DNA from: Salinirussus salinus
Lineage (GTDB): Archaea; Halobacteriota; Halobacteria; Halobacteriales; Haloarculaceae
Reading direction: 5' to 3'
Assembly: GCF_009831455.1 (NCBI RefSeq)
Contig: NZ_WOWO01000004.1
Location: forward strand, 62,001 to 126,000
DNA length: 64,000 nt
Shown: in pieces, positions 1-64,000 of the stretch
How positions within the stretch are numbered: position 1 is the first letter of the stretch
How the letters are laid out: the number at the start of each line of letters is the position of its first letter
The notes under the pieces: generated by a model
Database searches by the model: none
What the model saw: only the letters and a program-made list of their open reading frames with translations
Told to the model about the DNA's origin: nothing
Made by a program: the position numbers and the translations under genes

Positions 1-2
1 AG

Positions 3-1322
3 GGCGAGCGCTACCGCGAGGAGGGGCTCCCCGAACTCCGCCTCTACGAGGCCGCCCTCGCTGCTGGCGCCGACCGGGAGCCGGCCGGGCTCGGCGACCT
101 GCTTCCCGAGGCCGGCCTCGACGGCGACGCCGTCGACATCGCGCTCGCGAACTTCGCCCGGAAGGGCTACGGCGAGGTCGAGAGCGGCTCGGTGCGGGCC
201 GACCCCGACGCCGACCCCGGCGAGGACGCCGAGCGGGCTGCCCTCGAGGCCGTCGCCGCGGGCGACGCGGACGGCGTCGAGGAGGCGACCCTCGAGCAAC
301 TGGAGCGCCGTGACCTGCTCGAGCGGACCGAGCGGACCGTCCGGCTGGCCCGGCTGACTGATGAGGGGGTGACCGCGCTGATGGGTGGCGTCGAGGCCGC
401 CGAGCGCGTCGACCGCGTCACGCCCGAGCTGCTCACAAGCGGGGAGTGGGCAGAGGTCGAGTTCGCGGAGTACAACGTCGAGGCCGACGCCGAACAGTAC
501 CAGGGCGGCCGCGAGCACATCCTCCGCCAGACCGCAAACCGCGTGAAGGACGTGCTCGTCGGGATGGGCTTCGAGGAGATGGAGGGGCCACACGTCGACG
601 CCCAGTTCTGGATCAACGACTGCCTGTTCATGCCCCAGGACCACCCTGCCCGGACCCACTGGGACCAGTTCGCACTCGAACGGCCCGACGCGATCCGCGA
701 GCTGCCCGAGGACCTGGTCGAGCGGGTCCGCTCGGCCCACCTGGAGGGCGTGGGCGAGGACGGCGAGGGGTACCACTCCCCCTGGGCGCTCGGGACGGCG
801 AAGTCACTGGACCTGCGCGGGCACACCACGTCGCTGTCGATGCGGTATCTCTCGGGCCACCAGGAGGGCGAGCTGGAACCGCCCCAGCGCTACTTCAGCG
901 TCGAGAAGGTGTACCGGAATGACACGCTGGACCCGACCCACCTGCTCGAGTTCTTCCAGATCGAGGGGTGGGTGATGGCCGAGGACCTCTCCGTGCGCGA
1001 TCTGATGGGCACCTTCGAGGAGTTCTACGACCAGTTCGGGATCACCGACCTGGAGTTCAAGCCCCACTACAACCCCTACACGGAGCCCAGCTTCGAGCTC
1101 TTCGGCACGCATCCCGAGACCGGCGAACTCGTGGAGGTCGGCAACTCCGGGATCTTCCGGGACGAGGTGACCGAGCCCCTTGGCGTTGAGGCGGACGTGA
1201 TGGCCTGGGGGCTCTCCCTGGAGCGGCTGCTGATGCTGATCTACGGCTTCGAGGACATCCGTGACGTCCACGGGACGCTGTGTGACCTCGACCTGCTGCG
1301 GAACGTGGAGGTGATGCACTGA
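3..1322 (+). CDS. pheS: Phenylalanine--tRNA ligase alpha subunit, 5' end cut off
   Basis: Catalytic subunit of the cytoplasmic (alpha-beta)2 enzyme that charges tRNA-Phe. The frame is open from base 3 and runs in from the left edge, so about 440 C-terminal residues are visible. They include the class II synthetase core: motif 2 around RNDTLDPTHLLEFFQIEG and motif 3 around GLSLERLLML. The first part seen is charged and helical, as expected for the N-terminal winged-helix region of archaeal PheS. Its TGA overlaps the pheT ATG by one base, so the two subunits are surely cotranscribed and translationally coupled. Identity is clear; the true start lies outside the window. Confidence 0.96.
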   Translation, partial: GERYREEGLPELRLYEAALAAGADREPAGLGDLLPEAGLDGDAVDIALANFARKGYGEVESGSVRADPDADPGEDAERAALEAVAAGDADGVEEATLEQLERRDLLERTERTVRLARLTDEGVTALMGGVEAAERVDRVTPELLTSGEWAEVEFAEYNVEADAEQYQGGREHILRQTANRVKDVLVGMGFEEMEGPHVDAQFWINDCLFMPQDHPARTHWDQFALERPDAIRELPEDLVERVRSAHLEGVGEDGEGYHSPWALGTAKSLDLRGHTTSLSMRYLSGHQEGELEPPQRYFSVEKVYRNDTLDPTHLLEFFQIEGWVMAEDLSVRDLMGTFEEFYDQFGITDLEFKPHYNPYTEPSFELFGTHPETGELVEVGNSGIFRDEVTEPLGVEADVMAWGLSLERLLMLIYGFEDIRDVHGTLCDLDLLRNVEVMH

Positions 1323-3067
1323 TGCCCGTCGTCGACATCGACCCCGACGAACTGCGGGACCTCACGGGCCACGACGAGAAGAGCGACGACGACCTCCGGG
1401 CGGACCTGTTCGACCTCGGTCTCGAATTCGAGGGCTGGACCGAGGACGACGAGATGCAACTGGAGTTCGCCCCCGACCGGCTGGACCGGCTCTCCGTGGA
1501 GGGGGTCGCGCGGTCGCTGCGGTACCACTACGGGGACGACCGCGGCGTCTACGTCCCTCCGACGAACGACCCCGAGTGGACCATCCGCGTCGAGGACCAG
1601 CCCCCGGGTCGACCCTACGTGACCGGTGCGGTGGTACGGGGCGTCGACTTCACCGAGGGCTCGCTGGAGTCGCTGATCCAGCTCCAGGAGAAGCTCCACG
1701 CGACGATGGGCCGCCAGCGCGCGAAGGGCGCCATCGGGGTCCACGACCTGACGATGCTGAAAGGTGACGCCGCGACAGACGAGGCCCGCAGCGGCGCGGG
1801 CAAGACGGTCCGCTACACCAGCGTCGCCCCAGACGGCGAGCGGTTCGTCCCGCTGGATGCCGACGCGGAGATGACGCCCGCCGACGTGCTGGCCGACCAC
1901 CCCGTCGGCGAGACCTACGCCGACCTCGTCGAGGGGTTCGAGCGCTACCCCGCGATCTACGACGCCATCGGCCTCTTTTCGTTCCCGCCGGTGATCAACG
2001 GCCGCCGGACGGAGGTGTCGACGGACTCGCGGGACCTGCTCGTGGAGATGACCGGCACCGACCAGTGGACGGTCGACCGGATGCTCAACATCATCTGCTA
2101 CGCGCTGTCGGCCCGCGGCGCGCAGGTCGAGCGCGTCGGGGTGGAGTACGCGGACGGCGCTCCCGGCGAACACGCCGGGCAGACGCTCGACCGCCCGGAC
2201 CTGTCGACGAAGACCAAGACCGTCACCCACGACCGCGTCGAGGGGATCCTCGGGGTCGGCCTGGAGGCGGAGACTGTCGTCGACTGCGCCGAGCGGGCGG
2301 GGCTGGACGCCGAGCCGACGACCGTGGACGGCGAGCCCGCCTACGAGGTCGCGGTCCCGCCGTACCGCGTGGACGCGCTCCACCCGCTCGATATCATCGA
2401 CGACATCGGGCGGGCCTACGGATTCAACGAACTCGAGCCCCGCTACCCCGACGTCTCGACGGTCGGCGGGCGCCACGAGCGCTCCCGGCTGGAGGACGCC
2501 GCCCGCGACGCGCTCGTGGGGCTGGGTTTCGAGGACCTGCTGAACTTCCACATGATAAACGAGGTCGAGAACTTCGAGCGGATGCACGTCGACCCGGACG
2601 CCGGCTGCGTGGGTTCCGGCGAGCCCGTGACCATCCGCGAGCCCTACAGCGAGGACTACACGATACTGCGGACGTGGGCGCTGCCCTCGCTGATGATGGT
2701 GCTGGAGAACAACACCCACCGCTCGTACCCCCAGAACCTGGCGGAGATCGGCCTCGCCGCGGAGGTCGACGAGGAGGAGAACACGGGCACGGCCGAGCGC
2801 CGGACCGTCGCGGCCGTCCTCGCGCGCACGGACGTCTCCTACGAGGACGCGAAGGCCCGCCTCCAGGCGCTCGCGACGGCCTTCGGCAAGGACCTGGAAA
2901 CCCCGGCGACCGACCACCCGACGTTCATCGACGGCCGGGCCGCCGAGGTCGTCCTCGACGGCCACTCGGCGGGGGTCGTCGGCGAGGTCCACCCGGCCGT
3001 GCTGGTCGAACACGACCTGGAGGTGCCGGTGGCGGCCTTCGAGTTCGACCTGGACGCGCTGTCGTAG
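1322..3067 (+). CDS. pheT: Phenylalanine--tRNA ligase beta subunit
   Basis: Non-catalytic partner of PheS, 581 residues, the usual length for the shorter archaeal/eukaryotic-type beta subunit that lacks the bacterial EMAP-like N-terminal domain. It begins MPVVDIDPDELRDLTG and shows the order B1-like, B3/B4, B5 (around residues 290-360, containing PPYRVDALHPLDIIDDI) and a pseudo-class II core (GGRHERSRLEDAARDALVGL onwards). The ATG overlaps the pheS stop. No terminator is obvious; about 90 bases separate it from the next gene, which is unrelated in function. Confidence 0.96.
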   Translation: MPVVDIDPDELRDLTGHDEKSDDDLRADLFDLGLEFEGWTEDDEMQLEFAPDRLDRLSVEGVARSLRYHYGDDRGVYVPPTNDPEWTIRVEDQPPGRPYVTGAVVRGVDFTEGSLESLIQLQEKLHATMGRQRAKGAIGVHDLTMLKGDAATDEARSGAGKTVRYTSVAPDGERFVPLDADAEMTPADVLADHPVGETYADLVEGFERYPAIYDAIGLFSFPPVINGRRTEVSTDSRDLLVEMTGTDQWTVDRMLNIICYALSARGAQVERVGVEYADGAPGEHAGQTLDRPDLSTKTKTVTHDRVEGILGVGLEAETVVDCAERAGLDAEPTTVDGEPAYEVAVPPYRVDALHPLDIIDDIGRAYGFNELEPRYPDVSTVGGRHERSRLEDAARDALVGLGFEDLLNFHMINEVENFERMHVDPDAGCVGSGEPVTIREPYSEDYTILRTWALPSLMMVLENNTHRSYPQNLAEIGLAAEVDEEENTGTAERRTVAAVLARTDVSYEDAKARLQALATAFGKDLETPATDHPTFIDGRAAEVVLDGHSAGVVGEVHPAVLVEHDLEVPVAAFEFDLDALS

Positions 3068-3158
3068 GCGCCGGCGGCGGTTCCCCCACGACCGCTCCGG
3101 ATTCCCGGCCGCGACGGCACCCACAAGACTGATTTCTGCCCTCTCTGTACCCCGGCGC

Positions 3159-4346
3159 ATGCCCTCCATCGACAGGCGACGCTTCCTGACGAGCGCCGCG
3201 GTCACGACCACCGCGCTCGTCGCGGGGTGTCCGGATTCGCCCGCCACGCCACCCGCCTACCGGTCGTACGGCTACGGCCCGCGCAACCGCGGGACGACAC
3301 CGGACGCGACCGGTCCCGGCGGCGAGGCCGAACTCGGCTGGCGTCTCGACGACGCCGCCTTCCCCCAGACGCCCGCCGTCGTCGACGGCCGCGTTTTCGC
3401 GGCGACCGAGCGCCGGAGTGGCTCGGTCGTGGTCGGACTCGACGCCGGGAGCGGCGAGGAGCTGTGGACCTACGACGCCGGCGCCCCGCTGACACTCTGG
3501 CGGCCGGCTGTCGCGGACGGCACGCTGTACTTCGTCGACTCGGGCGGGACGGTACACGCCGTCGCCACCGACGACGGGAGCGAGGTGTGGCAGCGCTCGC
3601 TCCCCCGGGAGCAGCCCGCGGCCGGCGCCCCGGTCGTCGCCGACGGCGCGGTCGTCTTCAGCCTCGGCGACCTCGACCTGTTCCGGTTCGGCGGGCTGTA
3701 CGCCCTGGAGACCGACGACGGCTCGACACGGTGGCACCGCGGACCCGGGAACGGGAGTTCGAACACCCCGGCCTACCCCGCTGTCGCGGACGGGACCGTC
3801 TACTACGCGGCGTTCCCGGCCGGCGGCCGCGGCGAAGCCGCGGCGGTGACGGCTGTCTCGGTGGCCGACGGGGAAGTCGAACAGACGGTGACAGTCGACG
3901 AGGACGCAGTCTACACGGGGGTTGCGGTGACGGACGACCGCGTCTACGCCGGCGGCACGCAGGCCAGCCTGGCGCTCGACCGCGGCGACTGGAGTGTCGC
4001 CTGGCGGTCGAGCGAGGACTACCTGTTCACGCCGCCGACCGTCGGCGACCGACCCTACGTCGGCGCGGTCGGGGAGTCCGGCATCGGGCTTCGCGCCCTG
4101 GACCGCGGCGGCGAGGAGCGGTGGCGCCACACCCGGGAGGGGCTCGTCGGGACTCCGGGTCCGGCGACGGTCGCCGACGGCGTCGCCTACTACGGCGCCG
4201 GCGACGGCCGGCTGTACGCCTTGGACGCCGACAGCGGGGACCGGCAGTGGCGCTTCGGCGAGCGGCTGACCGGCTTCTGGACGCCGGCGGTCCTCGACGG
4301 GGCAGTCTACGTCGCGTCCGGAAGCGGGCTGGTCGCCCTGCAGTAG
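3159..4346 (+). CDS. PQQ-like beta-propeller lipoprotein
   Basis: Exported protein of 395 residues. The N-terminus carries a twin-arginine signal (RRRFLTSAAVTTTALVAGC) ending in a lipobox cysteine at about residue 24, so it is probably a Tat-exported lipoprotein anchored on the outer face of the membrane. The rest consists of BamB/PQQ-type propeller blades, each with a core like GLDAGSGEELWTYDAG, ALETDDGSTRWHRG or ALDADSGDRQWRFG. Archaea lack BamB's outer-membrane role; such proteins are abundant in haloarchaea and their function is unknown. A second protein of the same architecture lies at 51682-53088. It converges with pyrD, the two genes being immediately adjacent. Confidence 0.85.
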   Translation: MPSIDRRRFLTSAAVTTTALVAGCPDSPATPPAYRSYGYGPRNRGTTPDATGPGGEAELGWRLDDAAFPQTPAVVDGRVFAATERRSGSVVVGLDAGSGEELWTYDAGAPLTLWRPAVADGTLYFVDSGGTVHAVATDDGSEVWQRSLPREQPAAGAPVVADGAVVFSLGDLDLFRFGGLYALETDDGSTRWHRGPGNGSSNTPAYPAVADGTVYYAAFPAGGRGEAAAVTAVSVADGEVEQTVTVDEDAVYTGVAVTDDRVYAGGTQASLALDRGDWSVAWRSSEDYLFTPPTVGDRPYVGAVGESGIGLRALDRGGEERWRHTREGLVGTPGPATVADGVAYYGAGDGRLYALDADSGDRQWRFGERLTGFWTPAVLDGAVYVASGSGLVALQ

Positions 4347-5396
4347 TCAGAGGTCGACGCCGACCGCCTGCTCGATGGAGTCGAAGCCGTCCCGCTCCAG
4401 GAGGTCGAGCAGGCCGCGGTTGATGTCGCGGGCGACCGAGGGCCCTTCGTATACCAGGGCGGTGTAGAGCTGGACGACGCTCGCGCCCGCACGGATCTTC
4501 TCGTAGGCGTCCTCGGCGGTGGCGACGCCGCCGACGCCGACGACCGGAACGTCGACGCGCTCGGCGACGAAGCGGACCATCCGGGTCGCCCGCTCCTCGA
4601 TCGGCTTCCCCGAGAGCCCTCCCTGCTCGGTCCGGTTGGGTGAGCGCAGGGAGTCGGGTCGGTCGGTGGAGGTGTTGGTGGCGACGACGCCGTCGAGGTC
4701 GAACTTCTCCACGAGGTCCAGCGCGTCGGCGACCGCAGGCTCGGGGAGGTCCGGCGAGAGCTTCACGAGCAGCGGGCTGGCGCCCGCCCCGACCAGTTCG
4801 TCGAAGATGTCGGCCATCGCCTCCCGGTTCTGCAGCTCCTCGAATCCCTGGGAGTTGGGACAGGAGACGTTCACCACGAAGAAGTCGGCAGCGGTGACCT
4901 GCTCGTATGTTTCACGGTAGTCCGCGGGCGCGCGCTCGCGGGGGACCTGCTCGCTTTTGGCGAGGTTCACGCCGACAGGGACCTCGACGTCGAGAGCGGC
5001 CAGCCGGTCGCCGACGGCGGCGGCGCCGTCGTTGTTCAGCCCCATCCGGTTGACCAGCGCCTCGTCCTCGCGCAGCCGGAACAGCCGCGGGCGGGGGTTC
5101 CCGCTCTGTGGCTGCGCGGTGACGCCGCCGACCTCCACGAACCCGAAGCCAAGCGCCTGCAGGGCGGGCGGGAGGTGGGCGTTCTTGTCGAAGCCGGCGG
5201 CCACCCCAACCGGATTGGGGAACGACTGGCCGAAGGCCTCGACCTGGAGCCGGCCGTCGGCGACGGTGTAGCGGGCAGCGAGCGCCCGCCGGAGGGGAGT
5301 TCGCTGGACCGTCCGGAGCAGCCGGTGGACCCCGCGGTGGGCAGTCTCGGCCGGCAGCGAGAACAGAAGCGGTCTGGCCGCGTCGTAGAGCCGCAT
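4347..5396 (-). CDS. pyrD: Dihydroorotate dehydrogenase (quinone), class 2
   Basis: Fourth step of de novo pyrimidine synthesis: oxidises dihydroorotate to orotate with FMN and passes electrons to the membrane quinone pool. At 349 residues, with the N-terminal helical extension (MRLYDAARPLLFSLPAETAH) used by class 2 enzymes for membrane and quinone contact, it differs from soluble class 1. FMN-barrel signatures include GVAAGFDKNA, GLNNDGA, FFVVNVSCPNSQG with the class 2 catalytic serine region, and VGVGGVATAEDAYEKIRAGA near the C-terminus. Its ATG overlaps the stop codon of the small AbrB-like gene just upstream, implying one transcript. Confidence 0.95.
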   Translation of the reverse strand: MRLYDAARPLLFSLPAETAHRGVHRLLRTVQRTPLRRALAARYTVADGRLQVEAFGQSFPNPVGVAAGFDKNAHLPPALQALGFGFVEVGGVTAQPQSGNPRPRLFRLREDEALVNRMGLNNDGAAAVGDRLAALDVEVPVGVNLAKSEQVPRERAPADYRETYEQVTAADFFVVNVSCPNSQGFEELQNREAMADIFDELVGAGASPLLVKLSPDLPEPAVADALDLVEKFDLDGVVATNTSTDRPDSLRSPNRTEQGGLSGKPIEERATRMVRFVAERVDVPVVGVGGVATAEDAYEKIRAGASVVQLYTALVYEGPSVARDINRGLLDLLERDGFDSIEQAVGVDL

Positions 5397-5593
5397 CAGA
5401 ACTCGTGTTCGACGTCGTCCTGGTCGGCCTTCTGGATGATGATCTTGTTGTCGCGGACGCGGACGAACACCTCGTCGCCGATCTCCATCCCGGCGACGGC
5501 GAGCTCGTCCTCGTGGAGGTTGACGTGCACGTTGTGGTACTCGCCGTCCTCGTCTTTGGCCCCGCTCGGGCTGAGTTTCTTCTTTCGCACCAT
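5396..5593 (-). CDS. Small AbrB/SpoVT-like protein
   Basis: A 65-residue protein beginning MVRKKKLSPSGAKDEDGEYHN. The centre reads HVNLHEDELAVAGMEIGDEVFVRV and the end RDNKIIIQKAD, which is the swapped-hairpin pattern of AbrB-like domains (strand, 'G-DEV-V-V', then 'IIIQK'). It may bind DNA as a dimer, but no target is apparent. Its stop codon overlaps the pyrD start, so it leads that operon; whether it regulates pyrD is inference. A TATA-like stretch on this strand (TAAACTTAAG, around 5629-5638) lies about 40 bases before the ATG. I chose the ATG at 5593 because upstream extension of the frame is low-complexity and unlike protein. Confidence 0.8.
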   Translation of the reverse strand: MVRKKKLSPSGAKDEDGEYHNVHVNLHEDELAVAGMEIGDEVFVRVRDNKIIIQKADQDDVEHEF

Positions 5594-5745
5594 CAGGCTA
5601 TCCTGTTCGGGGGTTGGCCGGAGGATACACTTAAGTTTACCGTGCCGCGCGCCCGCCGGCACCGCCCCGTGGAGGCTCGCTGGCGACCGAACGCGCCCAT
5701 CGACGCGCCGTCCCTGGCTGGGGGGTGCCCGTTTGATCCGGCAGG

Positions 5746-5760
5746 GTTTATAAATATACT
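5746..5760 (+). promoter_or_regulatory. A/T-rich TATA-like element upstream of MC1
   Basis: The run GTTTATAAATATACT is the strongest TATA-like sequence nearby. A second box (ATCTTTATGG, about 5784-5793) lies closer to the MC1 ATG at 5834. With the second box a transcript would start near 5815 and carry a short leader. Confidence 0.5.
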
Positions 5761-5833
5761 CGCAGACGGCGGCCGAATCGGGGGTATCTTTATGGTTGGG
5801 CATGTGCTGGATTGGCATGGAGCGGTGAAATCC

Positions 5834-6145
5834 ATGGCACGCGACAACGACAAGCGCAACTTTGCGCTCCGAGAGGACGACGGCGAAGAGAGCAGTGTGT
5901 TCTCCGGCGGGACCCCACGCCAGGCGGCGCTGAAAGCTGCCCGGCGGCTCGACCCGGCCGGGTCGGAGGACGACGCCGACCCGGAGGAACTGCGGCTCCG
6001 CGAGAAGGGTACCCACAAGGTCCACATCTACGAGGGGTGGGCCTGGGAGGAGGAGGCACCCGACGACAGCCCGGACTGGATGCCCGGAGAGATAACCAAG
6101 GGCAACGTCTCCAAACAGGGCGTCGAACACCTCGAGGAGATCTGA
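5834..6145 (+). CDS. Non-histone chromosomal protein MC1
   Basis: Small DNA-bending chromatin protein, 103 residues, starting MARDNDKRNFALREDDGEE. It has the full MC1 pattern: SVFSGGTPRQAALKAARRL, ELRLREKGTHKVHIYEGWAW and a C-terminal part with DDSPDWMPGEITKGNVSKQG. Compared with methanogen MC1 there is an acidic insertion (DPAGSEDDADPEEL) between the two halves, as in other halophile versions. The ATG at 5834 is preferred because GGTGA at 5824-5828 is a Shine-Dalgarno-like site at normal spacing; a longer upstream frame exists but looks like leader. MC1 bends DNA sharply and may shape the chromosome next to the rRNA operon that follows. Confidence 0.93.
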   Translation: MARDNDKRNFALREDDGEESSVFSGGTPRQAALKAARRLDPAGSEDDADPEELRLREKGTHKVHIYEGWAWEEEAPDDSPDWMPGEITKGNVSKQGVEHLEEI

Positions 6146-6295
6146 GCCGCCAGCCACGGACGTTTTTTCGACAGGGTCTACTGCCCGGCGTCCCTCGACA
6201 GCGGTGCGTGGCTCCACCCGGCCGGACCGGCCGCACGACGCGGGGGATGACCGGCCGCTCTCCTGCCACGCGACACCACCTCAAACCGCCTCGCG

Positions 6296-6310
6296 TTCGA
6301 CGGGCTTATA
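6296..6310 (+). promoter_or_regulatory. rRNA promoter P1 (tandem array, first)
   Basis: TTCGACGGGCTTATA, an archaeal BRE/TATA-like box. About 25 bases downstream lies GAGTGCGAC, resembling the initiator of the other copies. First of four promoter-like elements between 6290 and 6600 upstream of 16S. Confidence 0.6.
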
Positions 6311-6370
6311 CCGTCGACTCTCCTCGACTCGAGTGCGACGGCCCACCCGGAGACGGACGGCACGTCGGCC

Positions 6371-6385
6371 CGGAGCGTTTAAGTG
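6371..6385 (+). promoter_or_regulatory. rRNA promoter P2
   Basis: CGGAGCGTTTAAGTG, a TTTAAG-type box characteristic of haloarchaeal rRNA promoters, with CGACGCGATG about 30 bases downstream as a possible start region. Confidence 0.65.
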
Positions 6386-6447
6386 GGGCAGACCCACCCG
6401 CGCGCCGTGGTACCGACGCGATGCCGGTCGATTCCGGCGCGGTCCGA

Positions 6448-6466
6448 TCCGACGCCCTTAAGTGCA
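6448..6466 (+). promoter_or_regulatory. rRNA promoter P3
   Basis: TCCGACGCCCTTAAGTGCA. The start region is probably in TTCGAATGCGAAG (6481-6493), at the expected 25-30 base spacing. The same CCCTTAAGTG core recurs in the 16S-23S spacer at 8437-8446. Confidence 0.65.
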
Positions 6467-6554
6467 ATAGGGCGCTCGGATTCGAATGCGAAGACCGCCC
6501 GTCCACTCCGGATGGGCCACGGACCTCAGCGGGCAACCGCCCGCCGATGTCGAC

Positions 6555-6569
6555 TCGAAGGGTTTAAGA
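6555..6569 (+). promoter_or_regulatory. rRNA promoter P4
   Basis: TCGAAGGGTTTAAGA, the promoter-like element nearest to 16S, followed about 22 bases later by ATACGAATAG. The four elements sit roughly 75-110 bases apart. Confidence 0.6.
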
Positions 6570-6645
6570 CCCTTTCCGGCATACGAATAGGTCCGAACGA
6601 CATGAGGATTCCACCCCTGCGGTCCGCCGTATAGATGGGATCTGA

Positions 6646-6682
6646 TGTTAGCCCTGGTAGTTCGGTGACACCCGGTCGGTCG
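6646..6682 (+). other. 16S precursor processing stem, 5' strand with BHB motif
   Basis: TGTTAGCCCTGGTAGTTC (6646-6663) pairs perfectly with 8312-8329. Next come GGTG (6664-6667, pairs with CACC 8305-8308), the three-base bulge ACA (6668-6670), then CCCGGTCGGTCG (6671-6682, pairs with 8293-8304). Two three-base bulges separated by a four-base-pair helix is the canonical bulge-helix-bulge recognised by the archaeal splicing endonuclease, which cuts pre-16S from the transcript. Confidence 0.95.
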
Positions 6683-6757
6683 AGCGGTGTCCCGAACCCA
6701 TCCCTTCGATAGCACCATATTGGTGCTCCCGCCAACCCACCCCGCTCTGCGGGGTAC

Positions 6758-8228
<1,471 letters not shown>

Positions 8229-8292
8229 ACTGACCGGGACTGGGGTTTACCCCAGCCCATCACACAGGAGGCGGGGGGTTCGGAACGCCGGT

Positions 8293-8329
8293 CGACCGAC
8301 CGGGCACCTATGAACTACCAGGGCTAACA
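8293..8329 (+). other. 16S precursor processing stem, 3' strand with BHB motif
   Basis: CGACCGACCGGG (8293-8304), CACC (8305-8308), the three-base bulge TAT (8309-8311) and GAACTACCAGGGCTAACA (8312-8329) complete the stem begun at 6646. All outer 18 pairs are Watson-Crick. Confidence 0.95.
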
Positions 8330-8342
8330 CTGTACGGCGGAC

Positions 8343-8414
8343 GGGCCCATAGCTCAGTGGCAGAGCGCCGCCTTTGCAAGGCGGAGGCCCTGGGTTCAAA
8401 TCCCAGTGGGTCCA
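8343..8414 (+). tRNA. tRNA-Ala (anticodon UGC)
   Basis: A 72-nt cloverleaf in the 16S-23S spacer. Acceptor GGGCCCA pairs with TGGGTCC and contains the G3-U70 wobble pair that identifies alanine tRNA. Anticodon loop is CTTTGCAAG with TGC; the T arm is CTGGGTTCAAATCCCAG; discriminator base A at 8414; no encoded CCA. A spacer tRNA-Ala(UGC) is standard in archaeal rRNA operons. Confidence 0.97.
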
Positions 8415-8434
8415 TACTCCTGGCCGGAAAACGT

Positions 8435-8450
8435 GCCCCTTAAGTGGGAC
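8435..8450 (+). promoter_or_regulatory. Probable internal rRNA promoter in the 16S-23S spacer
   Basis: GCCCCTTAAGTGGGAC carries the same CCTTAAGTG core as promoter P3 upstream of 16S, 21 bases after tRNA-Ala. An internal promoter between 16S and 23S is known in other haloarchaea; initiation here is inferred from the box alone. Confidence 0.55.
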
Positions 8451-8547
8451 ACGGCGTTCGGTCAGGACACGACCGATGCACCACCCCGTGTGAGCGCGGG
8501 TGGGAAGGGTTGATGCAGGTCCCGTTCACCACGGGGCTGTAGATGAG

Positions 8548-8590
8548 ACCGTGTGTACGTGCGATCCAGGCGTCCACTGGACTCGTGTAT
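8548..8590 (+). other. 23S precursor processing stem, 5' strand with BHB motif
   Basis: Bases 8548-8569 pair with 11654-11675. GCGT (8570-8573) pairs with GCGC (11647-11650) with one G-U. The bulges are CCA (8574-8576) and AAT (11651-11653). CTGGACTCGTGTAT (8577-8590) pairs with 11633-11646. This is a canonical bulge-helix-bulge substrate for excision of pre-23S. Confidence 0.95.
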
Positions 8591-8602
8591 TCGAGTTCAT
8601 CG

Positions 8603-8625
8603 GGTGGGTCCATCCCGGACCCACC
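8603..8625 (+). other. GC-rich hairpin before 23S
   Basis: GGTGGGTCC (8603-8611) and GGACCCACC (8617-8625) form a perfect nine-base-pair stem with loop ATCCC. It lies within the 23S processing stem, directly before the tandem repeat at 8630. Confidence 0.8.
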
Positions 8626-8629
8626 ATTC

Positions 8630-8701
8630 GTGAGTGTGACAACTCACACCGTTGTGAGCCTGACGGCTCACACATTCGTGAGTTTCACAACTCACACCAT
8701 C
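8630..8701 (+). repeat. Three 24-nt tandem hairpin repeats upstream of 23S
   Basis: Three units start exactly 24 bases apart (8630, 8654, 8678). Each has the frame GTGAG, two bases, TGAC or TCAC, two bases, CTCAC, then AC and four variable bases. The two-base parts are TG/AA, CC/GG and TT/AA, so the second and third units change both sides together and keep a seven-pair stem with a four-base loop. This pattern of paired changes suggests selection for RNA structure. The repeat ends about four bases before mature 23S. Confidence 0.9.
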
Positions 8702-8705
8702 GACG

Positions 8706-11617
<2,912 letters not shown>

Positions 11618-11632
11618 ATTTCCGCATGACTC

Positions 11633-11675
11633 ATACACGAGTCCAGGCGCAATCTGGATCGCACGTACACACGGT
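11633..11675 (+). other. 23S precursor processing stem, 3' strand with BHB motif
   Basis: ATACACGAGTCCAG (11633-11646), GCGC (11647-11650), bulge AAT (11651-11653) and 11654-11675 complete the stem begun at 8548. Confidence 0.95.
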
Positions 11676-11749
11676 TTCCGCATCACCACCGGTATCGGAT
11701 CCCGAGGGAGTTCTCCCTCGCTGTCGCGGTTCGACTCCGCGAACCGGCG

Positions 11750-11871
11750 TTAAGGCGGCCACAGCGGCGGGGCAACACCCGTACCCATCCCGAACACGGA
11801 AGTTAAGCCCGCCAGCGTTCCGGCAAGTACTGGAGTGGGAGACCCTCTGGGAACGTCGGTTCGCCGCCTCC
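11750..11871 (+). rRNA. rrf: 5S ribosomal RNA
   Basis: About 122 nt beginning TTAAGGCGGCCACAGCGGCG and ending near TCGGTTCGCCGCCTCC, so the 5' and 3' ends pair. The conserved internal stretch CCCGTACCCATCCCGAACAC is present. It follows 23S by about 130 bases, which include a hairpin (GAGGGAGTTCTCCCTC, 11704-11719). Confidence 0.96.
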
Positions 11872-11969
11872 CATTCATACTCATTCCACTTCGAGCGGCC
11901 GCTCCGTGCGGCCGCCGCCTTCCCTACGACGAGTGGCGACACTTCGCCGGTCCGCTGGCGGTTCGTTAG

Positions 11970-12248
11970 CTATCGCCGGACCTCTTCGACGGTCTCTGTA
12001 CCGGGCGCGTCGGCGAGTTGCTGCTCGACGGTCGCGCCGTCGGCGCCGGGGGCGTCGACCGACACCTCAAGCGTCACGACCGTCGCGGAGAGGCCGGGCT
12101 CGACGGTCCGCAGGCGGCGGACCTCGACGGCGCGGACGGCGCGAGCGGTCTTGAGGCGGCGACACGCACAGCTCGCGAGGTCGCCATCGGCGCGTTCGGG
12201 GACGCGGACGGCGACGGTCGCCGTCCAGGTGGCTGCTGTCGTGTTCAT
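11970..12248 (-). CDS. Hypothetical small protein after the 5S gene
   Basis: A 92-residue protein, MNTTAATWTATVAVRVPERA at the start, oriented against the rRNA operon. The alternation of beta-prone segments (TWTATVAVRV, RAVEVRRLRTV, SATVVTLEVSVDA) suggests a small alpha/beta fold, perhaps ferredoxin-like. There are three cysteine-poor and acidic patches typical of halophile proteins and no membrane segment. I do not recognise a family. Its composition fits a real haloarchaeal gene, but no ribosome site or TATA box stands out. It occupies the space where tRNA-Cys usually follows 5S in haloarchaea. Confidence 0.55.
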   Translation of the reverse strand: MNTTAATWTATVAVRVPERADGDLASCACRRLKTARAVRAVEVRRLRTVEPGLSATVVTLEVSVDAPGADGATVEQQLADAPGTETVEEVRR

Positions 12249-12633
12249 GGGAGATCGCCGGCGCGACGGCCGGCAGGCACGAGGGGCGAGTCGAACGCCC
12301 GCCGTGGCGGCTGGTCCACACCACTCGTGCTAGCGACGCGTCCGGCGACGGTGCCGGGTGCGCGCGGTTTTCTCACAGTGCTCGCGGCCTTTCCGATGGA
12401 GCAGGAGGGCTCGCATCATAGGGCGGGGGCCGGGGTCGAACCGGCAGGTCCGCTCCCGCTGGAGGCTCGACCGGTCGGGACAGCGCAGCCGCTGGCCGGT
12501 CTACAGAGCGAGGCGGGTCACGCCGGCCCGGCGTTGGCCGGGCTGTGACGTGGCCTCAACAGTCGTCGAAACGCCCGCGTTCACCACCCCCGGACGGGTA
12601 GTCCGGTCCGGGGGACGGTTATTCGGGCAACAG
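12249..12633. other. Gene-poor stretch with a tRNA-like T arm
   Basis: No convincing coding region. On the minus strand GCCGG-TTCGACC-CCGGC (12428-12444) looks like a tRNA T arm followed by CCCCGCC, but no acceptor partner GGCGGGG or D arm is found upstream, so no tRNA is called. Confidence 0.5.
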
Positions 12634-12744
12634 TCAGCCGAAAATGGCCGCGGGGGATAGCGCCCCGTCGGACACCGACTCGGTCTCCCGATAGGCGGCC
12701 GGGCGGCTGTCCGCCGCGGGCCAGGCCGGGGAACGGGTGGTCAT
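12634..12744 (-). CDS. Possible 36-residue peptide with Shine-Dalgarno site
   Basis: Short frame starting MTTRSPAWPAADSRPAAYRE and ending GALSPAAIFG. It is preceded on its strand by GAGGTGACACCGAC before the ATG, i.e. a strong GGTGA-type ribosome site eight to nine bases away, which is uncommon among the mostly leaderless genes here. No family recognised. The peptide could be a leader peptide, a small functional protein or chance; the ribosome site is the only support. Confidence 0.35.
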   Translation of the reverse strand: MTTRSPAWPAADSRPAAYRETESVSDGALSPAAIFG

Positions 12745-12851
12745 GTCGGTGTCACCTCGGTTGTGAGCGCGTCGTCGGTACTGGCTGATGAGGGGCGGGA
12801 TAATAATTCTACTTGGAGTGTGTGACACACACACGAACGCCGGGGCTACCG

Positions 12852-12866
12852 TTACGACTTTAGCCC
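12852..12866 (+). promoter_or_regulatory. Possible tRNA-Cys promoter
   Basis: TTACGACTTTAGCCC is a weak TATA-like box about 30 bases before the tRNA-Cys 5' end. An alternative A/T-rich element (GATAATAATTCTAC, 12798-12811) lies further upstream. Confidence 0.4.
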
Positions 12867-12888
12867 GACGCCGGATACGGAACAGTGG

Positions 12889-12964
12889 GCCAAGGTGGCA
12901 GAGTCTGGCCGAACGCGTCCGCCTGCAGAGCGGATCATCCCCGGTTCAAATCCGGGCCTTGGCT
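12889..12964 (+). tRNA. tRNA-Cys (anticodon GCA)
   Basis: A 76-nt cloverleaf: acceptor GCCAAGG with CCTTGGC; anticodon stem TCCGC/GCGGA around loop CTGCAGA; T arm CCCGGTTCAAATCCGGG; discriminator T, as in cysteine tRNA. No intron, no encoded CCA. In many haloarchaea this gene directly follows 5S; here about 1 kb intervenes. Its 3' 24 bases are repeated at 13063-13086, marking it as an integration site. Confidence 0.97.
12941..12964 (+). repeat. att-like direct repeat, copy 1 (tRNA-Cys 3' end)
   Basis: The last 24 bases of tRNA-Cys, beginning CCGGTTCAAATCC and ending CTTGGCT, are identical to 13063-13086. This is the usual signature of tyrosine-recombinase integration into the 3' end of a tRNA gene. 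Confidence 0.85.
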
Positions 12965-13004
12965 CTTCTCGCGCGAGCACGCCGCGAGCGCGTGCGAGCT
13001 CTCA

Positions 13005-13017
13005 CCGGATTTGAACC
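13005..13017 (-). repeat. Inverted partial copy of the tRNA T arm
   Basis: CCGGATTTGAACC is the reverse complement of the T-arm core GGTTCAAATCCGG and lies between the two direct repeats. It may be debris of another integration event. Confidence 0.5.
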
Positions 13018-13062
13018 CTGGCAGTCGCGCGCAACGAGCACAGCGAGTGAGCACGTCTGCGT

Positions 13063-13086
13063 CCGGTTCAAATCCGGGCCTTGGCT
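13063..13086 (+). repeat. att-like direct repeat, copy 2
   Basis: Exact 24-base copy of the tRNA-Cys 3' end, 98 bases after copy 1. Flanks differ (TATACCAA follows here, CTTCTCGC after the tRNA). It probably marks the border of an integrated element whose remains begin at 13087. Confidence 0.85.
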
Positions 13087-13215
13087 TATACCAATTTGCT
13101 TACAATCCAAGTTCTTAGTCGCCGGTATATTCTCCGCCCGGACGTCCTACTGTCCTGCTGACTCACCTATAACTGTCGACACAACTGCCGCTGGGTGCAA
13201 GCGGCGCGGGGCAGC

Positions 13216-13490
13216 ATGACCGTCGCCCTAGAGCGCGTCGGGCCGCCGGTCCACACGATCGACGGCAGCGAGGAGTTGCTCGAGCGCATTGCGGCCTGCG
13301 AAACCACCGCGGACTGGTCGCTCCTGTTGAACGACTACATCCAGTGGGGCAACAACACGAAGGTCTCCAAGCACGTCGGCATCTTCAATCTCGGCGCGGC
13401 CCACGACTGCGTCAACCGCTGGACCGACCGCTGCCAGGTCGGTGGTGACGAGTGCTACGCGGTGAAGGACGAGCGCACCTACGATTACCG
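13216..13490 (+). pseudogene. 5' fragment of a GP88-like haloviral/plasmid protein
   Basis: The first ~90 residues (MTVALERVGPPVHTIDGSEE onward) contain KHVGIFNLGAAHDCVNRWTD followed by a run of cysteines ending in DECYAVKDERTY, similar to the cysteine-rich N-terminal part of 'gene product 88'-type proteins of viruses and plasmids (recalled pattern, not aligned). After about TYDYR the frame stays open but turns into the antisense of the CPBP gene, so the C-terminal half is lost. Position immediately after the att-like repeat supports a relic of an integrated element. Upstream in-frame GTG/ATG alternatives exist; 13216 is chosen for the conserved-looking start. Confidence 0.6.
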
Positions 13491-13527
13491 TGGTAGCGCG
13501 TGCGGTTGGCTCGGAGCGGTCGTAGAA

Positions 13528-14385
13528 TCACGCTGTCTGTCGGGAATCCGCGTCCGATTCCCGAACAATGGGCGTTTCCGAGAGCCGACCGCTCCCTACG
13601 AGTGCGATGACCACGAGTGCAAGCGCCGGAAGCTGGAACGGAAACAGTTCGTCTGCCAGCCCGAGGAACTCGCCGGTCAGGTTCATCAACGAGTGAACCA
13701 GCAGGACGGCGAGGATACTTCGCTCGGTGTTGTTGTAGACCCAGACGAAGATCAGCGTGTGGAGGACGATGCTCGGCAGCCACCACCACAGCTGTGGATC
13801 GTAGCTAGTGTTCGCGTAGTAGCCCGGGAAGAAGACGAACGCCGCGTGCCAGGCGGCCCACGTGCTCCCGTTGATAACACCGGCGACGAGCGGACTGAAC
13901 CGTTCCTGGAGTCTGTCGAGGTAGTAGCCCCGGAGTCCGATCTCTTCAATGGCTGGGAACAGCAGGCCGAGTGCCAGCATGAACCCGAGCGTCGCGGGGT
14001 CGATCAGGACTTCCCAGACCACGCTGATCGGTCGGTCGGTCACACCCAGCGCGATTGCAGCCCCGGCGGTGACAAGGTTGAATAGCGGCCAGAATACCAG
14101 GATGACGAGCCACCACCGCACGGAGATTCGCCCGACATCGACGAGCCGTCGACCCAGGTCGCCGACCCGTTCCCTGCCACCGGTGAGCCAGGCCATCGTG
14201 AGACCGGCGAGCAGCGGACTTGCCCCACCGACCAGAAACAGGATCAGGTTGGTCCCTTCCCAGACGGACGTGTTCGAGCCGAAGATGGGAGCCCAGAACA
14301 GGTACGCCCACCCGAGATAGAGGACGGGGAATCCCCAGGGAGTGGTCGATCGTGCCAGAGTTCCCGATCGGGTTGTGGTCGTCAT
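13528..14385 (-). CDS. CPBP family intramembrane metalloprotease-like protein
   Basis: Multi-pass membrane protein of 285 residues with about eight hydrophobic segments. It carries the CPBP/Abi signature: EEIGLRGYY (motif 1, EExxxR), HAAF in the next helix (motif 2) and HSLMN (motif 4-like) near the C-terminus, the glutamates and histidines expected to bind the catalytic metal. The family includes CAAX prenyl proteases and bacteriocin self-immunity proteins; the haloarchaeal substrate is unknown. It lies in the accessory region after the att repeats, divergent from nothing and separated from the PH-domain gene by about 90 bases. Confidence 0.88.
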   Translation of the reverse strand: MTTTTRSGTLARSTTPWGFPVLYLGWAYLFWAPIFGSNTSVWEGTNLILFLVGGASPLLAGLTMAWLTGGRERVGDLGRRLVDVGRISVRWWLVILVFWPLFNLVTAGAAIALGVTDRPISVVWEVLIDPATLGFMLALGLLFPAIEEIGLRGYYLDRLQERFSPLVAGVINGSTWAAWHAAFVFFPGYYANTSYDPQLWWWLPSIVLHTLIFVWVYNNTERSILAVLLVHSLMNLTGEFLGLADELFPFQLPALALVVIALVGSGRLSETPIVRESDADSRQTA

Positions 14386-14472
14386 CTTCGTCAGCGCCCT
14401 CCGCTCCTGTCGGTCGTTATCACGGGTACAGGTACGTCCCTCATTTGCTCGGGGAAACGAGTCACTATTGTG

Positions 14473-15081
14473 CTATTCCGTTCGGCCCTGCTCCAGCAGT
14501 TTGCGGATGTGGCGGAGTTCGCTGAGCATCTCGCTGGACTCCTCATCCCGGTCGGCCCGGGTGTCGATTGGCTCCACAGTCTCTTCACCTTCGGTTGCCT
14601 TCGCGGGCCGCTCTCTGACCCGGTCCAGAATCTGTTCCTGGATGTCCTCAAAGTCACTGACGCCGCCGATGGTCAGTTCGGCACCCATCTGGCCACCGTA
14701 GCCCGCGGTGTGGATGCCGACGGCCCCGGCGTTCACGAGGCGCTCGATTGGTCCCTGCGAGATACCAACGTTTGTGATGCGGTTGTACGGCACCGTGGTC
14801 TTCTGCTGGAAGAAGACGCCACGGCGGTACTCGACCTCGTCGTCGGTGAACCGGTAGCCAGCGGTCCGGTAGAACGCCGGAATCCACCACGTCAGGTAGC
14901 CGAAGACGACCAGCGCGATTGCGCCCCCGATCAGCGGCACCAGCGGGTTCATCTCGAAGAGGATACCCGTGACGGCGAGGAGACCAACGATGGCCAGCAC
15001 GACCGCGAGCGCGATGGCCTCGAACGTGAAGTAATACTGGCGTAGCTGTTCAGGCTTGAACCACTCGTTCTGGGGTCTCAT
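14473..15081 (-). CDS. PH domain-containing membrane protein (YdbS-like)
   Basis: A 202-residue protein starting MRPQNEWFKPEQLRQYYF, with two hydrophobic segments (about residues 20-70) followed by a bacterial PH domain: YRFTDDEVEYRRGVFFQQKT then TVPYNRITNVGISQGPIERL, the classic bPH2 sequence, and a C-terminal coiled coil (SSEMLSELRHIRKLLEQGR). Such proteins sit in the cytoplasmic membrane; their role is unclear. A longer in-frame N-terminus exists but the ATG at 15081 begins the conserved part. It is on the same strand as the CPBP gene. Confidence 0.85.
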   Translation of the reverse strand: MRPQNEWFKPEQLRQYYFTFEAIALAVVLAIVGLLAVTGILFEMNPLVPLIGGAIALVVFGYLTWWIPAFYRTAGYRFTDDEVEYRRGVFFQQKTTVPYNRITNVGISQGPIERLVNAGAVGIHTAGYGGQMGAELTIGGVSDFEDIQEQILDRVRERPAKATEGEETVEPIDTRADRDEESSEMLSELRHIRKLLEQGRTE

Positions 15082-15186
15082 ACATAGAGAGACGTACTGC
15101 GAGATAATGAAAACACACCAACACTCTTCCTGGGTGGGAATCGACGTCCGGCTGTCGGCGTTCTCAGCAATCGGGAGCGGCCGCAC

Positions 15187-15195
15187 CAATATATG
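15187..15195 (+). promoter_or_regulatory. TATA box for the 15220 operon
   Basis: CAATATATG lies 25-33 bases before the ATG at 15220, the spacing of a leaderless haloarchaeal transcript. Confidence 0.6.
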
Positions 15196-15219
15196 TGATC
15201 TTAGCGTAACGTTGCCGGC

Positions 15220-15522
15220 ATGCACTCCACGGCCAGTGAGGGCCGACAGTCCTCGCGCGGGAACCTCTCTGTCCCCGTCGTCGGCCTGCTCGTTTCCTTG
15301 TTCGGCTCACCGCTGCTCGGCCGGTACGGCCAGATCGTCGAGTACGACCGCCAGCGTCCGAGCTACACCGACATGTCGTTCGCGGTGCTGGATCGCGGCC
15401 GCGTCACCGGCTCCCGTGCTGCAGGGACCCTCCGAGCGCACATCCTTGGACCCGTCCCGGAAGCGAACGACGGTGCGGACATTCTGAGTACGGACGGGGA
15501 GACGGGAGCGGTCGATCAGTGA
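15220..15522 (+). CDS. Hypothetical protein upstream of the hydrolase
   Basis: 100 residues, MHSTASEGRQSSRGNLSVPV at the start, with one mildly hydrophobic stretch (VPVVGLLVSLFGSPLLG) and then a polar part. No family recognised. Support comes from context: a good TATA box at leaderless distance and a four-base GTGA overlap with the following hydrolase gene. It may be a truncated remnant, since the accessory region shows other broken genes. Confidence 0.5.
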   Translation: MHSTASEGRQSSRGNLSVPVVGLLVSLFGSPLLGRYGQIVEYDRQRPSYTDMSFAVLDRGRVTGSRAAGTLRAHILGPVPEANDGADILSTDGETGAVDQ

Positions 15523-16337
15523 CGACCGGCGTCGACGAGGCCACGTACGTTGGGGGACCGGCGGACGGGCACCCGATAGCGTTCGTTCACGGCGCCGGAC
15601 TCTCCTGGCGGATGTGGCTGCCCCAGCTCCGCACCCTCGAGGACGAGTACCGGTTGTTCGCACCGGATCTCCCGGGTCACGGTCGTCGGGCGGACGAGTC
15701 GTTCTCCTTCGATGTCGCAGTCCGTGTCCTCGACGACCTCCTCGGAGACGAAGCCGACGAACCGGCACTCCTCGTCGGCCAGTCGCTTGGCGGGTACGTC
15801 GCCGTCGAGTACGCTGCCCGGCGACCCGCCCGGGTCGCCGGGCTGGTGCTGTCGGGTGCCAGCGCGGACTACCAGGGAGTGCTCGGGGTGACGACGTGGG
15901 TCGCCGGACTCCTCAACTGGATCCGGTCGGCAATCGGACCGCTCGACCGTCGCTTCCGTGAGGGCGTCAAAACCGACCTCGAAGACGGACCCCTCCCGCC
16001 AGATATCGTCGGGGCCGTCGTCGACGGTGGAATCTCGCTGGCTGGCTACGGGCAGGGAGCGATGGCGATGGCGGGCGTCGACTTCCCGACAAAACTCCGA
16101 ACTTTCGATGACCCAGTCCTCCTGCTGAACGGAGCAGAGGACCGCCTCAATCCCGACGCCGCCGAAACACTCGCGCCGACGCTCTCAGCGGCGGAGACTG
16201 ACGTGATCCCGGATGCAGGACACACTTGCAGCATCGAGCGTCCCGACGAGTACACAGCGATCGTCCGGGAATTCGCCGCCGAACGCGTTTGGGCGGGTGC
16301 CGGGGAAGTGACCGACGGATTCGGGTCTGAAGCATAA
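15519..16337 (+). CDS. Alpha/beta hydrolase
   Basis: A soluble hydrolase of 272 residues. The fold markers are FVHGAGLSWRMW (oxyanion-hole HG), GQSLGGYVAVEY with the nucleophile serine, GAEDRLNP with the acid, and DAGHTCSIERP with the catalytic histidine. Closest resemblance is to the esterase/lactonase/haloperoxidase-like group; the substrate cannot be read. GTG start at 15519 overlaps the stop of the preceding gene. Confidence 0.85.
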   Translation: MTTGVDEATYVGGPADGHPIAFVHGAGLSWRMWLPQLRTLEDEYRLFAPDLPGHGRRADESFSFDVAVRVLDDLLGDEADEPALLVGQSLGGYVAVEYAARRPARVAGLVLSGASADYQGVLGVTTWVAGLLNWIRSAIGPLDRRFREGVKTDLEDGPLPPDIVGAVVDGGISLAGYGQGAMAMAGVDFPTKLRTFDDPVLLLNGAEDRLNPDAAETLAPTLSAAETDVIPDAGHTCSIERPDEYTAIVREFAAERVWAGAGEVTDGFGSEA

Positions 16338-16914
16338 AACTCACTGCGGTGATGCTGTTGCTCTTAGTTGACTACACGACAGAGAGGGACGTTCTTGAGC
16401 GGGTCACGTTCGGCGTCTTACAGTGGCTCTCACTCGTGAGACCCGATGTTCCGTCTTTCACCGTACTGCACGCTATGCGCGTTACACGTACAATGGCTTC
16501 GGTAAACGCGGGCCTGCAACAGAACAGTGTGCGAACAGACGATGACGGCGCTGTATCCTCGCCCTACTGCGCTACTCGGTCTTCGGCCTGCGTCGCTCGT
16601 TGAGGACGGGGGCTTAGCGCCTGTATTTAGCTAAACCGTTCGTACCGATTGAATGCTGGATCGTTCTGTGGGGGCTCGATTGGGTGTGGTGGCCCCGTTG
16701 AACACATCGGGCGGTGATCGGTTGCAGCGGTCGTGCTGAATACAGGGCGTCTGTCGCTCACTGTCCTTCGGATTCGAGCCGTTAGTGAAGACCATCGTGG
16801 GTATGTAAGACGAATCTGTTGTAGAGAACGTGTCGCCATCGGGTGGTTTTCTTTTAGTTACGTCTTAATAACGTCTTACGAGATTATATGTTGATGAAGT
16901 CCGAATAGTGGGGT
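16338..16914. other. Non-coding or decayed stretch, lower GC
   Basis: About 575 bases with visibly lower GC than the flanks and only short unconvincing frames on both strands. It ends in the A/T-rich promoter of the 16915 gene. Nothing recognisable as a transposase remains. Confidence 0.5.
16882..16890 (+). promoter_or_regulatory. TATA box of the 16915 regulator
   Basis: GATTATATG lies 25-33 bases upstream of the ATG, consistent with a leaderless mRNA. A repeated ACGTCTTA motif (ACGTCTTAATAACGTCTTACG, around 16860) just upstream could be an operator. Confidence 0.6.
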
Positions 16915-17292
16915 ATGTCCGACAGTAGCCGCAAGTCAACGGGGGGTGACCAGTCTTTTCCGCTTGAGATTCCGAAGACTATCCTGTCGTGTCCTGAACT
17001 GGACCAGATCTTGGATCACCTGTCTACACGCCACCGCCGTCTGATCCTCCTGTCATTGACGCACGGGGGTTCAACGACGGAGACCGACGTCATGATTCGA
17101 GGAACGGGCGATGAACGGGCTGAGGAGATACAGCTCGTGCACAACCACTTACCGAAATTGGAAGACGCGGGGTACATCACGTGGGACCGAGACACTGGAC
17201 AAATCTCCAAAGGACCGCGCTTTGACGAGATCGAACCACTCCTCGAACTGATCGAAAAGCACGCCGACGAACTGCCCCCCGACTGGCCCTGA
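16915..17292 (+). CDS. DUF7344-type winged-helix regulator
   Basis: 125 residues with a winged-helix core: ILDHLSTRHRRLILLSLTHG (helix 1-2), the recognition part around HNHLPKLEDAGYITWDRDTG and the wing ISKGPRFDEIEPLLELI. This arrangement (R-R-x-IL, then 'HNHLPKLEDAG-I-WD', then '-KGPRFDEI-P-L') is that of the haloarchaeal DUF7344 family. It may control the neighbouring accessory genes or itself. Confidence 0.8.
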   Translation: MSDSSRKSTGGDQSFPLEIPKTILSCPELDQILDHLSTRHRRLILLSLTHGGSTTETDVMIRGTGDERAEEIQLVHNHLPKLEDAGYITWDRDTGQISKGPRFDEIEPLLELIEKHADELPPDWP

Positions 17293-17444
17293 CTCATACG
17301 ACCCCAGTGCACCGGGTTCCCGGAGACGTACGCACTGCGATATCTTGCATGCCATTCTTGACAGGACCCGGGTAAATCGGTGACCAAAGTAGCATATCCG
17401 CGCTCTGCATCTACCAATTCCACCCGACAGGACAGCACAGGAAT

Positions 17445-17699
17445 TCAGTTCCGGAGTGCACCCGGAACCGCCTCGCCATCGATCGTCGGCACCTCACTAT
17501 CCAGTAGCGAGCGGTGGCGGTCGGCGACGTCGAGGATCCGCGTCTCGACCTGGTTGGGGTCGTCCTCGCGGATCCCGATAAGCGTCAACGTCAGGCCCTC
17601 CTCGCCCGGGGCACCAGCCACACGGAGCTGGTCGATATCCTCGAAGGTGACTGTCGTCCAGCCGTCGGCGGTCAACACCTCCAGACGGACGGTGCGCAC
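17445..17699 (-). CDS. Hypothetical 84-residue protein
   Basis: Begins (GTG) MRTVRLEVLTADGWTTVTFE and continues with a beta-rich acidic sequence (DQLRVAGAPGEEGLTLTLIG) and a helical tail. No known motif or membrane segment. Composition and codon third-position GC are those of a haloarchaeal gene. It follows the zinc-ribbon gene on the same strand after 120 bases. Confidence 0.5.
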   Translation of the reverse strand: MRTVRLEVLTADGWTTVTFEDIDQLRVAGAPGEEGLTLTLIGIREDDPNQVETRILDVADRHRSLLDSEVPTIDGEAVPGALRN

Positions 17700-17820
17700 G
17701 CGTGGCGGTTTGCGGGCGGGGGATATCTATCCGATGGTCGATGGCGTCGTCCGGTGGCCAGGTTGTGAACTCCTGCCGGCAACCCGAGCGTCGACCCTTA
17801 GCCGTCGCGGGAGGGACGGG

Positions 17821-18162
17821 CTACGCTTCCCACTCGTCCCGGTTGCAGGCCGGGCACAGGAACTGGTCTGCCCGGACCGCTCGGTCGGTACCGGGCTCGA
17901 GGGTCGTTTCACAGCCCGCACAGATGGCTGGGTACCGCTGGGAGAGTATGTCCTGTGGCTGGCCGGCGATCTCGATGGGGACGGCCTCCGCGAGGTGACA
18001 CGCGGCACACAGCGGGTGGTCCGGTGGCCGCTTGGCGGGGTCGATATCCAAGGTGTGCTCGTCTGGGGGGCAGGCATCCTCGACGGTGGGTGCGTCTTCG
18101 TCGGTCGGGAAGCGCTCGTAGGGGTCGGGGAGGACACCGTCGGCGAGGGCTTCGTCCCACAC
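17821..18162 (-). CDS. Hypothetical zinc-ribbon protein
   Basis: 113 residues with three CxxC pairs: CAAC (about residue 52), CAGC (about 81) and CPAC (about 102), enough for one or two structural zinc sites. The N-terminal half is acidic and proline-rich. The GTG at 18162 is the only start codon after an in-frame TAA that lies in the end of the aldehyde dehydrogenase gene. Probably cotranscribed with that gene; function unknown. Confidence 0.6.
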   Translation of the reverse strand: MWDEALADGVLPDPYERFPTDEDAPTVEDACPPDEHTLDIDPAKRPPDHPLCAACHLAEAVPIEIAGQPQDILSQRYPAICAGCETTLEPGTDRAVRADQFLCPACNRDEWEA

Positions 18163-18203
18163 GATGCCGTCCTCGTACTGGAGAATCGCGACGTCGGCGC
18201 CGC

Positions 18204-19661
18204 TCAGACCGTGATGTTAGCGCTGACGGTTTTGACCTGCGTGTAGTTGTCCAGTCCTTCCAGTCCCTTGTCCCGCCCGAAGCCGCTCTGCTTGTAGCCA
18301 CCAAACGGCGAGCCTTTGCCGCCCGCTGCCCACTCGTTGATGTATATCTGCCCAGCCTTCACGTCACGTGCGAACCGGTGTGCCCGCCCGATGTCGCTGG
18401 TGAACACCCCGGCGACGAGTCCGTAGTCGACATCGTTTGCGAGTTCGATGGCCTCCTCCTCGTCGGCGAACGACAGCACCGACAGCACCGGCCCGAATAT
18501 CTCCTCCTGGGCGACCCTTGCGTCCCGGTCGTCGACCTCGAAGACGGTCGGCTCGACGAAATACCCCGCGCGGTCAAGCGTTTCGCCGCCCACGAGCGGA
18601 GCACCGGCTGCTGCCTCCCCGGCCTCGAGATACCGCTCCACCTTCTCGAACTGGGCCTCCGAGACCAGCGGGCCGACATCCGGGTCGTCCGTTCCCGGGC
18701 CGACCGACAGCCCCTCGGTCGCCGCGACCAGGTGGTCGAGTGCCTCCTCGTAGATGTCCTCGTGGAGCAGGAGCCGGGACGACGCGAGACAGATCTGTCC
18801 CGTCGTGGCGACGAAAATTCCGGCGACGGTGTTTCTGATGGCGTTTTCGAGGTCCGCATCCGGGAAGACGACACTCGGGCTCTTGCCCCCCAGCTCCAGG
18901 TGGACGGGGTTGATGTTGTCGACGGCCCGTTTGGCGACCTCCCGGCCCGTCGCGACCGAGCCGGTGAAGCTCACCCCGTCGACGTCCGGGTGGCCGGCAA
19001 GCGCCGCACCGGCACCCGACCCGTAGCCGGGGACGACGTTCAACACGCCCGGCGGGACGCCGGCCTCCAGCGCGAGCGTTCCGACTTCGAGTGCGGTGAC
19101 CGGGGTGTACTCCGCGGGCTTGACGACCGCTGCGTTCCCGGTCGCGAGCGCCGGAGCCACGCTCCGGGCGAAGAGGTCCAACGGGTAGTTCCAGGGCACG
19201 ATGTGTGCCGTCACGCCGAGGGGCTCGCGCACCGTGAAGTCGACGTGGGCCGGGCCGAGCGGGACCGACTCCCCCTGAACCTTGTCGGCCAGCCCGGCGT
19301 AGTACTCGAAGTACCGGGCACAGCCCTCGACCTCGGACTCGGCCTGTGAGAGCGGCTTGCCGTTCTCGAGTGTCACCAGCCGTGCGAGCCGGTCGCTGTG
19401 CTCGCGGACCGCTCCCGCCAGGTCGGTGAGGACTCGCCCCCGGTTCTGTGGCTCCTGGCGCCACCAGTCCTCGAACGCGGCCGCGGCGTCCGCCACGGCG
19501 TGGTCGATATCCGACTCGTCGCCCATCTCGATGTCGACGAGGGGCTCCTCCGTCGCCGGGTTCCTGCTGGTGTAGGGCTCACCGTGCCCGGGGACTGTCT
19601 CGCCCCCGACCAGCGGGCGGTACCGGTCGCGGAGGACGTCGTGCGTGACTGTCTCTGACAT
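18204..19661 (-). CDS. NAD(P)-dependent aldehyde dehydrogenase
   Basis: 485 residues from MSETVTHDV. Oxidises an aldehyde to the acid with NAD(P)+. Signatures: VPWNYPLDLF (active-site Asn region), SFTGSVATGREV (cofactor loop), LELGGKSPSVVF with the general-base glutamate and GQICLASSRLL with the nucleophile cysteine; C-terminal FGGYKQSGFGRDKG. It resembles betaine/succinate-semialdehyde-type enzymes; the substrate is unassigned. An ATTAT box at 19690-19699 sits 30-38 bases before the start, so it has its own promoter although the split phosphotransferase genes lie just upstream on the same strand. Confidence 0.92.
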   Translation of the reverse strand: MSETVTHDVLRDRYRPLVGGETVPGHGEPYTSRNPATEEPLVDIEMGDESDIDHAVADAAAAFEDWWRQEPQNRGRVLTDLAGAVREHSDRLARLVTLENGKPLSQAESEVEGCARYFEYYAGLADKVQGESVPLGPAHVDFTVREPLGVTAHIVPWNYPLDLFARSVAPALATGNAAVVKPAEYTPVTALEVGTLALEAGVPPGVLNVVPGYGSGAGAALAGHPDVDGVSFTGSVATGREVAKRAVDNINPVHLELGGKSPSVVFPDADLENAIRNTVAGIFVATTGQICLASSRLLLHEDIYEEALDHLVAATEGLSVGPGTDDPDVGPLVSEAQFEKVERYLEAGEAAAGAPLVGGETLDRAGYFVEPTVFEVDDRDARVAQEEIFGPVLSVLSFADEEEAIELANDVDYGLVAGVFTSDIGRAHRFARDVKAGQIYINEWAAGGKGSPFGGYKQSGFGRDKGLEGLDNYTQVKTVSANITV

Positions 19662-19770
19662 GCCACGAGCCGGATAGGACGCCATCCGCATAATTGTACC
19701 TGTCGTGACACCGGAGCCGCGTGCGGGCCGGGAAGTGGCGCCGGACTCCCACCCCGGCTGCTCGGTCCGG

Positions 19771-21402
19771 TCAGCGGTCCGCCACGAAGTCGGCGAACTC
19801 CCGCGGGGTCATCTCGCCCTCGTAGGGGAGGCCGACGTCGAGCAGGTTGTGCTCGTCGGTCTTCCCCGCCCAGGGCTCTGGAACCGGACTGAGCCCCGAC
19901 AGGTCGCTCGTCCAGTTCATCCCCCTGGCGTCGGCGAGGTAGTCGGCGTATCCCGACTCCGGGGCCGTCTCCTCCGGGATCTCCGACCACCCGTGGCCGA
20001 ACATGATCTGGTTTGGCATCTGCTCTTTGGCGACCCCGCCGTGCATCCGGTAGTAGAACTCCGAGGTCATCGGCGGCAGCTCGAACAGGTCCAGCTCGTC
20101 GCGGGCGAGTTCGAAGGTGCCCGTCGCGCGCAACAGCGGCACGATCATGCCGGCGTAGTAGGTCATCGCGCCGTTCATGATCTTCTCGCGTCGGGAGAGT
20201 GGCGTGGCGCGCTCGTACCACGCGGTGACGGCTTCGTTCGCCCGCTCCGAGAGGTCAAGCAGGTCGTCCATGCTCGGCCGCTCGAGCTCCGACAGCGGCA
20301 GTGGCTCGACCCCTTCCGGCTCCCGCCGGATGAAGACAGCGGCCCGTTCGACCGACTCCATGTAGTCCGAGGGATGGGTGAACGCCGTCAGCGGGACGCG
20401 GATCTCCTGGAGTCCGAGGTCGTCCGGCTCGATGACCATCGCCACCACCAGCGAGAACGGGAGGTCGCGGCTCTCGGCGATGTCGTTCCAGGGCAGGTAG
20501 GGCCGGCTGAGCCCGATCTCCCGGACGACCATCGGCTTGCCGTCCTCGACGAAGTACGGGCCGTGGTCTGCCTGGCCGACCCGGTTGTCGTAGTGCAACA
20601 GGAACGAGAACAGCTCGGCGGCGGCCATCGTCTGTCGCAGTTGCGCCCGGTCCCCGGGCTCGAATTCGGAGAGGTGGTCGGTGATGAACTCGACGACGTC
20701 GTCGCTTTTGGCCTGTGCGACGTACCGGTTCTGGCTCGGCAGGAGGTAGCCGTCCTCGTCACGGGAGGCGTAACAGAGCGCGGCCGCGGCGGTGTAGGCC
20801 GTCTTCTTCTTGTCGACGTGGACCGGGTCGTCGGCGTCCACCAGCCCGAGCTCCTCGAGCCCGATACAGCCAAAGCCCGACGGGACGAAGATGCTCCAGC
20901 CGATGCTGTTGTAGTCCGCGGCCCCCAGCTCTTCCCGGCCCTTTCGGGCGACGTCCATGAGCCCCTCGAGGCCGACCTTGTCGATGATGAGCTTCAGAAA
21001 CTCCGGCCACCGCTGGATGGCGTAGGTCGTCGAGAGGAACTCGTACTCCTGGCGGGGGATGATCTCCGACTCCCCCTCCGTCGCCCGGAGCGCGAGCAGG
21101 TCGTAGGTGTTCCAGGCGTAGTAGTTGATCAGGTCGTTGAACTCCTCGGCGGTGAACCCCCGCTTGAAGTGTTCGCGGGTGACGTTCCCGTCGAGCAGCC
21201 CGGTGTCGAGGTACGACCGCATCTGTCGCTCGCCGGCGATGCCGCCCCAGACCATGTCGCCGCCGTACACCTCCTGCATCCGGCTGTAGGGGATCTCGGT
21301 GTTGATCTGGAGTCCGTCGGCGTCGGGAGCGAACTGCTGGAGGTACCCGTAGTCCGCGAACTCGTCTTCGTGTTCCTGCACGTACTCGACGACGTCGGTC
21401 AT
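19771..21402 (-). CDS. Uncharacterised 543-residue partner of a PEP-utilising swivel protein
   Basis: I do not recognise a named domain. The protein is soluble, mixed alpha/beta and acidic, starting MTDVVEYVQEHEDEFADYGY. Notable conserved-looking segments are GGDMVWGGIAGERQMRSYLD, FVPSGFGCIGLEELGL, YDNRVGQADHGPYFVEDGKP and MHGGVAKEQMPNQIMFGHGW. Its ATG overlaps the stop of the upstream 139-residue swivel gene by four bases, implying equimolar production and probable complex formation. In phenylphosphate synthase the alpha subunit joins a long N-terminal part of unknown fold to a C-terminal phosphohistidine domain; this gene pair looks like the same unit split in two (inference from size and order). 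It would then hold the acceptor-substrate site. Confidence 0.7.
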   Translation of the reverse strand: MTDVVEYVQEHEDEFADYGYLQQFAPDADGLQINTEIPYSRMQEVYGGDMVWGGIAGERQMRSYLDTGLLDGNVTREHFKRGFTAEEFNDLINYYAWNTYDLLALRATEGESEIIPRQEYEFLSTTYAIQRWPEFLKLIIDKVGLEGLMDVARKGREELGAADYNSIGWSIFVPSGFGCIGLEELGLVDADDPVHVDKKKTAYTAAAALCYASRDEDGYLLPSQNRYVAQAKSDDVVEFITDHLSEFEPGDRAQLRQTMAAAELFSFLLHYDNRVGQADHGPYFVEDGKPMVVREIGLSRPYLPWNDIAESRDLPFSLVVAMVIEPDDLGLQEIRVPLTAFTHPSDYMESVERAAVFIRREPEGVEPLPLSELERPSMDDLLDLSERANEAVTAWYERATPLSRREKIMNGAMTYYAGMIVPLLRATGTFELARDELDLFELPPMTSEFYYRMHGGVAKEQMPNQIMFGHGWSEIPEETAPESGYADYLADARGMNWTSDLSGLSPVPEPWAGKTDEHNLLDVGLPYEGEMTPREFADFVADR

Positions 21403-21818
21403 ACCTCGAACACCTCTCCTTTGATCTGCCCCTCTGCTGTCTCGGTCTCGAACGCGACCGTTCGCCCGTCGAGTACCTCCCCCCACTCCTCGAAGAACGC
21501 GTCCGTGTCCGGCTCGCTGTCGACCAGGCCCTCCGCCGGCTCGAGACTCATGATACACGGGATGTTGTACTCCCGCGAGACGATCCCGAGGTGGCTCTGT
21601 GGCGCCCCTTCCATCGTGATCAGCCCGCCGACCCCGTTGGCCAGCAGCGGCGAGGCGAAGGCGCTCGTCCCCGCACGGACGCACCCGACCTTGTCCGAGA
21701 GGTCCTCGCTCGTCAGGTCGATCACCTCCCTGGGAGTCTGTACGTGGTTGACCGTCCCTTCGACCGTGGAGTCGATGTCTATCACGGCGATACCCTCACC
21801 CAACTTGGTCTTAGACAT
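21399..21818 (-). CDS. Freestanding PEP-utilising enzyme mobile (phosphohistidine) domain
   Basis: 139 residues, almost entirely a swivelling domain: GLITMEGAPQSHLGIVSRE (residues about 65-83) with the phosphorylatable His76, then NIPCIMSLEPAEGLVDSE. In PEP synthase, PPDK and phenylphosphate synthase this domain carries phosphate from the ATP-grasp site to the acceptor. Here it stands alone, four-base-overlapped with the 543-residue protein. The ATP-binding partner must come from elsewhere; the 30184-31545 gene is the candidate in this window. A promoter on this strand (AATACTTATC at about 21843-21852) precedes the ATG at leaderless distance. Confidence 0.88.
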   Translation of the reverse strand: MSKTKLGEGIAVIDIDSTVEGTVNHVQTPREVIDLTSEDLSDKVGCVRAGTSAFASPLLANGVGGLITMEGAPQSHLGIVSREYNIPCIMSLEPAEGLVDSEPDTDAFFEEWGEVLDGRTVAFETETAEGQIKGEVFEV

Positions 21819-21925
21819 GTGTCACCAACACACACGGGAGTGATAAGTATTTTTTGCGGTGTAACTCCGGATGAGCGACAGGATCTCGGTGTGGTCGGCG
21901 AAGCCGAGCGGTGACTTCGGACCCG

Positions 21926-23581
21926 TCAACTGGACTCGAGTTCCCGGCGTTTGATCTTCCCGCTGGAGGTCTTGGGCAGGTCGTCCACGAACTCGACTTC
22001 CCGGGGATACTCGTGTTTGGAGAGCTCCGACCGCGCGAACTCCCGGATGTCGTCCGCGAGTCCCTCGCCCGGCGTCGCGGATTCCGCCACCGTGACGTAC
22101 GCCTTGACGACCTCGCCGCGGGTCTCGTCGGGGATACCCACGACGCCGGCCTCCTTGACCGCGTCGTGTTTGACCAGTGCCTCCTGCACCTCCTCGGGCC
22201 CGATCCGGTAGCCGGCCGAGATGATGACCTCGTCTTTCCGGCTGACGTACCAGTAGTAGCCGTCCTCGTCCCTGCGGGCGAGGTCGCCGGTGCGGTACCA
22301 CTGCCCCTGGTAGGTGCGGACGGTCTCGTCGGGGTTGCCCCAGTAGACCCGTGTGGTCCCCGCCGAGACGTCGCTGCGCCGGACACAGATCTCGCCGATG
22401 TCGCCGTCGTCGACCTCGTTGCCGGCTTCATCCAGCAGCGTGACGCGCATCCCCGGCAGCGGCTTGCCCGCGCTTCCCGGTTTGACCTCCCAGTCCTCGA
22501 AGGAGTAGTTACAGAGCAACATCCCCGCCTCTGTCTGGCCGTAGGCGTCCAGCGGTTTCGTCCCGAACACCTCGTCGCACCACGCGACGGACTCCTCGTC
22601 GAGGGCCTCCCCGGCCGAGACGAGCACGCGGACGTCGGTGTCGTACTCCCGGGGGTCGACGTCCGCTCCCCGCACCTGCCGGAGTGCCGTCGGCGGACAC
22701 ATGAGGTTCGTCACTTCGAACTCCTCGAGGGTCTCGAGGAAGCTGACGGGGTCGAACGAGCCGCGGTACGTCGCGATCCCGGTGTCGCGGACGCCGACGG
22801 ACATCGTCGCGCCGAGGCCGTAGGACCACGCCGGCGACGCCGCCACGAAGTAGTTGTCCTCGGGCCGCAGGTCGACCACGTAGTCGTTGTAGCCGCTCCC
22901 GTGGACGATCCGTCTGTGCCGGGTGGGGACGCCCTTTGGCTGACCGGTCGTCCCGGAGGTGTACTTCAGCGTGTAGATGTCGTCCGGGTGGGTGTCGACC
23001 GTCTCGAACTCGGCCTCGTGGGCGCGGACGCGGTCGTAGGCGTCGACGGCGAACTCGCCGTCGACCCCCGCTTCCGGTGTGTCGGACCCGGGGCCGTCGA
23101 CGACCACGACCCGCTCGAGGTCTGGGAACGCCTCGTCGGGGAACGCGTCGGCGTACTCCCGGGCGAGAAACAGGACGCTCGTCCCGGAGTCGGCCAGCCG
23201 GTAGGAGAGCGCTTCGGGCCCGAACAGCGGGGTGAGCGGGACGTAGATCCGGCCGGCCTTGACCGTCCCGAAGATGGCCGCGTACAGTTCGATGCGTGGC
23301 GGCAGCATGGCGGCGACCCGGTCGGCCCGGGCGGTGTGTTCCGCGAGGTAGTTCCCGACCCGGTTGGCGGCGTCGTTGAGCGCCGCAAACGAGTACGAGA
23401 GCGTCTCTCCGGTCTCGAAATCCGCGATCCGGACCGCCGTCTCCTGGGAGTTCGCGTGGCGACCGACCGACTCCTGTGCGACGTTCAGCGACTCGCGGTC
23501 GCCCTCGGTGACGACCTCGTCCCAGGCTGCCTCCGGGTCGTGCAGGTCGGACACCGCGTCATACGTGCTATCGTATCCCAT
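21926..23581 (-). CDS. AMP-forming acyl-CoA ligase (benzoate/short-chain type)
   Basis: 551 residues from MGYDSTYDAVSD. Activates a carboxylic acid with ATP to an acyl-adenylate and then a CoA thioester. P-loop YTSGTTGQPKGVP, A5 YGQTEAGML, A7 YRTGDLARRDEDG, and A10 lysine in KTSSGKIKRREL are intact. Sequence character (ANRVGNYLAE..., APAWSYGLGA-like) suggests the benzoate-CoA ligase/acetyl-CoA synthetase-like branch; substrate unknown. Promoter candidate AATTATCAT (about 23611-23619) lies 30-38 bases before the start. It is divergent from the FMN-binding gene. Confidence 0.92.
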   Translation of the reverse strand: MGYDSTYDAVSDLHDPEAAWDEVVTEGDRESLNVAQESVGRHANSQETAVRIADFETGETLSYSFAALNDAANRVGNYLAEHTARADRVAAMLPPRIELYAAIFGTVKAGRIYVPLTPLFGPEALSYRLADSGTSVLFLAREYADAFPDEAFPDLERVVVVDGPGSDTPEAGVDGEFAVDAYDRVRAHEAEFETVDTHPDDIYTLKYTSGTTGQPKGVPTRHRRIVHGSGYNDYVVDLRPEDNYFVAASPAWSYGLGATMSVGVRDTGIATYRGSFDPVSFLETLEEFEVTNLMCPPTALRQVRGADVDPREYDTDVRVLVSAGEALDEESVAWCDEVFGTKPLDAYGQTEAGMLLCNYSFEDWEVKPGSAGKPLPGMRVTLLDEAGNEVDDGDIGEICVRRSDVSAGTTRVYWGNPDETVRTYQGQWYRTGDLARRDEDGYYWYVSRKDEVIISAGYRIGPEEVQEALVKHDAVKEAGVVGIPDETRGEVVKAYVTVAESATPGEGLADDIREFARSELSKHEYPREVEFVDDLPKTSSGKIKRRELESS

Positions 23582-23685
23582 ATGTTCTCCCCCGTTCCGG
23601 GCCCTCCACAATGATAATTTCGCCGCGTTCGAGTGCAGGGAGGCCCGTCGCCGCGTTTTTACCGGCGGGGAGCCACGTTCGAACG

Positions 23686-24156
23686 ATGGGGAACCAGGAC
23701 GACTACCTCGAAACGCTCGTCGGCCGGGAGGAGCTCGCGCTCTCCGAGGCCGCGGTGGCCGAGTTCCTCGAGCGGACCGGGTACGGGGTGCTGTCGCTCG
23801 CCAGGGAGGGGGAGGCTGTCGCACTCCCGGTCTCGTTCGGCTACGACGGCGACCGGACGCTGTACTTCCAGTTCGGGTGGGCCGGAGACAGCGAGAAGAT
23901 GGCGGCCATCCGGGAGACCGACCGGGCTGCTGTCGTCGCCTACGAGGTCACGCCCCCCTCCTGGCAGAGCGTGGTCGTCAGGGGGACAGTCGGCAGGGTC
24001 CCCGAAGCGGAGCAACAGCGGGCTCACGAGACCCACCGGGAGAACGCGTGGGTCCCGATGAACGCCTTCGAGACCCCCCTCGAGGACGTGGAGTTCGGAC
24101 TCTACAAACTCGAAGCCGACGACCTGACCGGCTACGGGACCCGGGCAGTGGAGTGA
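23686..24156 (+). CDS. Pyridoxamine 5'-phosphate oxidase family protein
   Basis: 156 residues with the split-barrel flavin-binding fold: EFLERTGYGVLSLAREGEAV, then LPVSFGYDGDRTLYFQFGWA and VVVRGTVGRVPEAEQ. It resembles the nimA/FMN-binding branch common in haloarchaea rather than true PdxH. Possible roles are flavin- or F420-dependent reduction or stress protection. TATA-like GCGTTTTTACC sits about 25-30 bases before the ATG. Confidence 0.82.
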   Translation: MGNQDDYLETLVGREELALSEAAVAEFLERTGYGVLSLAREGEAVALPVSFGYDGDRTLYFQFGWAGDSEKMAAIRETDRAAVVAYEVTPPSWQSVVVRGTVGRVPEAEQQRAHETHRENAWVPMNAFETPLEDVEFGLYKLEADDLTGYGTRAVE

Positions 24157-24216
24157 CCCTCGCACCGCGCTCCCGGGGCCGCCCCGCCGGAGTCGCCGCG
24201 ACGGCCGCACCCGCCG

Positions 24217-25245
24217 TCAGTCACCCAGGTCGACCCGGACGCGGGGGTGCATCGTCTCGTACCACCCCTTCCCCTCGTGGCCCTCCCACCGACAGGTGAC
24301 GGGGAGACGGTTGATGACCGCGGTCAGCCACGGCGAGTCGAGGTCCGTCGCCTGCCAGTTCCTGTCCTCGTAGCCCATCGGCACGTACCCGGAGGGCTGC
24401 AGCGTGAATCGCTCGGTGCCGTCCTCCAGGTCGAACTCGACAGCGACCTCCCCGGCAACGTCGCCGTCGAGCCACGCGTGGAGCCGCTCGCTGGGGTCGT
24501 GGTCGTCGCTGTACTCGACCGTGATATCCTCCGGGAGCCGGATTTCCTCGCCGTCGGCGTGGTAGCCGTGGAAACTGTCGGTTATCGTCCCGTCCGGCCG
24601 GACCCCGGCCGCGACCTTGAACGAGTCCCCGGTCTCGAACCCGAGCCCGAACCAGTAGTAGCCGCCGGCGACCGGCGTCCAGTTGCGCAGGCCACCCCAG
24701 GAGTGGTCGCGGAACCCGTGGGCGTCGACCTCGTGGGACCGGTCGCCGATACCGACGCTGCCGACCATCCGACCGGGCTGGCTGTAGTGTTCCTTGTCGT
24801 GGGAGTGGGCGTCGTAGCCCCGGTCCTCCTGGTACGCGACGTGGTCGGGGGCGTGAAACCGGAGGTCGAACTCGACCGGGACCGACCGCCCCGGGTCGTC
24901 GGCAAACACCGACGCAACGTCCCCGGCGACGCCACACTCGCCCCCGCCCGAAAGCGCCCACGTCTCGTTGGGGTCGATGACCCGGTGGGACAGCTCGAAG
25001 CGCCCGGCGTCGGCGTGGAGGCCGTCACAGTCCTCCAGCGGGATGTTCTCGTCGCGGTACCAGACGGTCTCCCCGTCCCGGGCGAGATACACCCAGAGGT
25101 TGGCGCGTCGCTCGTAGGGCTGGAATCCCAGTCTGGTGTAGCCGGCCAGGTCCTCGCCGGTGAAGTGGAAGTAGTAGCTCTCGTTCCAGAGACGCCGGTC
25201 CCCCGCCTCGTGTCGAAGCTCGTCCGCTGGCTCGGCGGCGCGCAT
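24217..25245 (-). CDS. DUF7064-like (hydroxyneurosporene-synthase-like) protein
   Basis: 342 residues, beta-rich, with the sequence GRMVGSVGIGDRSHEVDAHG followed by FRDHSWGGLRNWTPVAGGYY and, near the end, CRWEGHEGKGWYETMHP. These match the lipocalin-like two-domain proteins annotated DUF7064/7065 (recalled). They accompany steroid, terpenoid or lipid catabolism genes in actinobacteria and sphingomonads, and may bind or isomerise hydrophobic substrates; no mechanism is established. A TATA-like GCTATAACT (25268-25276) gives a leaderless start. It sits head-to-tail behind the kinase gene. Confidence 0.75.
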   Translation of the reverse strand: MRAAEPADELRHEAGDRRLWNESYYFHFTGEDLAGYTRLGFQPYERRANLWVYLARDGETVWYRDENIPLEDCDGLHADAGRFELSHRVIDPNETWALSGGGECGVAGDVASVFADDPGRSVPVEFDLRFHAPDHVAYQEDRGYDAHSHDKEHYSQPGRMVGSVGIGDRSHEVDAHGFRDHSWGGLRNWTPVAGGYYWFGLGFETGDSFKVAAGVRPDGTITDSFHGYHADGEEIRLPEDITVEYSDDHDPSERLHAWLDGDVAGEVAVEFDLEDGTERFTLQPSGYVPMGYEDRNWQATDLDSPWLTAVINRLPVTCRWEGHEGKGWYETMHPRVRVDLGD

Positions 25246-25302
25246 ACCCCTGATCCGCCCGGCCGAAAGTTATAGCTAGTGTGCCAGGTCTCACAGAGCC
25301 GG

Positions 25303-26421
25303 TCACAGCCGGGTTTCCCCGTCGACGACCAGCGTCGCCCGCTCGGCGAGCACCGGCGGGATCAGCTCCATCATCGGGTAGGTGTCCTTCGCAGTCTCCG
25401 GACGCTCGAGGTAGGCCTCGTAGAACCGCTCACAGATCGCCGTGAGTTTGAACAGCCCCAGCGCGCGGTAGAACCGGTCGTGTCGGTACTCGATGCCGGT
25501 CCGTCGCTCGTACCGGTCGACCAACTCCGCCCGTGATGGGTAGGACGGATGCGCCATGAACGTGGAGTCCTCGCGGGTGTACTCCGTGACAGTCCCGTAG
25601 AGTTCGTGGTCGCCGTACCGCTCCTCGAACTCGGGGGTAATGGGGTCCGGGTCCGCCGCCTCGGACCAGTAGTTCAGCAGCCAGCCCAGGTCCGCCCGTG
25701 GGTTCCCTACGCCGGCCATCTCCCAGTCGAGAACCGCGGTGATCTGCGGGCTCTCCGACGGCGCCATCATCGTGTTGTCGGGTTTGTAGTCGCCGTGGAC
25801 GAGGGTCCGCTCGGGCGGCTCGGGGACGTGCTCGCGGAGCCACTCGCCGACCTCAAGCGCCCGGTCAAGATCCCGGCCCGTCGTCCCGAGGGCGTCCTCG
25901 AGGTTCCGGACGTGGGCCTCGACCGCCTCCGCCGTCGTTCCCTCGGGGACTGCCCGGACCTCCGACGGGTCGTACTCGACAGTGTGAAGCGAGGCCAGCG
26001 TGTCTATCACCAGTTCGCCGACGCGCTGTCGACACTCCGGGGTGGCAAAGCGCGCCGGCTCCTCCCCGCCAAGGATCTCGCCATCGACCCGCTCCATCAG
26101 GTAGAACGGGACCCCGAGCACCGAGGTATCCGCGCAGGACGCGACGGGCTGGGGGACCGGAACTGCCGTCCCCGTAAGGACGGACAGCATCCCGTACTCG
26201 CCCAGCACGTCGTGGAGGAGGTAGGGAACGCGCTCGTGTTCGGGAGCACACCTGAGCACCAGCTCCCGCTCCCCCCACGCGACGAACACCGTCCGGTTCG
26301 AACTCCCGCCGTCCTGTTCGGTCGCCTCGAAGGACTCCGCCGGCCCGAACTGCTCCTCGAGATACCGCTCGAGCGCCCCGCGGTCGATGCCTGTCCCGGA
26401 AGGTGTGTCTGTGTTAGACAT
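25303..26421 (-). CDS. Phosphotransferase (ACAD10/LvaA-type, APH fold)
   Basis: 372 residues from MSNTDTPSGTGIDRG. Kinase-like fold: GGSSNRTVFVAWGERELVLR (nucleotide loop and lysine/arginine strand), LVHGDYKPDNTMM with the catalytic HGDxxxxN, and VLDWEMAGVGNPRADLGWLL with the metal-binding D. It belongs with the ACAD10/11 N-terminal and LvaA proteins; LvaA phosphorylates 4-hydroxyacyl-CoA so the hydroxyl can be eliminated. That role fits a cluster with a CoA ligase, but the substrate here is inferred. The ATG at 26421 is preferred over an upstream in-frame start that would give a 40-residue low-complexity tail. Confidence 0.85.
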   Translation of the reverse strand: MSNTDTPSGTGIDRGALERYLEEQFGPAESFEATEQDGGSSNRTVFVAWGERELVLRCAPEHERVPYLLHDVLGEYGMLSVLTGTAVPVPQPVASCADTSVLGVPFYLMERVDGEILGGEEPARFATPECRQRVGELVIDTLASLHTVEYDPSEVRAVPEGTTAEAVEAHVRNLEDALGTTGRDLDRALEVGEWLREHVPEPPERTLVHGDYKPDNTMMAPSESPQITAVLDWEMAGVGNPRADLGWLLNYWSEAADPDPITPEFEERYGDHELYGTVTEYTREDSTFMAHPSYPSRAELVDRYERRTGIEYRHDRFYRALGLFKLTAICERFYEAYLERPETAKDTYPMMELIPPVLAERATLVVDGETRL

Positions 26422-26547
26422 ACTCGTGGACGCGTCGGTACGAGCAGATGACACAGCCGCCAGGAACAAGACAGTTTCGCCGAGCGTCCGCGCTGGCGGC
26501 TCATACGCCGCCACTCCGGGCCGGAGCAGGTGTGTCAACATCCCGCA

Positions 26548-26556
26548 CCAAATATA
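26548..26556 (+). promoter_or_regulatory. TATA box of the alcohol dehydrogenase
   Basis: CAAATATAA lies 30-38 bases before the ATG at 26586; a short-leader or leaderless transcript is expected. Confidence 0.6.
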
Positions 26557-26585
26557 AGAGGCCCCGACCAGACCTGTCTAGCGGT

Positions 26586-27650
26586 ATGAAGGCAGCCGTA
26601 CTCAAGGAGTTCAAGGAACCGGTCGTCATCGAGGAGCGGGAGCGCCCGCAGGTCGCCGCCGACGACGACGTCGTGATCGAACTCGAGGCGACGGGGATCT
26701 GTCGCAGCGACTGGCACATGTGGCAGGGTGACTGGCGGTGGATGATCGACGACCTCCCGACCGACCAGATCCTGGGCCACGAACCCGCAGGGCGGGTCGT
26801 CGAGACGGGACCCGGCGTCGAGCGGTTCAGCGAGGGCGACCAGGTCGCGGTGCCGTTCAACATCGCCGACGGGTCGTGTCCGATGTGTTACTCCGACCAG
26901 TCCCACCTGTGTGAGAACAGAGTCACACCCGGGTTCTCGCCGGAGTTACCCGGCGCGTTCGCCGAGGAGATGCGGGTACCCCACGCCGACGAGAACCTCA
27001 CACTGCTTCCGGACGGGGCGTCCCCGGAGGGGATGGCCGGACTCGGCTGCCGGTTCATGACCGCCTACCACGGGATCGTCCACCGCATCGACGCCGACGT
27101 CGGCGAGTCGCTGGCGGTCCACGGCTGTGGCGGGGTCGGGCTCTCGGCGGTCCACATCGCCGACGCGATGGGGCTGGACGTGGTCGCCGTCGACATCAAC
27201 GAGGAGCCACTCGAGCGGGCGCGCTCGCTCGGCGCGGACGCGACGGTCAACGCCGGCGAGGTCGAGGACGTCCCCGGCGAGGTCCACGACATCACCGACG
27301 GCGGCGCCGACTACTCGGTGGACGCGCTCGGCATCGCCGAGACCTGCACCAACTCCGTCCTCAGCCTCGACGTCGGCGGCACGCACATCCAGATCGGGCT
27401 GACCGGCGAGGACGAGGAGGGGGTCGTGCCCGTCCCGGTCGACATCATCACGGGCCAGGAACTGGAGTTCGTCGGCTCGAAGGGGATGCAGCCGACCCGG
27501 TACGACGAACTCGTCCGGATGGTCGAGAAGGGGCGGCTCGACCCGACGAAGGTCATCACCGAGACGGTCTCGCTGGCGGACGTCCCCGGGGTGCTCGAGT
27601 CGATGACCGACTTCGACCACACCGGCGTCTCGGTCGTCACCGACTACTGA
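26586..27650 (+). CDS. Zinc-dependent alcohol dehydrogenase (MDR superfamily)
   Basis: 354 residues, NAD(P)-dependent oxidation of an alcohol. Catalytic zinc ligands Cys39 (TGICRSDW) and His65-Glu66 (LGHEPAGR) are present; the Rossmann loop is HGCGGVGLSAVH with the acidic VAVDIN that prefers NAD. The structural zinc lobe reads DGSCPMCYSDQSHLCEN: three cysteines with an aspartate where the first cysteine is normal, as seen with acidic substitutions in some archaeal enzymes. It may act before the aldehyde dehydrogenase at 18204. Divergent from the kinase gene and convergent with the regulator at 27651. Confidence 0.9.
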   Translation: MKAAVLKEFKEPVVIEERERPQVAADDDVVIELEATGICRSDWHMWQGDWRWMIDDLPTDQILGHEPAGRVVETGPGVERFSEGDQVAVPFNIADGSCPMCYSDQSHLCENRVTPGFSPELPGAFAEEMRVPHADENLTLLPDGASPEGMAGLGCRFMTAYHGIVHRIDADVGESLAVHGCGGVGLSAVHIADAMGLDVVAVDINEEPLERARSLGADATVNAGEVEDVPGEVHDITDGGADYSVDALGIAETCTNSVLSLDVGGTHIQIGLTGEDEEGVVPVPVDIITGQELEFVGSKGMQPTRYDELVRMVEKGRLDPTKVITETVSLADVPGVLESMTDFDHTGVSVVTDY

Positions 27651-28205
27651 TCACTCCTCGCGACCCTCGCCGAGGGTCCGCAGCAGGTCGTCGTGGAGCC
27701 GGAACCAGACCGTGTGGTAGGAGTCGACGTCGGTCCCGGTGACGTACTCCTCCTGGCCGTCCTGGAGCCGCTCGATGGCACCCGCAAGTGCGTCCGTGTG
27801 CCGGCTGTAGGCGGACTGCACCTCCGCTGGAAGCTCGTCGAACAGCGCTTCGACTTCCTGCTGGACCCTCGCCAGCTCCCGGGCCATCCCGTCGGCCCCG
27901 TACTCGCCGGTCTGCCAGTCACTCGCGAGGGCTTTCATCTCGCTGTCGAGTGCTTCGAACCGGTCGAAGACCCCCCGGAGCGCCTCCCGCTGGTCCGCCG
28001 AGAACCGGTCGCGACAGACCTCGTTCAGCCGCTGCTCCCCGGCGTCCGTGAGGTACCAGAACCCCTCGTCTTCGACGTACCCCTCCGACTCGAGTTCCTC
28101 GAGTGTCTCCCGGACATCCCCGTCGTCGACGACCGCGTTCAGTTCACCGGTCTCGGCGATCCCCTCCATCGAGAGATACTGCAGGACGGCGAGCGTCGTC
28201 TGCAT
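27651..28205 (-). CDS. Helix-turn-helix regulator with helical C-terminal domain
   Basis: 184 residues starting MQTTLAVLQYLSMEGIAETG. The N-terminal ~70 residues form a winged helix (ETLEELESEGYVEDEGFWYL, LTDAGEQRLNEVC), and the rest is a long helical region with a C-terminal YHTVWFRLHDDLLRTLGEG. It is the only obvious regulator inside the metabolic island and probably senses one of its intermediates. An inverted repeat at its start codon suggests autoregulation (see 28203-28248). Confidence 0.7.
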   Translation of the reverse strand: MQTTLAVLQYLSMEGIAETGELNAVVDDGDVRETLEELESEGYVEDEGFWYLTDAGEQRLNEVCRDRFSADQREALRGVFDRFEALDSEMKALASDWQTGEYGADGMARELARVQQEVEALFDELPAEVQSAYSRHTDALAGAIERLQDGQEEYVTGTDVDSYHTVWFRLHDDLLRTLGEGREE

Positions 28206-28248
28206 ACACCCGGATCGCACCATTCGGATATTAATTCTGGTGTATGTG
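28203..28248. promoter_or_regulatory. Inverted repeat flanking the TATA box of the regulator gene
   Basis: CATACACC (28203-28210, covering the start codon on the opposite strand) and GGTGTATG (28239-28246) are perfect inverted arms around an A/T-rich box (TATTAATT, 28228-28235). The geometry is that of a repressor-operator pair covering TATA and start. Confidence 0.55.
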
Positions 28249-28366
28249 ACCACACCGCTCGCACCCCGACGGCCGTCCTGTCCGCGCCCGCGCAGAGCCC
28301 CCGCGCCCCCGGACACCGCCTGGAGCGTCGACGCCTGGCGGCCACTCGCCTGTGGCCGGCACGGGC

Positions 28367-29020
28367 TCACTCGCCGGCCGGGCCGGGCGGCCAGGACAGC
28401 GTCTTGAACCCGTCCCGGGTCAGGAGACCGTCGCTCAGGTGCGGGGTCGCGTTCAGCTGCACGGCCGTGTCCGAGGTGCCCCAGCGCAGGTCGAACAGGG
28501 CCGTATTGTTGACGGGCAGGACCGTCTCGGTCACCGACCCGCCCAGCGCGTCCATCGTCAGCGCGAGCACCGGCACCGCCGACGTGACCGCCAGCACCGT
28601 TCCGTCCTCGGGCTGGTCGTCCCGGACCGCTTCCTTCGCCTCCAGCACCCGACTCCGGACATCGGCCGGCGTCTCCCCCAGGTCGAGGTCGCCCTCGACC
28701 CACGCCTGCGCCCACTCCCGCTGTCCCAGCCCCTCCTCGATGCAGCACTGCAACGCTTCCTTCGGCCAGGGAACGTCGTCGAGTTCGGGCAGCTCCCGGA
28801 CCGGGACATCCCGGCCGGAGACGAGGTCGAACACCTCCGACAGCACCGCGACGGTCTCGCGGTGCCGGTCCGACGTCCCCGTGTAGACCGCCTCGACCGG
28901 CTCCGGCTGTCGGCAGAGGTGGGTCGCCAGCAACTCCGCCTGTAACCGCCCGGTCTCGCTTATCGTGTACCGCCCCTCGTCCTCGTGGAGGGCCGCGCGT
29001 CTGACGACGTACGCTTGCAT
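28367..29020 (-). CDS. Degenerate histidine phosphatase (phosphoglycerate mutase-like)
   Basis: 217 residues from MQAYVVRRAALHEDEGRYTI. The overall layout is that of the histidine phosphatase family: first strand, TISETGRLQAELLATHL (normally 'LTxxGxxQA'), VYTGTSDRHRETVAVL (normally 'SSPLxRAxxTA') and VLAVTSAVPVLALTMDALGG (normally 'VxHGGxxR'). The catalytic RHG is RRA here, and the second histidine of SHG is replaced (TSA), so it is unlikely to use the standard phosphohistidine chemistry. It may instead bind a phosphorylated metabolite or protein, which would fit a phosphotransfer cluster. Lies directly after the regulator on the same strand (about 160 bases). Confidence 0.72.
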   Translation of the reverse strand: MQAYVVRRAALHEDEGRYTISETGRLQAELLATHLCRQPEPVEAVYTGTSDRHRETVAVLSEVFDLVSGRDVPVRELPELDDVPWPKEALQCCIEEGLGQREWAQAWVEGDLDLGETPADVRSRVLEAKEAVRDDQPEDGTVLAVTSAVPVLALTMDALGGSVTETVLPVNNTALFDLRWGTSDTAVQLNATPHLSDGLLTRDGFKTLSWPPGPAGE

Positions 29021-29157
29021 GTCACCCACTGTCACGACCGGCCGGGATAAGTCCGGGGGCGTGCACCGAACGCGATGGCGGGCCGCTGTGTGTCCTCGCA
29101 CCGGCGGGCGACGCGTCCTGTTTCCCGGGCCCTCTCCGGAACCGGGCGGCTGGTGGG

Positions 29158-29171
29158 GAGAGGTATATACC
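29158..29171 (+). promoter_or_regulatory. TATA box of surE copy 1
   Basis: GAGGTATATACCGG, a symmetrical TATA-type box. A leader of about 45 bases would follow and include the hairpin GGGGTGAACCCC (29201-29212). Confidence 0.55.
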
Positions 29172-29235
29172 GGTAGGGTCTCACATTACCAACATTCTAT
29201 AGGGGTGAACCCCAGTGACTAGTCAGTAGACCCAC

Positions 29236-30123
29236 ATGGACGACCCGAGGATCCTCCTGACCAACGACGACGGGATCGACGCCGCGGGCCTGCTGGCGCT
29301 GAAGCGGGGGCTCGCCGATGTCGGCTCGGTGACCGCCGTCGCACCCCAGACGAACATGAGCGGGACGGGTCGCGCGCTCTCGCTGGGTCGGTCCCGGGCA
29401 CTGTCCGGGGAGCTGTCCATCGACGTCCACGAGGGCGACAACGGGTTCTCGTTCGACGTCCCGTACACCGACCACGACAACGGCTACGCCGTCGACGGGA
29501 CGCCCTGTGACTGCGTCGTGGGCGGGCACGCCCTCGACCCGGCGCCCGACCTCGTGGTGAGCGGCTGCAACCCCGGCGCGAACACCGGCCAGTACACCGT
29601 CTCGCGGTCGGGGACCGTCAGCGCGGCGATGGAGGGGGCACTGCTCGGCACCCCGTCGGTCGCCATCTCGATGGACACCCTCGGGAGCAGGGGCGACCTG
29701 ACGGTCGATGACTTCGACCGGGCCAGCCGGCTCACCACGACACTGGTCGAGCGGGCCATCGACCACCAGGTTTTCTCCGGTGTCGACTTCCTCAACGTCA
29801 GTATCCCGGACCCGGACGAGCCGGTTCGGGGGGTTGCGGTGACCCGCCCCGACACGCGGTACGGACTCGAGGCCGTCGAGGGTGGGGAGTCCTCGTTCCG
29901 GATCCGTGCGGCGAAACCCGACGAGACCGGCGAGGAGGTCGACTCCCGTGCCGTCCCGACGGACCGTGCCGCACTCGCGCAGAACTTCGTCGCGGTCTCC
30001 CCGTTTCACCTTCCGACCGAACCGACGCGGACGGAGGCGGTCGAGACCGTGGCCCGCGAGCTGTCGGCGGAGTTCGGGCGAACCCAGGCCGTTGACCCCA
30101 CACCCGGATCCCGCGGCGAGTGA
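29236..30123 (+). CDS. surE: 5'/3'-nucleotidase SurE, paralogue 1
   Basis: 295 residues. Metal-dependent phosphatase of nucleoside monophosphates and other phosphomonoesters. Metal-binding ILLTNDDGIDA at the N-terminus, VAPQTNMSGTG, VVSGCNPGANTGQ and SRSGTVSAAMEGAL are all intact. Compared with the paralogue at 32730 it has an insertion of about 20 residues after SLGRSRALSG (an acidic DVHEGDNGFSFDVPYTD segment) next to the active site, which suggests a changed substrate. Its location between the phosphatase-like protein and the PEP-synthase-like protein suggests a role in handling phosphorylated intermediates. Confidence 0.93.
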   Translation: MDDPRILLTNDDGIDAAGLLALKRGLADVGSVTAVAPQTNMSGTGRALSLGRSRALSGELSIDVHEGDNGFSFDVPYTDHDNGYAVDGTPCDCVVGGHALDPAPDLVVSGCNPGANTGQYTVSRSGTVSAAMEGALLGTPSVAISMDTLGSRGDLTVDDFDRASRLTTTLVERAIDHQVFSGVDFLNVSIPDPDEPVRGVAVTRPDTRYGLEAVEGGESSFRIRAAKPDETGEEVDSRAVPTDRAALAQNFVAVSPFHLPTEPTRTEAVETVARELSAEFGRTQAVDPTPGSRGE

Positions 30124-30183
30124 CTGACCCCGGGTGACGCCGGGAGCGGTCCTGGTCTGAGCCGCCGGCCAACCGGACGGGCG

Positions 30184-31545
30184 CTACTCCAGGAGCGTGA
30201 GCTCGCCGCCGGTCCCGTCGACGCGGACCCGCGTCCCGGGCTCGACGGTCCGGCCGCCGACTTCGGCACGTCCCGCGCTCTCGTCGACGTCGAACCCCTC
30301 GCAACCGACGACGGCCGGCGTGTCGAGTTCGCGAGCGACGATCGCCGCGTGGCTGGTCGTCCCCCCCTCGGCGGTGACGACCGCCTCGGCGGCTTTCATC
30401 CCCGGGAGGTCCGAGGGCGAGGTCCGCTCCCTGGCTAGCACGACGTCGTGTCCCGCCTTCGCCCGCTTGACCGCCGCGAGCGTCTCGAACCGGAGCTCCC
30501 CGACCGCCGACCCCGGGGCGGCACCGAGCCCGTCGACCGTCACGCCCCGTGGGTCGTCTGTCCCCGCCCCCGCCGGCGTCGAGCCGCCGCCGGTCGTTAT
30601 CGGTCGGGCCTGGAGGACGACCACGTCGCCGTCGCTGATCGCCCACTCGATGTCCTGTGGTCCGTCCCGACGCGTCTCGATCTCCCGGCCGATGTCGACG
30701 AGGGTCCCGATCTCGTCCCGGTCGAGCACTTGCTCTTCGCGCTTCCCCTCCGGCACCGGCCGCCGGACGGTCTCACCGTCCGGCGCGCGCTCGACCATCA
30801 CGCGTTTGGTGTTGACCGTCTTCTCGAGCAGGCTGTCCGTGTCGCGGTCGACGACGTAATTGTCGGGCGAGACGGCCCCGCTCACGACCGCCTCCCCGAG
30901 CCCCCACGCGGCCTCGACCGTCATCTCGCGCGCCTCGGTTGCGGGGTCGACGGTGAAGAGCACGCCGCTCTTGTCGGCCTCGACCAGTTCCTGGACGATG
31001 ACCGCGATCCCGGCCTCGTCGGCCCGGTCGTGCTCGGCCCGGTAGGTGAGCGCCCGGTCGGTGAACAGCGACGCCCAGCAGTCTTTCACCCGCTGGAGCA
31101 CCGCCTCGGCCCCCTCGACGGCGAGATAGGTCTCCTGCTGGCCGGCGAAGCTGGCGTCTGCCCCGTCCTCGTCGGTCGCCGAGGACCGTACCGCGACCCG
31201 GGGTTCCCCCATCGCCGCGTACGCCTCGGTCACCGCCTCGACGTGCTCCGGCGGGAGCTCTGCGTCCCGGACGAGCTCGCGGGCTTCCCGTCCCGCCTCG
31301 GCGAGTGTATCCGGGTCCGGGTCGGAGGTGTCGAAGTCGAGCGCCGCCGCGAGGTCCGACGCGAGCCCCGCCTGCCGGACGAAGGAGTGGTACGCCTCCG
31401 TCGTGAGGACGAACCCGTCCGGGACGGGAAACCCGGTCTCCCGCAGCTCGACGATGCTCGCCCCCTTCCCGCCGAGCACACCTGCCGGGTCACCGTCCAC
31501 CGAACCGCCAGGGCCGATCTCGTGGACGAGGGCGTCACTACTCAT
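30184..31545 (-). CDS. PEP-synthase-like protein: ATP-grasp plus phosphohistidine domain, no PEP barrel
   Basis: 453 residues from MSSDALVHEIGPGG. N-terminal PPDK-type ATP-binding domain: LGGKGASIVELRETGFPVP (residues about 24-42), AVRSSATDEDGADASFAGQQ (118-137), and VDPATEAREMTVEAAWGLGE (199-218). The C-terminal swivelling domain has VTAEGGTTSHAAIVARELD with His399. The C-terminal TIM barrel that binds PEP/pyruvate is missing, so it cannot be a normal PEP synthase. Enzymes of this type (rifampicin phosphotransferase, phenylphosphate synthase) use ATP to phosphorylate another acceptor. It may energise the freestanding swivel protein at 21399 or act alone. An alternative ATG five codons upstream (31560) exists. 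Confidence 0.88.
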   Translation of the reverse strand: MSSDALVHEIGPGGSVDGDPAGVLGGKGASIVELRETGFPVPDGFVLTTEAYHSFVRQAGLASDLAAALDFDTSDPDPDTLAEAGREARELVRDAELPPEHVEAVTEAYAAMGEPRVAVRSSATDEDGADASFAGQQETYLAVEGAEAVLQRVKDCWASLFTDRALTYRAEHDRADEAGIAVIVQELVEADKSGVLFTVDPATEAREMTVEAAWGLGEAVVSGAVSPDNYVVDRDTDSLLEKTVNTKRVMVERAPDGETVRRPVPEGKREEQVLDRDEIGTLVDIGREIETRRDGPQDIEWAISDGDVVVLQARPITTGGGSTPAGAGTDDPRGVTVDGLGAAPGSAVGELRFETLAAVKRAKAGHDVVLARERTSPSDLPGMKAAEAVVTAEGGTTSHAAIVARELDTPAVVGCEGFDVDESAGRAEVGGRTVEPGTRVRVDGTGGELTLLE

Positions 31546-31562
31546 GGTATGTCCATACATGC
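31545..31562. promoter_or_regulatory. GTATG-CATAC palindrome at the start of the PEP-synthase-like gene
   Basis: GTATGTCCATAC (31548-31559) is a five-base dyad around TC, overlapping the alternative starts. Its half-site resembles the arms at 28203-28248, so one regulator could act at both. Confidence 0.4.
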
Positions 31563-31668
31563 CACTGTAGAAAACAGTACTGGTCTATACCGCGGGGAGG
31601 GCTCTCCTGACCTCTCGAGCGGTTCGGGAGAGAGACGTCGTCGGTCGGCTATCGACCCGTCGACCCGT

Positions 31669-32601
31669 TCAGTCGTCGGCCGCCGTCGGCGTATCGCCGA
31701 CCGATTGCTCGAACGCCCGCTCGACGTTCCCCAGCCGGTCGAACCGCTCCGGGCCGACCCACGTGACCGTCGACTCGAGGGACTGTTTGGCGGTCTGCAA
31801 CAGCGGCTCCTCGTCGACGTCGAACAGGTTGGGCTCGAGGTCCGGCGGCAGCCGCTTCTCGAGATACTGCTCGAAGACCGGCTCGTACACCTCCGTGACG
31901 ATGCTCTCGTCCATGTCGGCGAGTTTCATCATCAGCCACTGGCCGTTCATGATATGCCGGCCCTCGTCGGTCCGGATCCGGGTGAACCCCTCCCGCAGCC
32001 CGGGCAGGAACGACTCCTGGCCGGACCGCTCCTCCAGGTGGTCGAACACCTGCTCCAGCTGCGCGTACCCGACTCTGGCGTGTTGGTTCTCGATCAGGCC
32101 CATGTACAGGAGTACCGCCTCCGCGTAGGTGTGCAGGAGCCGCTCCTGGTCGCCAGCCTTGACAGCCGCCCGGAGGTCGCGCTGGACTTCATAGAGGTCG
32201 TCGGTGTGGTAGCCGTCGTCCCCGTCGTCCTCCTCCTGGAACGCGGCCGTGTCCTGCGTGCCGATCACCTCACCGAAGTACCGGCTGAAAAAGTCCGTGT
32301 GCTTCGCTTCCTCGTAGAGGTGGCTCGTCAGGAACATCTCCTCTTGGACCGGGTCGAACGACGGGTTCTCAAGCTCCTGTGGCGCCTCCAGGTAGGGTTT
32401 GAGCGTCCGCGTGACGTTCTCCTCCCCGTCGTAGAAGGCCGCGAGAAACGCCGCGATGTACTGCTGTTCCTCCTCGGCGAGCGTGCTCCAGTCCTCCTTG
32501 TCCTGCTCGAAGTCGATGTCGTCCGGGTCCCACGTCCCCTGCCGCTTCGCGTCCGCAAACAGCTGGTACGACCGCTCTTTGTCGTGGTAGTCGACTGGCA
32601 T
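31669..32601 (-). CDS. R2lox-like Mn/Fe (or diiron) oxidase, ribonucleotide reductase R2 homologue
   Basis: 310 residues. The six metal ligands of the ferritin-like R2 fold can be placed: Glu60 (YDGEENV), Glu98 and His101 (YEEAKH), Glu171 (GLIEN), Glu213 and His216 (DEGRH). Val63 (three after the first Glu) and Tyr166 (five before Glu171) match the residues that form the ether crosslink of R2-like ligand-binding oxidases, which bind a Mn/Fe centre and a fatty-acid-like ligand. No R1 gene is adjacent, supporting R2lox over a true reductase subunit. Likely substrate: a hydrophobic or fatty acid-like molecule. Divergent from surE copy 2. Confidence 0.85.
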   Translation of the reverse strand: MPVDYHDKERSYQLFADAKRQGTWDPDDIDFEQDKEDWSTLAEEEQQYIAAFLAAFYDGEENVTRTLKPYLEAPQELENPSFDPVQEEMFLTSHLYEEAKHTDFFSRYFGEVIGTQDTAAFQEEDDGDDGYHTDDLYEVQRDLRAAVKAGDQERLLHTYAEAVLLYMGLIENQHARVGYAQLEQVFDHLEERSGQESFLPGLREGFTRIRTDEGRHIMNGQWLMMKLADMDESIVTEVYEPVFEQYLEKRLPPDLEPNLFDVDEEPLLQTAKQSLESTVTWVGPERFDRLGNVERAFEQSVGDTPTAADD

Positions 32602-32612
32602 GGGTTATCATC

Positions 32613-32638
32613 ACACTATTGTTCCACAATAATAGTGT
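32613..32638. promoter_or_regulatory. AT-rich dyad in the R2lox/surE divergent promoter
   Basis: ACACTATT (32613-32620) and AATAGTGT (32631-32638) are perfect inverted arms, and an inner dyad ATTGT-TCC-ACAAT (32618-32630) is nested between them. It lies 12-37 bases before the R2lox ATG, over the expected TATA position, so it is probably an operator as well as the promoter. Confidence 0.55.
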
Positions 32639-32729
32639 TTGTCGTTGAATTGTGAGTTCGCTCCGGCGTCGTCGCCGGTGGCTCCGCGGGCGACGTAACA
32701 TCTAACACCCGTTCCGGTGAACGTGGCGT

Positions 32730-33536
32730 GTGAGCGACCCGGTCATCCTCCTGACAAACGACGACGGCATCGACGCGGTCGGGCTCCGGGCCCTCCACGA
32801 CCGGCTCGCCGACCGGGCGCGGGTCGTGGCCGTGGCGCCCGACGAGGACCGGAGCGGTGCGGGACTCACGATGAACACGTACCTCAGCGTCGCCGAGCAC
32901 GAACTCGGCTACCAGGTCAGCGGAACGCCGGCCGACTGCGTCCAGCTCGCCACCAGCGGGCTGGACTTCGACCCGGACCTGGTGGTCTCGGGCTGCAACC
33001 CGGGGCCGAACATCGGCGCGCACACCCTCAGCCGGTCGGGCACCGTCGGCGCCGCGATGGAGGCGGGACTGTCCGGCGTACCGGCACTCGCAGTCTCGCT
33101 GTACGACCCCGAGCGGCTGTTCGTCACCGACCCGCCGGCGGAGGACTACGCCCACGCCGCCGACGCGGCGGCGTACCTCGTCGACCGGATGCTCGATGGC
33201 TCGTTCGGCGCCGCCGACTACGTCAACGCCGTCGTTCCCACCCCGACATCCGGTCCGGGACGCCCGACGCTGCGGATCACTCGCCCGTCCCGCCGGTTCG
33301 AGATCTACACCGAGCGGTCCATCCGGGAGGCCGTCGCCGAGGACGGCGAGATGGAGTTCCGCGACCGCTTCTGGGAGGGGCTGCTCGCGGGCGAGGTCGA
33401 GGACCCGGTCGGGACCGACCGCCGGGCGGTCGCCGACGGGGAGGTCAGCGTCTCGCCGCTGCAGGAACCGCACGTCGCCGCGAGCGACGACGGGTTCGCG
33501 TCGGTCGGCGAGGGATACGCCGAGTGGGGTGAGTGA
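32730..33536 (+). CDS. surE: 5'/3'-nucleotidase SurE, paralogue 2
   Basis: 268 residues from a GTG. Complete SurE signatures: ILLTNDDGIDAVGLRALHDR, VAPDEDRSGAG, VVSGCNPGPNIG and SRSGTVGAAMEAGL. No insertion near the active site, so this is the more canonical of the two copies. Activity: phosphatase on nucleotides with a divalent metal. Divergent from R2lox with about 130 bases between. Confidence 0.94.
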   Translation: MSDPVILLTNDDGIDAVGLRALHDRLADRARVVAVAPDEDRSGAGLTMNTYLSVAEHELGYQVSGTPADCVQLATSGLDFDPDLVVSGCNPGPNIGAHTLSRSGTVGAAMEAGLSGVPALAVSLYDPERLFVTDPPAEDYAHAADAAAYLVDRMLDGSFGAADYVNAVVPTPTSGPGRPTLRITRPSRRFEIYTERSIREAVAEDGEMEFRDRFWEGLLAGEVEDPVGTDRRAVADGEVSVSPLQEPHVAASDDGFASVGEGYAEWGE

Positions 33537-33593
33537 GCCCCGGCCGCCGCTGGTGGCCGTGGTTTCAAGCCGCCAGCATCCCTGGCGGGAGGC

Positions 33594-34202
33594 ATGGAGG
33601 TCTACAACGTCACCGCCGACGCCGACGTGTTCACCTGCAACGCCTACCTGGCGCTGGGCGCGGAGCCGACGATGGTCGACGCCGGCGCGATGGAAGGGGT
33701 CGTCGACGCGATACGGGAGCACACCGACGAGCTCTCGAAGGTGGTCGTCACCCACCAGCACGGCGACCACGTCGAACAGCTCGAGGCGGTCGTCGAGGCG
33801 TTCGACGCGGACTGTTATGCCTACGCCGACCACCCGGCCCGGACCCGCGGGCTGGCGGACGGCGACGAGGTCGTCGTGGGCGACGAGACCTGTGAGGTGG
33901 TCTACACGCCGGGCCACGGCGACGACCACGTCTCCGTCGTCGGCGACCGCTCGCTGTTCTCGGGGGACGTGGTGGTCCACGACGACGGCGCCTTCGACTA
34001 CGGGAGTTTCGGCCGGACGGATTACCCGGGAATGAGCCGCGAGCGACTCATCGAGAGCATCCGCGAGCTCTTAGAGCGGATGCCCGAGGGTGTCGAACAT
34101 ATGTACGCCGGTCACGGCGGCGTCTTCCACGGCGACGTGCGCGACGTGGTGGAGACGGCGCTCTCGCGGGCGGAGAAGCGCGAGCCGAAATACCCGGACT
34201 AG
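33594..34202 (+). CDS. MBL-fold metallo-hydrolase (glyoxalase II-like)
   Basis: 202 residues. The metal motif is VVVTHQHGDHVEQLEAVVEA (HxHxDH), with further ligands at YTPGHGDDHVSVV, LFSGDVVVHDDGAFDYGSFG and MYAGHGG. This order (THxHxDH, PGHxxx, GD, GH) fits the glyoxalase II-like branch of small thioester or phosphodiester hydrolases. The start MEVYNVTADADVFTCNAYLA places it a little after surE (58 bases). Its stop overlaps the stop of the convergent zinc-ribbon gene by two bases. Confidence 0.87.
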   Translation: MEVYNVTADADVFTCNAYLALGAEPTMVDAGAMEGVVDAIREHTDELSKVVVTHQHGDHVEQLEAVVEAFDADCYAYADHPARTRGLADGDEVVVGDETCEVVYTPGHGDDHVSVVGDRSLFSGDVVVHDDGAFDYGSFGRTDYPGMSRERLIESIRELLERMPEGVEHMYAGHGGVFHGDVRDVVETALSRAEKREPKYPD

Positions 34203-34504
34203 AGGAGCGGGTCGCGGGAGCGACCGCCGGCGTCCGGGTCACGGTCCAGCTCGGTGCACGGCACCCACGCGAACGCGGCCCGTGCCGAGCGGGCGACCAG
34301 GGATGTGACGGGTGTGCGGTCCCGGCCGGCCGGGCGGACGGTGACGGTCTCGTGGCAGGTGGGACACCGGTAGACGTCACCGTCGAGCGTCGGGTAGACC
34401 GACCAGTCGCCGTCGACGTGTCCCTCGTGCCCACACGCGGGGCAGAAGAGCACGCTCTTGTGGCTGGGAGAGTGTGACGGCGACCGGCCGGGCTGGTGTG
34501 CCAT
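34199..34504 (-). CDS. Small zinc-ribbon protein
   Basis: 101 residues starting MAHQPGRSPSHSPSHKSVLF. One zinc ribbon: FCPACGHEG (CxxC) and YRCPTCHETVTV (CxxC), then a basic/proline C-terminal tail. Similar small ribbons are common in haloarchaea and often bind nucleic acid; no specific function can be given. The ATG is placed just after the A/T-rich box GCATAAAG (about 34530). It ends convergently with the metallo-hydrolase. Confidence 0.7.
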   Translation of the reverse strand: MAHQPGRSPSHSPSHKSVLFCPACGHEGHVDGDWSVYPTLDGDVYRCPTCHETVTVRPAGRDRTPVTSLVARSARAAFAWVPCTELDRDPDAGGRSRDPLL

Positions 34505-34706
34505 GCACCTCTGTCTTGGTCTCGCTCGCGCATAAAGGTGGCGCTGAATGGCAGTAAATGGTGTCAAATGGTGTCGTTCGAGCCGCGGAACGCAAGCGGG
34601 CGCTATCGAGCGGGGCCGCGGAGCGAGTGTCGCGCGACTCGCGGGTGACGCCGGCCGTGCGAACGCCGGGCTCGGGGAGTGATGTGACGACAGGAAAGGG
34701 AGGGGG

Positions 34707-34856
34707 TCAGGCGCTCCGGCTCTCGCGGGCTTTCGGGCGGAGGCGGGCGTAGCCACACTTCCGGCAGCGCTCGGCCCGCTGGGGGTTCCGGGCGTTACAG
34801 CGCATGCAGATCAGCTTCGTGAAGATGCGTTCCTCTGCCTCGTCGAAACTCGCCAT
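34707..34856 (-). CDS. rpl40e: Ribosomal protein L40e
   Basis: 49 residues, [20 protein letters not shown] at the start with Cxx[21 protein letters not shown] with the second CxxC, so one zinc site. It is the usual length of archaeal L40e, which binds the large subunit. A TATA-like CTTAAACG lies about 25-30 bases before the ATG on this strand; the mRNA is probably leaderless. Confidence 0.95.
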
Positions 34857-34950
34857 GTCCGGCTCTACTGCGTTGGCGCGTTTAAGTTCGGTGGTTTTCC
34901 CGTGGGCCGGATGGACACCGTTTAACAGCCGGGATTCGTACCCACTGGCA

Positions 34951-36726
34951 ATGTCCGACGGGGCCGACAGCGACGACGATTTCGAGATGGACATCGGCGT
35001 CAGCGACCGGCGGCGACTGGTCCGGCACTTCCTCGGTCGGACGGCCGCGGTCGTCGTCGTGCTCGGGCTGTGGTACGTGACGCGACCACTCTGGCACGGC
35101 CTCGTCTACTCGATGCTGTTCTCCCCGTCCGCGACGGTGCTGCTGGGCGGGAGCCTGTTGACCGCGCTCGTGCTCTGGTACTACCCGCCGTGGCGGATGG
35201 AGGCTGACGGAAACGACGGGCGGAGTGTGAGCGTCGTAGACGACGGGAGCGACGACGAGGAGTTCCCCTTCGAGGCCACCCCGGGCGAGCTGTTCGACAT
35301 CGGCGGGACCCGGGGCCGCAAGCTCCAGCGGTTCACCTCGGTGGTCGCGGTCCTGTTCGTCCTGTCGATCCTGGTCGGGATCCCGGCGGGGCCGCTGGAA
35401 CAGCGGACGCTGGCAGCCCAGACGATGGCCGACGCCACCGAGGTCGCGGAATTCCCCGACGCCAACCCCGAGAACCCGCGGGTCGTCCCCCGGCAGGTCT
35501 CCGATGTCGCCACCAGCGGCTCGGTCTCCTACCGCCAGCACCGGCTCGGAGCGAGTGACATCGCCCGCACGGAGAACGGCTCGCTGGCGTGGTCCTACGC
35601 CATCGAGCCGGACGGGTTCAGAAACCGCGTGGTGGAGAACCAGCGCGGCGTGCTGGTCGCGGACATGACGGAACTCGACGAGCGGCCCGTCGAGGTCTAT
35701 GACCAGGAGTTCACCTACGGGCAGGGGATGTTCCTCTACCGGTCGGCGGACTGGCGTCTGAAGTCGACTGACTACCTCGCGAAGTACAACGACGAGCCCG
35801 TCGAGTTTAGCCACGACGGCCAGCCCTACATGTTCTATCCGAAGACTGGTCACGAGTGGCACCTGGCGCCGTTCCCGCACACCACACCGACCTGGAAGGG
35901 TGGCGCGCTGGTCCACACCAACGGGACGGTCGAGCACCTCTCGCCCGAGGAGGCCCGGTCGCATCCGGTGCTGGATGGGCAGCGGCTCTACCCGCTGACG
36001 CTCACCCGCGCGGAGATGGAGTCGCTGAACTACCGTAACGGGATCATCAATCAACTGCCGGTCGTCGGTGCCCACGAGGACGAAGTCGAGGTCGCGGGAC
36101 TCCCGGACAGCGCGGAGAACAGCCAGCCGTTCGTGATCGACCTCGAGGGTGAACGGATGTCGTACGTGACGGCACTCGAGCCGTACGGCAGCGACACACG
36201 GGGGCTCGATGAGGTGTGGTTCGCCGACGCCGAGACCGGCGAGTACACTTACTTCGCCACCGGGAGAGAGCAGCTGACTGGCCCCGAACGCGCGATGGGA
36301 GTCGCCCGCGCGTCGGACTCCCGGACCAACTGGGGGGAGAACTTCGTCGTGGCCGAGCCGGTGCCGATCACTGTCGACGGGGAGCTGTGGTGGCAGATCA
36401 AGGTCGTCCCCACCGACGCCACCGACGTGGCACGCAACGTCTTCGTCAACGCCAACGACAGCGCGACCGTCGAACTGCGTACCGATGCCGGCATCCGCTC
36501 CTTCGTCGCCGGCGAGCAGGTGCCCGACCGGTCGGAGCCACCACGCAACGGGACCGACAGCAGCGACGGCGACAGCGCCGACGGCGGCCAGGATGAGGAC
36601 GTCCTCTACTACGTCGTCGTGACCGACCAAGAGGGCAACGTCGTCGAGCGGATCCCTGTCAGACGGGGGCAGGACACCCGGATCGTCGACCCCGGCGGGA
36701 GCGAGAACGCGACAGCGAGCGGCTGA
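34951..36726 (+). CDS. Large membrane-anchored hypothetical protein
   Basis: 591 residues from [20 protein letters not shown]. Three hydrophobic segments in the N-terminal 175 residues ([53 protein letters not shown]), then a long extracytoplasmic acidic domain without recognisable motifs (e.g. [20 protein letters not shown]) and a C-terminal Asp/Ser-rich linker followed by a beta segment. I do not recognise a family; such proteins appear conserved among haloarchaea. TTTAACA box at 34920 gives a leaderless start. It converges with tsr3, ten bases apart. Confidence 0.7.
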
Positions 36727-36735
36727 AGCAGTCGG

Positions 36736-37254
36736 TCACTCATCGACGCCGGTGTCGTCCTCGTCATCGGCGAGGTAGTCGTCCTGGACGGCGACCACCT
36801 CGCCGGAGTCCGCGCAGTCGGCGTACCGGGCCAGCGGCTCGGCGTTGAGTTCGAGGAAGGTGTCCCCCCACGAGAACGTCTCCAGGATCCCCTCGGCCTG
36901 GTCGCGGTGGCCGAGGATAGTCAGCGCCCCGGCGAAGGCCTCGGCGGTGTTCAGGCGGAATGGGGTCCCGTAGTTGACCGGGTTGGCGGCGACGAGGAAG
37001 GGCAGCGAGCGGTGAGGGCCCTCCAGGCCGAAGGCCTCGTCGGTGGCCGTCTCCCAGGAGCAGTCGAGCGCCACCAGCCGGTCGTCGCCGGCGTCGGCCG
37101 GCGAGAGCGCCCGGTCGGCGAAGGGGTCGAGGACGACGCCCGGAGGCGTCTCCCGGGCCGACCGGTGGAGGGTGGCGTGCCCGAGGTGAGCCAGCCGCCG
37201 GGCCGTGCACTTCTCGGGGTCGTCGTCGCCCTCGTAGCGGACGTGCAGCTGCAC
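36736..37254 (-). CDS. tsr3: 16S/18S rRNA aminocarboxypropyltransferase Tsr3 (DUF367)
   Basis: 172 residues. Tsr3 transfers the aminocarboxypropyl group of SAM to a hypermodified uridine (N1-methylpseudouridine) in small-subunit rRNA. Family pattern: [11 protein letters not shown] near the start, [48 protein letters not shown] and [20 protein letters not shown]. The GTG at 37254 (then [16 protein letters not shown]) starts the conserved part; an upstream in-frame ATG would add only a low-complexity tail. It ends in an acidic tail, as in halophiles. Confidence 0.92.
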
Positions 37255-37367
37255 ACGCCCCCTACTGGGCGGGCGGGCAAAAGCCGTCCGACCGCCGGGG
37301 CTGCCCCGGCGCGACACCCCGGAGTGATCCCCGCACAGTTAAGTGGACATGACGGGTAGATTGGGTG

Positions 37368-38741
37368 ATGATCGAAGAGGGCGAGCAGGCACCCGATTTC
37401 CGCTTGCCCGCCGTCGTCGACGGCGAGCGCCGCGAGGTCGGCCTGGCCGACCACCTCGATGAGCGCGTCGTCGTCCTCGGGTTCTATCCGGGCGATTTCA
37501 ACCCCGCCTGCGACGGGCAGTCGACGGACCTGGACGACCTCGACCTCTTCACGATGCAAAAGGACGTCGCCGTCCTCGGGATCTCCGGCGACAGCGTCCA
37601 CAGCCACCGCGCCTTCGCCGCGGAGTACGACCTGCAGGTGCCGCTGCTCGCGGACGTCCACGGGGAGGTGACCGAGGCCTACGGCGTCGGCGCCGACGAG
37701 CCGGGCTCCCTGACCCGCCGGGCCGTCGTGGTCGTCGACCCGGAGGGGACGGTCCGGTACGCCTGGGCCGCCGAGTCCAGTGATGACCTCCCGGACGTCG
37801 ACCGGGTGCGCGCCGCGGTCGAGGGCGTCGGCGGCGGGGAGATGGCGCTGGCCCGCTACCGGGTGGGACACGCCCACTACGTCGAGGGGCGGCGCGCGTT
37901 CAGCAGCGCGATGGGGGGGTTCGAGGACCGCGAGTGGCTGCTGGCGAAACACGACTTCGCGCAGGCGGAAGGGGAGTTCGGCGAGGCCGCCGACCAGTTC
38001 GACACCGCCGCCCGCTTCGCCGGGAGCGACGACCACCGGACACACTACGAGCGCGCCGGGCGGAAAGCCGAGGAGCTCAGCCGGGCCGCGGAGTGGCTCG
38101 CCCGGTCGGCCGGCGCCTTCGCCAGCGGGGAGGGCCGGGAGGGCGAACAGCTCCGGACCGACGCCGAGACCCCGCTCGAAACCGCCCGCGAGGTCGCCGA
38201 CCCGGTCCCGCCGGACGAGTTCCCTCCCGGGGACAGTGCCGGCAACGACGCCGCGGACGGGCGAGCCGGGGACGAGCCGGGAGCCGGCAGCCCACCGGAG
38301 CCCACCGGCGGACCCGGTGCGAGCGGGGAGGCCGACGGACCGGCGGCCCACGGCGAGCCCGCGGCTGGTTCCCCGGGCGGAGGTGCGTCCGCGCCGGGGA
38401 CCGAGGCCGAGGCCGGGGGAGGATTCACCCGGAGCGCGAGCAGCGACGGGCGCGACGCGGCCGGCGGAAGCGACGAGGACGAGCGGCGGCCGGACGGGGA
38501 CGACAGGATCGACGAGACGGAGCTGGAGGAGATCACCGCGGAGCTGGAAGAACAGAGCCGGGCGGGCGCCGGCGAGAGCGGCGACGGCGCCAGTGGGGGC
38601 AACGGCGGCGGGGCGGCTGGCGTCGAGGAGGGCGAGGTCGAACTCGACCTGACCGACCCGACCGGGGACGAGGACACGGAGTCGAGCCGGGCGGAGGGAG
38701 ACGACACCGGACCGGACTCCGGGGACCCCGACTCGCCGTGA
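37368..38741 (+). CDS. Peroxiredoxin-like protein with long acidic tail
   Basis: 457 residues. The first ~150 are an AhpC/Bcp-type redoxin: EGEQAPDFRLPAVVDGERRE, GFYPGDFNPACDGQSTD with the probable peroxidatic Cys48, and VAVLGISGDSVHSHRAFAAEY. A helical domain (about residues 155-255, tetratricopeptide-like HYERAGRKAEELSRAAEWLA) follows, then about 190 residues of Gly/Asp/Glu/Ser low complexity (GGSDEDERRPDGDD...). The tail is predicted disordered and very acidic. No such extension belongs to the classical family. The stop overlaps the next GTG (GTGA). Confidence 0.82.
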   Translation: MIEEGEQAPDFRLPAVVDGERREVGLADHLDERVVVLGFYPGDFNPACDGQSTDLDDLDLFTMQKDVAVLGISGDSVHSHRAFAAEYDLQVPLLADVHGEVTEAYGVGADEPGSLTRRAVVVVDPEGTVRYAWAAESSDDLPDVDRVRAAVEGVGGGEMALARYRVGHAHYVEGRRAFSSAMGGFEDREWLLAKHDFAQAEGEFGEAADQFDTAARFAGSDDHRTHYERAGRKAEELSRAAEWLARSAGAFASGEGREGEQLRTDAETPLETAREVADPVPPDEFPPGDSAGNDAADGRAGDEPGAGSPPEPTGGPGASGEADGPAAHGEPAAGSPGGGASAPGTEAEAGGGFTRSASSDGRDAAGGSDEDERRPDGDDRIDETELEEITAELEEQSRAGAGESGDGASGGNGGGAAGVEEGEVELDLTDPTGDEDTESSRAEGDDTGPDSGDPDSP

Positions 38742-39121
38742 CGGTCGACCGCCCCGACGGGCCTGTCGGACGGGCGCGGGCGTACTACCGGGCGCTCGAC
38801 GGCGGCGACTACGACCTGCTCGCGGCCCTGCTCGCGCCCGGGTTCGTCCACGAGCGCCCGGACATGACCCTCGAGGGCCGCGACCGGTTCGTCCGGTTCA
38901 TGCGCGAGGAGCGGCCCTCGACCGACACGACCCACCCCGTCGACGGCGTCTACCGGCGGGACAGCGGCGGCGTGACCGGGTCGGGCGAGGCCGACGCCGG
39001 CCCGGAGGTCGCCGTCCGCGGCCGGTTGCTGACCGCCGACGGGACGGAGCTCACCGGCTTCGTCGACGTGTTCAGCTTCGAGGACGGGCGGATGGTCCGC
39101 CTGCGGACCTACACCGACTGA
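38738..39121 (+). CDS. Nuclear transport factor 2 (SnoaL-like) family protein
   Basis: 127 residues from GTG: VTVDRPDGPVGRARAYYRAL, with LLAALLAPGFVHERPDMTLE and RLLTADGTELTGFVDVFSFE. This is the NTF2-like cone fold of small ketosteroid-isomerase-like proteins; ligand unknown. Overlaps the redoxin stop by four bases, so both are made from one mRNA. Confidence 0.72.
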   Translation: MTVDRPDGPVGRARAYYRALDGGDYDLLAALLAPGFVHERPDMTLEGRDRFVRFMREERPSTDTTHPVDGVYRRDSGGVTGSGEADAGPEVAVRGRLLTADGTELTGFVDVFSFEDGRMVRLRTYTD

Positions 39122-39167
39122 TACGGGACGGTGGCGTCCGGTTTCGCGACCGGCGCCGACCGCGCTC

Positions 39168-40547
39168 TTATTCGCGGTCGCCGGCACCGACCGCGCTCTC
39201 CCCGACGGGCTCGTGACCCTCGATGCGCTCCTGGCCCATGTAGGGGCGCAGCGCCTCGGGGACGGTGACGGTGCCGTCGGGGTTCTGGTAGTACTCGAGG
39301 ATGGCCACCAGGACCCGCGGGACCGCGAGCCCGGAGCCGTTGAGGGTGTGGAGGTAGTCGGCGGACTCGTGGCGTTCCGGCCGGTAGCGCAGTCCGGCCC
39401 GCCGGGCCTGGAAGGCCTCGAAGTTCGAGACCGACGACACTTCCAGCCACCGGCCGCCGGCCGCGGGGCCGTCGGGCATGTCGTCGCCCGGCGCCCACAC
39501 CTCGATGTCGTACTTCTTGGCCTGGGTGAAGCCCATGTCGCCGGTGCACATCGTCAGCACGCGGTAGGGCAGCCCGAGGCGTTGCAGGACCGCTTCGGCC
39601 TCCCCCAGCAGCCCCTCCAGGCGGTCGTAACTCTCCTCCGGGCGGACGAAGTTGACGAGTTCGACCTTGTTGAACTGGTGGACCCGGACGTACCCCCGCG
39701 TTTCGGTGCCGTGCTCGCCGGCCTCCCGCCGGAAGTTCGGCGAGACGGCCTGGTGTTTCAGCGGGAGGTCGTCGTCGAGCAGGATCTCGTCGCGATACAT
39801 GTTGGTGACCGGCACCTCCGCCGTCGGGAGCAGCCAGAGGTCGTCGTCGTCGTAGTCGTCCCCGGGGCGGGCGCCGACGCGGTAGGCGTCCCCGGCGAAC
39901 TTGGGCAGCTGACCGGTCCCGCGCATCGACGCCGAGTTCACGGGGACCGGCGGGAAGACGTCGGTGTACCCCTGCTCGCGGTGGATTTCGAGCATGAACT
40001 GCATCAGGGCGTACTCCAGGCGTGCGCCCTCGCCTTTGAGGAACTGGAAGCCGCCGCCGGCGACCTTCGCGCCGCGCTCGAAGTCCAGCACGTCGAGCTC
40101 CTCGCCGAGGTCGTAGTGGGGGACCACCGGGTCGGGCAGGTCGCGCAGGTCGTCGAACCCCTCGCGGTACCGCTCGACGTTGTCGGCCTCGCCGTCGCCG
40201 ACCGGGGCGGAGTCGTGGGGGACGTTCGGCAGTTCGAGCAACAGCTCCTCCAGGCGCGATTCCAGCTCGTCGGCCTCCTCCTCGACCTCCTCGAGTTCCG
40301 CCTTCAGCTCCTGGGAGCGCTCGATGGCCGCCTGTGCCTGCTCCTCCTCGCCCTCGCGTTTGAGCTCGCCGATCCGCTCGGAGACCTCGTTGCGCTCCTG
40401 ACGGAGGCCGTCGCCGCGGGCCTTCAGCTCCCGCCACCGCTCGTCGACCGTCAGGAGTTCGTCGAGGTCGACCCCGCTGACGCCTTTCTTCGCGATGGCG
40501 TCCCGGACCGTCTCGGGGTGCTCCCGGACGAACTGCCTGCTGAGCAT
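39168..40547 (-). CDS. serS: Serine--tRNA ligase
   Basis: 459 residues from MLSRQFVREHPETVRDAIAK. Charges tRNA-Ser. N-terminal long coiled coil (about residues 30-110, ELKARGDGLRQERNEVSERI) that grips the tRNA variable arm, then the class II core with motif 2 SPNFRREAGEHGTETRGYVR and motif 3 GSGLAVPRVLVAILE. This is the bacterial/common-type SerRS rather than the rare methanogenic type. The ATG at 40547 was chosen because the upstream frame is non-homologous. Confidence 0.96.
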   Translation of the reverse strand: MLSRQFVREHPETVRDAIAKKGVSGVDLDELLTVDERWRELKARGDGLRQERNEVSERIGELKREGEEEQAQAAIERSQELKAELEEVEEEADELESRLEELLLELPNVPHDSAPVGDGEADNVERYREGFDDLRDLPDPVVPHYDLGEELDVLDFERGAKVAGGGFQFLKGEGARLEYALMQFMLEIHREQGYTDVFPPVPVNSASMRGTGQLPKFAGDAYRVGARPGDDYDDDDLWLLPTAEVPVTNMYRDEILLDDDLPLKHQAVSPNFRREAGEHGTETRGYVRVHQFNKVELVNFVRPEESYDRLEGLLGEAEAVLQRLGLPYRVLTMCTGDMGFTQAKKYDIEVWAPGDDMPDGPAAGGRWLEVSSVSNFEAFQARRAGLRYRPERHESADYLHTLNGSGLAVPRVLVAILEYYQNPDGTVTVPEALRPYMGQERIEGHEPVGESAVGAGDRE

Positions 40548-40679
40548 GCCTCCGCTTCCGTGCCGCGGGGCAAAACCGTGTCGCTCCGGACCCGCACCGG
40601 TACCCCGTCGCTCCGGCTCCGCCCCCGGCGGCGTCCGGCACGGCGCTGGAACGCGGGTCGTCCCGCCGGGAGAACAGCG

Positions 40680-40690
40680 GCGTTTATACC
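40680..40690 (+). promoter_or_regulatory. TATA box of the antiporter gene
   Basis: GCGTTTATACC sits 30-40 bases before the ATG at 40720. Confidence 0.6.
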
Positions 40691-40719
40691 CCCGGGCGAC
40701 GACATCCCGGACACGGGAG

Positions 40720-42642
40720 ATGGCGGCATCCGAACTGATACTGTTGACTGCCGGCATCATCGCGCTCGGCGTCGTCGCGCAGGTGCTCGCCAGCGCGTTC
40801 GAGGTGCCGAGCATCATCTTTTATCTGGCGGCCGGCATCGCGCTGGGGCCGGAGGGTGCGGCTCTGATCACCCCGGACTCGTTCGGCGACGCGCTGCCGG
40901 CCATCGTGGGGCTGGCGGTCGCCGTCATCGTCTTCGAGGGCGCCTTTCACCTCCGCCTCGACCGGATCCGGGAGGCTCCCGCGGCGACGGTTCGGCTGGT
41001 GACGCTGGGAGCGGCGATCGCCCTGGTCGGGACCGCCGTCGCCGTCCGGTTCGCGCTGGGCACCGGCTGGCCGCTGGCTTTCCTCATCGGGGCGTTGCTG
41101 GTGGCGACCGGCCCGACGGTGATCACGCCGATCCTCGACGTCGTGCCCGTCCGCGACCGGGTGGCAGCCGCCCTGGAAACGGAGGGGATCATCAACGACG
41201 TCAGCGCCGCCATCACGGCGGTCGTGGTGTTCGAGGTGCTCAATCCGGCGGCGAGCAGCACCGGCCTGCTCGCGGATTTCACCTCGCGGCTCGGGACCGG
41301 CGTCATCGTCGGGCTGGTCGTCGCCGGCGTCGTCTACTACATCCTCCGCTTTATCGACCTCTCGCCGGGCGACGCCCCCCGCAACGCCCGGCTGCTCGTG
41401 CTCGCGGGGGCACTCGTCGCGTACGCGGTCGCCAACGCCCAGCTCAGCGAGGCCGGCGTCGCCGCCGTCGCCACCGCGGGGGTGGTGCTGGGCAACGCAG
41501 ACATCCCATACGAGGAAGAAGTTACCTCGTTCAAAGGCGACATCACGCTGCTGGTGCTCTCGTTCGTGTTCATCGCGCTGGCGGCGCTGTTGGATTTCGA
41601 CGTGCTGGTCGACCTCGGGGTGCCCGGGCTGGCGGTCGTCGTCGCGGTTGCGGTGGTCATCCGCCCACTGCTGGTGTTCGTCTCGACGGTCGGCGGCCGG
41701 TTCACCACCCGCGAGCGGGTGTTCATGAGCGCCGTCGGCCCGCGGGGGATCATCCCGGCCTCGGTCGCGACCCTCTTCGCGGTCGAACTCCGCAACGAGG
41801 CAGCGGCGCTGCGCGAGGAAGCCGCGACGGTCGCCGACCCGGAGGCGGCGGAGCTACTGGCGGAGGCGGCCGCGCTCGGCAGCCAGGCCGACGTGCTCGT
41901 CGGAACCGTCTTTCTGGTGATCCTCGCGACCGTGGCATTCGAGGGCGGGCTCGCGCGCTACATTGCGGAGTATCTGGACGTGATACCGATGCGTGTCATC
42001 ATCGTCGGGGGCGGGAAGACGGGCCGTGCGCTCGCTGACCGTCTCGAAGACCGGGGCGAGAACGTCGTCATCGTGGAAAACGACGAGGACGTCGTGGAAC
42101 AGCGCCGCAACCAGGGGTACAAGGTCGAGTGGGGCGACGGCACCGACACCGAGGTGTTGCGCTCGGCCGGCGCGGAGAACGCCAAGGTGGTCGTCGCCGC
42201 GACCGGCAACGACGACGCGAACCTGCTGGTCGCCCAGCTCTCGAACTCCAGTTTCGACGTCGAGAAGGTCATCGCCAAGGTGAACAACCCCGACAACGTC
42301 GAGGCCTTCGAGGACCTGGGGGTCGCGAGCATCGACGCCGGGATGGCCAGCGCCTGGGCCATCGACAACCAGATCGAGCGGCCGGCGCTGGCCCAGTGGA
42401 TGACCGGCGTGGGCCGGACGGGCGACGTCCAGGAGGTCGAGGTCACGAACGCCGAGTTCGGCGGCAAGCCGGTCAGCGAGGTCGGCCCGATGCTCCCCGA
42501 GAGCTGCCTGATCGCTCTGATCAGCCGGGACGGCGAAACCCACGTCCCGAACGCCGACTTCGTCGTCGAGGTCGGCGACAAACTCACCCTGCTGGGCAAG
42601 CGCGACCCCGTCCGGGAGGGGATGCGGATGGTCGACCCCTGA
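40720..42642 (+). CDS. Na+(K+)/H+ antiporter of the CPA family with TrkA domains
   Basis: 640 residues. About twelve membrane segments to residue ~410, with IFYLAAGIALGPEGAALITP, FEGAFHLRLDRI and the ATGPTVITPILDVVPVRDRV, TEGIINDVSAAITAVVVFEV signature of the NhaP/CPA1 group (ion-binding acidic residues in the last). The cytoplasmic part has a TrkA-N NAD-binding domain (RVIIVGGGKTGRALADRLED, then VIVENDEDVVEQRRNQGYK) and a TrkA-C domain (about the last 90 residues). This is the halophile answer to ion and pH homeostasis; the RCK-type domains probably gate it by NAD(H) or cyclic nucleotides. Confidence 0.93.
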   Translation: MAASELILLTAGIIALGVVAQVLASAFEVPSIIFYLAAGIALGPEGAALITPDSFGDALPAIVGLAVAVIVFEGAFHLRLDRIREAPAATVRLVTLGAAIALVGTAVAVRFALGTGWPLAFLIGALLVATGPTVITPILDVVPVRDRVAAALETEGIINDVSAAITAVVVFEVLNPAASSTGLLADFTSRLGTGVIVGLVVAGVVYYILRFIDLSPGDAPRNARLLVLAGALVAYAVANAQLSEAGVAAVATAGVVLGNADIPYEEEVTSFKGDITLLVLSFVFIALAALLDFDVLVDLGVPGLAVVVAVAVVIRPLLVFVSTVGGRFTTRERVFMSAVGPRGIIPASVATLFAVELRNEAAALREEAATVADPEAAELLAEAAALGSQADVLVGTVFLVILATVAFEGGLARYIAEYLDVIPMRVIIVGGGKTGRALADRLEDRGENVVIVENDEDVVEQRRNQGYKVEWGDGTDTEVLRSAGAENAKVVVAATGNDDANLLVAQLSNSSFDVEKVIAKVNNPDNVEAFEDLGVASIDAGMASAWAIDNQIERPALAQWMTGVGRTGDVQEVEVTNAEFGGKPVSEVGPMLPESCLIALISRDGETHVPNADFVVEVGDKLTLLGKRDPVREGMRMVDP

Positions 42643-42878
42643 CCTGCCCCCGGCGTCGGGCTCGGTGCCGCCGGAGCCCGGGCGGGAACTGCGCCGGTCG
42701 ACGCCGTATCCCGCAGGACCCGGAACGGTCGACGAGAGGTGGCCCGTTCTGCACCGACGGCAGCGGGAGCGGAGCGGCCTACAGTCGCGACACGGTGTGG
42801 ATAACTACCTGTCCGTTCCGCCGGGAGGCCGGTATGGACACCACCGATTCCGGGCCGAGAAGGAGGTGACCGAGTGAG

Positions 42879-43301
42879 TCACCCGTCGCCGTCCCCGGGA
42901 GCGGCGTCGGCGAGCGCCGCCACGGGCGCTGGCTGCGTCGAGAGGTGGGTGTCCCGGAAGCCGGTCTCGAATTTCAGGCCGTAGCCGAGCAGCCGGTCGG
43001 CCCCGATGTGAGCGGCCCACACCGCGGCGACGAGTACCGGGAGCCGGGGGTCGACCGCGGTGCCGCTTCGTGCCAGCGCGAGCGGAATGCCCGCGAGCGC
43101 GAGCGGGAGCGTGTACGTGTGCGCGAGGTTGTACGCCAGGCTCCCGGCCCGCGGGCCGCCGAGGTAGCCGAGCATCGAGAGGTCGGGTGCCAGCGCCAGC
43201 ACCGCGAGCAGCCACAGCGGCCCCTCGAGTCCCAGGAAGACGCCGAGTGCGGCGGCGAGAGCCGCCAGCCCCTCGACGCGCAGGAACTGTCGTGGGTCCA
43301 T
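42879..43301 (-). CDS. DUF4260-like membrane protein
   Basis: 140 residues from MDPRQFLRVEGLAALAAALG, with four hydrophobic segments and the pattern WLLAVLALAPDLSMLGYLGG, NLAHTYTLPLALAG and HIGADRLLGYGLKFETGFRD, which matches DUF4260 (recalled). Function unknown. It converges with a short stretch after the antiporter gene that contains no gene. Confidence 0.8.
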   Translation of the reverse strand: MDPRQFLRVEGLAALAAALGVFLGLEGPLWLLAVLALAPDLSMLGYLGGPRAGSLAYNLAHTYTLPLALAGIPLALARSGTAVDPRLPVLVAAVWAAHIGADRLLGYGLKFETGFRDTHLSTQPAPVAALADAAPGDGDG

Positions 43302-43443
43302 GTCCCGTCCTTCGGACAGGCAGGTGTTAATTGTTAACGTGGCGAAAGGTTCTGCGTTCGGGCGACAGCGGCCACAGGGGGGATCCGCGAGCCGTGGTTC
43401 GCTTCGAGCCACTTATCCCCCCACGCGGCCAAGGGGAGGGAAC

Positions 43444-44781
43444 ATGGACGACGGGGCACTCGAAGTCGTCGAGTTCGCGCTGACCGCTGCCGTCTACACC
43501 GACGACCGGGAGCTGGAGCCCGACGACCTGCCGGCGGGATATCGGGAGGTCTTCTGGAGCGACGGCCGGATCGAGCGGCCGCTCTCGGCGACTGTCGAGA
43601 CCGCCCGGGAGGCCACCGGCGTCGACGACCCCTGGGAGGCGGTCTCGGAGCTGATGTTCTCCGACTACGACGATTTCTCGGGGACGATATCCTTCACCGA
43701 CCGCGAGATGGCCGAGCAGTGGTACCGCGAGCGGGTCGACGCCGACCGGCTCCGCGAGAACCCCGTCCTGGCCGCCCACTTCGCCGACGAGTTCGGCGCG
43801 GAGGTCTACGAGCAGGCCCGCGAGGAGAACCGGCCGGCCCGGGCCGACCGCCCCTTCATCGACGACCTGCTCGCGGAGTACTTCGAGGACGAGGAGGAAG
43901 AGGAGATGCTCGACCTCGTGGACGTGCGAGCCCCCGAGGAGATCGAGATGACGCTCGACGACATCGTTCTCACCGAGGACCAGGAGGGCGAGATCACGAA
44001 GATCGTCAAGGCCATCGAACACCGCGAGTACCTCGCGGGGATCGGCCTCCGGGAGATCGGGAAACTCCTCTTCGTGGGGCCACCCGGCACCGGCAAGACC
44101 TCGGTCGCGCGGGCGCTGGGCGGGAAGCTCGGCCTCCCGGTCGTCGAGGTGAAGCTGTCGATGATCACCAGCCAGTACCTCGGCGAGACCGCCAAGAACG
44201 TCGAGAAGACCTTCGAGGTCGCCAAGCGACTCGCCCCCTGCATCCTCTTCATCGACGAGTTCGACTTCGTCGCGAAGACCCGCGCCTCCGACGAGCACGC
44301 CGCGATCAAACGAGCCGTGAACACCCTGCTCAAGAGCATCGACGAGGTGAGCCTCGTCCAAGACGAGGTGCTGTTGATCGGCGCGACAAACCACCCCGAC
44401 CAGCTCGACGCCGCGGCCTGGCGACGCTTCGACGAGATCGTCAACTTCCCCAAGCCCGACCGGCAGATGCGGGCAGACATCCTCAGAGTGGTGACCGCCG
44501 AGATGGAGATCGCCGACTTCGACCCCGAGGCCGTCGCGGAGATGACCGAGGGGCTGACCGGCAGCGACCTCCGGATGGTGCTCCGGGAGGCGGTGCTGGA
44601 CGCGCTGACCGAGGAGCGGACCACGCTCACCCAGGAGGACTTGGAGGACGCCGTCGCCGAGTTCGAGGAACGGGATACACTGAAGAACCTCGACATGATC
44701 GAGGGCGACCACGACGCCCTGGTCGCCGGCGGCGACATCGAGAGCGGTGGCGGAAGCCACGACCACGCCCACGACGACTGA
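43444..44781 (+). CDS. AAA ATPase with a distinctive N-terminal domain
   Basis: 445 residues. The first ~170 residues (MDDGALEVVEFALTAAVYTD...) are an acidic region with no family I recognise. The C-terminal half is a single AAA module: Walker A FVGPPGTGKTSVARALGGKL (residues about 211-230), Walker B CILFIDEFDFV, sensor LLIGATNHPDQLDAAAWRRF with an arginine finger pair, and a C-terminal HDHAHDD tail of histidines. It looks most like the proteasome-ATPase/FtsH-CDC48 class but with one AAA ring. Substrate or partner is not given by the neighbours. Confidence 0.87.
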   Translation: MDDGALEVVEFALTAAVYTDDRELEPDDLPAGYREVFWSDGRIERPLSATVETAREATGVDDPWEAVSELMFSDYDDFSGTISFTDREMAEQWYRERVDADRLRENPVLAAHFADEFGAEVYEQAREENRPARADRPFIDDLLAEYFEDEEEEEMLDLVDVRAPEEIEMTLDDIVLTEDQEGEITKIVKAIEHREYLAGIGLREIGKLLFVGPPGTGKTSVARALGGKLGLPVVEVKLSMITSQYLGETAKNVEKTFEVAKRLAPCILFIDEFDFVAKTRASDEHAAIKRAVNTLLKSIDEVSLVQDEVLLIGATNHPDQLDAAAWRRFDEIVNFPKPDRQMRADILRVVTAEMEIADFDPEAVAEMTEGLTGSDLRMVLREAVLDALTEERTTLTQEDLEDAVAEFEERDTLKNLDMIEGDHDALVAGGDIESGGGSHDHAHDD

Positions 44782-44834
44782 GCGGGTCGCACCCATCCAC
44801 GGCTTTTTGCCCGCGGGGCTCCAGGGGAGTACCG

Positions 44835-45659
44835 ATGGAGGTCACGCTACTGGGGGCCGGCGACACGACGGGGACGCCGACAGTCGGGTGTGACTGTGAC
44901 ACCTGCGAGCGGGCCGCCGAACGGGGCGTCGAGCGCACCCGCTTCTCGGTCCACGTCCGCAACGAGCGGACGGGCGAGACCCTGCTCATCGACCTCAGCC
45001 CGGACTTTCGCCACCAGCTCCTTCGGGAGGGGTTCGAGGCGCCGGATGCCGCGGTCGTCACCCACATCCACTTCGACCACCTCCACGGTGCGGGCAACGT
45101 CTTCCGCCTGACCCGCGAGCTCCCGACCCACGCGCCGGATTCGGTCGACCCGGTCACCGGCGAGAGCGTCGCCGAGACCGTCCGCGACCAGTACGACTAC
45201 CTCGACGCCCTGGCCGTCCGCGGCGAGACGCCCTTCGAACCGTTCGAGGCAGCGGGGCTGGAGGTGACGCTGGTCCCGGTCGACCACCCGCCGCTTGACT
45301 GCTACGGCGTCCGGGTCGTCGACCCCGAGACGGGGGCGACCTTCGCGTTCTCCGGCGACACCACCTACGACATCTCGGCCGACTCCCGGGAGGTGCTCCG
45401 GGGCGCCGACCTGCTGTTTGCGGACGGTATCGTCCACCACGAGTTCACCGAACACCACCCGCGCGGCGGCGACGACCACGACGAGGACGACGTCCCCCGC
45501 ACGTTCGGGACCAAACACATGACCATCCACGGTGCGAAGCGGCTGGCCGAGGACCTGAACGCCGACCGCTACCGGCTGGTCCACGTCTCGCATTTCGTCC
45601 CGGCCGACCGCGCCTTCGAGGACCCGCTGGCGGTCGACGGCGAACGCTACACCATCTGA
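44835..45659 (+). CDS. MBL-fold hydrolase (PhnP-like phosphodiesterase)
   Basis: 274 residues. It starts MEVTLLGAGDTTGTPTVGCD with CDCDTCERA, the cysteine-containing loop typical of PhnP-type enzymes (extra zinc site), followed by VVTHIHFDHLHGAGNVFRL (HxHxDH), FAFSGDTTYDISADS and HVSHFVP. PhnP cleaves cyclic phosphate in phosphonate breakdown; other members work on cAMP or tRNA. No phosphonate genes are near, so the substrate is uncertain. Confidence 0.86.
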   Translation: MEVTLLGAGDTTGTPTVGCDCDTCERAAERGVERTRFSVHVRNERTGETLLIDLSPDFRHQLLREGFEAPDAAVVTHIHFDHLHGAGNVFRLTRELPTHAPDSVDPVTGESVAETVRDQYDYLDALAVRGETPFEPFEAAGLEVTLVPVDHPPLDCYGVRVVDPETGATFAFSGDTTYDISADSREVLRGADLLFADGIVHHEFTEHHPRGGDDHDEDDVPRTFGTKHMTIHGAKRLAEDLNADRYRLVHVSHFVPADRAFEDPLAVDGERYTI

Positions 45660-45662
45660 GTC

Positions 45663-46613
45663 CTACCCGTACCGGTCCAGCCGGGACTGCCGGCGCTGCC
45701 GGCCCTCGGGGTCGGGCTCCCAGGGCGTCCGCGCCGCACGGAGCCCCTCGCGGTCGACGTCGGGCGGCTCGGCGGGCTCGTGGCCCGCACAGTCGGCCCC
45801 GCAGTCCCGGCCGGGGTCGACGACCCGCTCCTTCCAGGGGCAGTAGGGCAGGCCGTCCGCGTCGGGGCTCACGCGGGCACACGCCGGGGGTGCGGGCCGC
45901 CAGCCCTTCCCGTAGGCGCGCTCGGCGACCCGGCGGCGGGCCCGCGCCTTCGCGTCCGCGCCCGCGACCCGCACGTCCGTCCGCGCCCGCCCGCGCTCGA
46001 GGATCTCGATACCCGGCTCCTCGACGGGGAGCCGGTCGGGCTCGCGGACCACCTCGCGGGTGCCCGCGTCGGGGTCGAACTCCCAGACGCCCACGGCGTC
46101 GGGGATCCGGTTGAGGTGGGCACCGGTGACGTGGCTGGCCGTCGCGAGCACCACCCGGTCGAGCACGGCGAGGTGGACGTCCGTGAGCAGCTGGGTCTCC
46201 AGGGCGCCCGGCCGGTCGAGGTCGGGCTTGTTCTCGACGCCGACGAGCTCCCCGAACCAGTGCTCGGGGTAGCGGGCGGTCTGGCGGACGTAGGTCCGGC
46301 CGCCGCGGCGCTCGCGCTCGAAAAAGCCCCGGTCGACGGCGACCTCGACGGCCTCCTCGGCGCGGCCGGGGTGACAGTCGAAGGCGTCCTTCCAGAACCG
46401 GGCCCGGCCCGGTCCGACGTCGCTCTCGACGGCCGCAGGCGGGACCGGGTCGGGCGTGATAGCCGCCCGCGCCGCGAAGTCGGGGCCGGGTTCGACGAGC
46501 ACGACGTCCATCACCCGGCGGCCGTGGACGCCGGTGCCGAGCTGGCGGGCGACCAGCCGGTCACCGTCCTCCAGGCGCGCACACAGCGACAGCTCGAACC
46601 CGAACTCGCGCAC
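45663..46613 (-). CDS. DUF5787 family protein
   Basis: 316 residues with an N-terminal MREFGFELSLCARLEDGDRL, then a nuclease-like patch VELVGVENKPDLDRPGALET (the sequence GVENKPDLDRPG suggests an E-x-K active site of PD-(D/E)xK type) and a C-terminal cysteine-rich segment (PYCPWKERVVDPGRDCGADC). Annotated DUF5787 in haloarchaea (recalled). It could be a nuclease related to Cas4/RecB-like proteins with an Fe-S cluster, but only the ENKPD and four-cysteine pattern supports that. Downstream of dodecin on the same strand. Confidence 0.78.
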   Translation of the reverse strand: MREFGFELSLCARLEDGDRLVARQLGTGVHGRRVMDVVLVEPGPDFAARAAITPDPVPPAAVESDVGPGRARFWKDAFDCHPGRAEEAVEVAVDRGFFERERRGGRTYVRQTARYPEHWFGELVGVENKPDLDRPGALETQLLTDVHLAVLDRVVLATASHVTGAHLNRIPDAVGVWEFDPDAGTREVVREPDRLPVEEPGIEILERGRARTDVRVAGADAKARARRRVAERAYGKGWRPAPPACARVSPDADGLPYCPWKERVVDPGRDCGADCAGHEPAEPPDVDREGLRAARTPWEPDPEGRQRRQSRLDRYG

Positions 46614-46661
46614 AGGGAAAGACTGGGGGCCGGCGGGGAAAAGCAGTACGCCCTGGCCGAG

Positions 46662-46871
46662 TTACTCCCCGACGCCCTCCTCGAGCTCGAAGGCGACCTC
46701 CACCTCGGCCTGGTACTCCCGTTCCGCCTGGTCCAGCTCGACGGCCTCGTTCTGGACGGATACCCACATCAGGTTGTCGAGCGTCGCCTCCGCGCGCTCG
46801 ACCGCGTCGTCGACGGCACCTTCGAAGCTCTCGGAACTCTGTCCCACGAGCGTGATTTTCTTGAATACCAT
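46662..46871 (-). CDS. Dodecin (flavin-binding)
   Basis: 69 residues, starting MVFKKITLVGQSSESFEGAV. Dodecins form a dodecameric shell that stores riboflavin and related flavins. The family pattern is complete: K-ITLVG-S, DDAVERAEATLDNLMWVSVQ with the flavin-stacking Trp, and ELDQAEREYQAEVEVAFELE. The archaeal form binds riboflavin/lumichrome. An A/T-rich promoter (TTTATATTATC, about 46912-46922) precedes it. Confidence 0.95.
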   Translation of the reverse strand: MVFKKITLVGQSSESFEGAVDDAVERAEATLDNLMWVSVQNEAVELDQAEREYQAEVEVAFELEEGVGE

Positions 46872-46942
46872 TGGTCTCGTCCACCGAGCGGTGGAGGTGA
46901 AAAAATGTTACTTGATAATATAAAACTACCGAACAGTGTGGC

Positions 46943-48520
46943 TCAGGCCTCGTCGTCGGCCCAGTCCCGCGAGCGTTCGACGGCCGCCCCCCAGCGCTCG
47001 TACCGGTCCTCGTACCCGCCGTCGGGGTCGAACTCGGCGTCGACCTGCCAGTTCGCCCGGAGTTCGTCGACGGTCTCCCAGTAGCCGACCGCCAGCCCGG
47101 CGGCGTAGGCGGCCCCGAGCGCGGTCGTCTCGTCGACCACCGGGCGGGCGATCGGGGTGTCGAGCACGTCGGCCTGGAGCTGGCAGAGGAAGTTGTTCTT
47201 GACCGCGCCGCCGTCCACCCGGAGCGCGTTCAACTGGAGGCCGGCGTCTGCCTCCATCGCGGCGGTCACGTCCCGGGTCCGGAAGGCGATCGCTTCCAGG
47301 GCGGCCCGGACGATGTGCTCGCGGCGGGTTCCCCGGGTGAGCCCGACCATCGTCCCCCGGGCGCGGCCGTCCCAGTGGGGGGCACCCAGCCCCGCGAACG
47401 CGGGCACGAAGTAGACTCCCTCCGTGGAGTCGACGCTGCGGGCGAGTTCGGCGGTCTCCCCCGGCGCGTCGACCAGGCCGACGTCCTGGAGCCACTCGAT
47501 GGCCGCGCCGGTGACGAACACCGACCCCTCCAGAGCGTACTGCATCGGCTCGCCCGAGCGCTGGAAGGCCACTGTCGTCAGCAGGCCGTGGTCGCTCTCG
47601 ACGGCCTCGCTTCCGGTGTTCAGCAGGACGAACGAACCGGTTCCGTAGGTGTTCTTGGCGTCGCCGGGCTCGAAACAGGTCTGGCCGAAGAGGGCTGCCT
47701 GCTGGTCACCCAGCGCTCCCGCCACCGGAACCTCGGCGCCCAGGAACCCCTCGGGGTCGGTGTGCCCGTAGTAGTCGCCGTCGCTGGAGGGGCGGACCTC
47801 GGGCAGGCAGGCCCGCGGGACCGAGAACTCCGCGAGCAGGTCGTCGTCCCACTCGCCGGCGTGGATGTCAAAGAGCATCGTCCGGGAGGCGTTGGTGACG
47901 TCGGTGACGTGGGCGCCGGTCAGCTTCCAGACCAGCCAGGAGTCGACCGTCCCGAACAGGACCTCCCCCGCCTGTGCCCGGTCGCGGACGTCGGCCGGAC
48001 GGGTCCGCTCCAGCTTGATCGGGTCGGCGTTCTCGAGCAGCCACTCCAGCTTCGTCGCCGAGAAGTAGGGGTCCGGCTCCAGCCCCGTCGTCGCGCGGAT
48101 CCACTCCGTTCGCCCCGCCGCCTCGAGTTCCTCGACCCGGTCGGTGGTGCGGCGGTCCTGCCAGACGATGGCGCGGTGGACCGGCTCGCCGGTCGCCCCG
48201 TCCCACAGGAGCGTCGTCTCGCGCTGGTTGGTGACGCCGATGGCCGCCAGCTGGTCGGGGACGAGGTCGGCTGCCGCCAGCGCCTCCCGGATGGTCGCCG
48301 TCGTGTTCTCCCAGATCTCGACGGGGTCGTGCTCGACCCAGCCGGGCTCCGGGTAGTACTGCTCGTGGCGCTCGTAGGCGTTCGCGACCACCTGTCCCCT
48401 GCGGTCGAAGACCATGAAGCGGGTCCCGGTGGTCCCCTGGTCGATGGCCCCGACGTAGGTCCCGTCCCCGCCCGTGTCCGCGATCCCGTTGCCGTCTCCG
48501 CCCGTTGGCTCCCCGGTCAT
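46943..48520 (-). CDS. glpK: Glycerol kinase
   Basis: 525 residues. Phosphorylates glycerol to sn-glycerol 3-phosphate, the entry to glycerol catabolism and lipid backbones. FGGY signatures: GAIDQGTTGTRFMVFDRRGQ, WQDRRTTDR, TNASRTMLFDI, GDQQAALFGQTCFEPGDAKN, and YFVPAFAGLGAPHWDGRARG with VGLTRGTRREHIVRAALEAI. Longer than bacterial forms by a Gly/Asp-rich N-terminal tail, as in halophiles. Divergent from the aIF2-gamma operon; its product probably serves glycerol from Dunaliella-type osmolyte. Confidence 0.95.
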   Translation of the reverse strand: MTGEPTGGDGNGIADTGGDGTYVGAIDQGTTGTRFMVFDRRGQVVANAYERHEQYYPEPGWVEHDPVEIWENTTATIREALAAADLVPDQLAAIGVTNQRETTLLWDGATGEPVHRAIVWQDRRTTDRVEELEAAGRTEWIRATTGLEPDPYFSATKLEWLLENADPIKLERTRPADVRDRAQAGEVLFGTVDSWLVWKLTGAHVTDVTNASRTMLFDIHAGEWDDDLLAEFSVPRACLPEVRPSSDGDYYGHTDPEGFLGAEVPVAGALGDQQAALFGQTCFEPGDAKNTYGTGSFVLLNTGSEAVESDHGLLTTVAFQRSGEPMQYALEGSVFVTGAAIEWLQDVGLVDAPGETAELARSVDSTEGVYFVPAFAGLGAPHWDGRARGTMVGLTRGTRREHIVRAALEAIAFRTRDVTAAMEADAGLQLNALRVDGGAVKNNFLCQLQADVLDTPIARPVVDETTALGAAYAAGLAVGYWETVDELRANWQVDAEFDPDGGYEDRYERWGAAVERSRDWADDEA

Positions 48521-48655
48521 GTGCGCGTGCGCTGCGTGCGGTTTCGTGACACGGTCTCTCTACCGGGCAGGTGGCGGGCACCCACATAAGCGTTGACGGT
48601 CCTGCACTCAGGCCCTCTCCGGACGTGTCCCTGCGGCCGGCCGAGTCCGGAACAG

Positions 48656-48668
48656 CAGGTTTATAGCC
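48656..48668 (+). promoter_or_regulatory. TATA box of the aIF2-gamma operon
   Basis: AGGTTTATAGCCG, about 40 bases before the ATG at 48703; a leader of about 15 bases is expected. Confidence 0.6.
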
Positions 48669-48702
48669 GCCAGGGGGGTACAGATAGCAAGACTGTCCTT
48701 CG

Positions 48703-49929
48703 ATGTCAGCGAACAATCAACCGGAGGTGAACATCGGGCTCGTCGGCCACGTCGACCACGGGAAGACGACCCTGGTCCAGGCACTGAGCGGCGAGTGGAC
48801 CGACCAGCACTCCGAGGAGATGAAACGCGGGATCTCCATCCGGCTGGGCTACGCGGACGCCACGCTGCGTGAGTGTCCGGGGCTCGACGAACCCGAACGG
48901 TACACCGTCGAGGAGGAGTGTCCGGACGGCTCGGCCAGCGAACCGCTCCGGACCGTCTCCTTCGTGGACGCGCCGGGTCACGAGACGCTGATGGCGACGA
49001 TGCTGTCGGGCGCCGCCATCATGGACGGCGCGGTGCTCGTGGTCTCCGCCAGCGAGCCCGTCCCCCAGGCACAGACCGAGGAACACCTGATGGCGCTGGA
49101 CATCATCGGGATCGACAACATCGTCGTCGCCCAGAACAAGATCGACCTGGTCGACCGCGAGCAGGCCCAGGAGAGCTACGAGCAGATCCAGGAGTTCGTC
49201 TCGGGGACCGTCGCCGAGGACGCCCCCATCGTGCCGGTCAGCGCCCAGCAGGGCGTGAACATGGACCTGCTCATCCAGGCCATCGAGGAGGAGATCCCCA
49301 CGCCCGACCGCGACCCCGACGCGGACGCGGAGCTGCTGGTCGCCCGCAGTTTCGACATCAACCGCCCGGGGACGACCTGGGACGGACTGGCCGGCGGCGT
49401 CCTCGGCGGGTCGCTGGTCCAGGGCGAACTCGAGGCCGGCGACGAGGTCGAGTTGCGCCCGGGCCGGGAAGTCGAGGAGGGCGGCCAGACGGAGTGGCAG
49501 CCCGTCCAGACCACGGCCCGGTCGCTGCAGGCCGGCGGCGAGACCGTCGATTCGGCGACGCCGGGTGGGCTGCTCGGCGTCGGCACCGGTCTCGACCCCT
49601 CAGTCACCAAGGGCGACGCCCTGGCCGGCCAGGTCGCCGGCCCGCCCGGCACCCTGCCGCCGGTCCACCAGCAGTTCACCATGGACGTGGACCTGCTCGA
49701 CCGGATCGTCGGCGAGGAGGCCGGCGAGGTCGAGGAGATATCGACGGGCGAGCCGCTGATGCTCACCGTCGGCACCGCCACCACCGTCGGCTCGGTCACC
49801 AGCGCCCGCGGGGGCGAGTGCGAGGTCGCGCTCAAACGCCCCGTCTGCGCCCGCCCGGGCGTCGGGATCGCCATCAACCGCCGGGTCGGCGCCCGCTGGC
49901 GGCTCATCGGCTACGGGACCCTCCAGTGA
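48703..49929 (+). CDS. eif2g: Translation initiation factor 2 subunit gamma
   Basis: 408 residues. GTP-binding subunit of aIF2, which brings Met-tRNAi to the ribosome. G1 [17 protein letters not shown]3 [14 protein letters not shown]4 AQNKIDLVD, and G5 VPVSAQ are intact, followed by two beta-barrel domains ([18 protein letters not shown]...). It starts an operon: the stop overlaps the PIN gene start by three bases, then rpo7, spt4 and dephospho-CoA kinase follow at one- to four-base spacings. Confidence 0.96.
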
Positions 49930-50294
49930 CGACCGCCGTCCTCGACACCAACGCGCTCATGATGCCCGTCGAGTGCGACGTCCGGGTGTTCGAGGAACTG
50001 GACCGGCTGCTCGACGCGCCGGAGCCGGTTGTCCCCGCGGCCGTGGTCGCGGAACTAGAGAAACTCGCGGCGGGTGCGGGACAGGAGGCCACGGCCGCGA
50101 GCGTCGGGCTGGACCTGGCCGAACGCTGTACCGTCCGGGAGACCGACGCCGACTACGCCGACGACGCGGTGCTGGAGCTGGCCCGCGAGGGCGGGCACGC
50201 GGTCACGAACGACGGACCCCTGCGCGAGCGCCTGCGCGAGGCGGGCGTTCCAGTAATTTGTTTACGGGGCCGGAACAAACTCGCCATCATCTGA
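49926..50294 (+). CDS. PIN-domain ribonuclease, Fcf1/Nob1-like
   Basis: 122 residues from [23 protein letters not shown] carries the first catalytic Asp and [20 protein letters not shown] the second acidic residue, and [20 protein letters not shown] the third. The order is that of small PIN domains similar to the eukaryotic Utp24/Fcf1 and archaeal rRNA-processing PIN proteins. The fixed position between aIF2-gamma and rpo7 recurs in archaeal genomes and argues for an rRNA maturation role rather than a toxin; no antitoxin is next to it. Confidence 0.88.
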
Positions 50295-50296
50295 AC

Positions 50297-50884
50297 ATGT
50301 ACAAACGGGTTAGACTACGCGATACGGTCGAGGTACCACCGGAGGACCTGGCGGACGTGACGCCGGGCCTCGTGAAGCGACTGCTGCAGGACAAACTCGA
50401 GGGGCGGATGGACGAGGATGTCGGGAGCGTGGTCTCGGTGATCGAGGTTCACGACATCGGCGAGGGGGCGGTCGTCCCCAACCAGCCCGGCGTCTACTAC
50501 GAGGCCGAGTTCGACGCCCTGACCTTCGACCCCGACATGCAGGAGGTCGTCGACGGCGAGGTCGTCGAGACGGTCGACTTCGGTGCCTTCGTGGGGATCG
50601 GCCCCGTCGACGGCCTGCTGCACGTCTCCCAGATCTCCGACGAGTATCTGGCCTACGACGGGGAGAACGACCAGCTCGCCTCCCGGGAGTCCAACCGCAC
50701 GCTCGGGACCGGCGACGCCGTCCGGGCCCGGATCGTCACCAAGAGCATCGACGAGCGCAACCCCCGGGACTCGAAGATCGGCCTGACCGCCAAACAGGTC
50801 GGGCTGGGCAAACACGGCTGGCTCGACGAGGACCACAAGGAGCGGGAGAAGGCCGAGGCCGGCGCCGAGGCGGGTGAGGACTGA
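50297..50884 (+). CDS. rpo7: DNA-directed RNA polymerase subunit Rpo7 (E')
   Basis: 195 residues. The stalk subunit that with Rpo4 binds nascent RNA. N-terminal tip domain MYKRVRLRDTVEVPPEDLAD, followed by the S1/OB domain: EVVETVDFGAFVGIGPVDGL and HVSQISDEYLAYD. It follows the PIN gene by two bases; the stop overlaps the spt4 start (ATGA), so translation is coupled. Slightly longer than methanogen Rpo7 because of an acidic tail. Confidence 0.96.
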   Translation: MYKRVRLRDTVEVPPEDLADVTPGLVKRLLQDKLEGRMDEDVGSVVSVIEVHDIGEGAVVPNQPGVYYEAEFDALTFDPDMQEVVDGEVVETVDFGAFVGIGPVDGLLHVSQISDEYLAYDGENDQLASRESNRTLGTGDAVRARIVTKSIDERNPRDSKIGLTAKQVGLGKHGWLDEDHKEREKAEAGAEAGED

Positions 50885-51081
50885 TGGCCGACCGCGTGGT
50901 CTGCCGGGAGTGTCACCGGGTCCAGGAGAACGTCGAGGTCGAGGCCTGCCAGTCCTGTGGCTCGACGTCGCTGACCGAGGACTGGGCGGGCTACGTCGTC
51001 ATCACCCACCCCGAAGAGAGCCGGATCGCCGAGGAGATGGAGGTCACCGAACCCGGCGCCTACGCCCTGAAGGTGCGGTAG
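50884..51081 (+). CDS. spt4: Transcription elongation factor Spt4 (RpoE'')
   Basis: 65 residues starting MADRVVCRECHRVQENVEVE, with two CxxC pairs (CREC, CQSC) forming a zinc finger, then WAGYVVITHPEESRIAEEME. It pairs with Spt5 to form the clamp over RNA polymerase. Immediately after rpo7 with a four-base overlap; this order is conserved in archaea. Confidence 0.95.
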   Translation: MADRVVCRECHRVQENVEVEACQSCGSTSLTEDWAGYVVITHPEESRIAEEMEVTEPGAYALKVR

Positions 51082-51082
51082 C

Positions 51083-51622
51083 GTGGTGGTCGTCGAACTC
51101 CAGCCGGCGCTTCGCTCCGAACTCAAGGAGCCGATGGGCCGGATATACACCGACGCCGACGAGCTGCTCGCCGAGGCCGGCACGCCGGTCGTGGCGGTCG
51201 GCGACATGGTCACCTACCACCTGCTGGAGGCGGGCCACACCCCCGCCGTCGCGCTGGTCGACGAGCGCACCGAGCGCGAGGCCGTCGACGAGCGCGTCCG
51301 GGAAGCGCTGGACGCGGCCGAGTTCGACCGCGAGCGCCGCGTCGAGAACCCCGCGGCGACCCTGACTGCCGACCTCCTGGAGGCGCTCGACGGGGCCATC
51401 GGGAGTCAGGAAACGACCCTGCTCGACGTCGACGGCGAGGAGGACCTGGCGGCGCTGCCGGCGATCCTCGCGGCCCCCGACGGCGCGAGCGTCGTCTACG
51501 GTCAGCCCGGCGAGGGGATGGTTCTCGTGACCGTCGACAGCGAGGCGCGGGAGGGTGCGCGGGCAATCCTGGCGCAGATGGACGGCGACCCCGAGAGACT
51601 GTTCGAGATCCTGGGCGCGTAG
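51083..51622 (+). CDS. GTP-dependent dephospho-CoA kinase (DUF359)
   Basis: 179 residues from GTG. Archaeal enzyme that makes the last phosphorylation step of coenzyme A. It starts VVVELQPALRSELKEPMGRI and contains VAVGDMVTYHLLEAGHTPAV, NPAATLTADLLEALDGAIGS and VYGQPGEGMVLVTVD, all family hallmarks. One base after spt4, so it belongs to the transcription-translation operon. Unlike bacterial CoaE it has no P-loop. The upstream part of the pathway is not in the window. Confidence 0.92.
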   Translation: MVVVELQPALRSELKEPMGRIYTDADELLAEAGTPVVAVGDMVTYHLLEAGHTPAVALVDERTEREAVDERVREALDAAEFDRERRVENPAATLTADLLEALDGAIGSQETTLLDVDGEEDLAALPAILAAPDGASVVYGQPGEGMVLVTVDSEAREGARAILAQMDGDPERLFEILGA

Positions 51623-51681
51623 CCGGCTCGAACTCCGGACCCCCGTTCCGGTCTGTTCCGGTCCGCTTCTTCCCCCGACCG

Positions 51682-53088
51682 CTACTCCACCGCAGCGACG
51701 CCTCGAAGCGTCGTCACGAACAGACGTCCCGCACCGAGTGCCGGCGAGTACTCGACCCGAGGGTCCGCCAGGGAGAGGGTATCGAGGCGCTCGCCGTCGC
51801 CGGAGATGGCGGTCACCCCCTCGCTCGCGACCGCGTACAGCACGTCCCCGGCAGCGACCGGGGCAAACGTCGACGAGGGGAGCGGGGCTGCCCACTCGAG
51901 GCTCCCCTCGGCCGCGTCGAACGCGAACAGCCCGGAGGGCTCGTCGCCGGCGTCGCCGATGCCGGCGGCACAGACCAGCCCGTCGACGACTATCGGGTGC
52001 CCGTACAGCGTCCCGTACCCGTCCTCGAGCCCGAGCTCCTCGCGGAGTCGCTCGAGCGTTTCGGGGTCTGCGTCTCGAAGGACCACCTCCAGCCCGCCCT
52101 CGGCTCCGGGCGGGAACGACCGCCAGCGCTCGCCGCCCCCGGCCTCGGCGGCGACGAGCGGGGCGAAGTCCTGCTGTAATAAATACTGCACCCCGCCGGC
52201 CGCGTAGACCCCGCCGTCGACCACGGTCGGCGGGGCCAACGATACCGGCCTGTTCGTGGCGAAGCTAGTCGGAAGGTCGGAAAGCGGAGTCCGCAGACGG
52301 ATGTCGCCGTCGGTGGTCTCGCGGGCGACGAACGCTCGTCCGTCGCGGCGGTCGAACGTCCAGACGGCTCCGTCGGCGACGCTCAGTCCCGGCCATCCCG
52401 GCTCCGGCGGGGTCGCCCCGACGGCCCACCGTTCGGTGCCGTCGCCGGCGTCGAACGCGCGGAGGGTCGCCCCCTCTTGGCCGCTCTCGCGCACGTAGAC
52501 CGTCCCGTCGGCCACCAGCGGCTGCCCGGAGAGAAACGGGAGCCCGAGGTCCAGCCGGTCCTGCTCCTCGCCGGTGGCCGGGTCGTAGACTGCCAGCCCC
52601 AGGCCGTCGTTTATCGAGGCGGGGACGTACAGCCGGCCGTCGTCGACCTCGGGTGCGAACCAGTTGAGTGCGGTGCCGTCCGGAACGGGCGGCTCGACGG
52701 ACCAGGCGACAGAGCCGTCCTCCGGGTCGGCAGCGACGACCCGGACCGTCAGGTCGGGCTCCCGGAGGCCGCGGTACCCGTGGGTCCAGACCGCGTACTC
52801 CCCGGCCAGGACCGGCCAGGACGCTTCACCCTGGATCACCTCGTCCTCCAGGTCGGCCTCATGGAACTCCTCGACGAGGTCCCGGCTCGTCACCCGCCAG
52901 GCGACCGACAGCGACTCGCCGGGTCCGGCCGACGCCGAGCGGACGCCGGTGCGTGCCGGGTCACCGCGGAACGTCGACCACCCCGACGCGGAACTGCCGC
53001 CCCCGAGTACATCCTCGAGCGCCCCGCAGCCGGCCACCACCGCCGCCCCCGTTGCTGCCCCGGTACGGAGAAGGTCTCTCCGGTGCAT
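51682..53088 (-). CDS. PQQ-like beta-propeller lipoprotein 2
   Basis: 468 residues from MHRRDLLRTGAATGAAVVAG with a twin-arginine-like start and lipobox VAGC (Cys about 21), then Gly/Ser linker and propeller repeats such as AVYDPATGEEQDRLDLGLPF, AFDAGDGTERWAVGATPPEP, AFDAAEGSLEWAAPLPSST. Same architecture as the gene at 3159-4346 but only moderately similar. Exported by Tat and lipid-anchored; ligand not known. It is convergent with the operon above, about 60 bases away. Confidence 0.85.
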   Translation of the reverse strand: MHRRDLLRTGAATGAAVVAGCGALEDVLGGGSSASGWSTFRGDPARTGVRSASAGPGESLSVAWRVTSRDLVEEFHEADLEDEVIQGEASWPVLAGEYAVWTHGYRGLREPDLTVRVVAADPEDGSVAWSVEPPVPDGTALNWFAPEVDDGRLYVPASINDGLGLAVYDPATGEEQDRLDLGLPFLSGQPLVADGTVYVRESGQEGATLRAFDAGDGTERWAVGATPPEPGWPGLSVADGAVWTFDRRDGRAFVARETTDGDIRLRTPLSDLPTSFATNRPVSLAPPTVVDGGVYAAGGVQYLLQQDFAPLVAAEAGGGERWRSFPPGAEGGLEVVLRDADPETLERLREELGLEDGYGTLYGHPIVVDGLVCAAGIGDAGDEPSGLFAFDAAEGSLEWAAPLPSSTFAPVAAGDVLYAVASEGVTAISGDGERLDTLSLADPRVEYSPALGAGRLFVTTLRGVAAVE

Positions 53089-53120
53089 GTTCGGGGGATC
53101 CACGGTGCCGTATATAAAGG

Positions 53121-54119
53121 CTACCGCCGCAGGGCGAGCACGTACCGCGTCAGCGACCGGTGGACCGGGCGCTGGAAGGCGGCCTCGGTGGTCCAGCCCG
53201 CGCCGCTCGCAGTCCGGGCCCAGGGTCGGTCCCCGACCACGACACACCGCGGGGCGACCCGGCGGGCCTCCCGAAGCGCCTCGCTCATCAGGTCCCCGAG
53301 GTTCCCCTCGATCTTCGACTGGCGGCCGTAGGGGGCGTCGAAGACGACGGCGTCGACCGCACCGTCAGCGACCGGCAGGCGGCGGGCGTCGCCGCGGGCG
53401 ACGCCCCAGTTGACGGCGGGGGCGTCAGTGTCTGGACCGCCGAGCGCGGCCGCGAGGTTCTCCCGGCTTCCCTCGACCATCTTCGCCTGCACGTCCACCC
53501 CGAGGACGTCCGCGCCGACGAGGCCGGCCTCGACGAGGATCCCCCCGGTCCCGCACATCGGGTCCAGGACCGTCGCGTCCGGGCGTGCGCCGGCGACGTT
53601 CACCAGAGCGCGCGCGAGGTGAGGATCCATGCTGCCGGGCTGGAAGAAGGGACGGTCGGTCGGGTCGGCGCCGAAGTCGCGGTCGGCCTCGACGGCCAGC
53701 CAGCCGACCGCACAGACGCCTTCACCGCCCGACTCTTCGGAGAAGAGTACCCGGAGGGTGTGGTCCGGGTCTTCCAGGTCGACGGCGAAGCCGCGGTCGA
53801 CGAGCACCTGGCCGAGTTCGCGCTCGACGTGCTGGGTGTCGATACCCGTGGTGCCGCGGACGTCCTCGGCGCGGACCGCGACCGTGCCGGTCCGCTGGAC
53901 GGTCGTCGCCTCCAGCAGGGCGCGGGCACTCGCGACGTCGGCGTCGGTCCGGCCGAGCAGTTCGTCCGCCCGCCGGGTGAAGGCGAGCTGGCGGAGCCGG
54001 TCGGTGACGCCGCGGGCGGTCGCCAGCCCCGGCGCGAGCCGGGTGACGTCGCTCGCGGCGCTGCGGGCCTCGAAGACCGCGAAGTCGTCGTCCTGCCCGC
54101 CCAGTTCCAGCAGGTACAC
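53121..54119 (-). CDS. trmG10: tRNA (guanine10-N2)-methyltransferase, THUMP/TrmG10 type
   Basis: 332 residues. N-terminal THUMP-like part ends near VLFSEESGGEGVCAVGWLAV; the SAM-dependent core has ATVLDPMCGTGGILVEAGLV (motif I), GVDVQAKMVEGSRENLAAAL and the catalytic DAPYGRQSK motif (a D-P-P-Y variant, here with Ala). The archaeal TrmG10 makes m2G10/m22G10 in tRNA and starts near YLLELGGQDDDFAVFEARSA, so I chose the GTG at 54119 rather than the upstream ATG. Next to TBP and transcribed away from it. Confidence 0.9.
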   Translation of the reverse strand: MYLLELGGQDDDFAVFEARSAASDVTRLAPGLATARGVTDRLRQLAFTRRADELLGRTDADVASARALLEATTVQRTGTVAVRAEDVRGTTGIDTQHVERELGQVLVDRGFAVDLEDPDHTLRVLFSEESGGEGVCAVGWLAVEADRDFGADPTDRPFFQPGSMDPHLARALVNVAGARPDATVLDPMCGTGGILVEAGLVGADVLGVDVQAKMVEGSRENLAAALGGPDTDAPAVNWGVARGDARRLPVADGAVDAVVFDAPYGRQSKIEGNLGDLMSEALREARRVAPRCVVVGDRPWARTASGAGWTTEAAFQRPVHRSLTRYVLALRR

Positions 54120-54253
54120 ACCGACCGTGACCGCCACAGCGTCAAGAGCACACCGGTCGGCGGCGCCCGCCGCGTAGCCTCGCCTGTCCCCTCGCCCCCG
54201 ACTGGTCGGCTCCGCGACGGGTCCGGCCGGTGAGGGGGTTTGTCCGGGCCACG

Positions 54254-54275
54254 AACCTTTATAAGGTTTAAATAC
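54254..54275 (+). promoter_or_regulatory. TATA/BRE promoter of tbp
   Basis: AACCTTTATAAGGTT (54254-54268) has mirror-paired AACCTT/AAGGTT arms around TAT, followed by TTTAAATAC (54267-54275) about 18-26 bases before the ATG. The palindrome and two boxes might allow TBP to regulate its own gene. Confidence 0.6.
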
Positions 54276-54292
54276 GACGCTTAAACCGAGAC

Positions 54293-54853
54293 ATGGTTGA
54301 CCCCAAGGAAACCATCAACATCGAAAACGTCGTCGCCTCGACGGGGATCGGGCAGGAGCTCGACCTCCAGAGCGTGGCGATGGACCTGGAAGGGGCGGAC
54401 TACGACCCGGAGCAGTTCCCGGGGCTCGTCTACCGGACACAGCAGCCCAAGTCGGCGGCGCTCATCTTCCGTTCCGGCAAGATCGTCTGCACGGGGGCAA
54501 AGAGCACGGACGACGTCCACCAGAGTCTGCGGATCGTCTTCGACAAACTCCGGGACCTGAACATCCAGGTGGAGGACGACCCGGAGATCATCGTCCAGAA
54601 CATCGTCACCTCCGCGGACCTGGGGCGGAATCTGAATCTCAACGCCATCGCCATCGGGCTGGGGCTGGAGAACATCGAGTACGAGCCCGAGCAGTTCCCC
54701 GGCCTCGTGTACCGGCTCGACGAGCCCGACGTGGTGGCGCTTCTGTTCGGGTCGGGGAAGCTCGTGATCACCGGCGGAAAACAGCCCGAGGACGCCGAGG
54801 AGGCTGTCGACAAGATCGTCTCCCGGCTGGAGGACCTGGGCCTGCTGGAGTGA
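54293..54853 (+). CDS. tbp: TATA-box-binding protein
   Basis: 186 residues: two tandem saddle repeats, first INIENVVASTGIGQELDLQS through LRIVFDKLRDLN and second IQNIV-like IIVQNIVTSADLGRNLNLNA through IVSRLEDLGLLE, with the paired motif EQFPGLVYR in both. Basal transcription factor that bends promoter DNA; haloarchaea often have several copies. It is highly acidic at the ends, the halophile pattern. Start at 54293 matches the family's MVDPKETINIENVV. Confidence 0.97.
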   Translation: MVDPKETINIENVVASTGIGQELDLQSVAMDLEGADYDPEQFPGLVYRTQQPKSAALIFRSGKIVCTGAKSTDDVHQSLRIVFDKLRDLNIQVEDDPEIIVQNIVTSADLGRNLNLNAIAIGLGLENIEYEPEQFPGLVYRLDEPDVVALLFGSGKLVITGGKQPEDAEEAVDKIVSRLEDLGLLE

Positions 54854-54934
54854 GCGAGCGGCCTCCGACCCCGTACCGGTCGGCCGGGCAACGCGAATAG
54901 CAGGCTACAAACCGCCGGCGGCCGAAGCCAGCGT

Positions 54935-55315
54935 ATGCTGCTCCAGCTGGTCCCGAGCGGGCTCGTGCCGCTGCTCGTGACCTTCCTGGTCGCGTGGGTG
55001 TTCTACGCTCTCACGCTGCATCTCGCGGCCACCTTCTACATCGGCGAAGTGCCGAGCCAGCGGGCCGCCTACGCCGCGCTCATCCCGGCGGCTACCAGCA
55101 TCCTGCTCGGCCAGTACGGCCAGACCGGCATCGGCCCGCTGACGGCGTCGACGGCAGCCGGGCTCGCCATCCTGGTGACGCTGGTCGCCGACGCGGTCTC
55201 GATCAGCTTCGTCTACCGGCTGAAGTGGCGGTCGACGGCGCCGCTCGTGTTGCTTCACTTCGCCTTCGCCGCCGTCCTGGGCGTGGCGCTGAACAACCTC
55301 TTCGGGTTCGTGTGA
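54935..55315 (+). CDS. Haloarchaeal four-helix membrane protein (DUF7473-like)
   Basis: 126 residues with four hydrophobic segments: LVTFLVAWVFYALTLHLAAT, YAALIPAATSILLGQYG, AAGLAILVTLVADAVSISFV and LVLLHFAFAAVLGVALNNLF. Starts MLLQLVPSGLVPLLVTF. The family is known to me only as DUF7473-like; no function. Downstream of tbp by about 80 bases. Confidence 0.75.
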   Translation: MLLQLVPSGLVPLLVTFLVAWVFYALTLHLAATFYIGEVPSQRAAYAALIPAATSILLGQYGQTGIGPLTASTAAGLAILVTLVADAVSISFVYRLKWRSTAPLVLLHFAFAAVLGVALNNLFGFV

Positions 55316-55349
55316 GTGCCGTGGCACGGCCGCCGGAGATGTCGGAGTG

Positions 55350-55886
55350 TCAGCCGGCCAGCTGGACCGCCAGCCCGTACGCACCCGCCGCGGCGGCCGT
55401 CCCGACCCCCAAGAGGGCGACGTTCGCGGCCCGGTTGCTCGCCCGCGTGACGCCGACGGAGACGTGCCGGTCCGAGAGCGGCCAGAAGGGGGTGACGCCC
55501 ATCGGCGTGAGCGCGTCGGCGGCGATGTGCGAGCAGGTGGTCAGGAAGCCGACGAGGAAGCCGAGCACGCCGACCCCCAGCGCCGTCGCGGGGTCCTCGG
55601 CCAGAGAGGCAAGGTCCGTCGAGACCGCGGCCGGGTCACCGGCGGTCGCGAAGGTCACCCCGGCACCGCCGACGACGACGCCGACCAGCAGCGCGAAGCC
55701 GACGGTGTGGGTGGGACCGCGGTGCTTGAGTCCGGGGATCCGGGTGTCCCAGTCGGGCACCATCGCCAGCGCGAGTACGACCCCGCCGGCCAGCAGGGCG
55801 AGGGTCGGATACCCCAGCACGGCGACCAGGAAACAGACGGGGGCGTAGACCAGAAGCGCCGCGCCGTAGTGGCCGTCCCGGTACAT
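55350..55886 (-). CDS. Membrane-bound metal-dependent hydrolase (YdjM/DUF457-like)
   Basis: 178 residues starting MYRDGHYGAALLVYAPVCFL. Metal ligands expected from H-x-G-x (DGHYG), KHRGPTHT and CSHIAADALTPMG, placed among five hydrophobic segments. This family acts on unknown membrane substrates and is called LexA-repressed in bacteria. Its ATG overlaps the stop of the DNA methylase upstream (TGATG), so it is in the same operon. Confidence 0.85.
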   Translation of the reverse strand: MYRDGHYGAALLVYAPVCFLVAVLGYPTLALLAGGVVLALAMVPDWDTRIPGLKHRGPTHTVGFALLVGVVVGGAGVTFATAGDPAAVSTDLASLAEDPATALGVGVLGFLVGFLTTCSHIAADALTPMGVTPFWPLSDRHVSVGVTRASNRAANVALLGVGTAAAAGAYGLAVQLAG

Positions 55887-56950
55887 CAGTAGCTCACCCG
55901 GTAGGCGAGGTCGCCGTCGGACTCCCCGGAGCCCCCGGCGCCATCGGCTGCCCCGTCGACCGGCTCGACGGCCTCGGCAGTGCGTAGCCGGATCCGCCGT
56001 TCCTGTTTCGTCCGGACGGGAAAGTCGTAGTGCTCGGCCTCGTAGTCGAGCGTCTCGCCGGCGTCGCGGCGGTCGGCGACGAACTCCCGGTGGGCCGCGA
56101 GCCGGCGGTCGACCACCCGCTCCGAGAGGTCGGGCACCTCGCCGGCCCGGCCGGTGAACGCGTCGAGGAAGGCGCCGTCGAGTTCGTACCCCACCGAGTC
56201 GCGGCCGGCGACCATCGCCGCCAGCGTCGTCGTTCCGGTCCCCCAGAAGGGGTCGAGCACCCGGTCGCCGTACACCGAGAACATATTTATCAGGCGGTAG
56301 GGGACCGCGAAGGGGAAGGCGGCAGCGCGGTCCCGGCGGCCGTCGCCGGACAAGTCCTGAAGCCGTCCGCGCACGTCCGTCCAGACGTCCGAGAACCAGC
56401 GGTTGCGCTCCTCCCAGAAGTAGGCGGACTCGTAGCGGCGGTCGTCGCCGGGCGGGAAGGAGCGCCGGGCGCCCTTCCGGAGGACGAGGACGTGCTCGTG
56501 CTCCAGGGTGACGTAGGCGTTGGGCGGGACCATCCCCGAGCCCATGAACTTCGCGGTGCTGTTGGCGGGCTTGCGCCAGAGGATTTCGGGCAGGGGGTCG
56601 AAGCCCAGACCCACGAAGGTATCGAGGACCCGGCTGTGATTCGGGTAGACCCGGAAGCGTTCGAGCGTCCGGGTGGCGTCGCCGACGTTGACGCAGGCGA
56701 CCCCGCCCGGCCGGAGGACGCGGGCCAGTTCCGCCCAGACGTCGTCGAGGACGGCGTGCATCGCCTCGAAGGCCGCCTCGCCGTCGCCGGCGGCCAGCGC
56801 GTCGGCTGCGTCGGCCGAGAGGTCGGCGAAGAGGTCGTCCCACAGCTCGACCATCGGGTACGGCGGCGAGGTGACGACGAGGTCGACGCTCCCGTCAGGG
56901 AGGTCGAGGTCGCGGGCGTCGGCGGCGTGGACCTCGTGGGTCGTCTTCAT
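55886..56950 (-). CDS. DNA N4-cytosine/N6-adenine methyltransferase (orphan, beta class)
   Basis: 354 residues. Motif IV DLVVTSPPYPMVELWDD lies near the N-terminus and motif I DPFWGTGTTTLAAMVAG near the middle, which is the beta-class permutation. The target-recognition part lies between them, with LPEILWRKPANSTAKFMGSG. No restriction endonuclease gene lies nearby. The widely conserved haloarchaeal orphan methylase of this kind modifies CTAG (Zim/HVO_0794 type); this protein is a good candidate. Its downstream neighbour overlaps it by TGATG, and hisG starts directly behind (56951-57796). Confidence 0.88.
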   Translation of the reverse strand: MKTTHEVHAADARDLDLPDGSVDLVVTSPPYPMVELWDDLFADLSADAADALAAGDGEAAFEAMHAVLDDVWAELARVLRPGGVACVNVGDATRTLERFRVYPNHSRVLDTFVGLGFDPLPEILWRKPANSTAKFMGSGMVPPNAYVTLEHEHVLVLRKGARRSFPPGDDRRYESAYFWEERNRWFSDVWTDVRGRLQDLSGDGRRDRAAAFPFAVPYRLINMFSVYGDRVLDPFWGTGTTTLAAMVAGRDSVGYELDGAFLDAFTGRAGEVPDLSERVVDRRLAAHREFVADRRDAGETLDYEAEHYDFPVRTKQERRIRLRTAEAVEPVDGAADGAGGSGESDGDLAYRVSY

Positions 56951-57796
56951 CTACTCGACCAGCCGCTCGATCTCGGTGACGAGCACGTCGCTCGCCCCCG
57001 CTTCCTTGAGGTCCGCGATGGTCTCGAAGACCCGCTCTTCCTCGACGACGGCGTGGACGGCGACCGCGTCGCTGCCCGCGATGTCCATCACCGTCGGGCC
57101 GCCCATCCCCGGCAGCACTTCCTTCACCGCCTCGAGGTCGCTCCCGTCGACGTTCATCATCAGATAGCGGCGGTCCTCCGCGGCGAGTACCGAGCCGAGC
57201 GCGGTGGTCACCTGCTCGACCTTGGGGTCCCCGGCTGTCTCCGGGCGGGCAAAGAGGCGGACCGAGGACTCGAGCACCTCGTCGACGACGGCCAGGCGGT
57301 TCATCCGCAGCGTCGTGCCCGTGGAGGTGATGTCGACGATGGCGTCGGCGATGTCGACGTGCGGGGTGAGTTCGGTCGCGCCCGACACCTCGACGATGTC
57401 CACGTCGACCCCGAGGTCGTCGAAGTAGGCGCGGGTAATGCTGGGGAACTCGGTGGCGACGGTCCCGCCAGCGAGGTCGCCCGGCTCGGAGACCGGGCCG
57501 TCTTCCGGCGTCGCGAGAACCAGCCGGCAGGCCCCGAACTCCAGGTCCAGCAGGTCCACGAGGTCGACGCCGGACTCCCGGACCTGGTCCAGCCCCGTGA
57601 GCCCGACGTCGGCGGCGCCGTCGGCGACGTACTCGGGGATGTCGGACGCGCGGGCGAAGAGGACCGTCACGTCGGGGTCGACGGTGTCGGCGTAGAGCTT
57701 GCGGTCGGCCCCGTCGACCAGGTGCAGGCCCGCCCGCTCCAGCAGGTCGACCGCCGGGTCGTGCAGGCGGCCCTTGTTGGGGACGGCGATGCGCAT
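56951..57796 (-). CDS. hisG: ATP phosphoribosyltransferase, long form
   Basis: 281 residues. First step of histidine synthesis, joining PRPP to ATP. The catalytic part begins [24 protein letters not shown]-binding [23 protein letters not shown] is in the second lobe; the C-terminal ~85 residues ([20 protein letters not shown]...) form the ACT-like regulatory domain of long-form HisG, so no HisZ is needed and histidine inhibits the enzyme. Its stop (TAG) abuts the start of the methylase gene (56950), so they may share a transcript. Confidence 0.95.
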
Positions 57797-57839
57797 ACCC
57801 TCCCTGGCAGGTCCCGCGAGTAGTGTCTTTCCCCTCCGG

Positions 57840-58070
57840 GCTCGGTCTAGTACGCAGTCGTGCTGTCGGGGATACTGGGACCAGCAAGAAAGCCCCGGGC
57901 GTCTGGACTCGGGAGCACCGGCAGACTCACTCTGTTCGTCTGCCGAGCCTCCGCTCGCTGCGCTCGCGGAGACCTCGCTGCGGTCCTCGGCTCACTCCGT
58001 TCGCCTGCGGTCTCTGCTCGCGGGCCTTCGGCCCGCTCGCATGGTCCAAGGGACCGACGGTCCCTCGCTA
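57840..58070. repeat. Cluster of imperfect palindromes between hisG and Bax1 gene
   Basis: About 230 bases with no gene and several dyads, such as CTCCGCTCGCTGCGCTCGCG and GGGACCGACGGTCCC (58041-58055), built from GCTCGC/GCGAGC elements. Similar elements appear around 12965-13060 and 34600-34650. They resemble REP-like intergenic sequences of haloarchaea and could end transcription from both sides. Confidence 0.6.
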
Positions 58071-58076
58071 CTTGCG

Positions 58077-59651
58077 TCAGCCGCCATCGTCCAGACGCCC
58101 GCCCCTTTCAGTCCCGCCCTCGCCCTCGCGCCGGCGGACGGTCCCGCCGCTGAGACCGTCCCAGACGACCCGGTAGCCCAGCCGCGAGAGGGCCGCGCTC
58201 GCGTCGTCGACGCCGCACTCGGCCAGCACCGCCTCCGCCTCCGAGAGGGTCATCCCCGCCTCGACCCGGTCGGCGAGCTCTCCGAGGACGGCGGGCCGGA
58301 CCAGCGTCCGGCCGACGCGCTCGTGGTCCGGGAAGGATTTGTCCTCGACGACCCGCTCGCTGACGCCGTACTCGGTGGCGAGGTCGGCGATGGTCACGAC
58401 ATCGGCGTCCGGGCGCAGTTCGTCGGGGAGGCCCGCAGCAGCTTCGGCGGCCAGTTCGTCCTCGTAATCCCGGAGGGCGTCCCGGACGTGCTTCACGCGC
58501 ACGGAGCCCGAGTAGGGGATGGCGCGGTGGTCGCGAGCCTCGATTTCCTCGCCGACCCCCAGGCTCTCGTCGACGGCCACGAGTATCTCCACGTCCTCGA
58601 TGGCCTCGAGCCGGGCGAGCTTCTTCGCGACGTACTCGGGGGTCCAGAAGCCCATGACCTCGAAGTAGACCCGGAAGTCGCCGTGTCGGTAGTCGAAGGC
58701 GAAGTCGGGGATGACGACGTGTTCGCCGGCCGCGACCGCGTCGGGCTCGCGGACCAGCGCCCAGTCCAACTCCAGCGAGGAAAAGCGGGCGGCGAAGTCG
58801 GCCTCGACGCCGCTGTCGTAGCTCACCTCGGTGACGGGGTCGGACTCGGGCACCGACACGTCCGCGTCCGTGAGGACGAGTTCCCGCTCGGTGCCGCGGT
58901 CGTCGACGGTCGCCCGGAGCTCCCACTCGCGGGTCGCGGCGACGGAGCGCAGCAGGCGGGCGAAGCGGGTGCCGTACCGGCGGGTCGACCGGAAGAGGGC
59001 GTCCGGCCCGGTCACCACCACCTCGCGGTCGGTATCGGCGACCCGCCGGCGCTCGCCCTCGGGGAGCCGGCGGACCTCGTACATCAGCCGGAGCCGCTTG
59101 ACCGCCGAGACCACCCGCCGGGGGTCACTCGAGCGCACCCGGACCTCGGTCGCGTCGAACAGCGCGGTCTGGGCCAGCGAGAGGTTGTACTGGTCGACCA
59201 GCACCGCCGGCTCCCAGGCCCGGCCGAGGTCCGCGAGCACCTGCCGGTCCTCGAGGTCGGCGTACAGCGACTCTTCGAACTCCTCGGGTGTCGCGTCGAG
59301 GCCCTCGGCGGCGTCCGCGAGCGCCGCCTCCCGCTCGGCGTCGGTGACGACGCCGGCCCGCTCGCCGGCCTCGAAGGTCGCCCGGCGGGCCCGGCGCGGG
59401 TCGACCGGGGCGCGGGTCTCGAAGGCCGCCTCCCGCTCCAGCAGCTTCGCGAACCCCCGGACGAGCTTGAAGTCGTCGCTGTCGCGCTCGATGTCCCGGA
59501 GCGCCCCCTTCAGTGTCCTGCGCTGCTCGCCGACGTGGCCCTGGTAGCAGCCGAGGACGCGGGCCGCGAGTGTCGTCTCGTCCTCGCCGGCAAACTGCGG
59601 GTGGTAGCCGCCGCCGGCCCGCGAGACGCGCAGGAGCTCCTTCGTGAGCAC
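58077..59651 (-). CDS. Bax1-like nuclease (DUF790), partner of XPB
   Basis: 524 residues from GTG (VLTKELLRVSRAGGGYHPQF). DUF790 proteins include Bax1, a nuclease that binds archaeal XPB helicase and cuts bubble or flap DNA. A candidate active site is PDFAFDYRHGDFRVYFEVMG in the C-terminal half; an N-terminal helical part (residues 1-150) includes CYQGHVGEQRRTLKGALRDI. In many archaea this gene follows XPB directly; here it is separated from the helicase (62626-63969) by a plus-strand insertion. Confidence 0.9.
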   Translation of the reverse strand: MLTKELLRVSRAGGGYHPQFAGEDETTLAARVLGCYQGHVGEQRRTLKGALRDIERDSDDFKLVRGFAKLLEREAAFETRAPVDPRRARRATFEAGERAGVVTDAEREAALADAAEGLDATPEEFEESLYADLEDRQVLADLGRAWEPAVLVDQYNLSLAQTALFDATEVRVRSSDPRRVVSAVKRLRLMYEVRRLPEGERRRVADTDREVVVTGPDALFRSTRRYGTRFARLLRSVAATREWELRATVDDRGTERELVLTDADVSVPESDPVTEVSYDSGVEADFAARFSSLELDWALVREPDAVAAGEHVVIPDFAFDYRHGDFRVYFEVMGFWTPEYVAKKLARLEAIEDVEILVAVDESLGVGEEIEARDHRAIPYSGSVRVKHVRDALRDYEDELAAEAAAGLPDELRPDADVVTIADLATEYGVSERVVEDKSFPDHERVGRTLVRPAVLGELADRVEAGMTLSEAEAVLAECGVDDASAALSRLGYRVVWDGLSGGTVRRREGEGGTERGGRLDDGG

Positions 59652-59732
59652 GGCCGCCCCTCGGCGGGCCAGCGACAAAAGGACGGCGCGGCGCTCGTTG
59701 CCGGCGGCTCCCGGGGTGGCGGGAACGGAAAT

Positions 59733-59775
59733 GGGGGTGGAAGGGGGGAAACGGGGGGACAGGTGGGGTGGTGGG
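59733..59775 (+). other. Potential G-quadruplex tract
   Basis: Runs of 5, 6, 6, 4 and 3 guanines separated by 2-6 bases in the intergenic region behind the start of the Bax1 gene (C-rich on the transcribed Bax1 strand). Length and spacing fit intramolecular quadruplex rules. Confidence 0.6.
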
Positions 59776-60068
59776 AGTTCGCGGCGGACAGTCAGCCCCC
59801 GTGGCGAGGGGTGCCGGGTGGGTGGCGGCCGGGGTGCCACGTGACGTGACTGGGGGTCGGGGGGTCGGTCGACGCGGCCGAACCGCGCCGGCGCTCCCGT
59901 CGGATCCGGCGGGTGAACCGCACACCGTGCGTGCCGGCACCCACGCTGTCCGCACCCACGGCTAGTGACTACACCGTCATTATCTCACGTTCTACCCGCT
60001 TGACCGCCGGCAGCGTCGTGGAACGTGTCCTGGTCTGATACGCAAGGGACGGGAGATCCATCGAAGGG

Positions 60069-60080
60069 TGAGATATAACC
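60069..60080 (+). promoter_or_regulatory. TATA box of the 60099 regulator
   Basis: TGAGATATAACC, about 25-30 bases before the ATG at 60099, consistent with a leaderless mRNA. Confidence 0.55.
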
Positions 60081-60098
60081 GTCACCTGGCCGTGGTGT

Positions 60099-60917
60099 AT
60101 GTCGAGAACTGACATGGGACACGACGAACTCGCGGGGTCGACACTCCGGGAGACCGTCCGAAAGCGCGCAGACGTCCTGGAGAGCCTCCGCGACGAGGTA
60201 GCCGGCAAGCCGGCCCTGGTCGAGCGACTCGGCGTCTCGCGGTCGACGGTCGACCGTGCGGTCGACGACCTGGTCGGAGCCGGGCTGGTCCGGCGTGTCG
60301 ACAGCGAGTACCGTATGACGCCCCAGGGACGGATGGCGCTCGACATCCACGAGGAGTACGTTGAGCTGACCGACGCACTCGGGGAGGCGGCTCCCGTCCT
60401 CGACGCGCTCCCGGCAGGTGCGCCCTTCCCCCGCTCGATGGTCGAGACCGGAACCGTCCGTCTCGCCCAGCCCCACGCTCCGGAGAGCGCCATCACCGAG
60501 GCCCTCGACGCCCTGGAGTCCGCCGAGCGGCTGCGGGTGTTCTCGCCGGTCGTCAAGTCCAGCTACGTCCGGCCGGTCGCCGAGGAGGTCGTCGGACGCG
60601 GACTCGACGTCGACCTCATCCTCGGGGCGGAGGCCAGCGAGTCGCTGGTCGCGCTGGCCGAGGTGACCGACGCCGTCGAAGACCTGGTCGATGCCCCCTC
60701 CTTCACCCTTCACCGGACCGACCGCGACCTGCCCTTTCTGCTGTATCTCCTGCTCGGCGGCGAGAGCGACGCCACCGGTATCACCGTCCACGAGGAGGGC
60801 GGGATCGTCGGCTCGGTCACTACCCGCGACGAGGCCGCCGTCTCCTGGGCCCGCGGGCTCTACGAGGACGTCGCGGCCGACGCTGAGGCGGTCGCTTCGT
60901 CGTCACTCGAGTTCTGA
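60099..60917 (+). CDS. Winged-helix transcriptional regulator (TrmB-like haloarchaeal family)
   Basis: 272 residues from MSRTDMGHDELAGSTLRETV. N-terminal winged helix: RDEVAGKPALVERLGVSRST, VDRAVDDLVGAGLVRRVDSE and MTPQGRMALDI wing. The C-terminal ~170 residues form the sensor typical of the haloarchaeal 'helix-turn-helix plus DUF1724-like' regulators, with VRPVAEEVVGRGLDVDLILG and a hydrophobic DLPFLLYLLLGGESD near the end. It may control the terpene synthase-like gene that follows on the same strand by about 215 bases. Confidence 0.8.
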   Translation: MSRTDMGHDELAGSTLRETVRKRADVLESLRDEVAGKPALVERLGVSRSTVDRAVDDLVGAGLVRRVDSEYRMTPQGRMALDIHEEYVELTDALGEAAPVLDALPAGAPFPRSMVETGTVRLAQPHAPESAITEALDALESAERLRVFSPVVKSSYVRPVAEEVVGRGLDVDLILGAEASESLVALAEVTDAVEDLVDAPSFTLHRTDRDLPFLLYLLLGGESDATGITVHEEGGIVGSVTTRDEAAVSWARGLYEDVAADAEAVASSSLEF

Positions 60918-61133
60918 CCCCGGCTCCCGTCCGTGGACCGGCCACCGGAGTGGACGTCCTGCCGCGGGCTGCTGGCTCGGCCACATTGGTTCGTCGCTGT
61001 GCCGTGGCCCGTCGCGCTTCGCCGTCGGGTCGAAGTCCGTGCCGTCGTCGGCTCATCTTCGTTTCGTCCCGCGCCGACCGTCGACAGATAAATAAGGTTC
61101 ATCGCGAAACTGGGAGAGGTACGGTGTCCTGTC

Positions 61134-62090
61134 GTGGACGACAGAATCTCGCTGCCGTCGCCGGAGGAGGTCGCAGACCTGCGGCTCCCCGAGACCGCTC
61201 GCGAGGTGGTCGGGGTCTACGACCGGCGGGTCGGCGACCGGCCCCGGTACCTCTGGAAGTGGCTCTACGAGGTGTTCCCCCGGTACCGGCTCTCGTCGGT
61301 CCCCGACCGCCACAGCGGGACCGTCCGTGAGGGAAAACTCCTGTTGACGGTTTACTACACGCTACTCGACGACCTCGCCGACCTCCACGGTGACCGGGCC
61401 ACGTTCCTCGAAGCCCGCAAACTCGCGCTCCCGCGTGCACGTGTCGACGACACTGCCGGCGTCGACACCGACTACCTGGCACTGGCCCGGCTGGTGTGGG
61501 AGGCCGTCGAGGAGACCCTCGGGGCGGCCCCCCGGGCCGACGAGTTCGAGTCGACGTTCCAGTTCGACCTCGAACAGGTGCTCAACGCGATGCACTACGG
61601 GATGCTCGTCAACGAGTGCCCGGCCGCGGCGACCGAGACCGGGACCGCGACCTACAGCGAGCACAACATGGCCCAGTTCAGCTACGCCGACCTCGATATC
61701 ATGTTCTCCCCGGGCTTTTCGACTGCCGACCTCCGGCCGCTCAGGGAGGTGGTCTGGACGGCACAGCGGCTGGCCCGCATCGCGAACTGGGTCGCCACCT
61801 GGGAGCGCGAGGTCGGCGAAGGCGACCCGACCTCCGGGGTCGTCGTGCACGCCCTCCAGGAGGGCGTCGTCGACCTGGCGGAACTCGAGGACCCGGCGGT
61901 CTCCGGTGACGTCCTCGTCGACCGCATCCGCGAGGCGGGGGTCGAACGGCACTTCCTCGAGGAGTGGGACCGCCTGTACGACCGGCTCCGCGAGCGCTCC
62001 CACGACACCGAGAGCGTCGACCTGGGCGCCTACGTCGCCGGCATGGACGAGATGCGGCAACTCTACCTCGACAACCGCGGCCGGATCTGA
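61134..62090 (+). CDS. Class I terpene synthase-like protein
   Basis: 318 residues from GTG, all-helical. Both metal-binding motifs of class I terpene synthases are present: DDLAD at residues 79-83 (LLDDLADLHGD, DDxxD) and an NSE-type motif Asn218/Thr222/Glu226 in NWVATWEREVGEGDP. Spacing of about 140 residues between them is normal for the fold. Such an enzyme would ionise a prenyl diphosphate with Mg2+ and give a cyclised or linear hydrocarbon or alcohol. Alternatives: a diverged prenyl synthase-fold protein without activity. A TATA-like GATAAATAAG (61086-61095) and a GGAGAGGT site precede the GTG. Confidence 0.72.
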   Translation: MDDRISLPSPEEVADLRLPETAREVVGVYDRRVGDRPRYLWKWLYEVFPRYRLSSVPDRHSGTVREGKLLLTVYYTLLDDLADLHGDRATFLEARKLALPRARVDDTAGVDTDYLALARLVWEAVEETLGAAPRADEFESTFQFDLEQVLNAMHYGMLVNECPAAATETGTATYSEHNMAQFSYADLDIMFSPGFSTADLRPLREVVWTAQRLARIANWVATWEREVGEGDPTSGVVVHALQEGVVDLAELEDPAVSGDVLVDRIREAGVERHFLEEWDRLYDRLRERSHDTESVDLGAYVAGMDEMRQLYLDNRGRI

Positions 62091-62128
62091 CGGACGCGGT
62101 CGGATTCTCGCCTGGCGGGGCCGGGCCG

Positions 62129-62545
62129 TCAGTTGCGGCGGTTGGAGGGGGCGCGCTCGGGCGGGTCGGCCTCGACCCAGTTGGCCTCGTCAAGCACCAC
62201 CCGCGAGATGGCCGCAGCCACCCGGCGGGCGGTCTCCTTGCGGCCGAAAAAGGAGACGTTGCCGAGCGAGGCGCTGACCGACCGGCTCACCTCCGCCGTC
62301 GGCAGCGACTCGTCGCCGACGACGTCCTCCACCTCGCGGGTGAGCCGCTCGGCGACCTCCTGGTGGGCGGTCGGCGCGAGCTGGCGGCCGGCGGGCAGCA
62401 GGTCGTAGGTGACCGCGTACCCCTCCTCGTAGGCCTCGACGGCGAAGAAGGGGACGCGCTCGCGCTGGGCGGCGGCGTAGCCCTCCTCGACCGCCTCGCG
62501 ACCCTCGTACAGCGGGACCTCGGACGGTTCATACCCCTGTGTCAC
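62129..62545 (-). CDS. Hypothetical protein downstream of XPB
   Basis: 138 residues from GTG: VTQGYEPSEVPLYEGREAVE, then RVPFFAVEAYEEGYAVTYDL, a helical middle (AERLTREVEDVVGDESLPTA) and VSASLGNVSFFGRKETARRV. It has no known motif. It lies about 80 bases after the XPB stop on the same strand, so it is probably cotranscribed; a role in the XPB-Bax1 pathway is only suggested by position. An alternative start is a few codons downstream. Confidence 0.6.
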   Translation of the reverse strand: MTQGYEPSEVPLYEGREAVEEGYAAAQRERVPFFAVEAYEEGYAVTYDLLPAGRQLAPTAHQEVAERLTREVEDVVGDESLPTAEVSRSVSASLGNVSFFGRKETARRVAAAISRVVLDEANWVEADPPERAPSNRRN

Positions 62546-62625
62546 GCCTTCGGGTAGGGGACTCGGGCGTATGTAGTTGTTCCCGGGGCGGCACGGGGCA
62601 TCCGCCCCCGACGCCGCCCGTCCGG

Positions 62626-63969
62626 CTACCGTCGACGGTCGGCCACCCGCTGCTCGGCCGTCTCCACCGTCACGAGTTCGTACAGCAGCGCCCGCTCGCC
62701 GTCGCCGGGCCGGAGCAGCCGGCCGAGCCGCTGGGTGAACTCCCGCTCGCTGCCGGAGCCGGCGAGCAGGACCCCCACGTTCGCGTCCGGGACGTCCACC
62801 CCCTCGTCGAGGACGTTCGCGGTGACGACCCGGGAGTAGGTGCCCGACCGGAACCGCTCGAGTATCTCGCGGCGCTCGTCGGTGCCCGTCTCGTGGGTGA
62901 TCGCGGGGATCAGAAAGCGTTCGGAGACCCGGTAGACGAGGTCGGTCGAGGCGGTGAAGACGATGACCCGGTCCCCGCGGTGACGGTCCAGGAGGTCGGC
63001 GAGGCGGTCGACCTTGCGCCGGGCGGTCATGACCACCTCGCGGGCCCGCTGTTTGGCCAGCAGTGCCTCCCGGGCCCGCGGGTCCGTCCCCGACCGCTTC
63101 ACGAGTTCCTGGTAGTCGCTGCCGCTCCGGAGCTGAATGTTCGACGACGCCAGGTAGTCGGTGAACGTCCCCTGGTACCGCTCGTAGCGTTCCCGTTCCC
63201 CGGGGGTGAGCTCGACCTCCAGACGCTTGATGTCGTAGGGAGCGAGGTGCTCGCCGGCCAGGTCCTCCGGCGACAGCCGGTAGACGACCGGCCCCAGAAG
63301 CTCCGCCACGGCCTCGTGGGCGCCGTCGGGGCGTTCGAAGGTGGCGGTCAGTCCCAGTCGGGCTGGCGCGGCCAGCAGGCGGGCGATGTCGCGGTAGCCC
63401 TCGCCGCCGAGGTGGTGGACTTCGTCGAAGACGACGAGCCCGAACCGGTCGCCCAGTTCGTCCGCGCGGAGGTACGCGGAGTCGTAGGTGGCGACGGTCA
63501 CCTCCCCCACGCGCTGCTTGCCCCCGCCGAGCCGGCCGATGTCGGCGTCGAACTCCCGGGCGAGTTCCTCGTGCCACTGCTCCAGCAGGTCGATCGTGGG
63601 GACGACCACGAGCGCGGGCGCGCCGACGGCCGCGACTGCCGCGAGGCCGATGACGGTCTTGCCGCTGCCGGTCGGGAGTTCGACCACCCCGCGCCGGTCG
63701 GCGTCGGTCCACGCCTCGAGGGCGTCCCGCTGGTAGGGCCGGAGTTCGTAGGCCGACGCGAGGTCGAGGCCGGGCGAGTCCAGAACGCCGTCGTCGACGC
63801 TCACGCCGCGGTCCGCGAGGACACCCCGGAGTTCGGCGTACCGGTAGGCGGGCGCGCGGCCGGACCCCGAGCGCGGGTCCAGTTCGACACCCGGCAGGTC
63901 CGCGAGGACCTCCTCCGGTCCGTCGACCCGGACTGTTCCCTCCTCGAAGCGAAGCGTGACGTCGGCCAC
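62626..63969 (-). CDS. XPB-like SF2 DNA helicase
   Basis: 447 residues. N-terminal damage-recognition-like domain (VTLRFEEGTVRVDGPEEVLA), then two RecA lobes. Motif I ELPTGSGKTVIGLAA, motif II FDEVHHLGG, motif III TATFERPDG (RED-type), and motif VI TQRLGRLLRPGDGERALLYE. The archaeal XPB forms part of nucleotide excision repair and works with Bax1. The stop of the gene is followed by the 62129 gene; the promoter lies beyond the right edge. Confidence 0.94.
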   Translation of the reverse strand: MADVTLRFEEGTVRVDGPEEVLADLPGVELDPRSGSGRAPAYRYAELRGVLADRGVSVDDGVLDSPGLDLASAYELRPYQRDALEAWTDADRRGVVELPTGSGKTVIGLAAVAAVGAPALVVVPTIDLLEQWHEELAREFDADIGRLGGGKQRVGEVTVATYDSAYLRADELGDRFGLVVFDEVHHLGGEGYRDIARLLAAPARLGLTATFERPDGAHEAVAELLGPVVYRLSPEDLAGEHLAPYDIKRLEVELTPGERERYERYQGTFTDYLASSNIQLRSGSDYQELVKRSGTDPRAREALLAKQRAREVVMTARRKVDRLADLLDRHRGDRVIVFTASTDLVYRVSERFLIPAITHETGTDERREILERFRSGTYSRVVTANVLDEGVDVPDANVGVLLAGSGSEREFTQRLGRLLRPGDGERALLYELVTVETAEQRVADRRR

Positions 63970-64000
63970 AGTGGAGGTGGGAGCGACGGGGGGAAAAGCC

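Follow-up and report, generated by a model that had tools for sequence, protein, structure and literature searches.

The window analysed here is a 64-kb stretch of the Salinirussus salinus genome. It carries the one rRNA operon found in this 3.37 Mb genome: 16S rRNA (6758-8228), tRNA-Ala (8343-8414), 23S rRNA (8705-11617), 5S rRNA (11751-11872) and tRNA-Cys (12889-12965). The 23S start at ~8705 was placed by homology, and the match to the Rfam model begins at 8700. The 23S gene, its processing stem, its leader and the hairpins described below are all on the plus strand. The two strands of the processing stem (8542-8600 and 11626-11684) were identified by cofolding 8540-8606 with 11618-11690, and the 3' strand was also recovered as a 46-base minus-strand match. 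The cofold (-90 kcal/mol) contains a BHB motif in which a middle helix (GCGT/GCGC) is flanked by the bulges CCA (8574-8576) and AAT (11651-11653), and this motif is kept in relatives. In Haloferax volcanii, the BHB is the mapped site of cleavage and ligation (PMC7038931). By analogy (PMC7038931, PMC7714728), the splicing endonuclease is expected to cut between 8575 and 8576, and the leader kept in circular pre-23S rRNA would be the 129 nt from that cut to the 23S 5' end (8576-8704). Both strands of the inner BHB helix (8576-8600 and 11626-11645) are self-palindromic (e.g., GGACTCG...CGAGTTC), so the long-range stem would face competition from two local hairpins.

An array of four tandem predicted hairpins (8603-8695) lies in the stretch that separates the BHB processing stem from the 23S 5' end. 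Hairpin 0 (8603-8625; GGTGGGTCC/GGACCCACC, 9 bp, loop ATCCC) was located by the perfect-hairpin scan and by folding. It lies directly upstream of a 24-nt repeat, to whose units it is unrelated and which accounts for the other three hairpins. The repeat finder returned three copies of a 26-nt unit (8625-8650, 8649-8674 and 8673-8698) at spacings of exactly 24 and 24 nt, copies 2 and 3 matching copy 1 at 69% and 92% identity. Hairpin 2 (8653-8672; TGTGAGCC/GGCTCACA, 8 bp, loop TGAC) and hairpin 3 (8678-8695; GTGAGTT/AACTCAC, 7 bp, loop TCAC) differ by paired changes, CC/GG versus TT/AA. In hairpin 1 (8630-8647; GTGAGT/ACTCAC), TG lies opposite AA, so that the innermost pair is broken (G versus A) and only 6 bp form; an alternative register (8634-8649) pairs GTGTGA/TCACAC. 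The last hairpin is joined to 23S by an unpaired A/C-rich segment, ACCATCGAC (8696-8704), and across leaders of at least 75 nt this segment is ~80% A+C.

The original prediction had described three units with an exact 24-base period, placed inside the 23S processing stem and outside the BHB motif. The period was reproduced by the repeat finder, the flanks cofold into the BHB around the repeats, and the BHB is formed by 8542-8600 and 11626-11684, separately from the array. The count of three is correct for the repeat units and one short for the array, hairpin 0 having been missed. Likewise, the paired changes that had been ascribed to every unit were borne out for units 2 and 3 and not for unit 1; a hairpin can be formed by all three. 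The array had also been said to end about four bases before 23S; the last hairpin in fact ends at 8695, ~9 nt before the homology-based start at 8705 (8700 being the Rfam model start).

The predicted fold of 8625-8700 has a z-score of -5.8, and none of 200 shuffles folded as well. Three perfect hairpins (at least 6 bp, loop 3-6) within 80 nt are found only at the array in the entire window; the same scan of 20 shuffled windows returned no cluster in 17 and one in each of three (mean 0.15). Raw folding energy was rejected as evidence, many segments of the GC-rich 64 kb being equally strong. A search of 8415-8720 with the Rfam 15 covariance models gave no match up to E = 10. When no distance limit was imposed on folding, units 1 and 3 paired around unit 2, because they share 92% identity, giving -36.7 kcal/mol versus -30.1 kcal/mol for the local hairpins. 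A long-range duplex of this kind is unusual, as 51 of 57 long leaders gain 3 kcal/mol or less over their local hairpins.

The leader was compared with its counterparts in a sample of 186 distinct BHB-to-23S leaders from Halobacteria (27-271 nt), with some genus labels taken from named relatives in the same 23S tree. The inner BHB strand makes up the first 27 nt and is locally palindromic in 184 of these leaders; only hairpins beyond this palindrome were counted. Leaders longer than ~45 nt almost always carry sequence-variable local hairpins, the number per leader ranging from 0 to 6 and rising with leader length by one per ~30 nt (r = 0.94, 186 leaders). No structure is seen at 45-55 nt (median z 0.0); the count is then about one hairpin at 55-75 nt (median z -2.5), two at 75-110 nt (-5.1), three at 110-150 nt (-7.6) and five at 150-300 nt (-9.6). 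Five to six hairpins are present in Halobacterium, four to five in a Halapricum-type clade, two to five in Halorientalis, three in Halosimplex, two to three in Salinibaculum and Halovenus salina, two in Halorubrum-like genomes, one in nearly all Natrialbaceae and none in Haloferax, Haloarcula and Natronomonas-type genomes. Hairpin arrays are real and widespread in Halobacteria, with conserved structure, free sequence and variable copy number. No loop or stem motif conserved across genera was seen. A fixed 24-nt period was discarded as a general property, the linkers being mostly 0-10 nt and the stems 5-14 bp. In a thin sample of 16 leaders from other families of the phylum, inspection of predicted folds by eye found no arrays, and the BHB-like motif lies close to 23S.

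Two further observations were made in this sample. The longest leader (271 nt; L022 and L292, genus g33, Halobacteriaceae) is built of ~40-nt units in which two hairpin types alternate (A B A B A), and the two types also cross-pair strongly. One haloarchaeal rRNA operon close to that of Halovenus (L146) lies on a contig titled Candidatus Nealsonbacteria, which is probably a binning error in the public record.

Judged from the sequences, both the number of hairpins and their sequence change rapidly. The 23S tree requires at least 19 transitions between array (two or more hairpins) and no array, and the clade nearest the window includes hairpin-free members with 27-nt leaders (L008, L050 and L109). 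The original prediction had proposed a comparison with a second operon. The window's genome has only the one, so the operons of relatives were compared, and their leaders differ: L011 has four hairpins and L213, from the same genome, has one, while L024 has three and L247 has none. Unrelated 23S leaders within one genome were seen in four cases (L011/L213 in G003, L034/L199 in G135, L201/L006 in G020 and L024/L247 in G031), one member of each pair having two to four hairpins and the other none or one. The second leader type in these mixed-operon genomes is often a recurring sequence, ACTGGACCCGTTTCATCGTGGAACGTGTGTCCGAC, common to several genera.

Pairing was nevertheless kept while the letters changed, as became apparent from the comparison with other haloarchaea that had also been proposed: unit number and sequence both vary, but the loss of pairing that the original prediction had named as its refutation was not seen, as related units retain their pairs. 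Alignments for Halobacterium, Natrialbaceae and the Halapricum-type clade were made with MAFFT from sequence only. Among nine Halobacterium sequences, 97.5% of cells were paired and eight pairs had changed on both sides (20 such cells), a result equalled by none of 500 shuffles; slid controls gave 26-47% pairing and at most one compensatory pair. In the extra hairpin of Natrialbaceae, seven of nine pairs were compensatory (19 sequences, chosen for alignment without register shifts), and five Halapricum-type sequences gave five compensatory pairs, versus none or one in slid controls. The window's units were aligned with those of Salinibaculum, Halovenus and L146 (n = 13), all excised manually around the palindrome, a choice that biases towards pairing; in this set 96.3% of cells were paired and five of nine pairs had changed on both sides (0/500 shuffles for both cells and score). 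Their outer GTGAG/CTCAC is nearly constant, and the inner pairs change together. In Halosimplex the variation is confined to loops and linkers and the stems do not change, so that alignment shows no covariation. In Halorubrum-like genomes the linkers are conserved and the stems vary; this alignment was left out of the count owing to unequal stem lengths.

The leaders are also biased in composition. G makes up 5% of linkers and 7% of loops, versus 31% of stems, and 7.7% of all unpaired positions, versus 11.5% in shuffles. Minimum-free-energy folding leaves unpaired bases G-poor in shuffles too, so part of this depletion is a folding effect. GC skew, which is independent of folding, is -0.18 in leaders; in the neighbouring spacer, the BHB stem excluded, it is +0.02. 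Long leaders of little structure also occur, in genus g49 (Haloferacaceae; L264, L309, L307 and L306; 127-200 nt), where relatives with hairpin arrays stand beside the largely unstructured, G-poor L264 and L309. The structure of L309 (127 nt, 15% G) is no better than chance, and its relative L264 (200 nt) has little.

It is conceivable that paired changes arise without selection, if slippage expands palindromes whose arms are kept complementary by template-switch (quasipalindrome) mutation as the DNA is replicated. With template switching, a change in one arm can be transferred to its partner, and the tandem duplication of units and the fast turnover of number and sequence are in keeping with such a process. 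However, a DNA process would treat both strands alike, whereas among 146 unique stems defined by Watson-Crick pairs G-U was found 22 times and A-C 8 times (binomial p ~0.02), an excess that favours selection on the sense RNA. The lack of G in the leader is also strand-specific, and the invariant stems of Halosimplex, amid varying loops and linkers, and the conserved linkers of the Halorubrum-like genomes, amid varying stems, likewise speak against mutation alone. An origin without selection therefore appears unlikely.

The explanation we favour, with a probability of about 0.6, is that the array is a variable number of hairpins that would keep the pre-23S leader structurally insulated and dispensable. 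During transcription of the leader, every palindrome of 18-25 nt would snap into a local hairpin, separated from its neighbours by G-poor, A/C/U-rich linkers. Packed into such self-contained units, the leader would not pair with nascent 23S rRNA and would leave the long-range BHB stem undisturbed. Following cleavage and ligation at the BHB, the array of Salinirussus salinus would sit in circular pre-23S rRNA and be removed once the circle is cut open close to the 23S 5' end. Tandem duplication would add hairpins and deletion would take them away, and selection would act on local pairing and on G-free unpaired parts rather than on sequence, number or period.

Insulation and dispensability are favoured because structure is kept, sequence is free, number is labile and the array is absent in close kin. 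The main reason for preferring insulation is that long leaders are either built of hairpins or poor in G, so that by one means or the other they appear shielded from pairing with other RNA. Several findings speak against it: folding gives the duplex of units 1 and 3 in the window a better predicted energy than the three hairpins, part of the G depletion is a folding effect, leaders of 27-45 nt suffice for numerous haloarchaea, so that no general benefit comes from the array, and L309 and L264 are long leaders without a proper array. L309, being unstructured with 15% G, is an exception that fits insulation. The role of the array is most likely the passive one of keeping the leader self-contained. 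The original prediction had offered a remnant of an expanded leader as one possibility; 'expanded leader' is close to the reading favoured here, while 'remnant' does not suit hairpins under constraint.

The other possibility offered was a binding site for a maturation factor. More generally, the repeated hairpins or their linkers could be a specific docking site for such a factor or for the endonuclease that opens the pre-23S circle. The array adjoins the 23S 5' end, hairpins precede the mature 5' end in 16S leaders too, and GTGAG/CTCAC outer stems and ATTCG-like linkers are common to units within one genome and its sister genera. Common descent would, however, explain the shared outer stems, and stem, loop, number, spacing and period all change among genera. 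Moreover, the sister clade (L008, L050 and L109), Haloferax, Haloarcula and Natronomonas have no array, and operons with and without arrays coexist in one cell. These observations make a docking site improbable, and the suggestion of a dedicated factor-binding site is not supported. A bolder reading is that the array is an active element of 50S biogenesis that sets the site and time at which circular pre-23S rRNA is opened, or a stable circular RNA with a role of its own, with copy number tuning the effect between species and between operons of one cell; this is speculative and improbable. Least probable is that the excised array acts as a functional small RNA, possibly circular. In its favour, a 2025 report describes small ITS2-derived circular RNAs of Halobacterium salinarum with ends at a BHB site and near the start of 23S (PMC12558985), and the leader of this species has five hairpins beyond the BHB-proximal one. 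Against it, leader circles are to be expected as side products when cleavage is followed by ligation, and the arrays have no conserved sequence for acting on a target and are absent in many species.

Natural variants with 0 to 6 hairpins, occurring within a genus and even within a cell, would allow direct tests of the leader's role. A 2021 review describes the archaeal enzymes that open circular pre-23S rRNA or make its 5' end as not yet characterised (PMC8339473). The survey also links the arrays to reported leader-derived circular RNAs in a tractable species, and the wide differences in leader length between operons bear on primer design and operon typing.

In Haloferax volcanii and Sulfolobus, circular pre-rRNAs arise from BHB processing stems (PMC7038931, PMC7714728); the array is enclosed by this kind of stem and should therefore belong to circular pre-23S rRNA. 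Unlike the window's, the H. volcanii leader is short and has no array (37-38 nt in the Haloferax leaders surveyed), and the words 'hairpin' and 'stem-loop' do not occur in the main texts of these two papers. The reported ends of the H. salinarum ITS2 circles would bracket the leader homologous to the window's, and these circles would match excision of that hairpin leader; the available part of the report describes no hairpins and makes no interspecies leader comparison (PMC12558985). In H. volcanii pre-16S rRNA, an as yet unidentified RNase opens the circle at the mature 5' end, leaving the leader joined to the trailer at the 3' end (PMC11602121). Should 23S follow this route, the array would become a 3' tail before its removal. 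No description of these arrays was found in the open-access literature searched; the classic Halobacterium rRNA spacer and archaeal spacer-structure papers of the 1980s-90s were beyond reach, and priority is uncertain.

A similar arrangement was seen in haloarchaeal 16S 5' leaders, which have at least two sequence-variable local hairpins between the BHB and the mature 5' end. Most of those inspected carry such hairpins (three in Halobacterium), and in the window two of them, AGCACCATATTGGTGCT and CCCCGCTCTGCGGGG, lie directly before 16S (leader 6688-6757). Their number looks near-fixed and conserved CCGCC linkers lie between them, whereas 23S leaders have from 0 to 6. Expansion segments of rRNA and length-variable transcribed spacers also occur in bacteria and eukaryotes (for 5S, PMC7812874). 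Such structured insertions share variable length, conserved folding and free sequence with the array, which differs in lying within a discarded leader, at one fixed place, and in being composed of discrete tandem hairpins.

Follow-up and report, generated by a model that had tools for sequence, protein, structure and literature searches.

Gene organization of the locus

The window analysed here, a 64,000-nucleotide stretch of the Salinirussus salinus genome, carries on its minus strand genes for an aldehyde dehydrogenase (ALDH), a 543-residue protein, a stand-alone phosphohistidine swivel domain, an AMP-forming acyl-CoA ligase, a DUF7065-like protein, an APH-family phosphotransferase, a small helper and an ATP-grasp protein, with a zinc-type alcohol dehydrogenase (ADH) running divergently (Table 1). 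We refer to the 543-residue protein P0002 as SUB, to the swivel P0003 as SWV and to the helper P0021 as ACC, and use the same names for their relatives. The original prediction, made from the DNA letters, had described P0002 as a 543-residue protein joined to the swivel gene by a four-base overlap. The open reading frame is real and is read on the minus strand (21402..19771); the plus strand over the same bases holds an open frame of no relation. The overlap is ATGA, common to the end of the swivel gene (...GAG GTA TGA) and the start of P0002 (ATG ACC GAC). A longer GTG start at 21684 is also available in the same frame, and the ATG at 21402 is favoured because of the ATGA overlap and the bacterial homologues. 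P0002 is strongly acidic in composition (D+E 18.2%, K+R 8.3%), which points to a haloarchaeal host. At the far end of the gene group, the ribonucleotide-reductase-small-chain-like protein adjoining P0004 could represent an R2-like ligand-binding oxidase instead of a true R2.

Table 1. Features of the locus in the window, and the second SUB gene of the same genome
Feature	Position	Strand	Evidence or remark
P0008, aldehyde dehydrogenase, downstream neighbour	18204..19691	-	PF00171 E 1.2e-168
P0002 (SUB)	19771..21402	-	543-aa ORF; candidate substrate-binding subunit, new family
SUB motif II, residues 270-283 (HYDNRVGQADHGPY)	20554..20595	-	n=54 sequences
SUB motif I, residues 106-121 (RATEGESEIIPRQEYE)	21040..21087	-	mostly invariant or near-invariant, n=54 sequences
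P0003 (SWV), stand-alone phosphohistidine swivel domain, 139 aa	21399..21818	-	PF00391 E 4.6e-9
Codon of predicted phospho-accepting His76, P0003 (GAPQSHLGI)	21591..21593	-
P0005, AMP-forming acyl-CoA ligase, upstream neighbour	21926..23581	-	PF00501 E 8.7e-67
P0006, DUF7065/CrtC-like	24217..25245	-	PF23213 E 1.7e-10
P0007, APH-family phosphotransferase	25303..26427	-	PF01636 E 8.8e-43
P0009, zinc-type alcohol dehydrogenase, divergent	26586..27650	+	PF08240/PF00107
P0021 (ACC), 190-aa helper, winged-helix and helical	27651..28223	-	homology to Rhodococcus P0014
Histidine-phosphatase-superfamily protein beside ACC	28367..29101	-	PF00300 E 7.1e-15
SurE nucleotidase	29236-30123	+	between helper and ATP-grasp gene
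P0004, ATP-grasp and own swivel, candidate phosphate donor	30184..31560	-	PPDK_N E 1.6e-94; PEP-utilizers E 1.3e-21
Codon of predicted phospho-accepting His404, P0004 (GGTTSHAAIVA)	30349..30351	-
Ribonucleotide-reductase-small-chain-like protein, adjoins P0004	31669-32601	-	PF00268 E 3e-8, just over cut-off
P0011, SUB paralogue	locus L007 (contig C2), 9973-11616		56% identity to P0002

Sequence and predicted structure of SUB

As the original prediction had it, P0002 has no recognised family: beyond chance, it matches nothing in Pfam (no family at E<=1), in NCBIfam (no family at E<=0.1) or among PDB sequences (two chance matches only, E 1.6-1.7). The profile search proposed there as a check was extended to relatives. 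Searched against NCBIfam, 54 members of the SUB family gave chance matches only (best E 0.048; 9 of 54 members), the best match of the family profile among PDB sequences was EF-Tu at E 0.69, and no known enzyme family emerged. Comparison of a predicted structure with the PDB, suggested in the same place, gave no clear fold match either. The AF2 model of P0002 (pLDDT 81.8, pTM 0.82; low confidence at residues 483-530) is mixed helical, with strands in the second half. Foldseek returned no PDB entry for it at E<=0.001, a missing match being no proof of a new fold, and the best match in VIA was an Hsp70 (Z 4.0, rmsd 11.0 over 82 residues). No RPH entry is among the structure matches listed for P0002, where absence from the VIA list excludes nothing. 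A fold search with a fused Gordonia protein returned MarR-type winged helices, all in its helper part and uninformative on SUB.

Two motifs highlighted at the outset, around residues 172-187 and 453-472, are both present but conserved only in part. The best-conserved stretches lie elsewhere, at R106-E121 (motif I, RxTEGxSxxIPRQEYE) and H270-Y283 (motif II, HxDxRxGxxDxGPY), and in motif II H270, D272, R274, G276, D279, G281, P282 and Y283 are invariant across 54 sequences. All charged residues checked in both motifs are retained in the paralogue P0011. By conservation, the active site of SUB is best sought in motifs I and II.

Distribution of SUB and its paralogue

A scan of genome-collection contigs with a six-sequence SUB alignment gave 212 pattern matches, of which 136 encode a relative. 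The best 80 of these 136 are the bacterial loci counted out of 80 below. Identity over the best segment is 31-37%, and all are labelled as bacterial, mostly Actinomycetota and Pseudomonadota. A tblastn search of plasmids found eight records, six from Rhodococcus and one each from Paraburkholderia and Methylibium. Among archaea of the same class and family, SUB was found in its own genome only (1/292 and 1/146, respectively), and it is therefore probably an import, which would since have been adapted to high salt and duplicated. A weak match in one other class genome (G234, E 2.4e-4) was set aside as chance, the frame being a carbamoyl-phosphate-synthase-like one of 1141 aa (named by eye). In a quick tree, P0002 and P0011 share a long branch (2.89) beside the clade of separate-gene loci (support 83), the positions of long branches being unsure. 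One SWV-SUB contig labelled as a Klebsiella pneumoniae MAG branches with environmental Proteobacteria and is probably mis-binned.

The paralogue P0011 is encoded on a different contig of the genome and has an acyl-CoA dehydrogenase gene on one side and a 3-hydroxyacyl-CoA dehydrogenase gene on the other. No swivel gene adjoins it, and it may share P0003 and P0004 with P0002. A third match in the genome (contig C1, E 0.033) was dropped as chance.

Conserved coupling of SUB to a swivel domain

The view of P0002 as a conserved subunit coupled to the swivel is borne out in bacteria. Locus patterns were built from SUB alone and neighbours counted by direct search; some of the ORF picks behind the locus lists were mechanical and include false ORFs. 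A swivel gene is present in 79/80 loci, adjacent and upstream in 59, covalently fused to SUB in 15 and placed otherwise in five, the one remaining locus having no upstream DNA. Fusions follow the order SWV-SUB(-ACC), with the swivel N-terminal of SUB, and Rhodococcus opacus B4 combines swivel, SUB and ACC in a single chain of 793 aa. These fused proteins show that SWV is the swivel that works next to SUB, on its N-terminal side.

P0003 is 39% identical to a stand-alone swivel of Rhodococcus and has the conserved, predicted phospho-accepting histidine that is a feature of dikinases. By a strict pattern, GAP[EQ]SHLGI is retained in 84 of 90 SWV ORFs; of the six misses, one is out-of-frame DNA and five have, by eye, a serine-histidine at the same place. 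The archaeal genome encodes three clear swivel domains, in PEP synthase, P0004 and P0003. Among 282 haloarchaeal genomes, a full-length match to P0003 occurs in its own genome only. Weak partial matches (E 1.7e-6 to 9.6e-5) occur in 20 others, 18 of them in stop-free frames of at least 748 aa, as expected for the swivels of PEP synthases, and the two exceptions are a 582-aa frame and one with an internal stop.

The ATP-grasp partner and its helper

P0004 carries PF01326 and PF00391 and ends after the swivel, with no C-terminal pyruvate/PEP barrel in Pfam. It thus has the make-up of VadK, with an ATP-grasp domain, a histidine-bearing swivel and no barrel. The genome encodes two PPDK_N proteins, P0004 and a full PEP synthase; the two are 53% identical over their common part, and P0004 is PEP-synthase-like, not PPDK-like. 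Of 294 phylum genomes, 210 have a match to P0004 at E<=1e-60, and among the matches listed all but P0004 itself lie in frames of at least 748 aa, as expected for full PEP synthases.

Bacterial loci encode an ATP-grasp/PPDK-like protein in at most 65/80 cases, an upper count because at least one of those found elsewhere in the locus (L089) is a PRK08296-type protein and not a partner. The gene lies downstream on the same strand in 57 loci and elsewhere in eight; it is absent from nine, meaning that it was not found though the contig continued beyond 1.5 kb, and six loci run into a contig end. PPDK_N and swivel are present, and a barrel family is absent at Pfam E<=0.01, in all four bacterial partners scanned. 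Barrel queries drawn from four PEPS/PPDK proteins matched strongly only their own set and a separate PPDK in one locus (L038); the few weak matches (E 1.7e-8 to 2.3e-5, one at 1.7e-4) come from queries that may include swivel residues.

The helper P0021 was found in its own genome only among 282. It shares 29% identity with Rhodococcus P0014 (E 7e-14), and the fused R. opacus protein resembles it in its C-terminal part (E 2e-14); the model of the fused Gordonia homologue has a MarR-like winged helix in its helper part. ACC is encoded in 69/80 bacterial loci, adjacent in 57 and fused in 12, with six lacking it and five cut by a contig end. Across the order of R. jostii, ACC occurs in 55/296 genomes and SUB in 9/298. 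Of 30 ACC loci from this order, 20 have a PPDK-like gene in their 1.5-kb flanks and four have SUB there. Helper and donor thus occur as a pair without SUB and look like a portable phosphate-donor unit. SUB was also considered as a possible VadK acceptor in this order, and was rejected on the finding that most ACC-bearing genomes are without it.

From what is observed, namely the genes and their domains, the conservation of the histidines and of the co-location, and the fusions that occur in nature, we infer that P0002 is probably the substrate-binding subunit in a swivel-domain small-molecule dikinase of several components, charged via P0004/P0021 and P0003. P0004 might instead be unrelated, the phosphate of SWV-SUB coming from the ordinary PEP synthase of the host or another donor, given that P0004 lies 8.4 kb from SWV, is of PEP-synthase type and aligns well with the Rhodococcus PPDK-like partner only over the later ATP-grasp part and the swivel. 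Such an arrangement seems unlikely to us: most bacterial loci encode an ATP-grasp/swivel partner (up to the 65/80 given above), P0004 has the make-up of that partner, and the helper is 2 kb away. We accordingly keep P0004 as the candidate donor while noting what counts against the dikinase reading, namely the distance just given, the genes on both strands in between and the PEP-synthase likeness of P0004, together with the nine bacterial loci that lack a PPDK-like gene and the missing swivel beside P0011.

Proposed phosphorelay

In the proposed reaction, P0002 would bind a small catabolic compound with a hydroxyl group, be it an alcohol, a phenol or an enol, and position its oxygen, to which P0003 would bring a phosphoryl group carried on His76. 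The phosphate would be drawn from ATP via His404 of P0004, with help from P0021, most likely in a two-step His-to-His relay from ATP to His404, on to His76 and then to the substrate. The phosphorylated product would be passed to the neighbouring CoA ligase, dehydrogenases and phosphatase. P0002 would be the component that decides the substrate, as originally surmised, a role suggested by its place in the module and by its large size together with its lack of homology to PEPS/PPDK domains. The assignment as substrate subunit draws on context, since SUB has neither sequence homology to PpsA/HpeH-type domains nor a solved fold match.

We prefer a relay over two histidines because both swivels have a conserved histidine and VadK charges the histidine of its own swivel. 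In a single-histidine variant, P0003 itself would swing into the ATP-grasp site of P0004 and then to SUB, leaving the P0004 swivel as a bystander or in the service of another acceptor. The closest characterised systems are reported to work in this way, the swivel of HpeH acting with HpeI (PMC12167813), yet the variant appears rather doubtful here. The histidine motif of the partner swivel is kept in 69 of 74 PPDK-like ORFs (70 loci), and the five misses can be put down to incomplete frames or a wrong call: L094 accounts for three, pieces of a single gene broken by a frameshift, L059 for one, a truncated ORF, and L089 for one, its PRK08296-type protein. In addition, VadK, a truncated PPDK of the same make-up, is reported to autophosphorylate its swivel at His422 (PMC13400623).

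If the dikinase reading holds, a family that has no name in Pfam or NCBIfam and is encoded in at least 80 bacterial loci and the one archaeon described here gains a testable role.

Metabolic neighbourhood and candidate substrates

The genes around SUB recur in part across bacteria, with relatives of the CoA ligase P0005 in 20/80 loci and of the ALDH P0008 in 29/80. The locus of R. oxybenzonivorans reads ALDH, ADH, AMP-ligase, swivel, SUB, ACC and PPDK-like, and the window holds the same set. A pairwise comparison of P0006 with a Paraburkholderia neighbour gives weak similarity (E 2e-6), and phmmer found no match between P0006 and two DUF7065-like representatives of the bacterial loci. The histidine-phosphatase-superfamily protein and SurE possibly act as product phosphatase and in AMP clean-up. 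As a whole, these neighbours suggest a hydroxylated intermediate of catabolism on its way to aldehydes and CoA esters.

A plasmid of Methylibium petroleiphilum PM1 has SUB and swivel relatives in the vicinity of genes for cobalamin-binding, AMP-ligase, MeaB and methylmalonyl-CoA-mutase-family proteins; this would be the 2-hydroxyisobutyryl-CoA mutase region of fuel-ether breakdown. A plasmid of Rhodococcus pyridinivorans P23 has three SUB-like and three swivel stretches, one PPDK-like gene and adjoining genes for a biotin-dependent carboxylase, as if a single donor supplied several substrate modules. Different SUB proteins may take different substrates, since one of these relatives lies near a B12-dependent mutase and the other cluster beside a carboxylase.

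This setting also bears on two other roles for SUB. The proposal of VadK as a regulatory histidine kinase (PMC13400623) raises the idea that SUB is no subunit of a small-molecule kinase and is itself regulated through phosphorylation by SWV. We hold this to be very unlikely, as SUB is placed among CoA ligases, dehydrogenases, P450s and phosphatases and has a patchy presence, plasmids included, that is typical of catabolic genes. SUB and SWV could also perform another chemistry, for instance removing or migrating a phosphate made by the APH-family kinase, which neighbours them in the window, as does the histidine-phosphatase-superfamily protein. With APH of the window type in only 1/80 loci and a second APH type in 6/80, this too is highly improbable, and a substrate subunit of a dikinase remains our preferred reading of SUB.

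Link to bacterial microcompartments

Genes for bacterial microcompartment (BMC) shells are present in 47/80 loci, and in 35 of the 49 loci longer than 20 kb. All belong to the separate-gene type (47/65), with none among the fused type (0/15). Further companions in the 80 loci are DUF7065-like proteins (50), HAD phosphatases (50), BMC-type ALDH (44), EutJ-like proteins (36) and lactate/malate-dehydrogenase-like proteins (26). In our view, the shell linkage makes small aliphatic alcohols or diols somewhat likelier substrates than phenols. The archaeal genome itself has no shell gene (PF00936, E<=0.1).

In its description, the MIC1 metabolosome is presented without a signature enzyme (PMC4207490), and a 2021 catalogue gives many metabolosome types as having no obvious one. 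Going by that description of MIC1 (PMC4207490), the bacterial SUB loci resemble it in shell, AldDH, lactate/malate-dehydrogenase-like protein, zinc dehydrogenase, phosphatase and EutJ-like protein; the archaeal genome differs in having no shell gene. Among the open-licence PMC papers listed in literature searches, no title or abstract describes a dikinase in MIC1. The SUB module is a candidate feeder of a microcompartment class described in print without a signature enzyme.

Comparison with known dikinases and phosphorelays

The nearest functional parallels are HpeHI, CreHI and PpsAB, in which, as proposed here, a separate ATP-grasp component is used and a swivel histidine serves a small catabolic substrate (PMC12167813). 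For HpeHI, conversion of ATP to AMP is reported, and His581 of HpeH is reported to be essential (PMC12167813). The systems differ in layout. In HpeHI, CreHI and PpsAB, swivel and substrate domain form one chain with the swivel C-terminal, whereas here they are two genes or a swivel-first fusion; the ATP-grasp partner there has no swivel, whereas P0004 has its own. In RPH, ATP-grasp, substrate-binding and swivel modules are likewise combined, but in one chain. Placing SUB directly with PpsA/HpeH-like or RPH-like proteins was rejected at the level of sequence homology: hhalign of 86 SUB domains against the substrate parts of 13 PRK08296-type proteins gave a probability of 0.2%, whereas the swivel control against the C-terminal swivels of the same proteins gave 94.4%. 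HpeH and PpsA probably belong to the PRK08296 type, judging by their architecture, and the 13 were taken from 20 extracted proteins after leaving out seven that were full PEPS/PPDK-like, ACC-type, or short or doubtful frames.

VadK (Rv1127c) of mycobacteria is, like P0004, a truncated PPDK with ATP-grasp and swivel, and has an adjoining partner gene, Rv1126c (PMC13400623). It is reported to act as a kinase that regulates the methylcitrate cycle (PMC13400623). By position, ACC can be likened to Rv1126c, given the PPDK-like neighbour in 20 of the 30 ACC loci. VadK differs in this regulatory role, the present truncated dikinase being coupled instead to a swivel and to a substrate subunit.

The proposed passage from one histidine carrier to another also recalls the phosphotransferase system (PTS), which differs in using PEP and not ATP, in serving transport and in having HPr in place of a swivel. 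PTS EI alone is reported to phosphorylate rifampicin in vitro (PMC13099321). As a tentative extension, possible though short of probable, the module may form an ATP-driven, PTS-like catabolic phosphorelay that P0002 and P0011 share and that has a MIC1-like role in bacteria. A truncated dikinase with its helper would then charge a free swivel carrier for interchangeable substrate modules of a new family, the one free carrier in the archaeon would serve both P0002 and P0011, and in bacteria the module would supply the upstream enzyme that a MIC1-like metabolosome is missing.

Among the open-licence PMC papers listed in literature searches, no title or abstract describes a stand-alone swivel with a separate substrate subunit. 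Going by its gene content, the P0002 module would work like HpeHI, CreHI, PpsAB and RPH without being filed with them, and is best placed as a swivel-domain small-molecule dikinase whose substrate module belongs to a new family. If correct, this placement adds a further dikinase architecture, built from a free swivel, a non-homologous substrate module and a donor with a histidine of its own.
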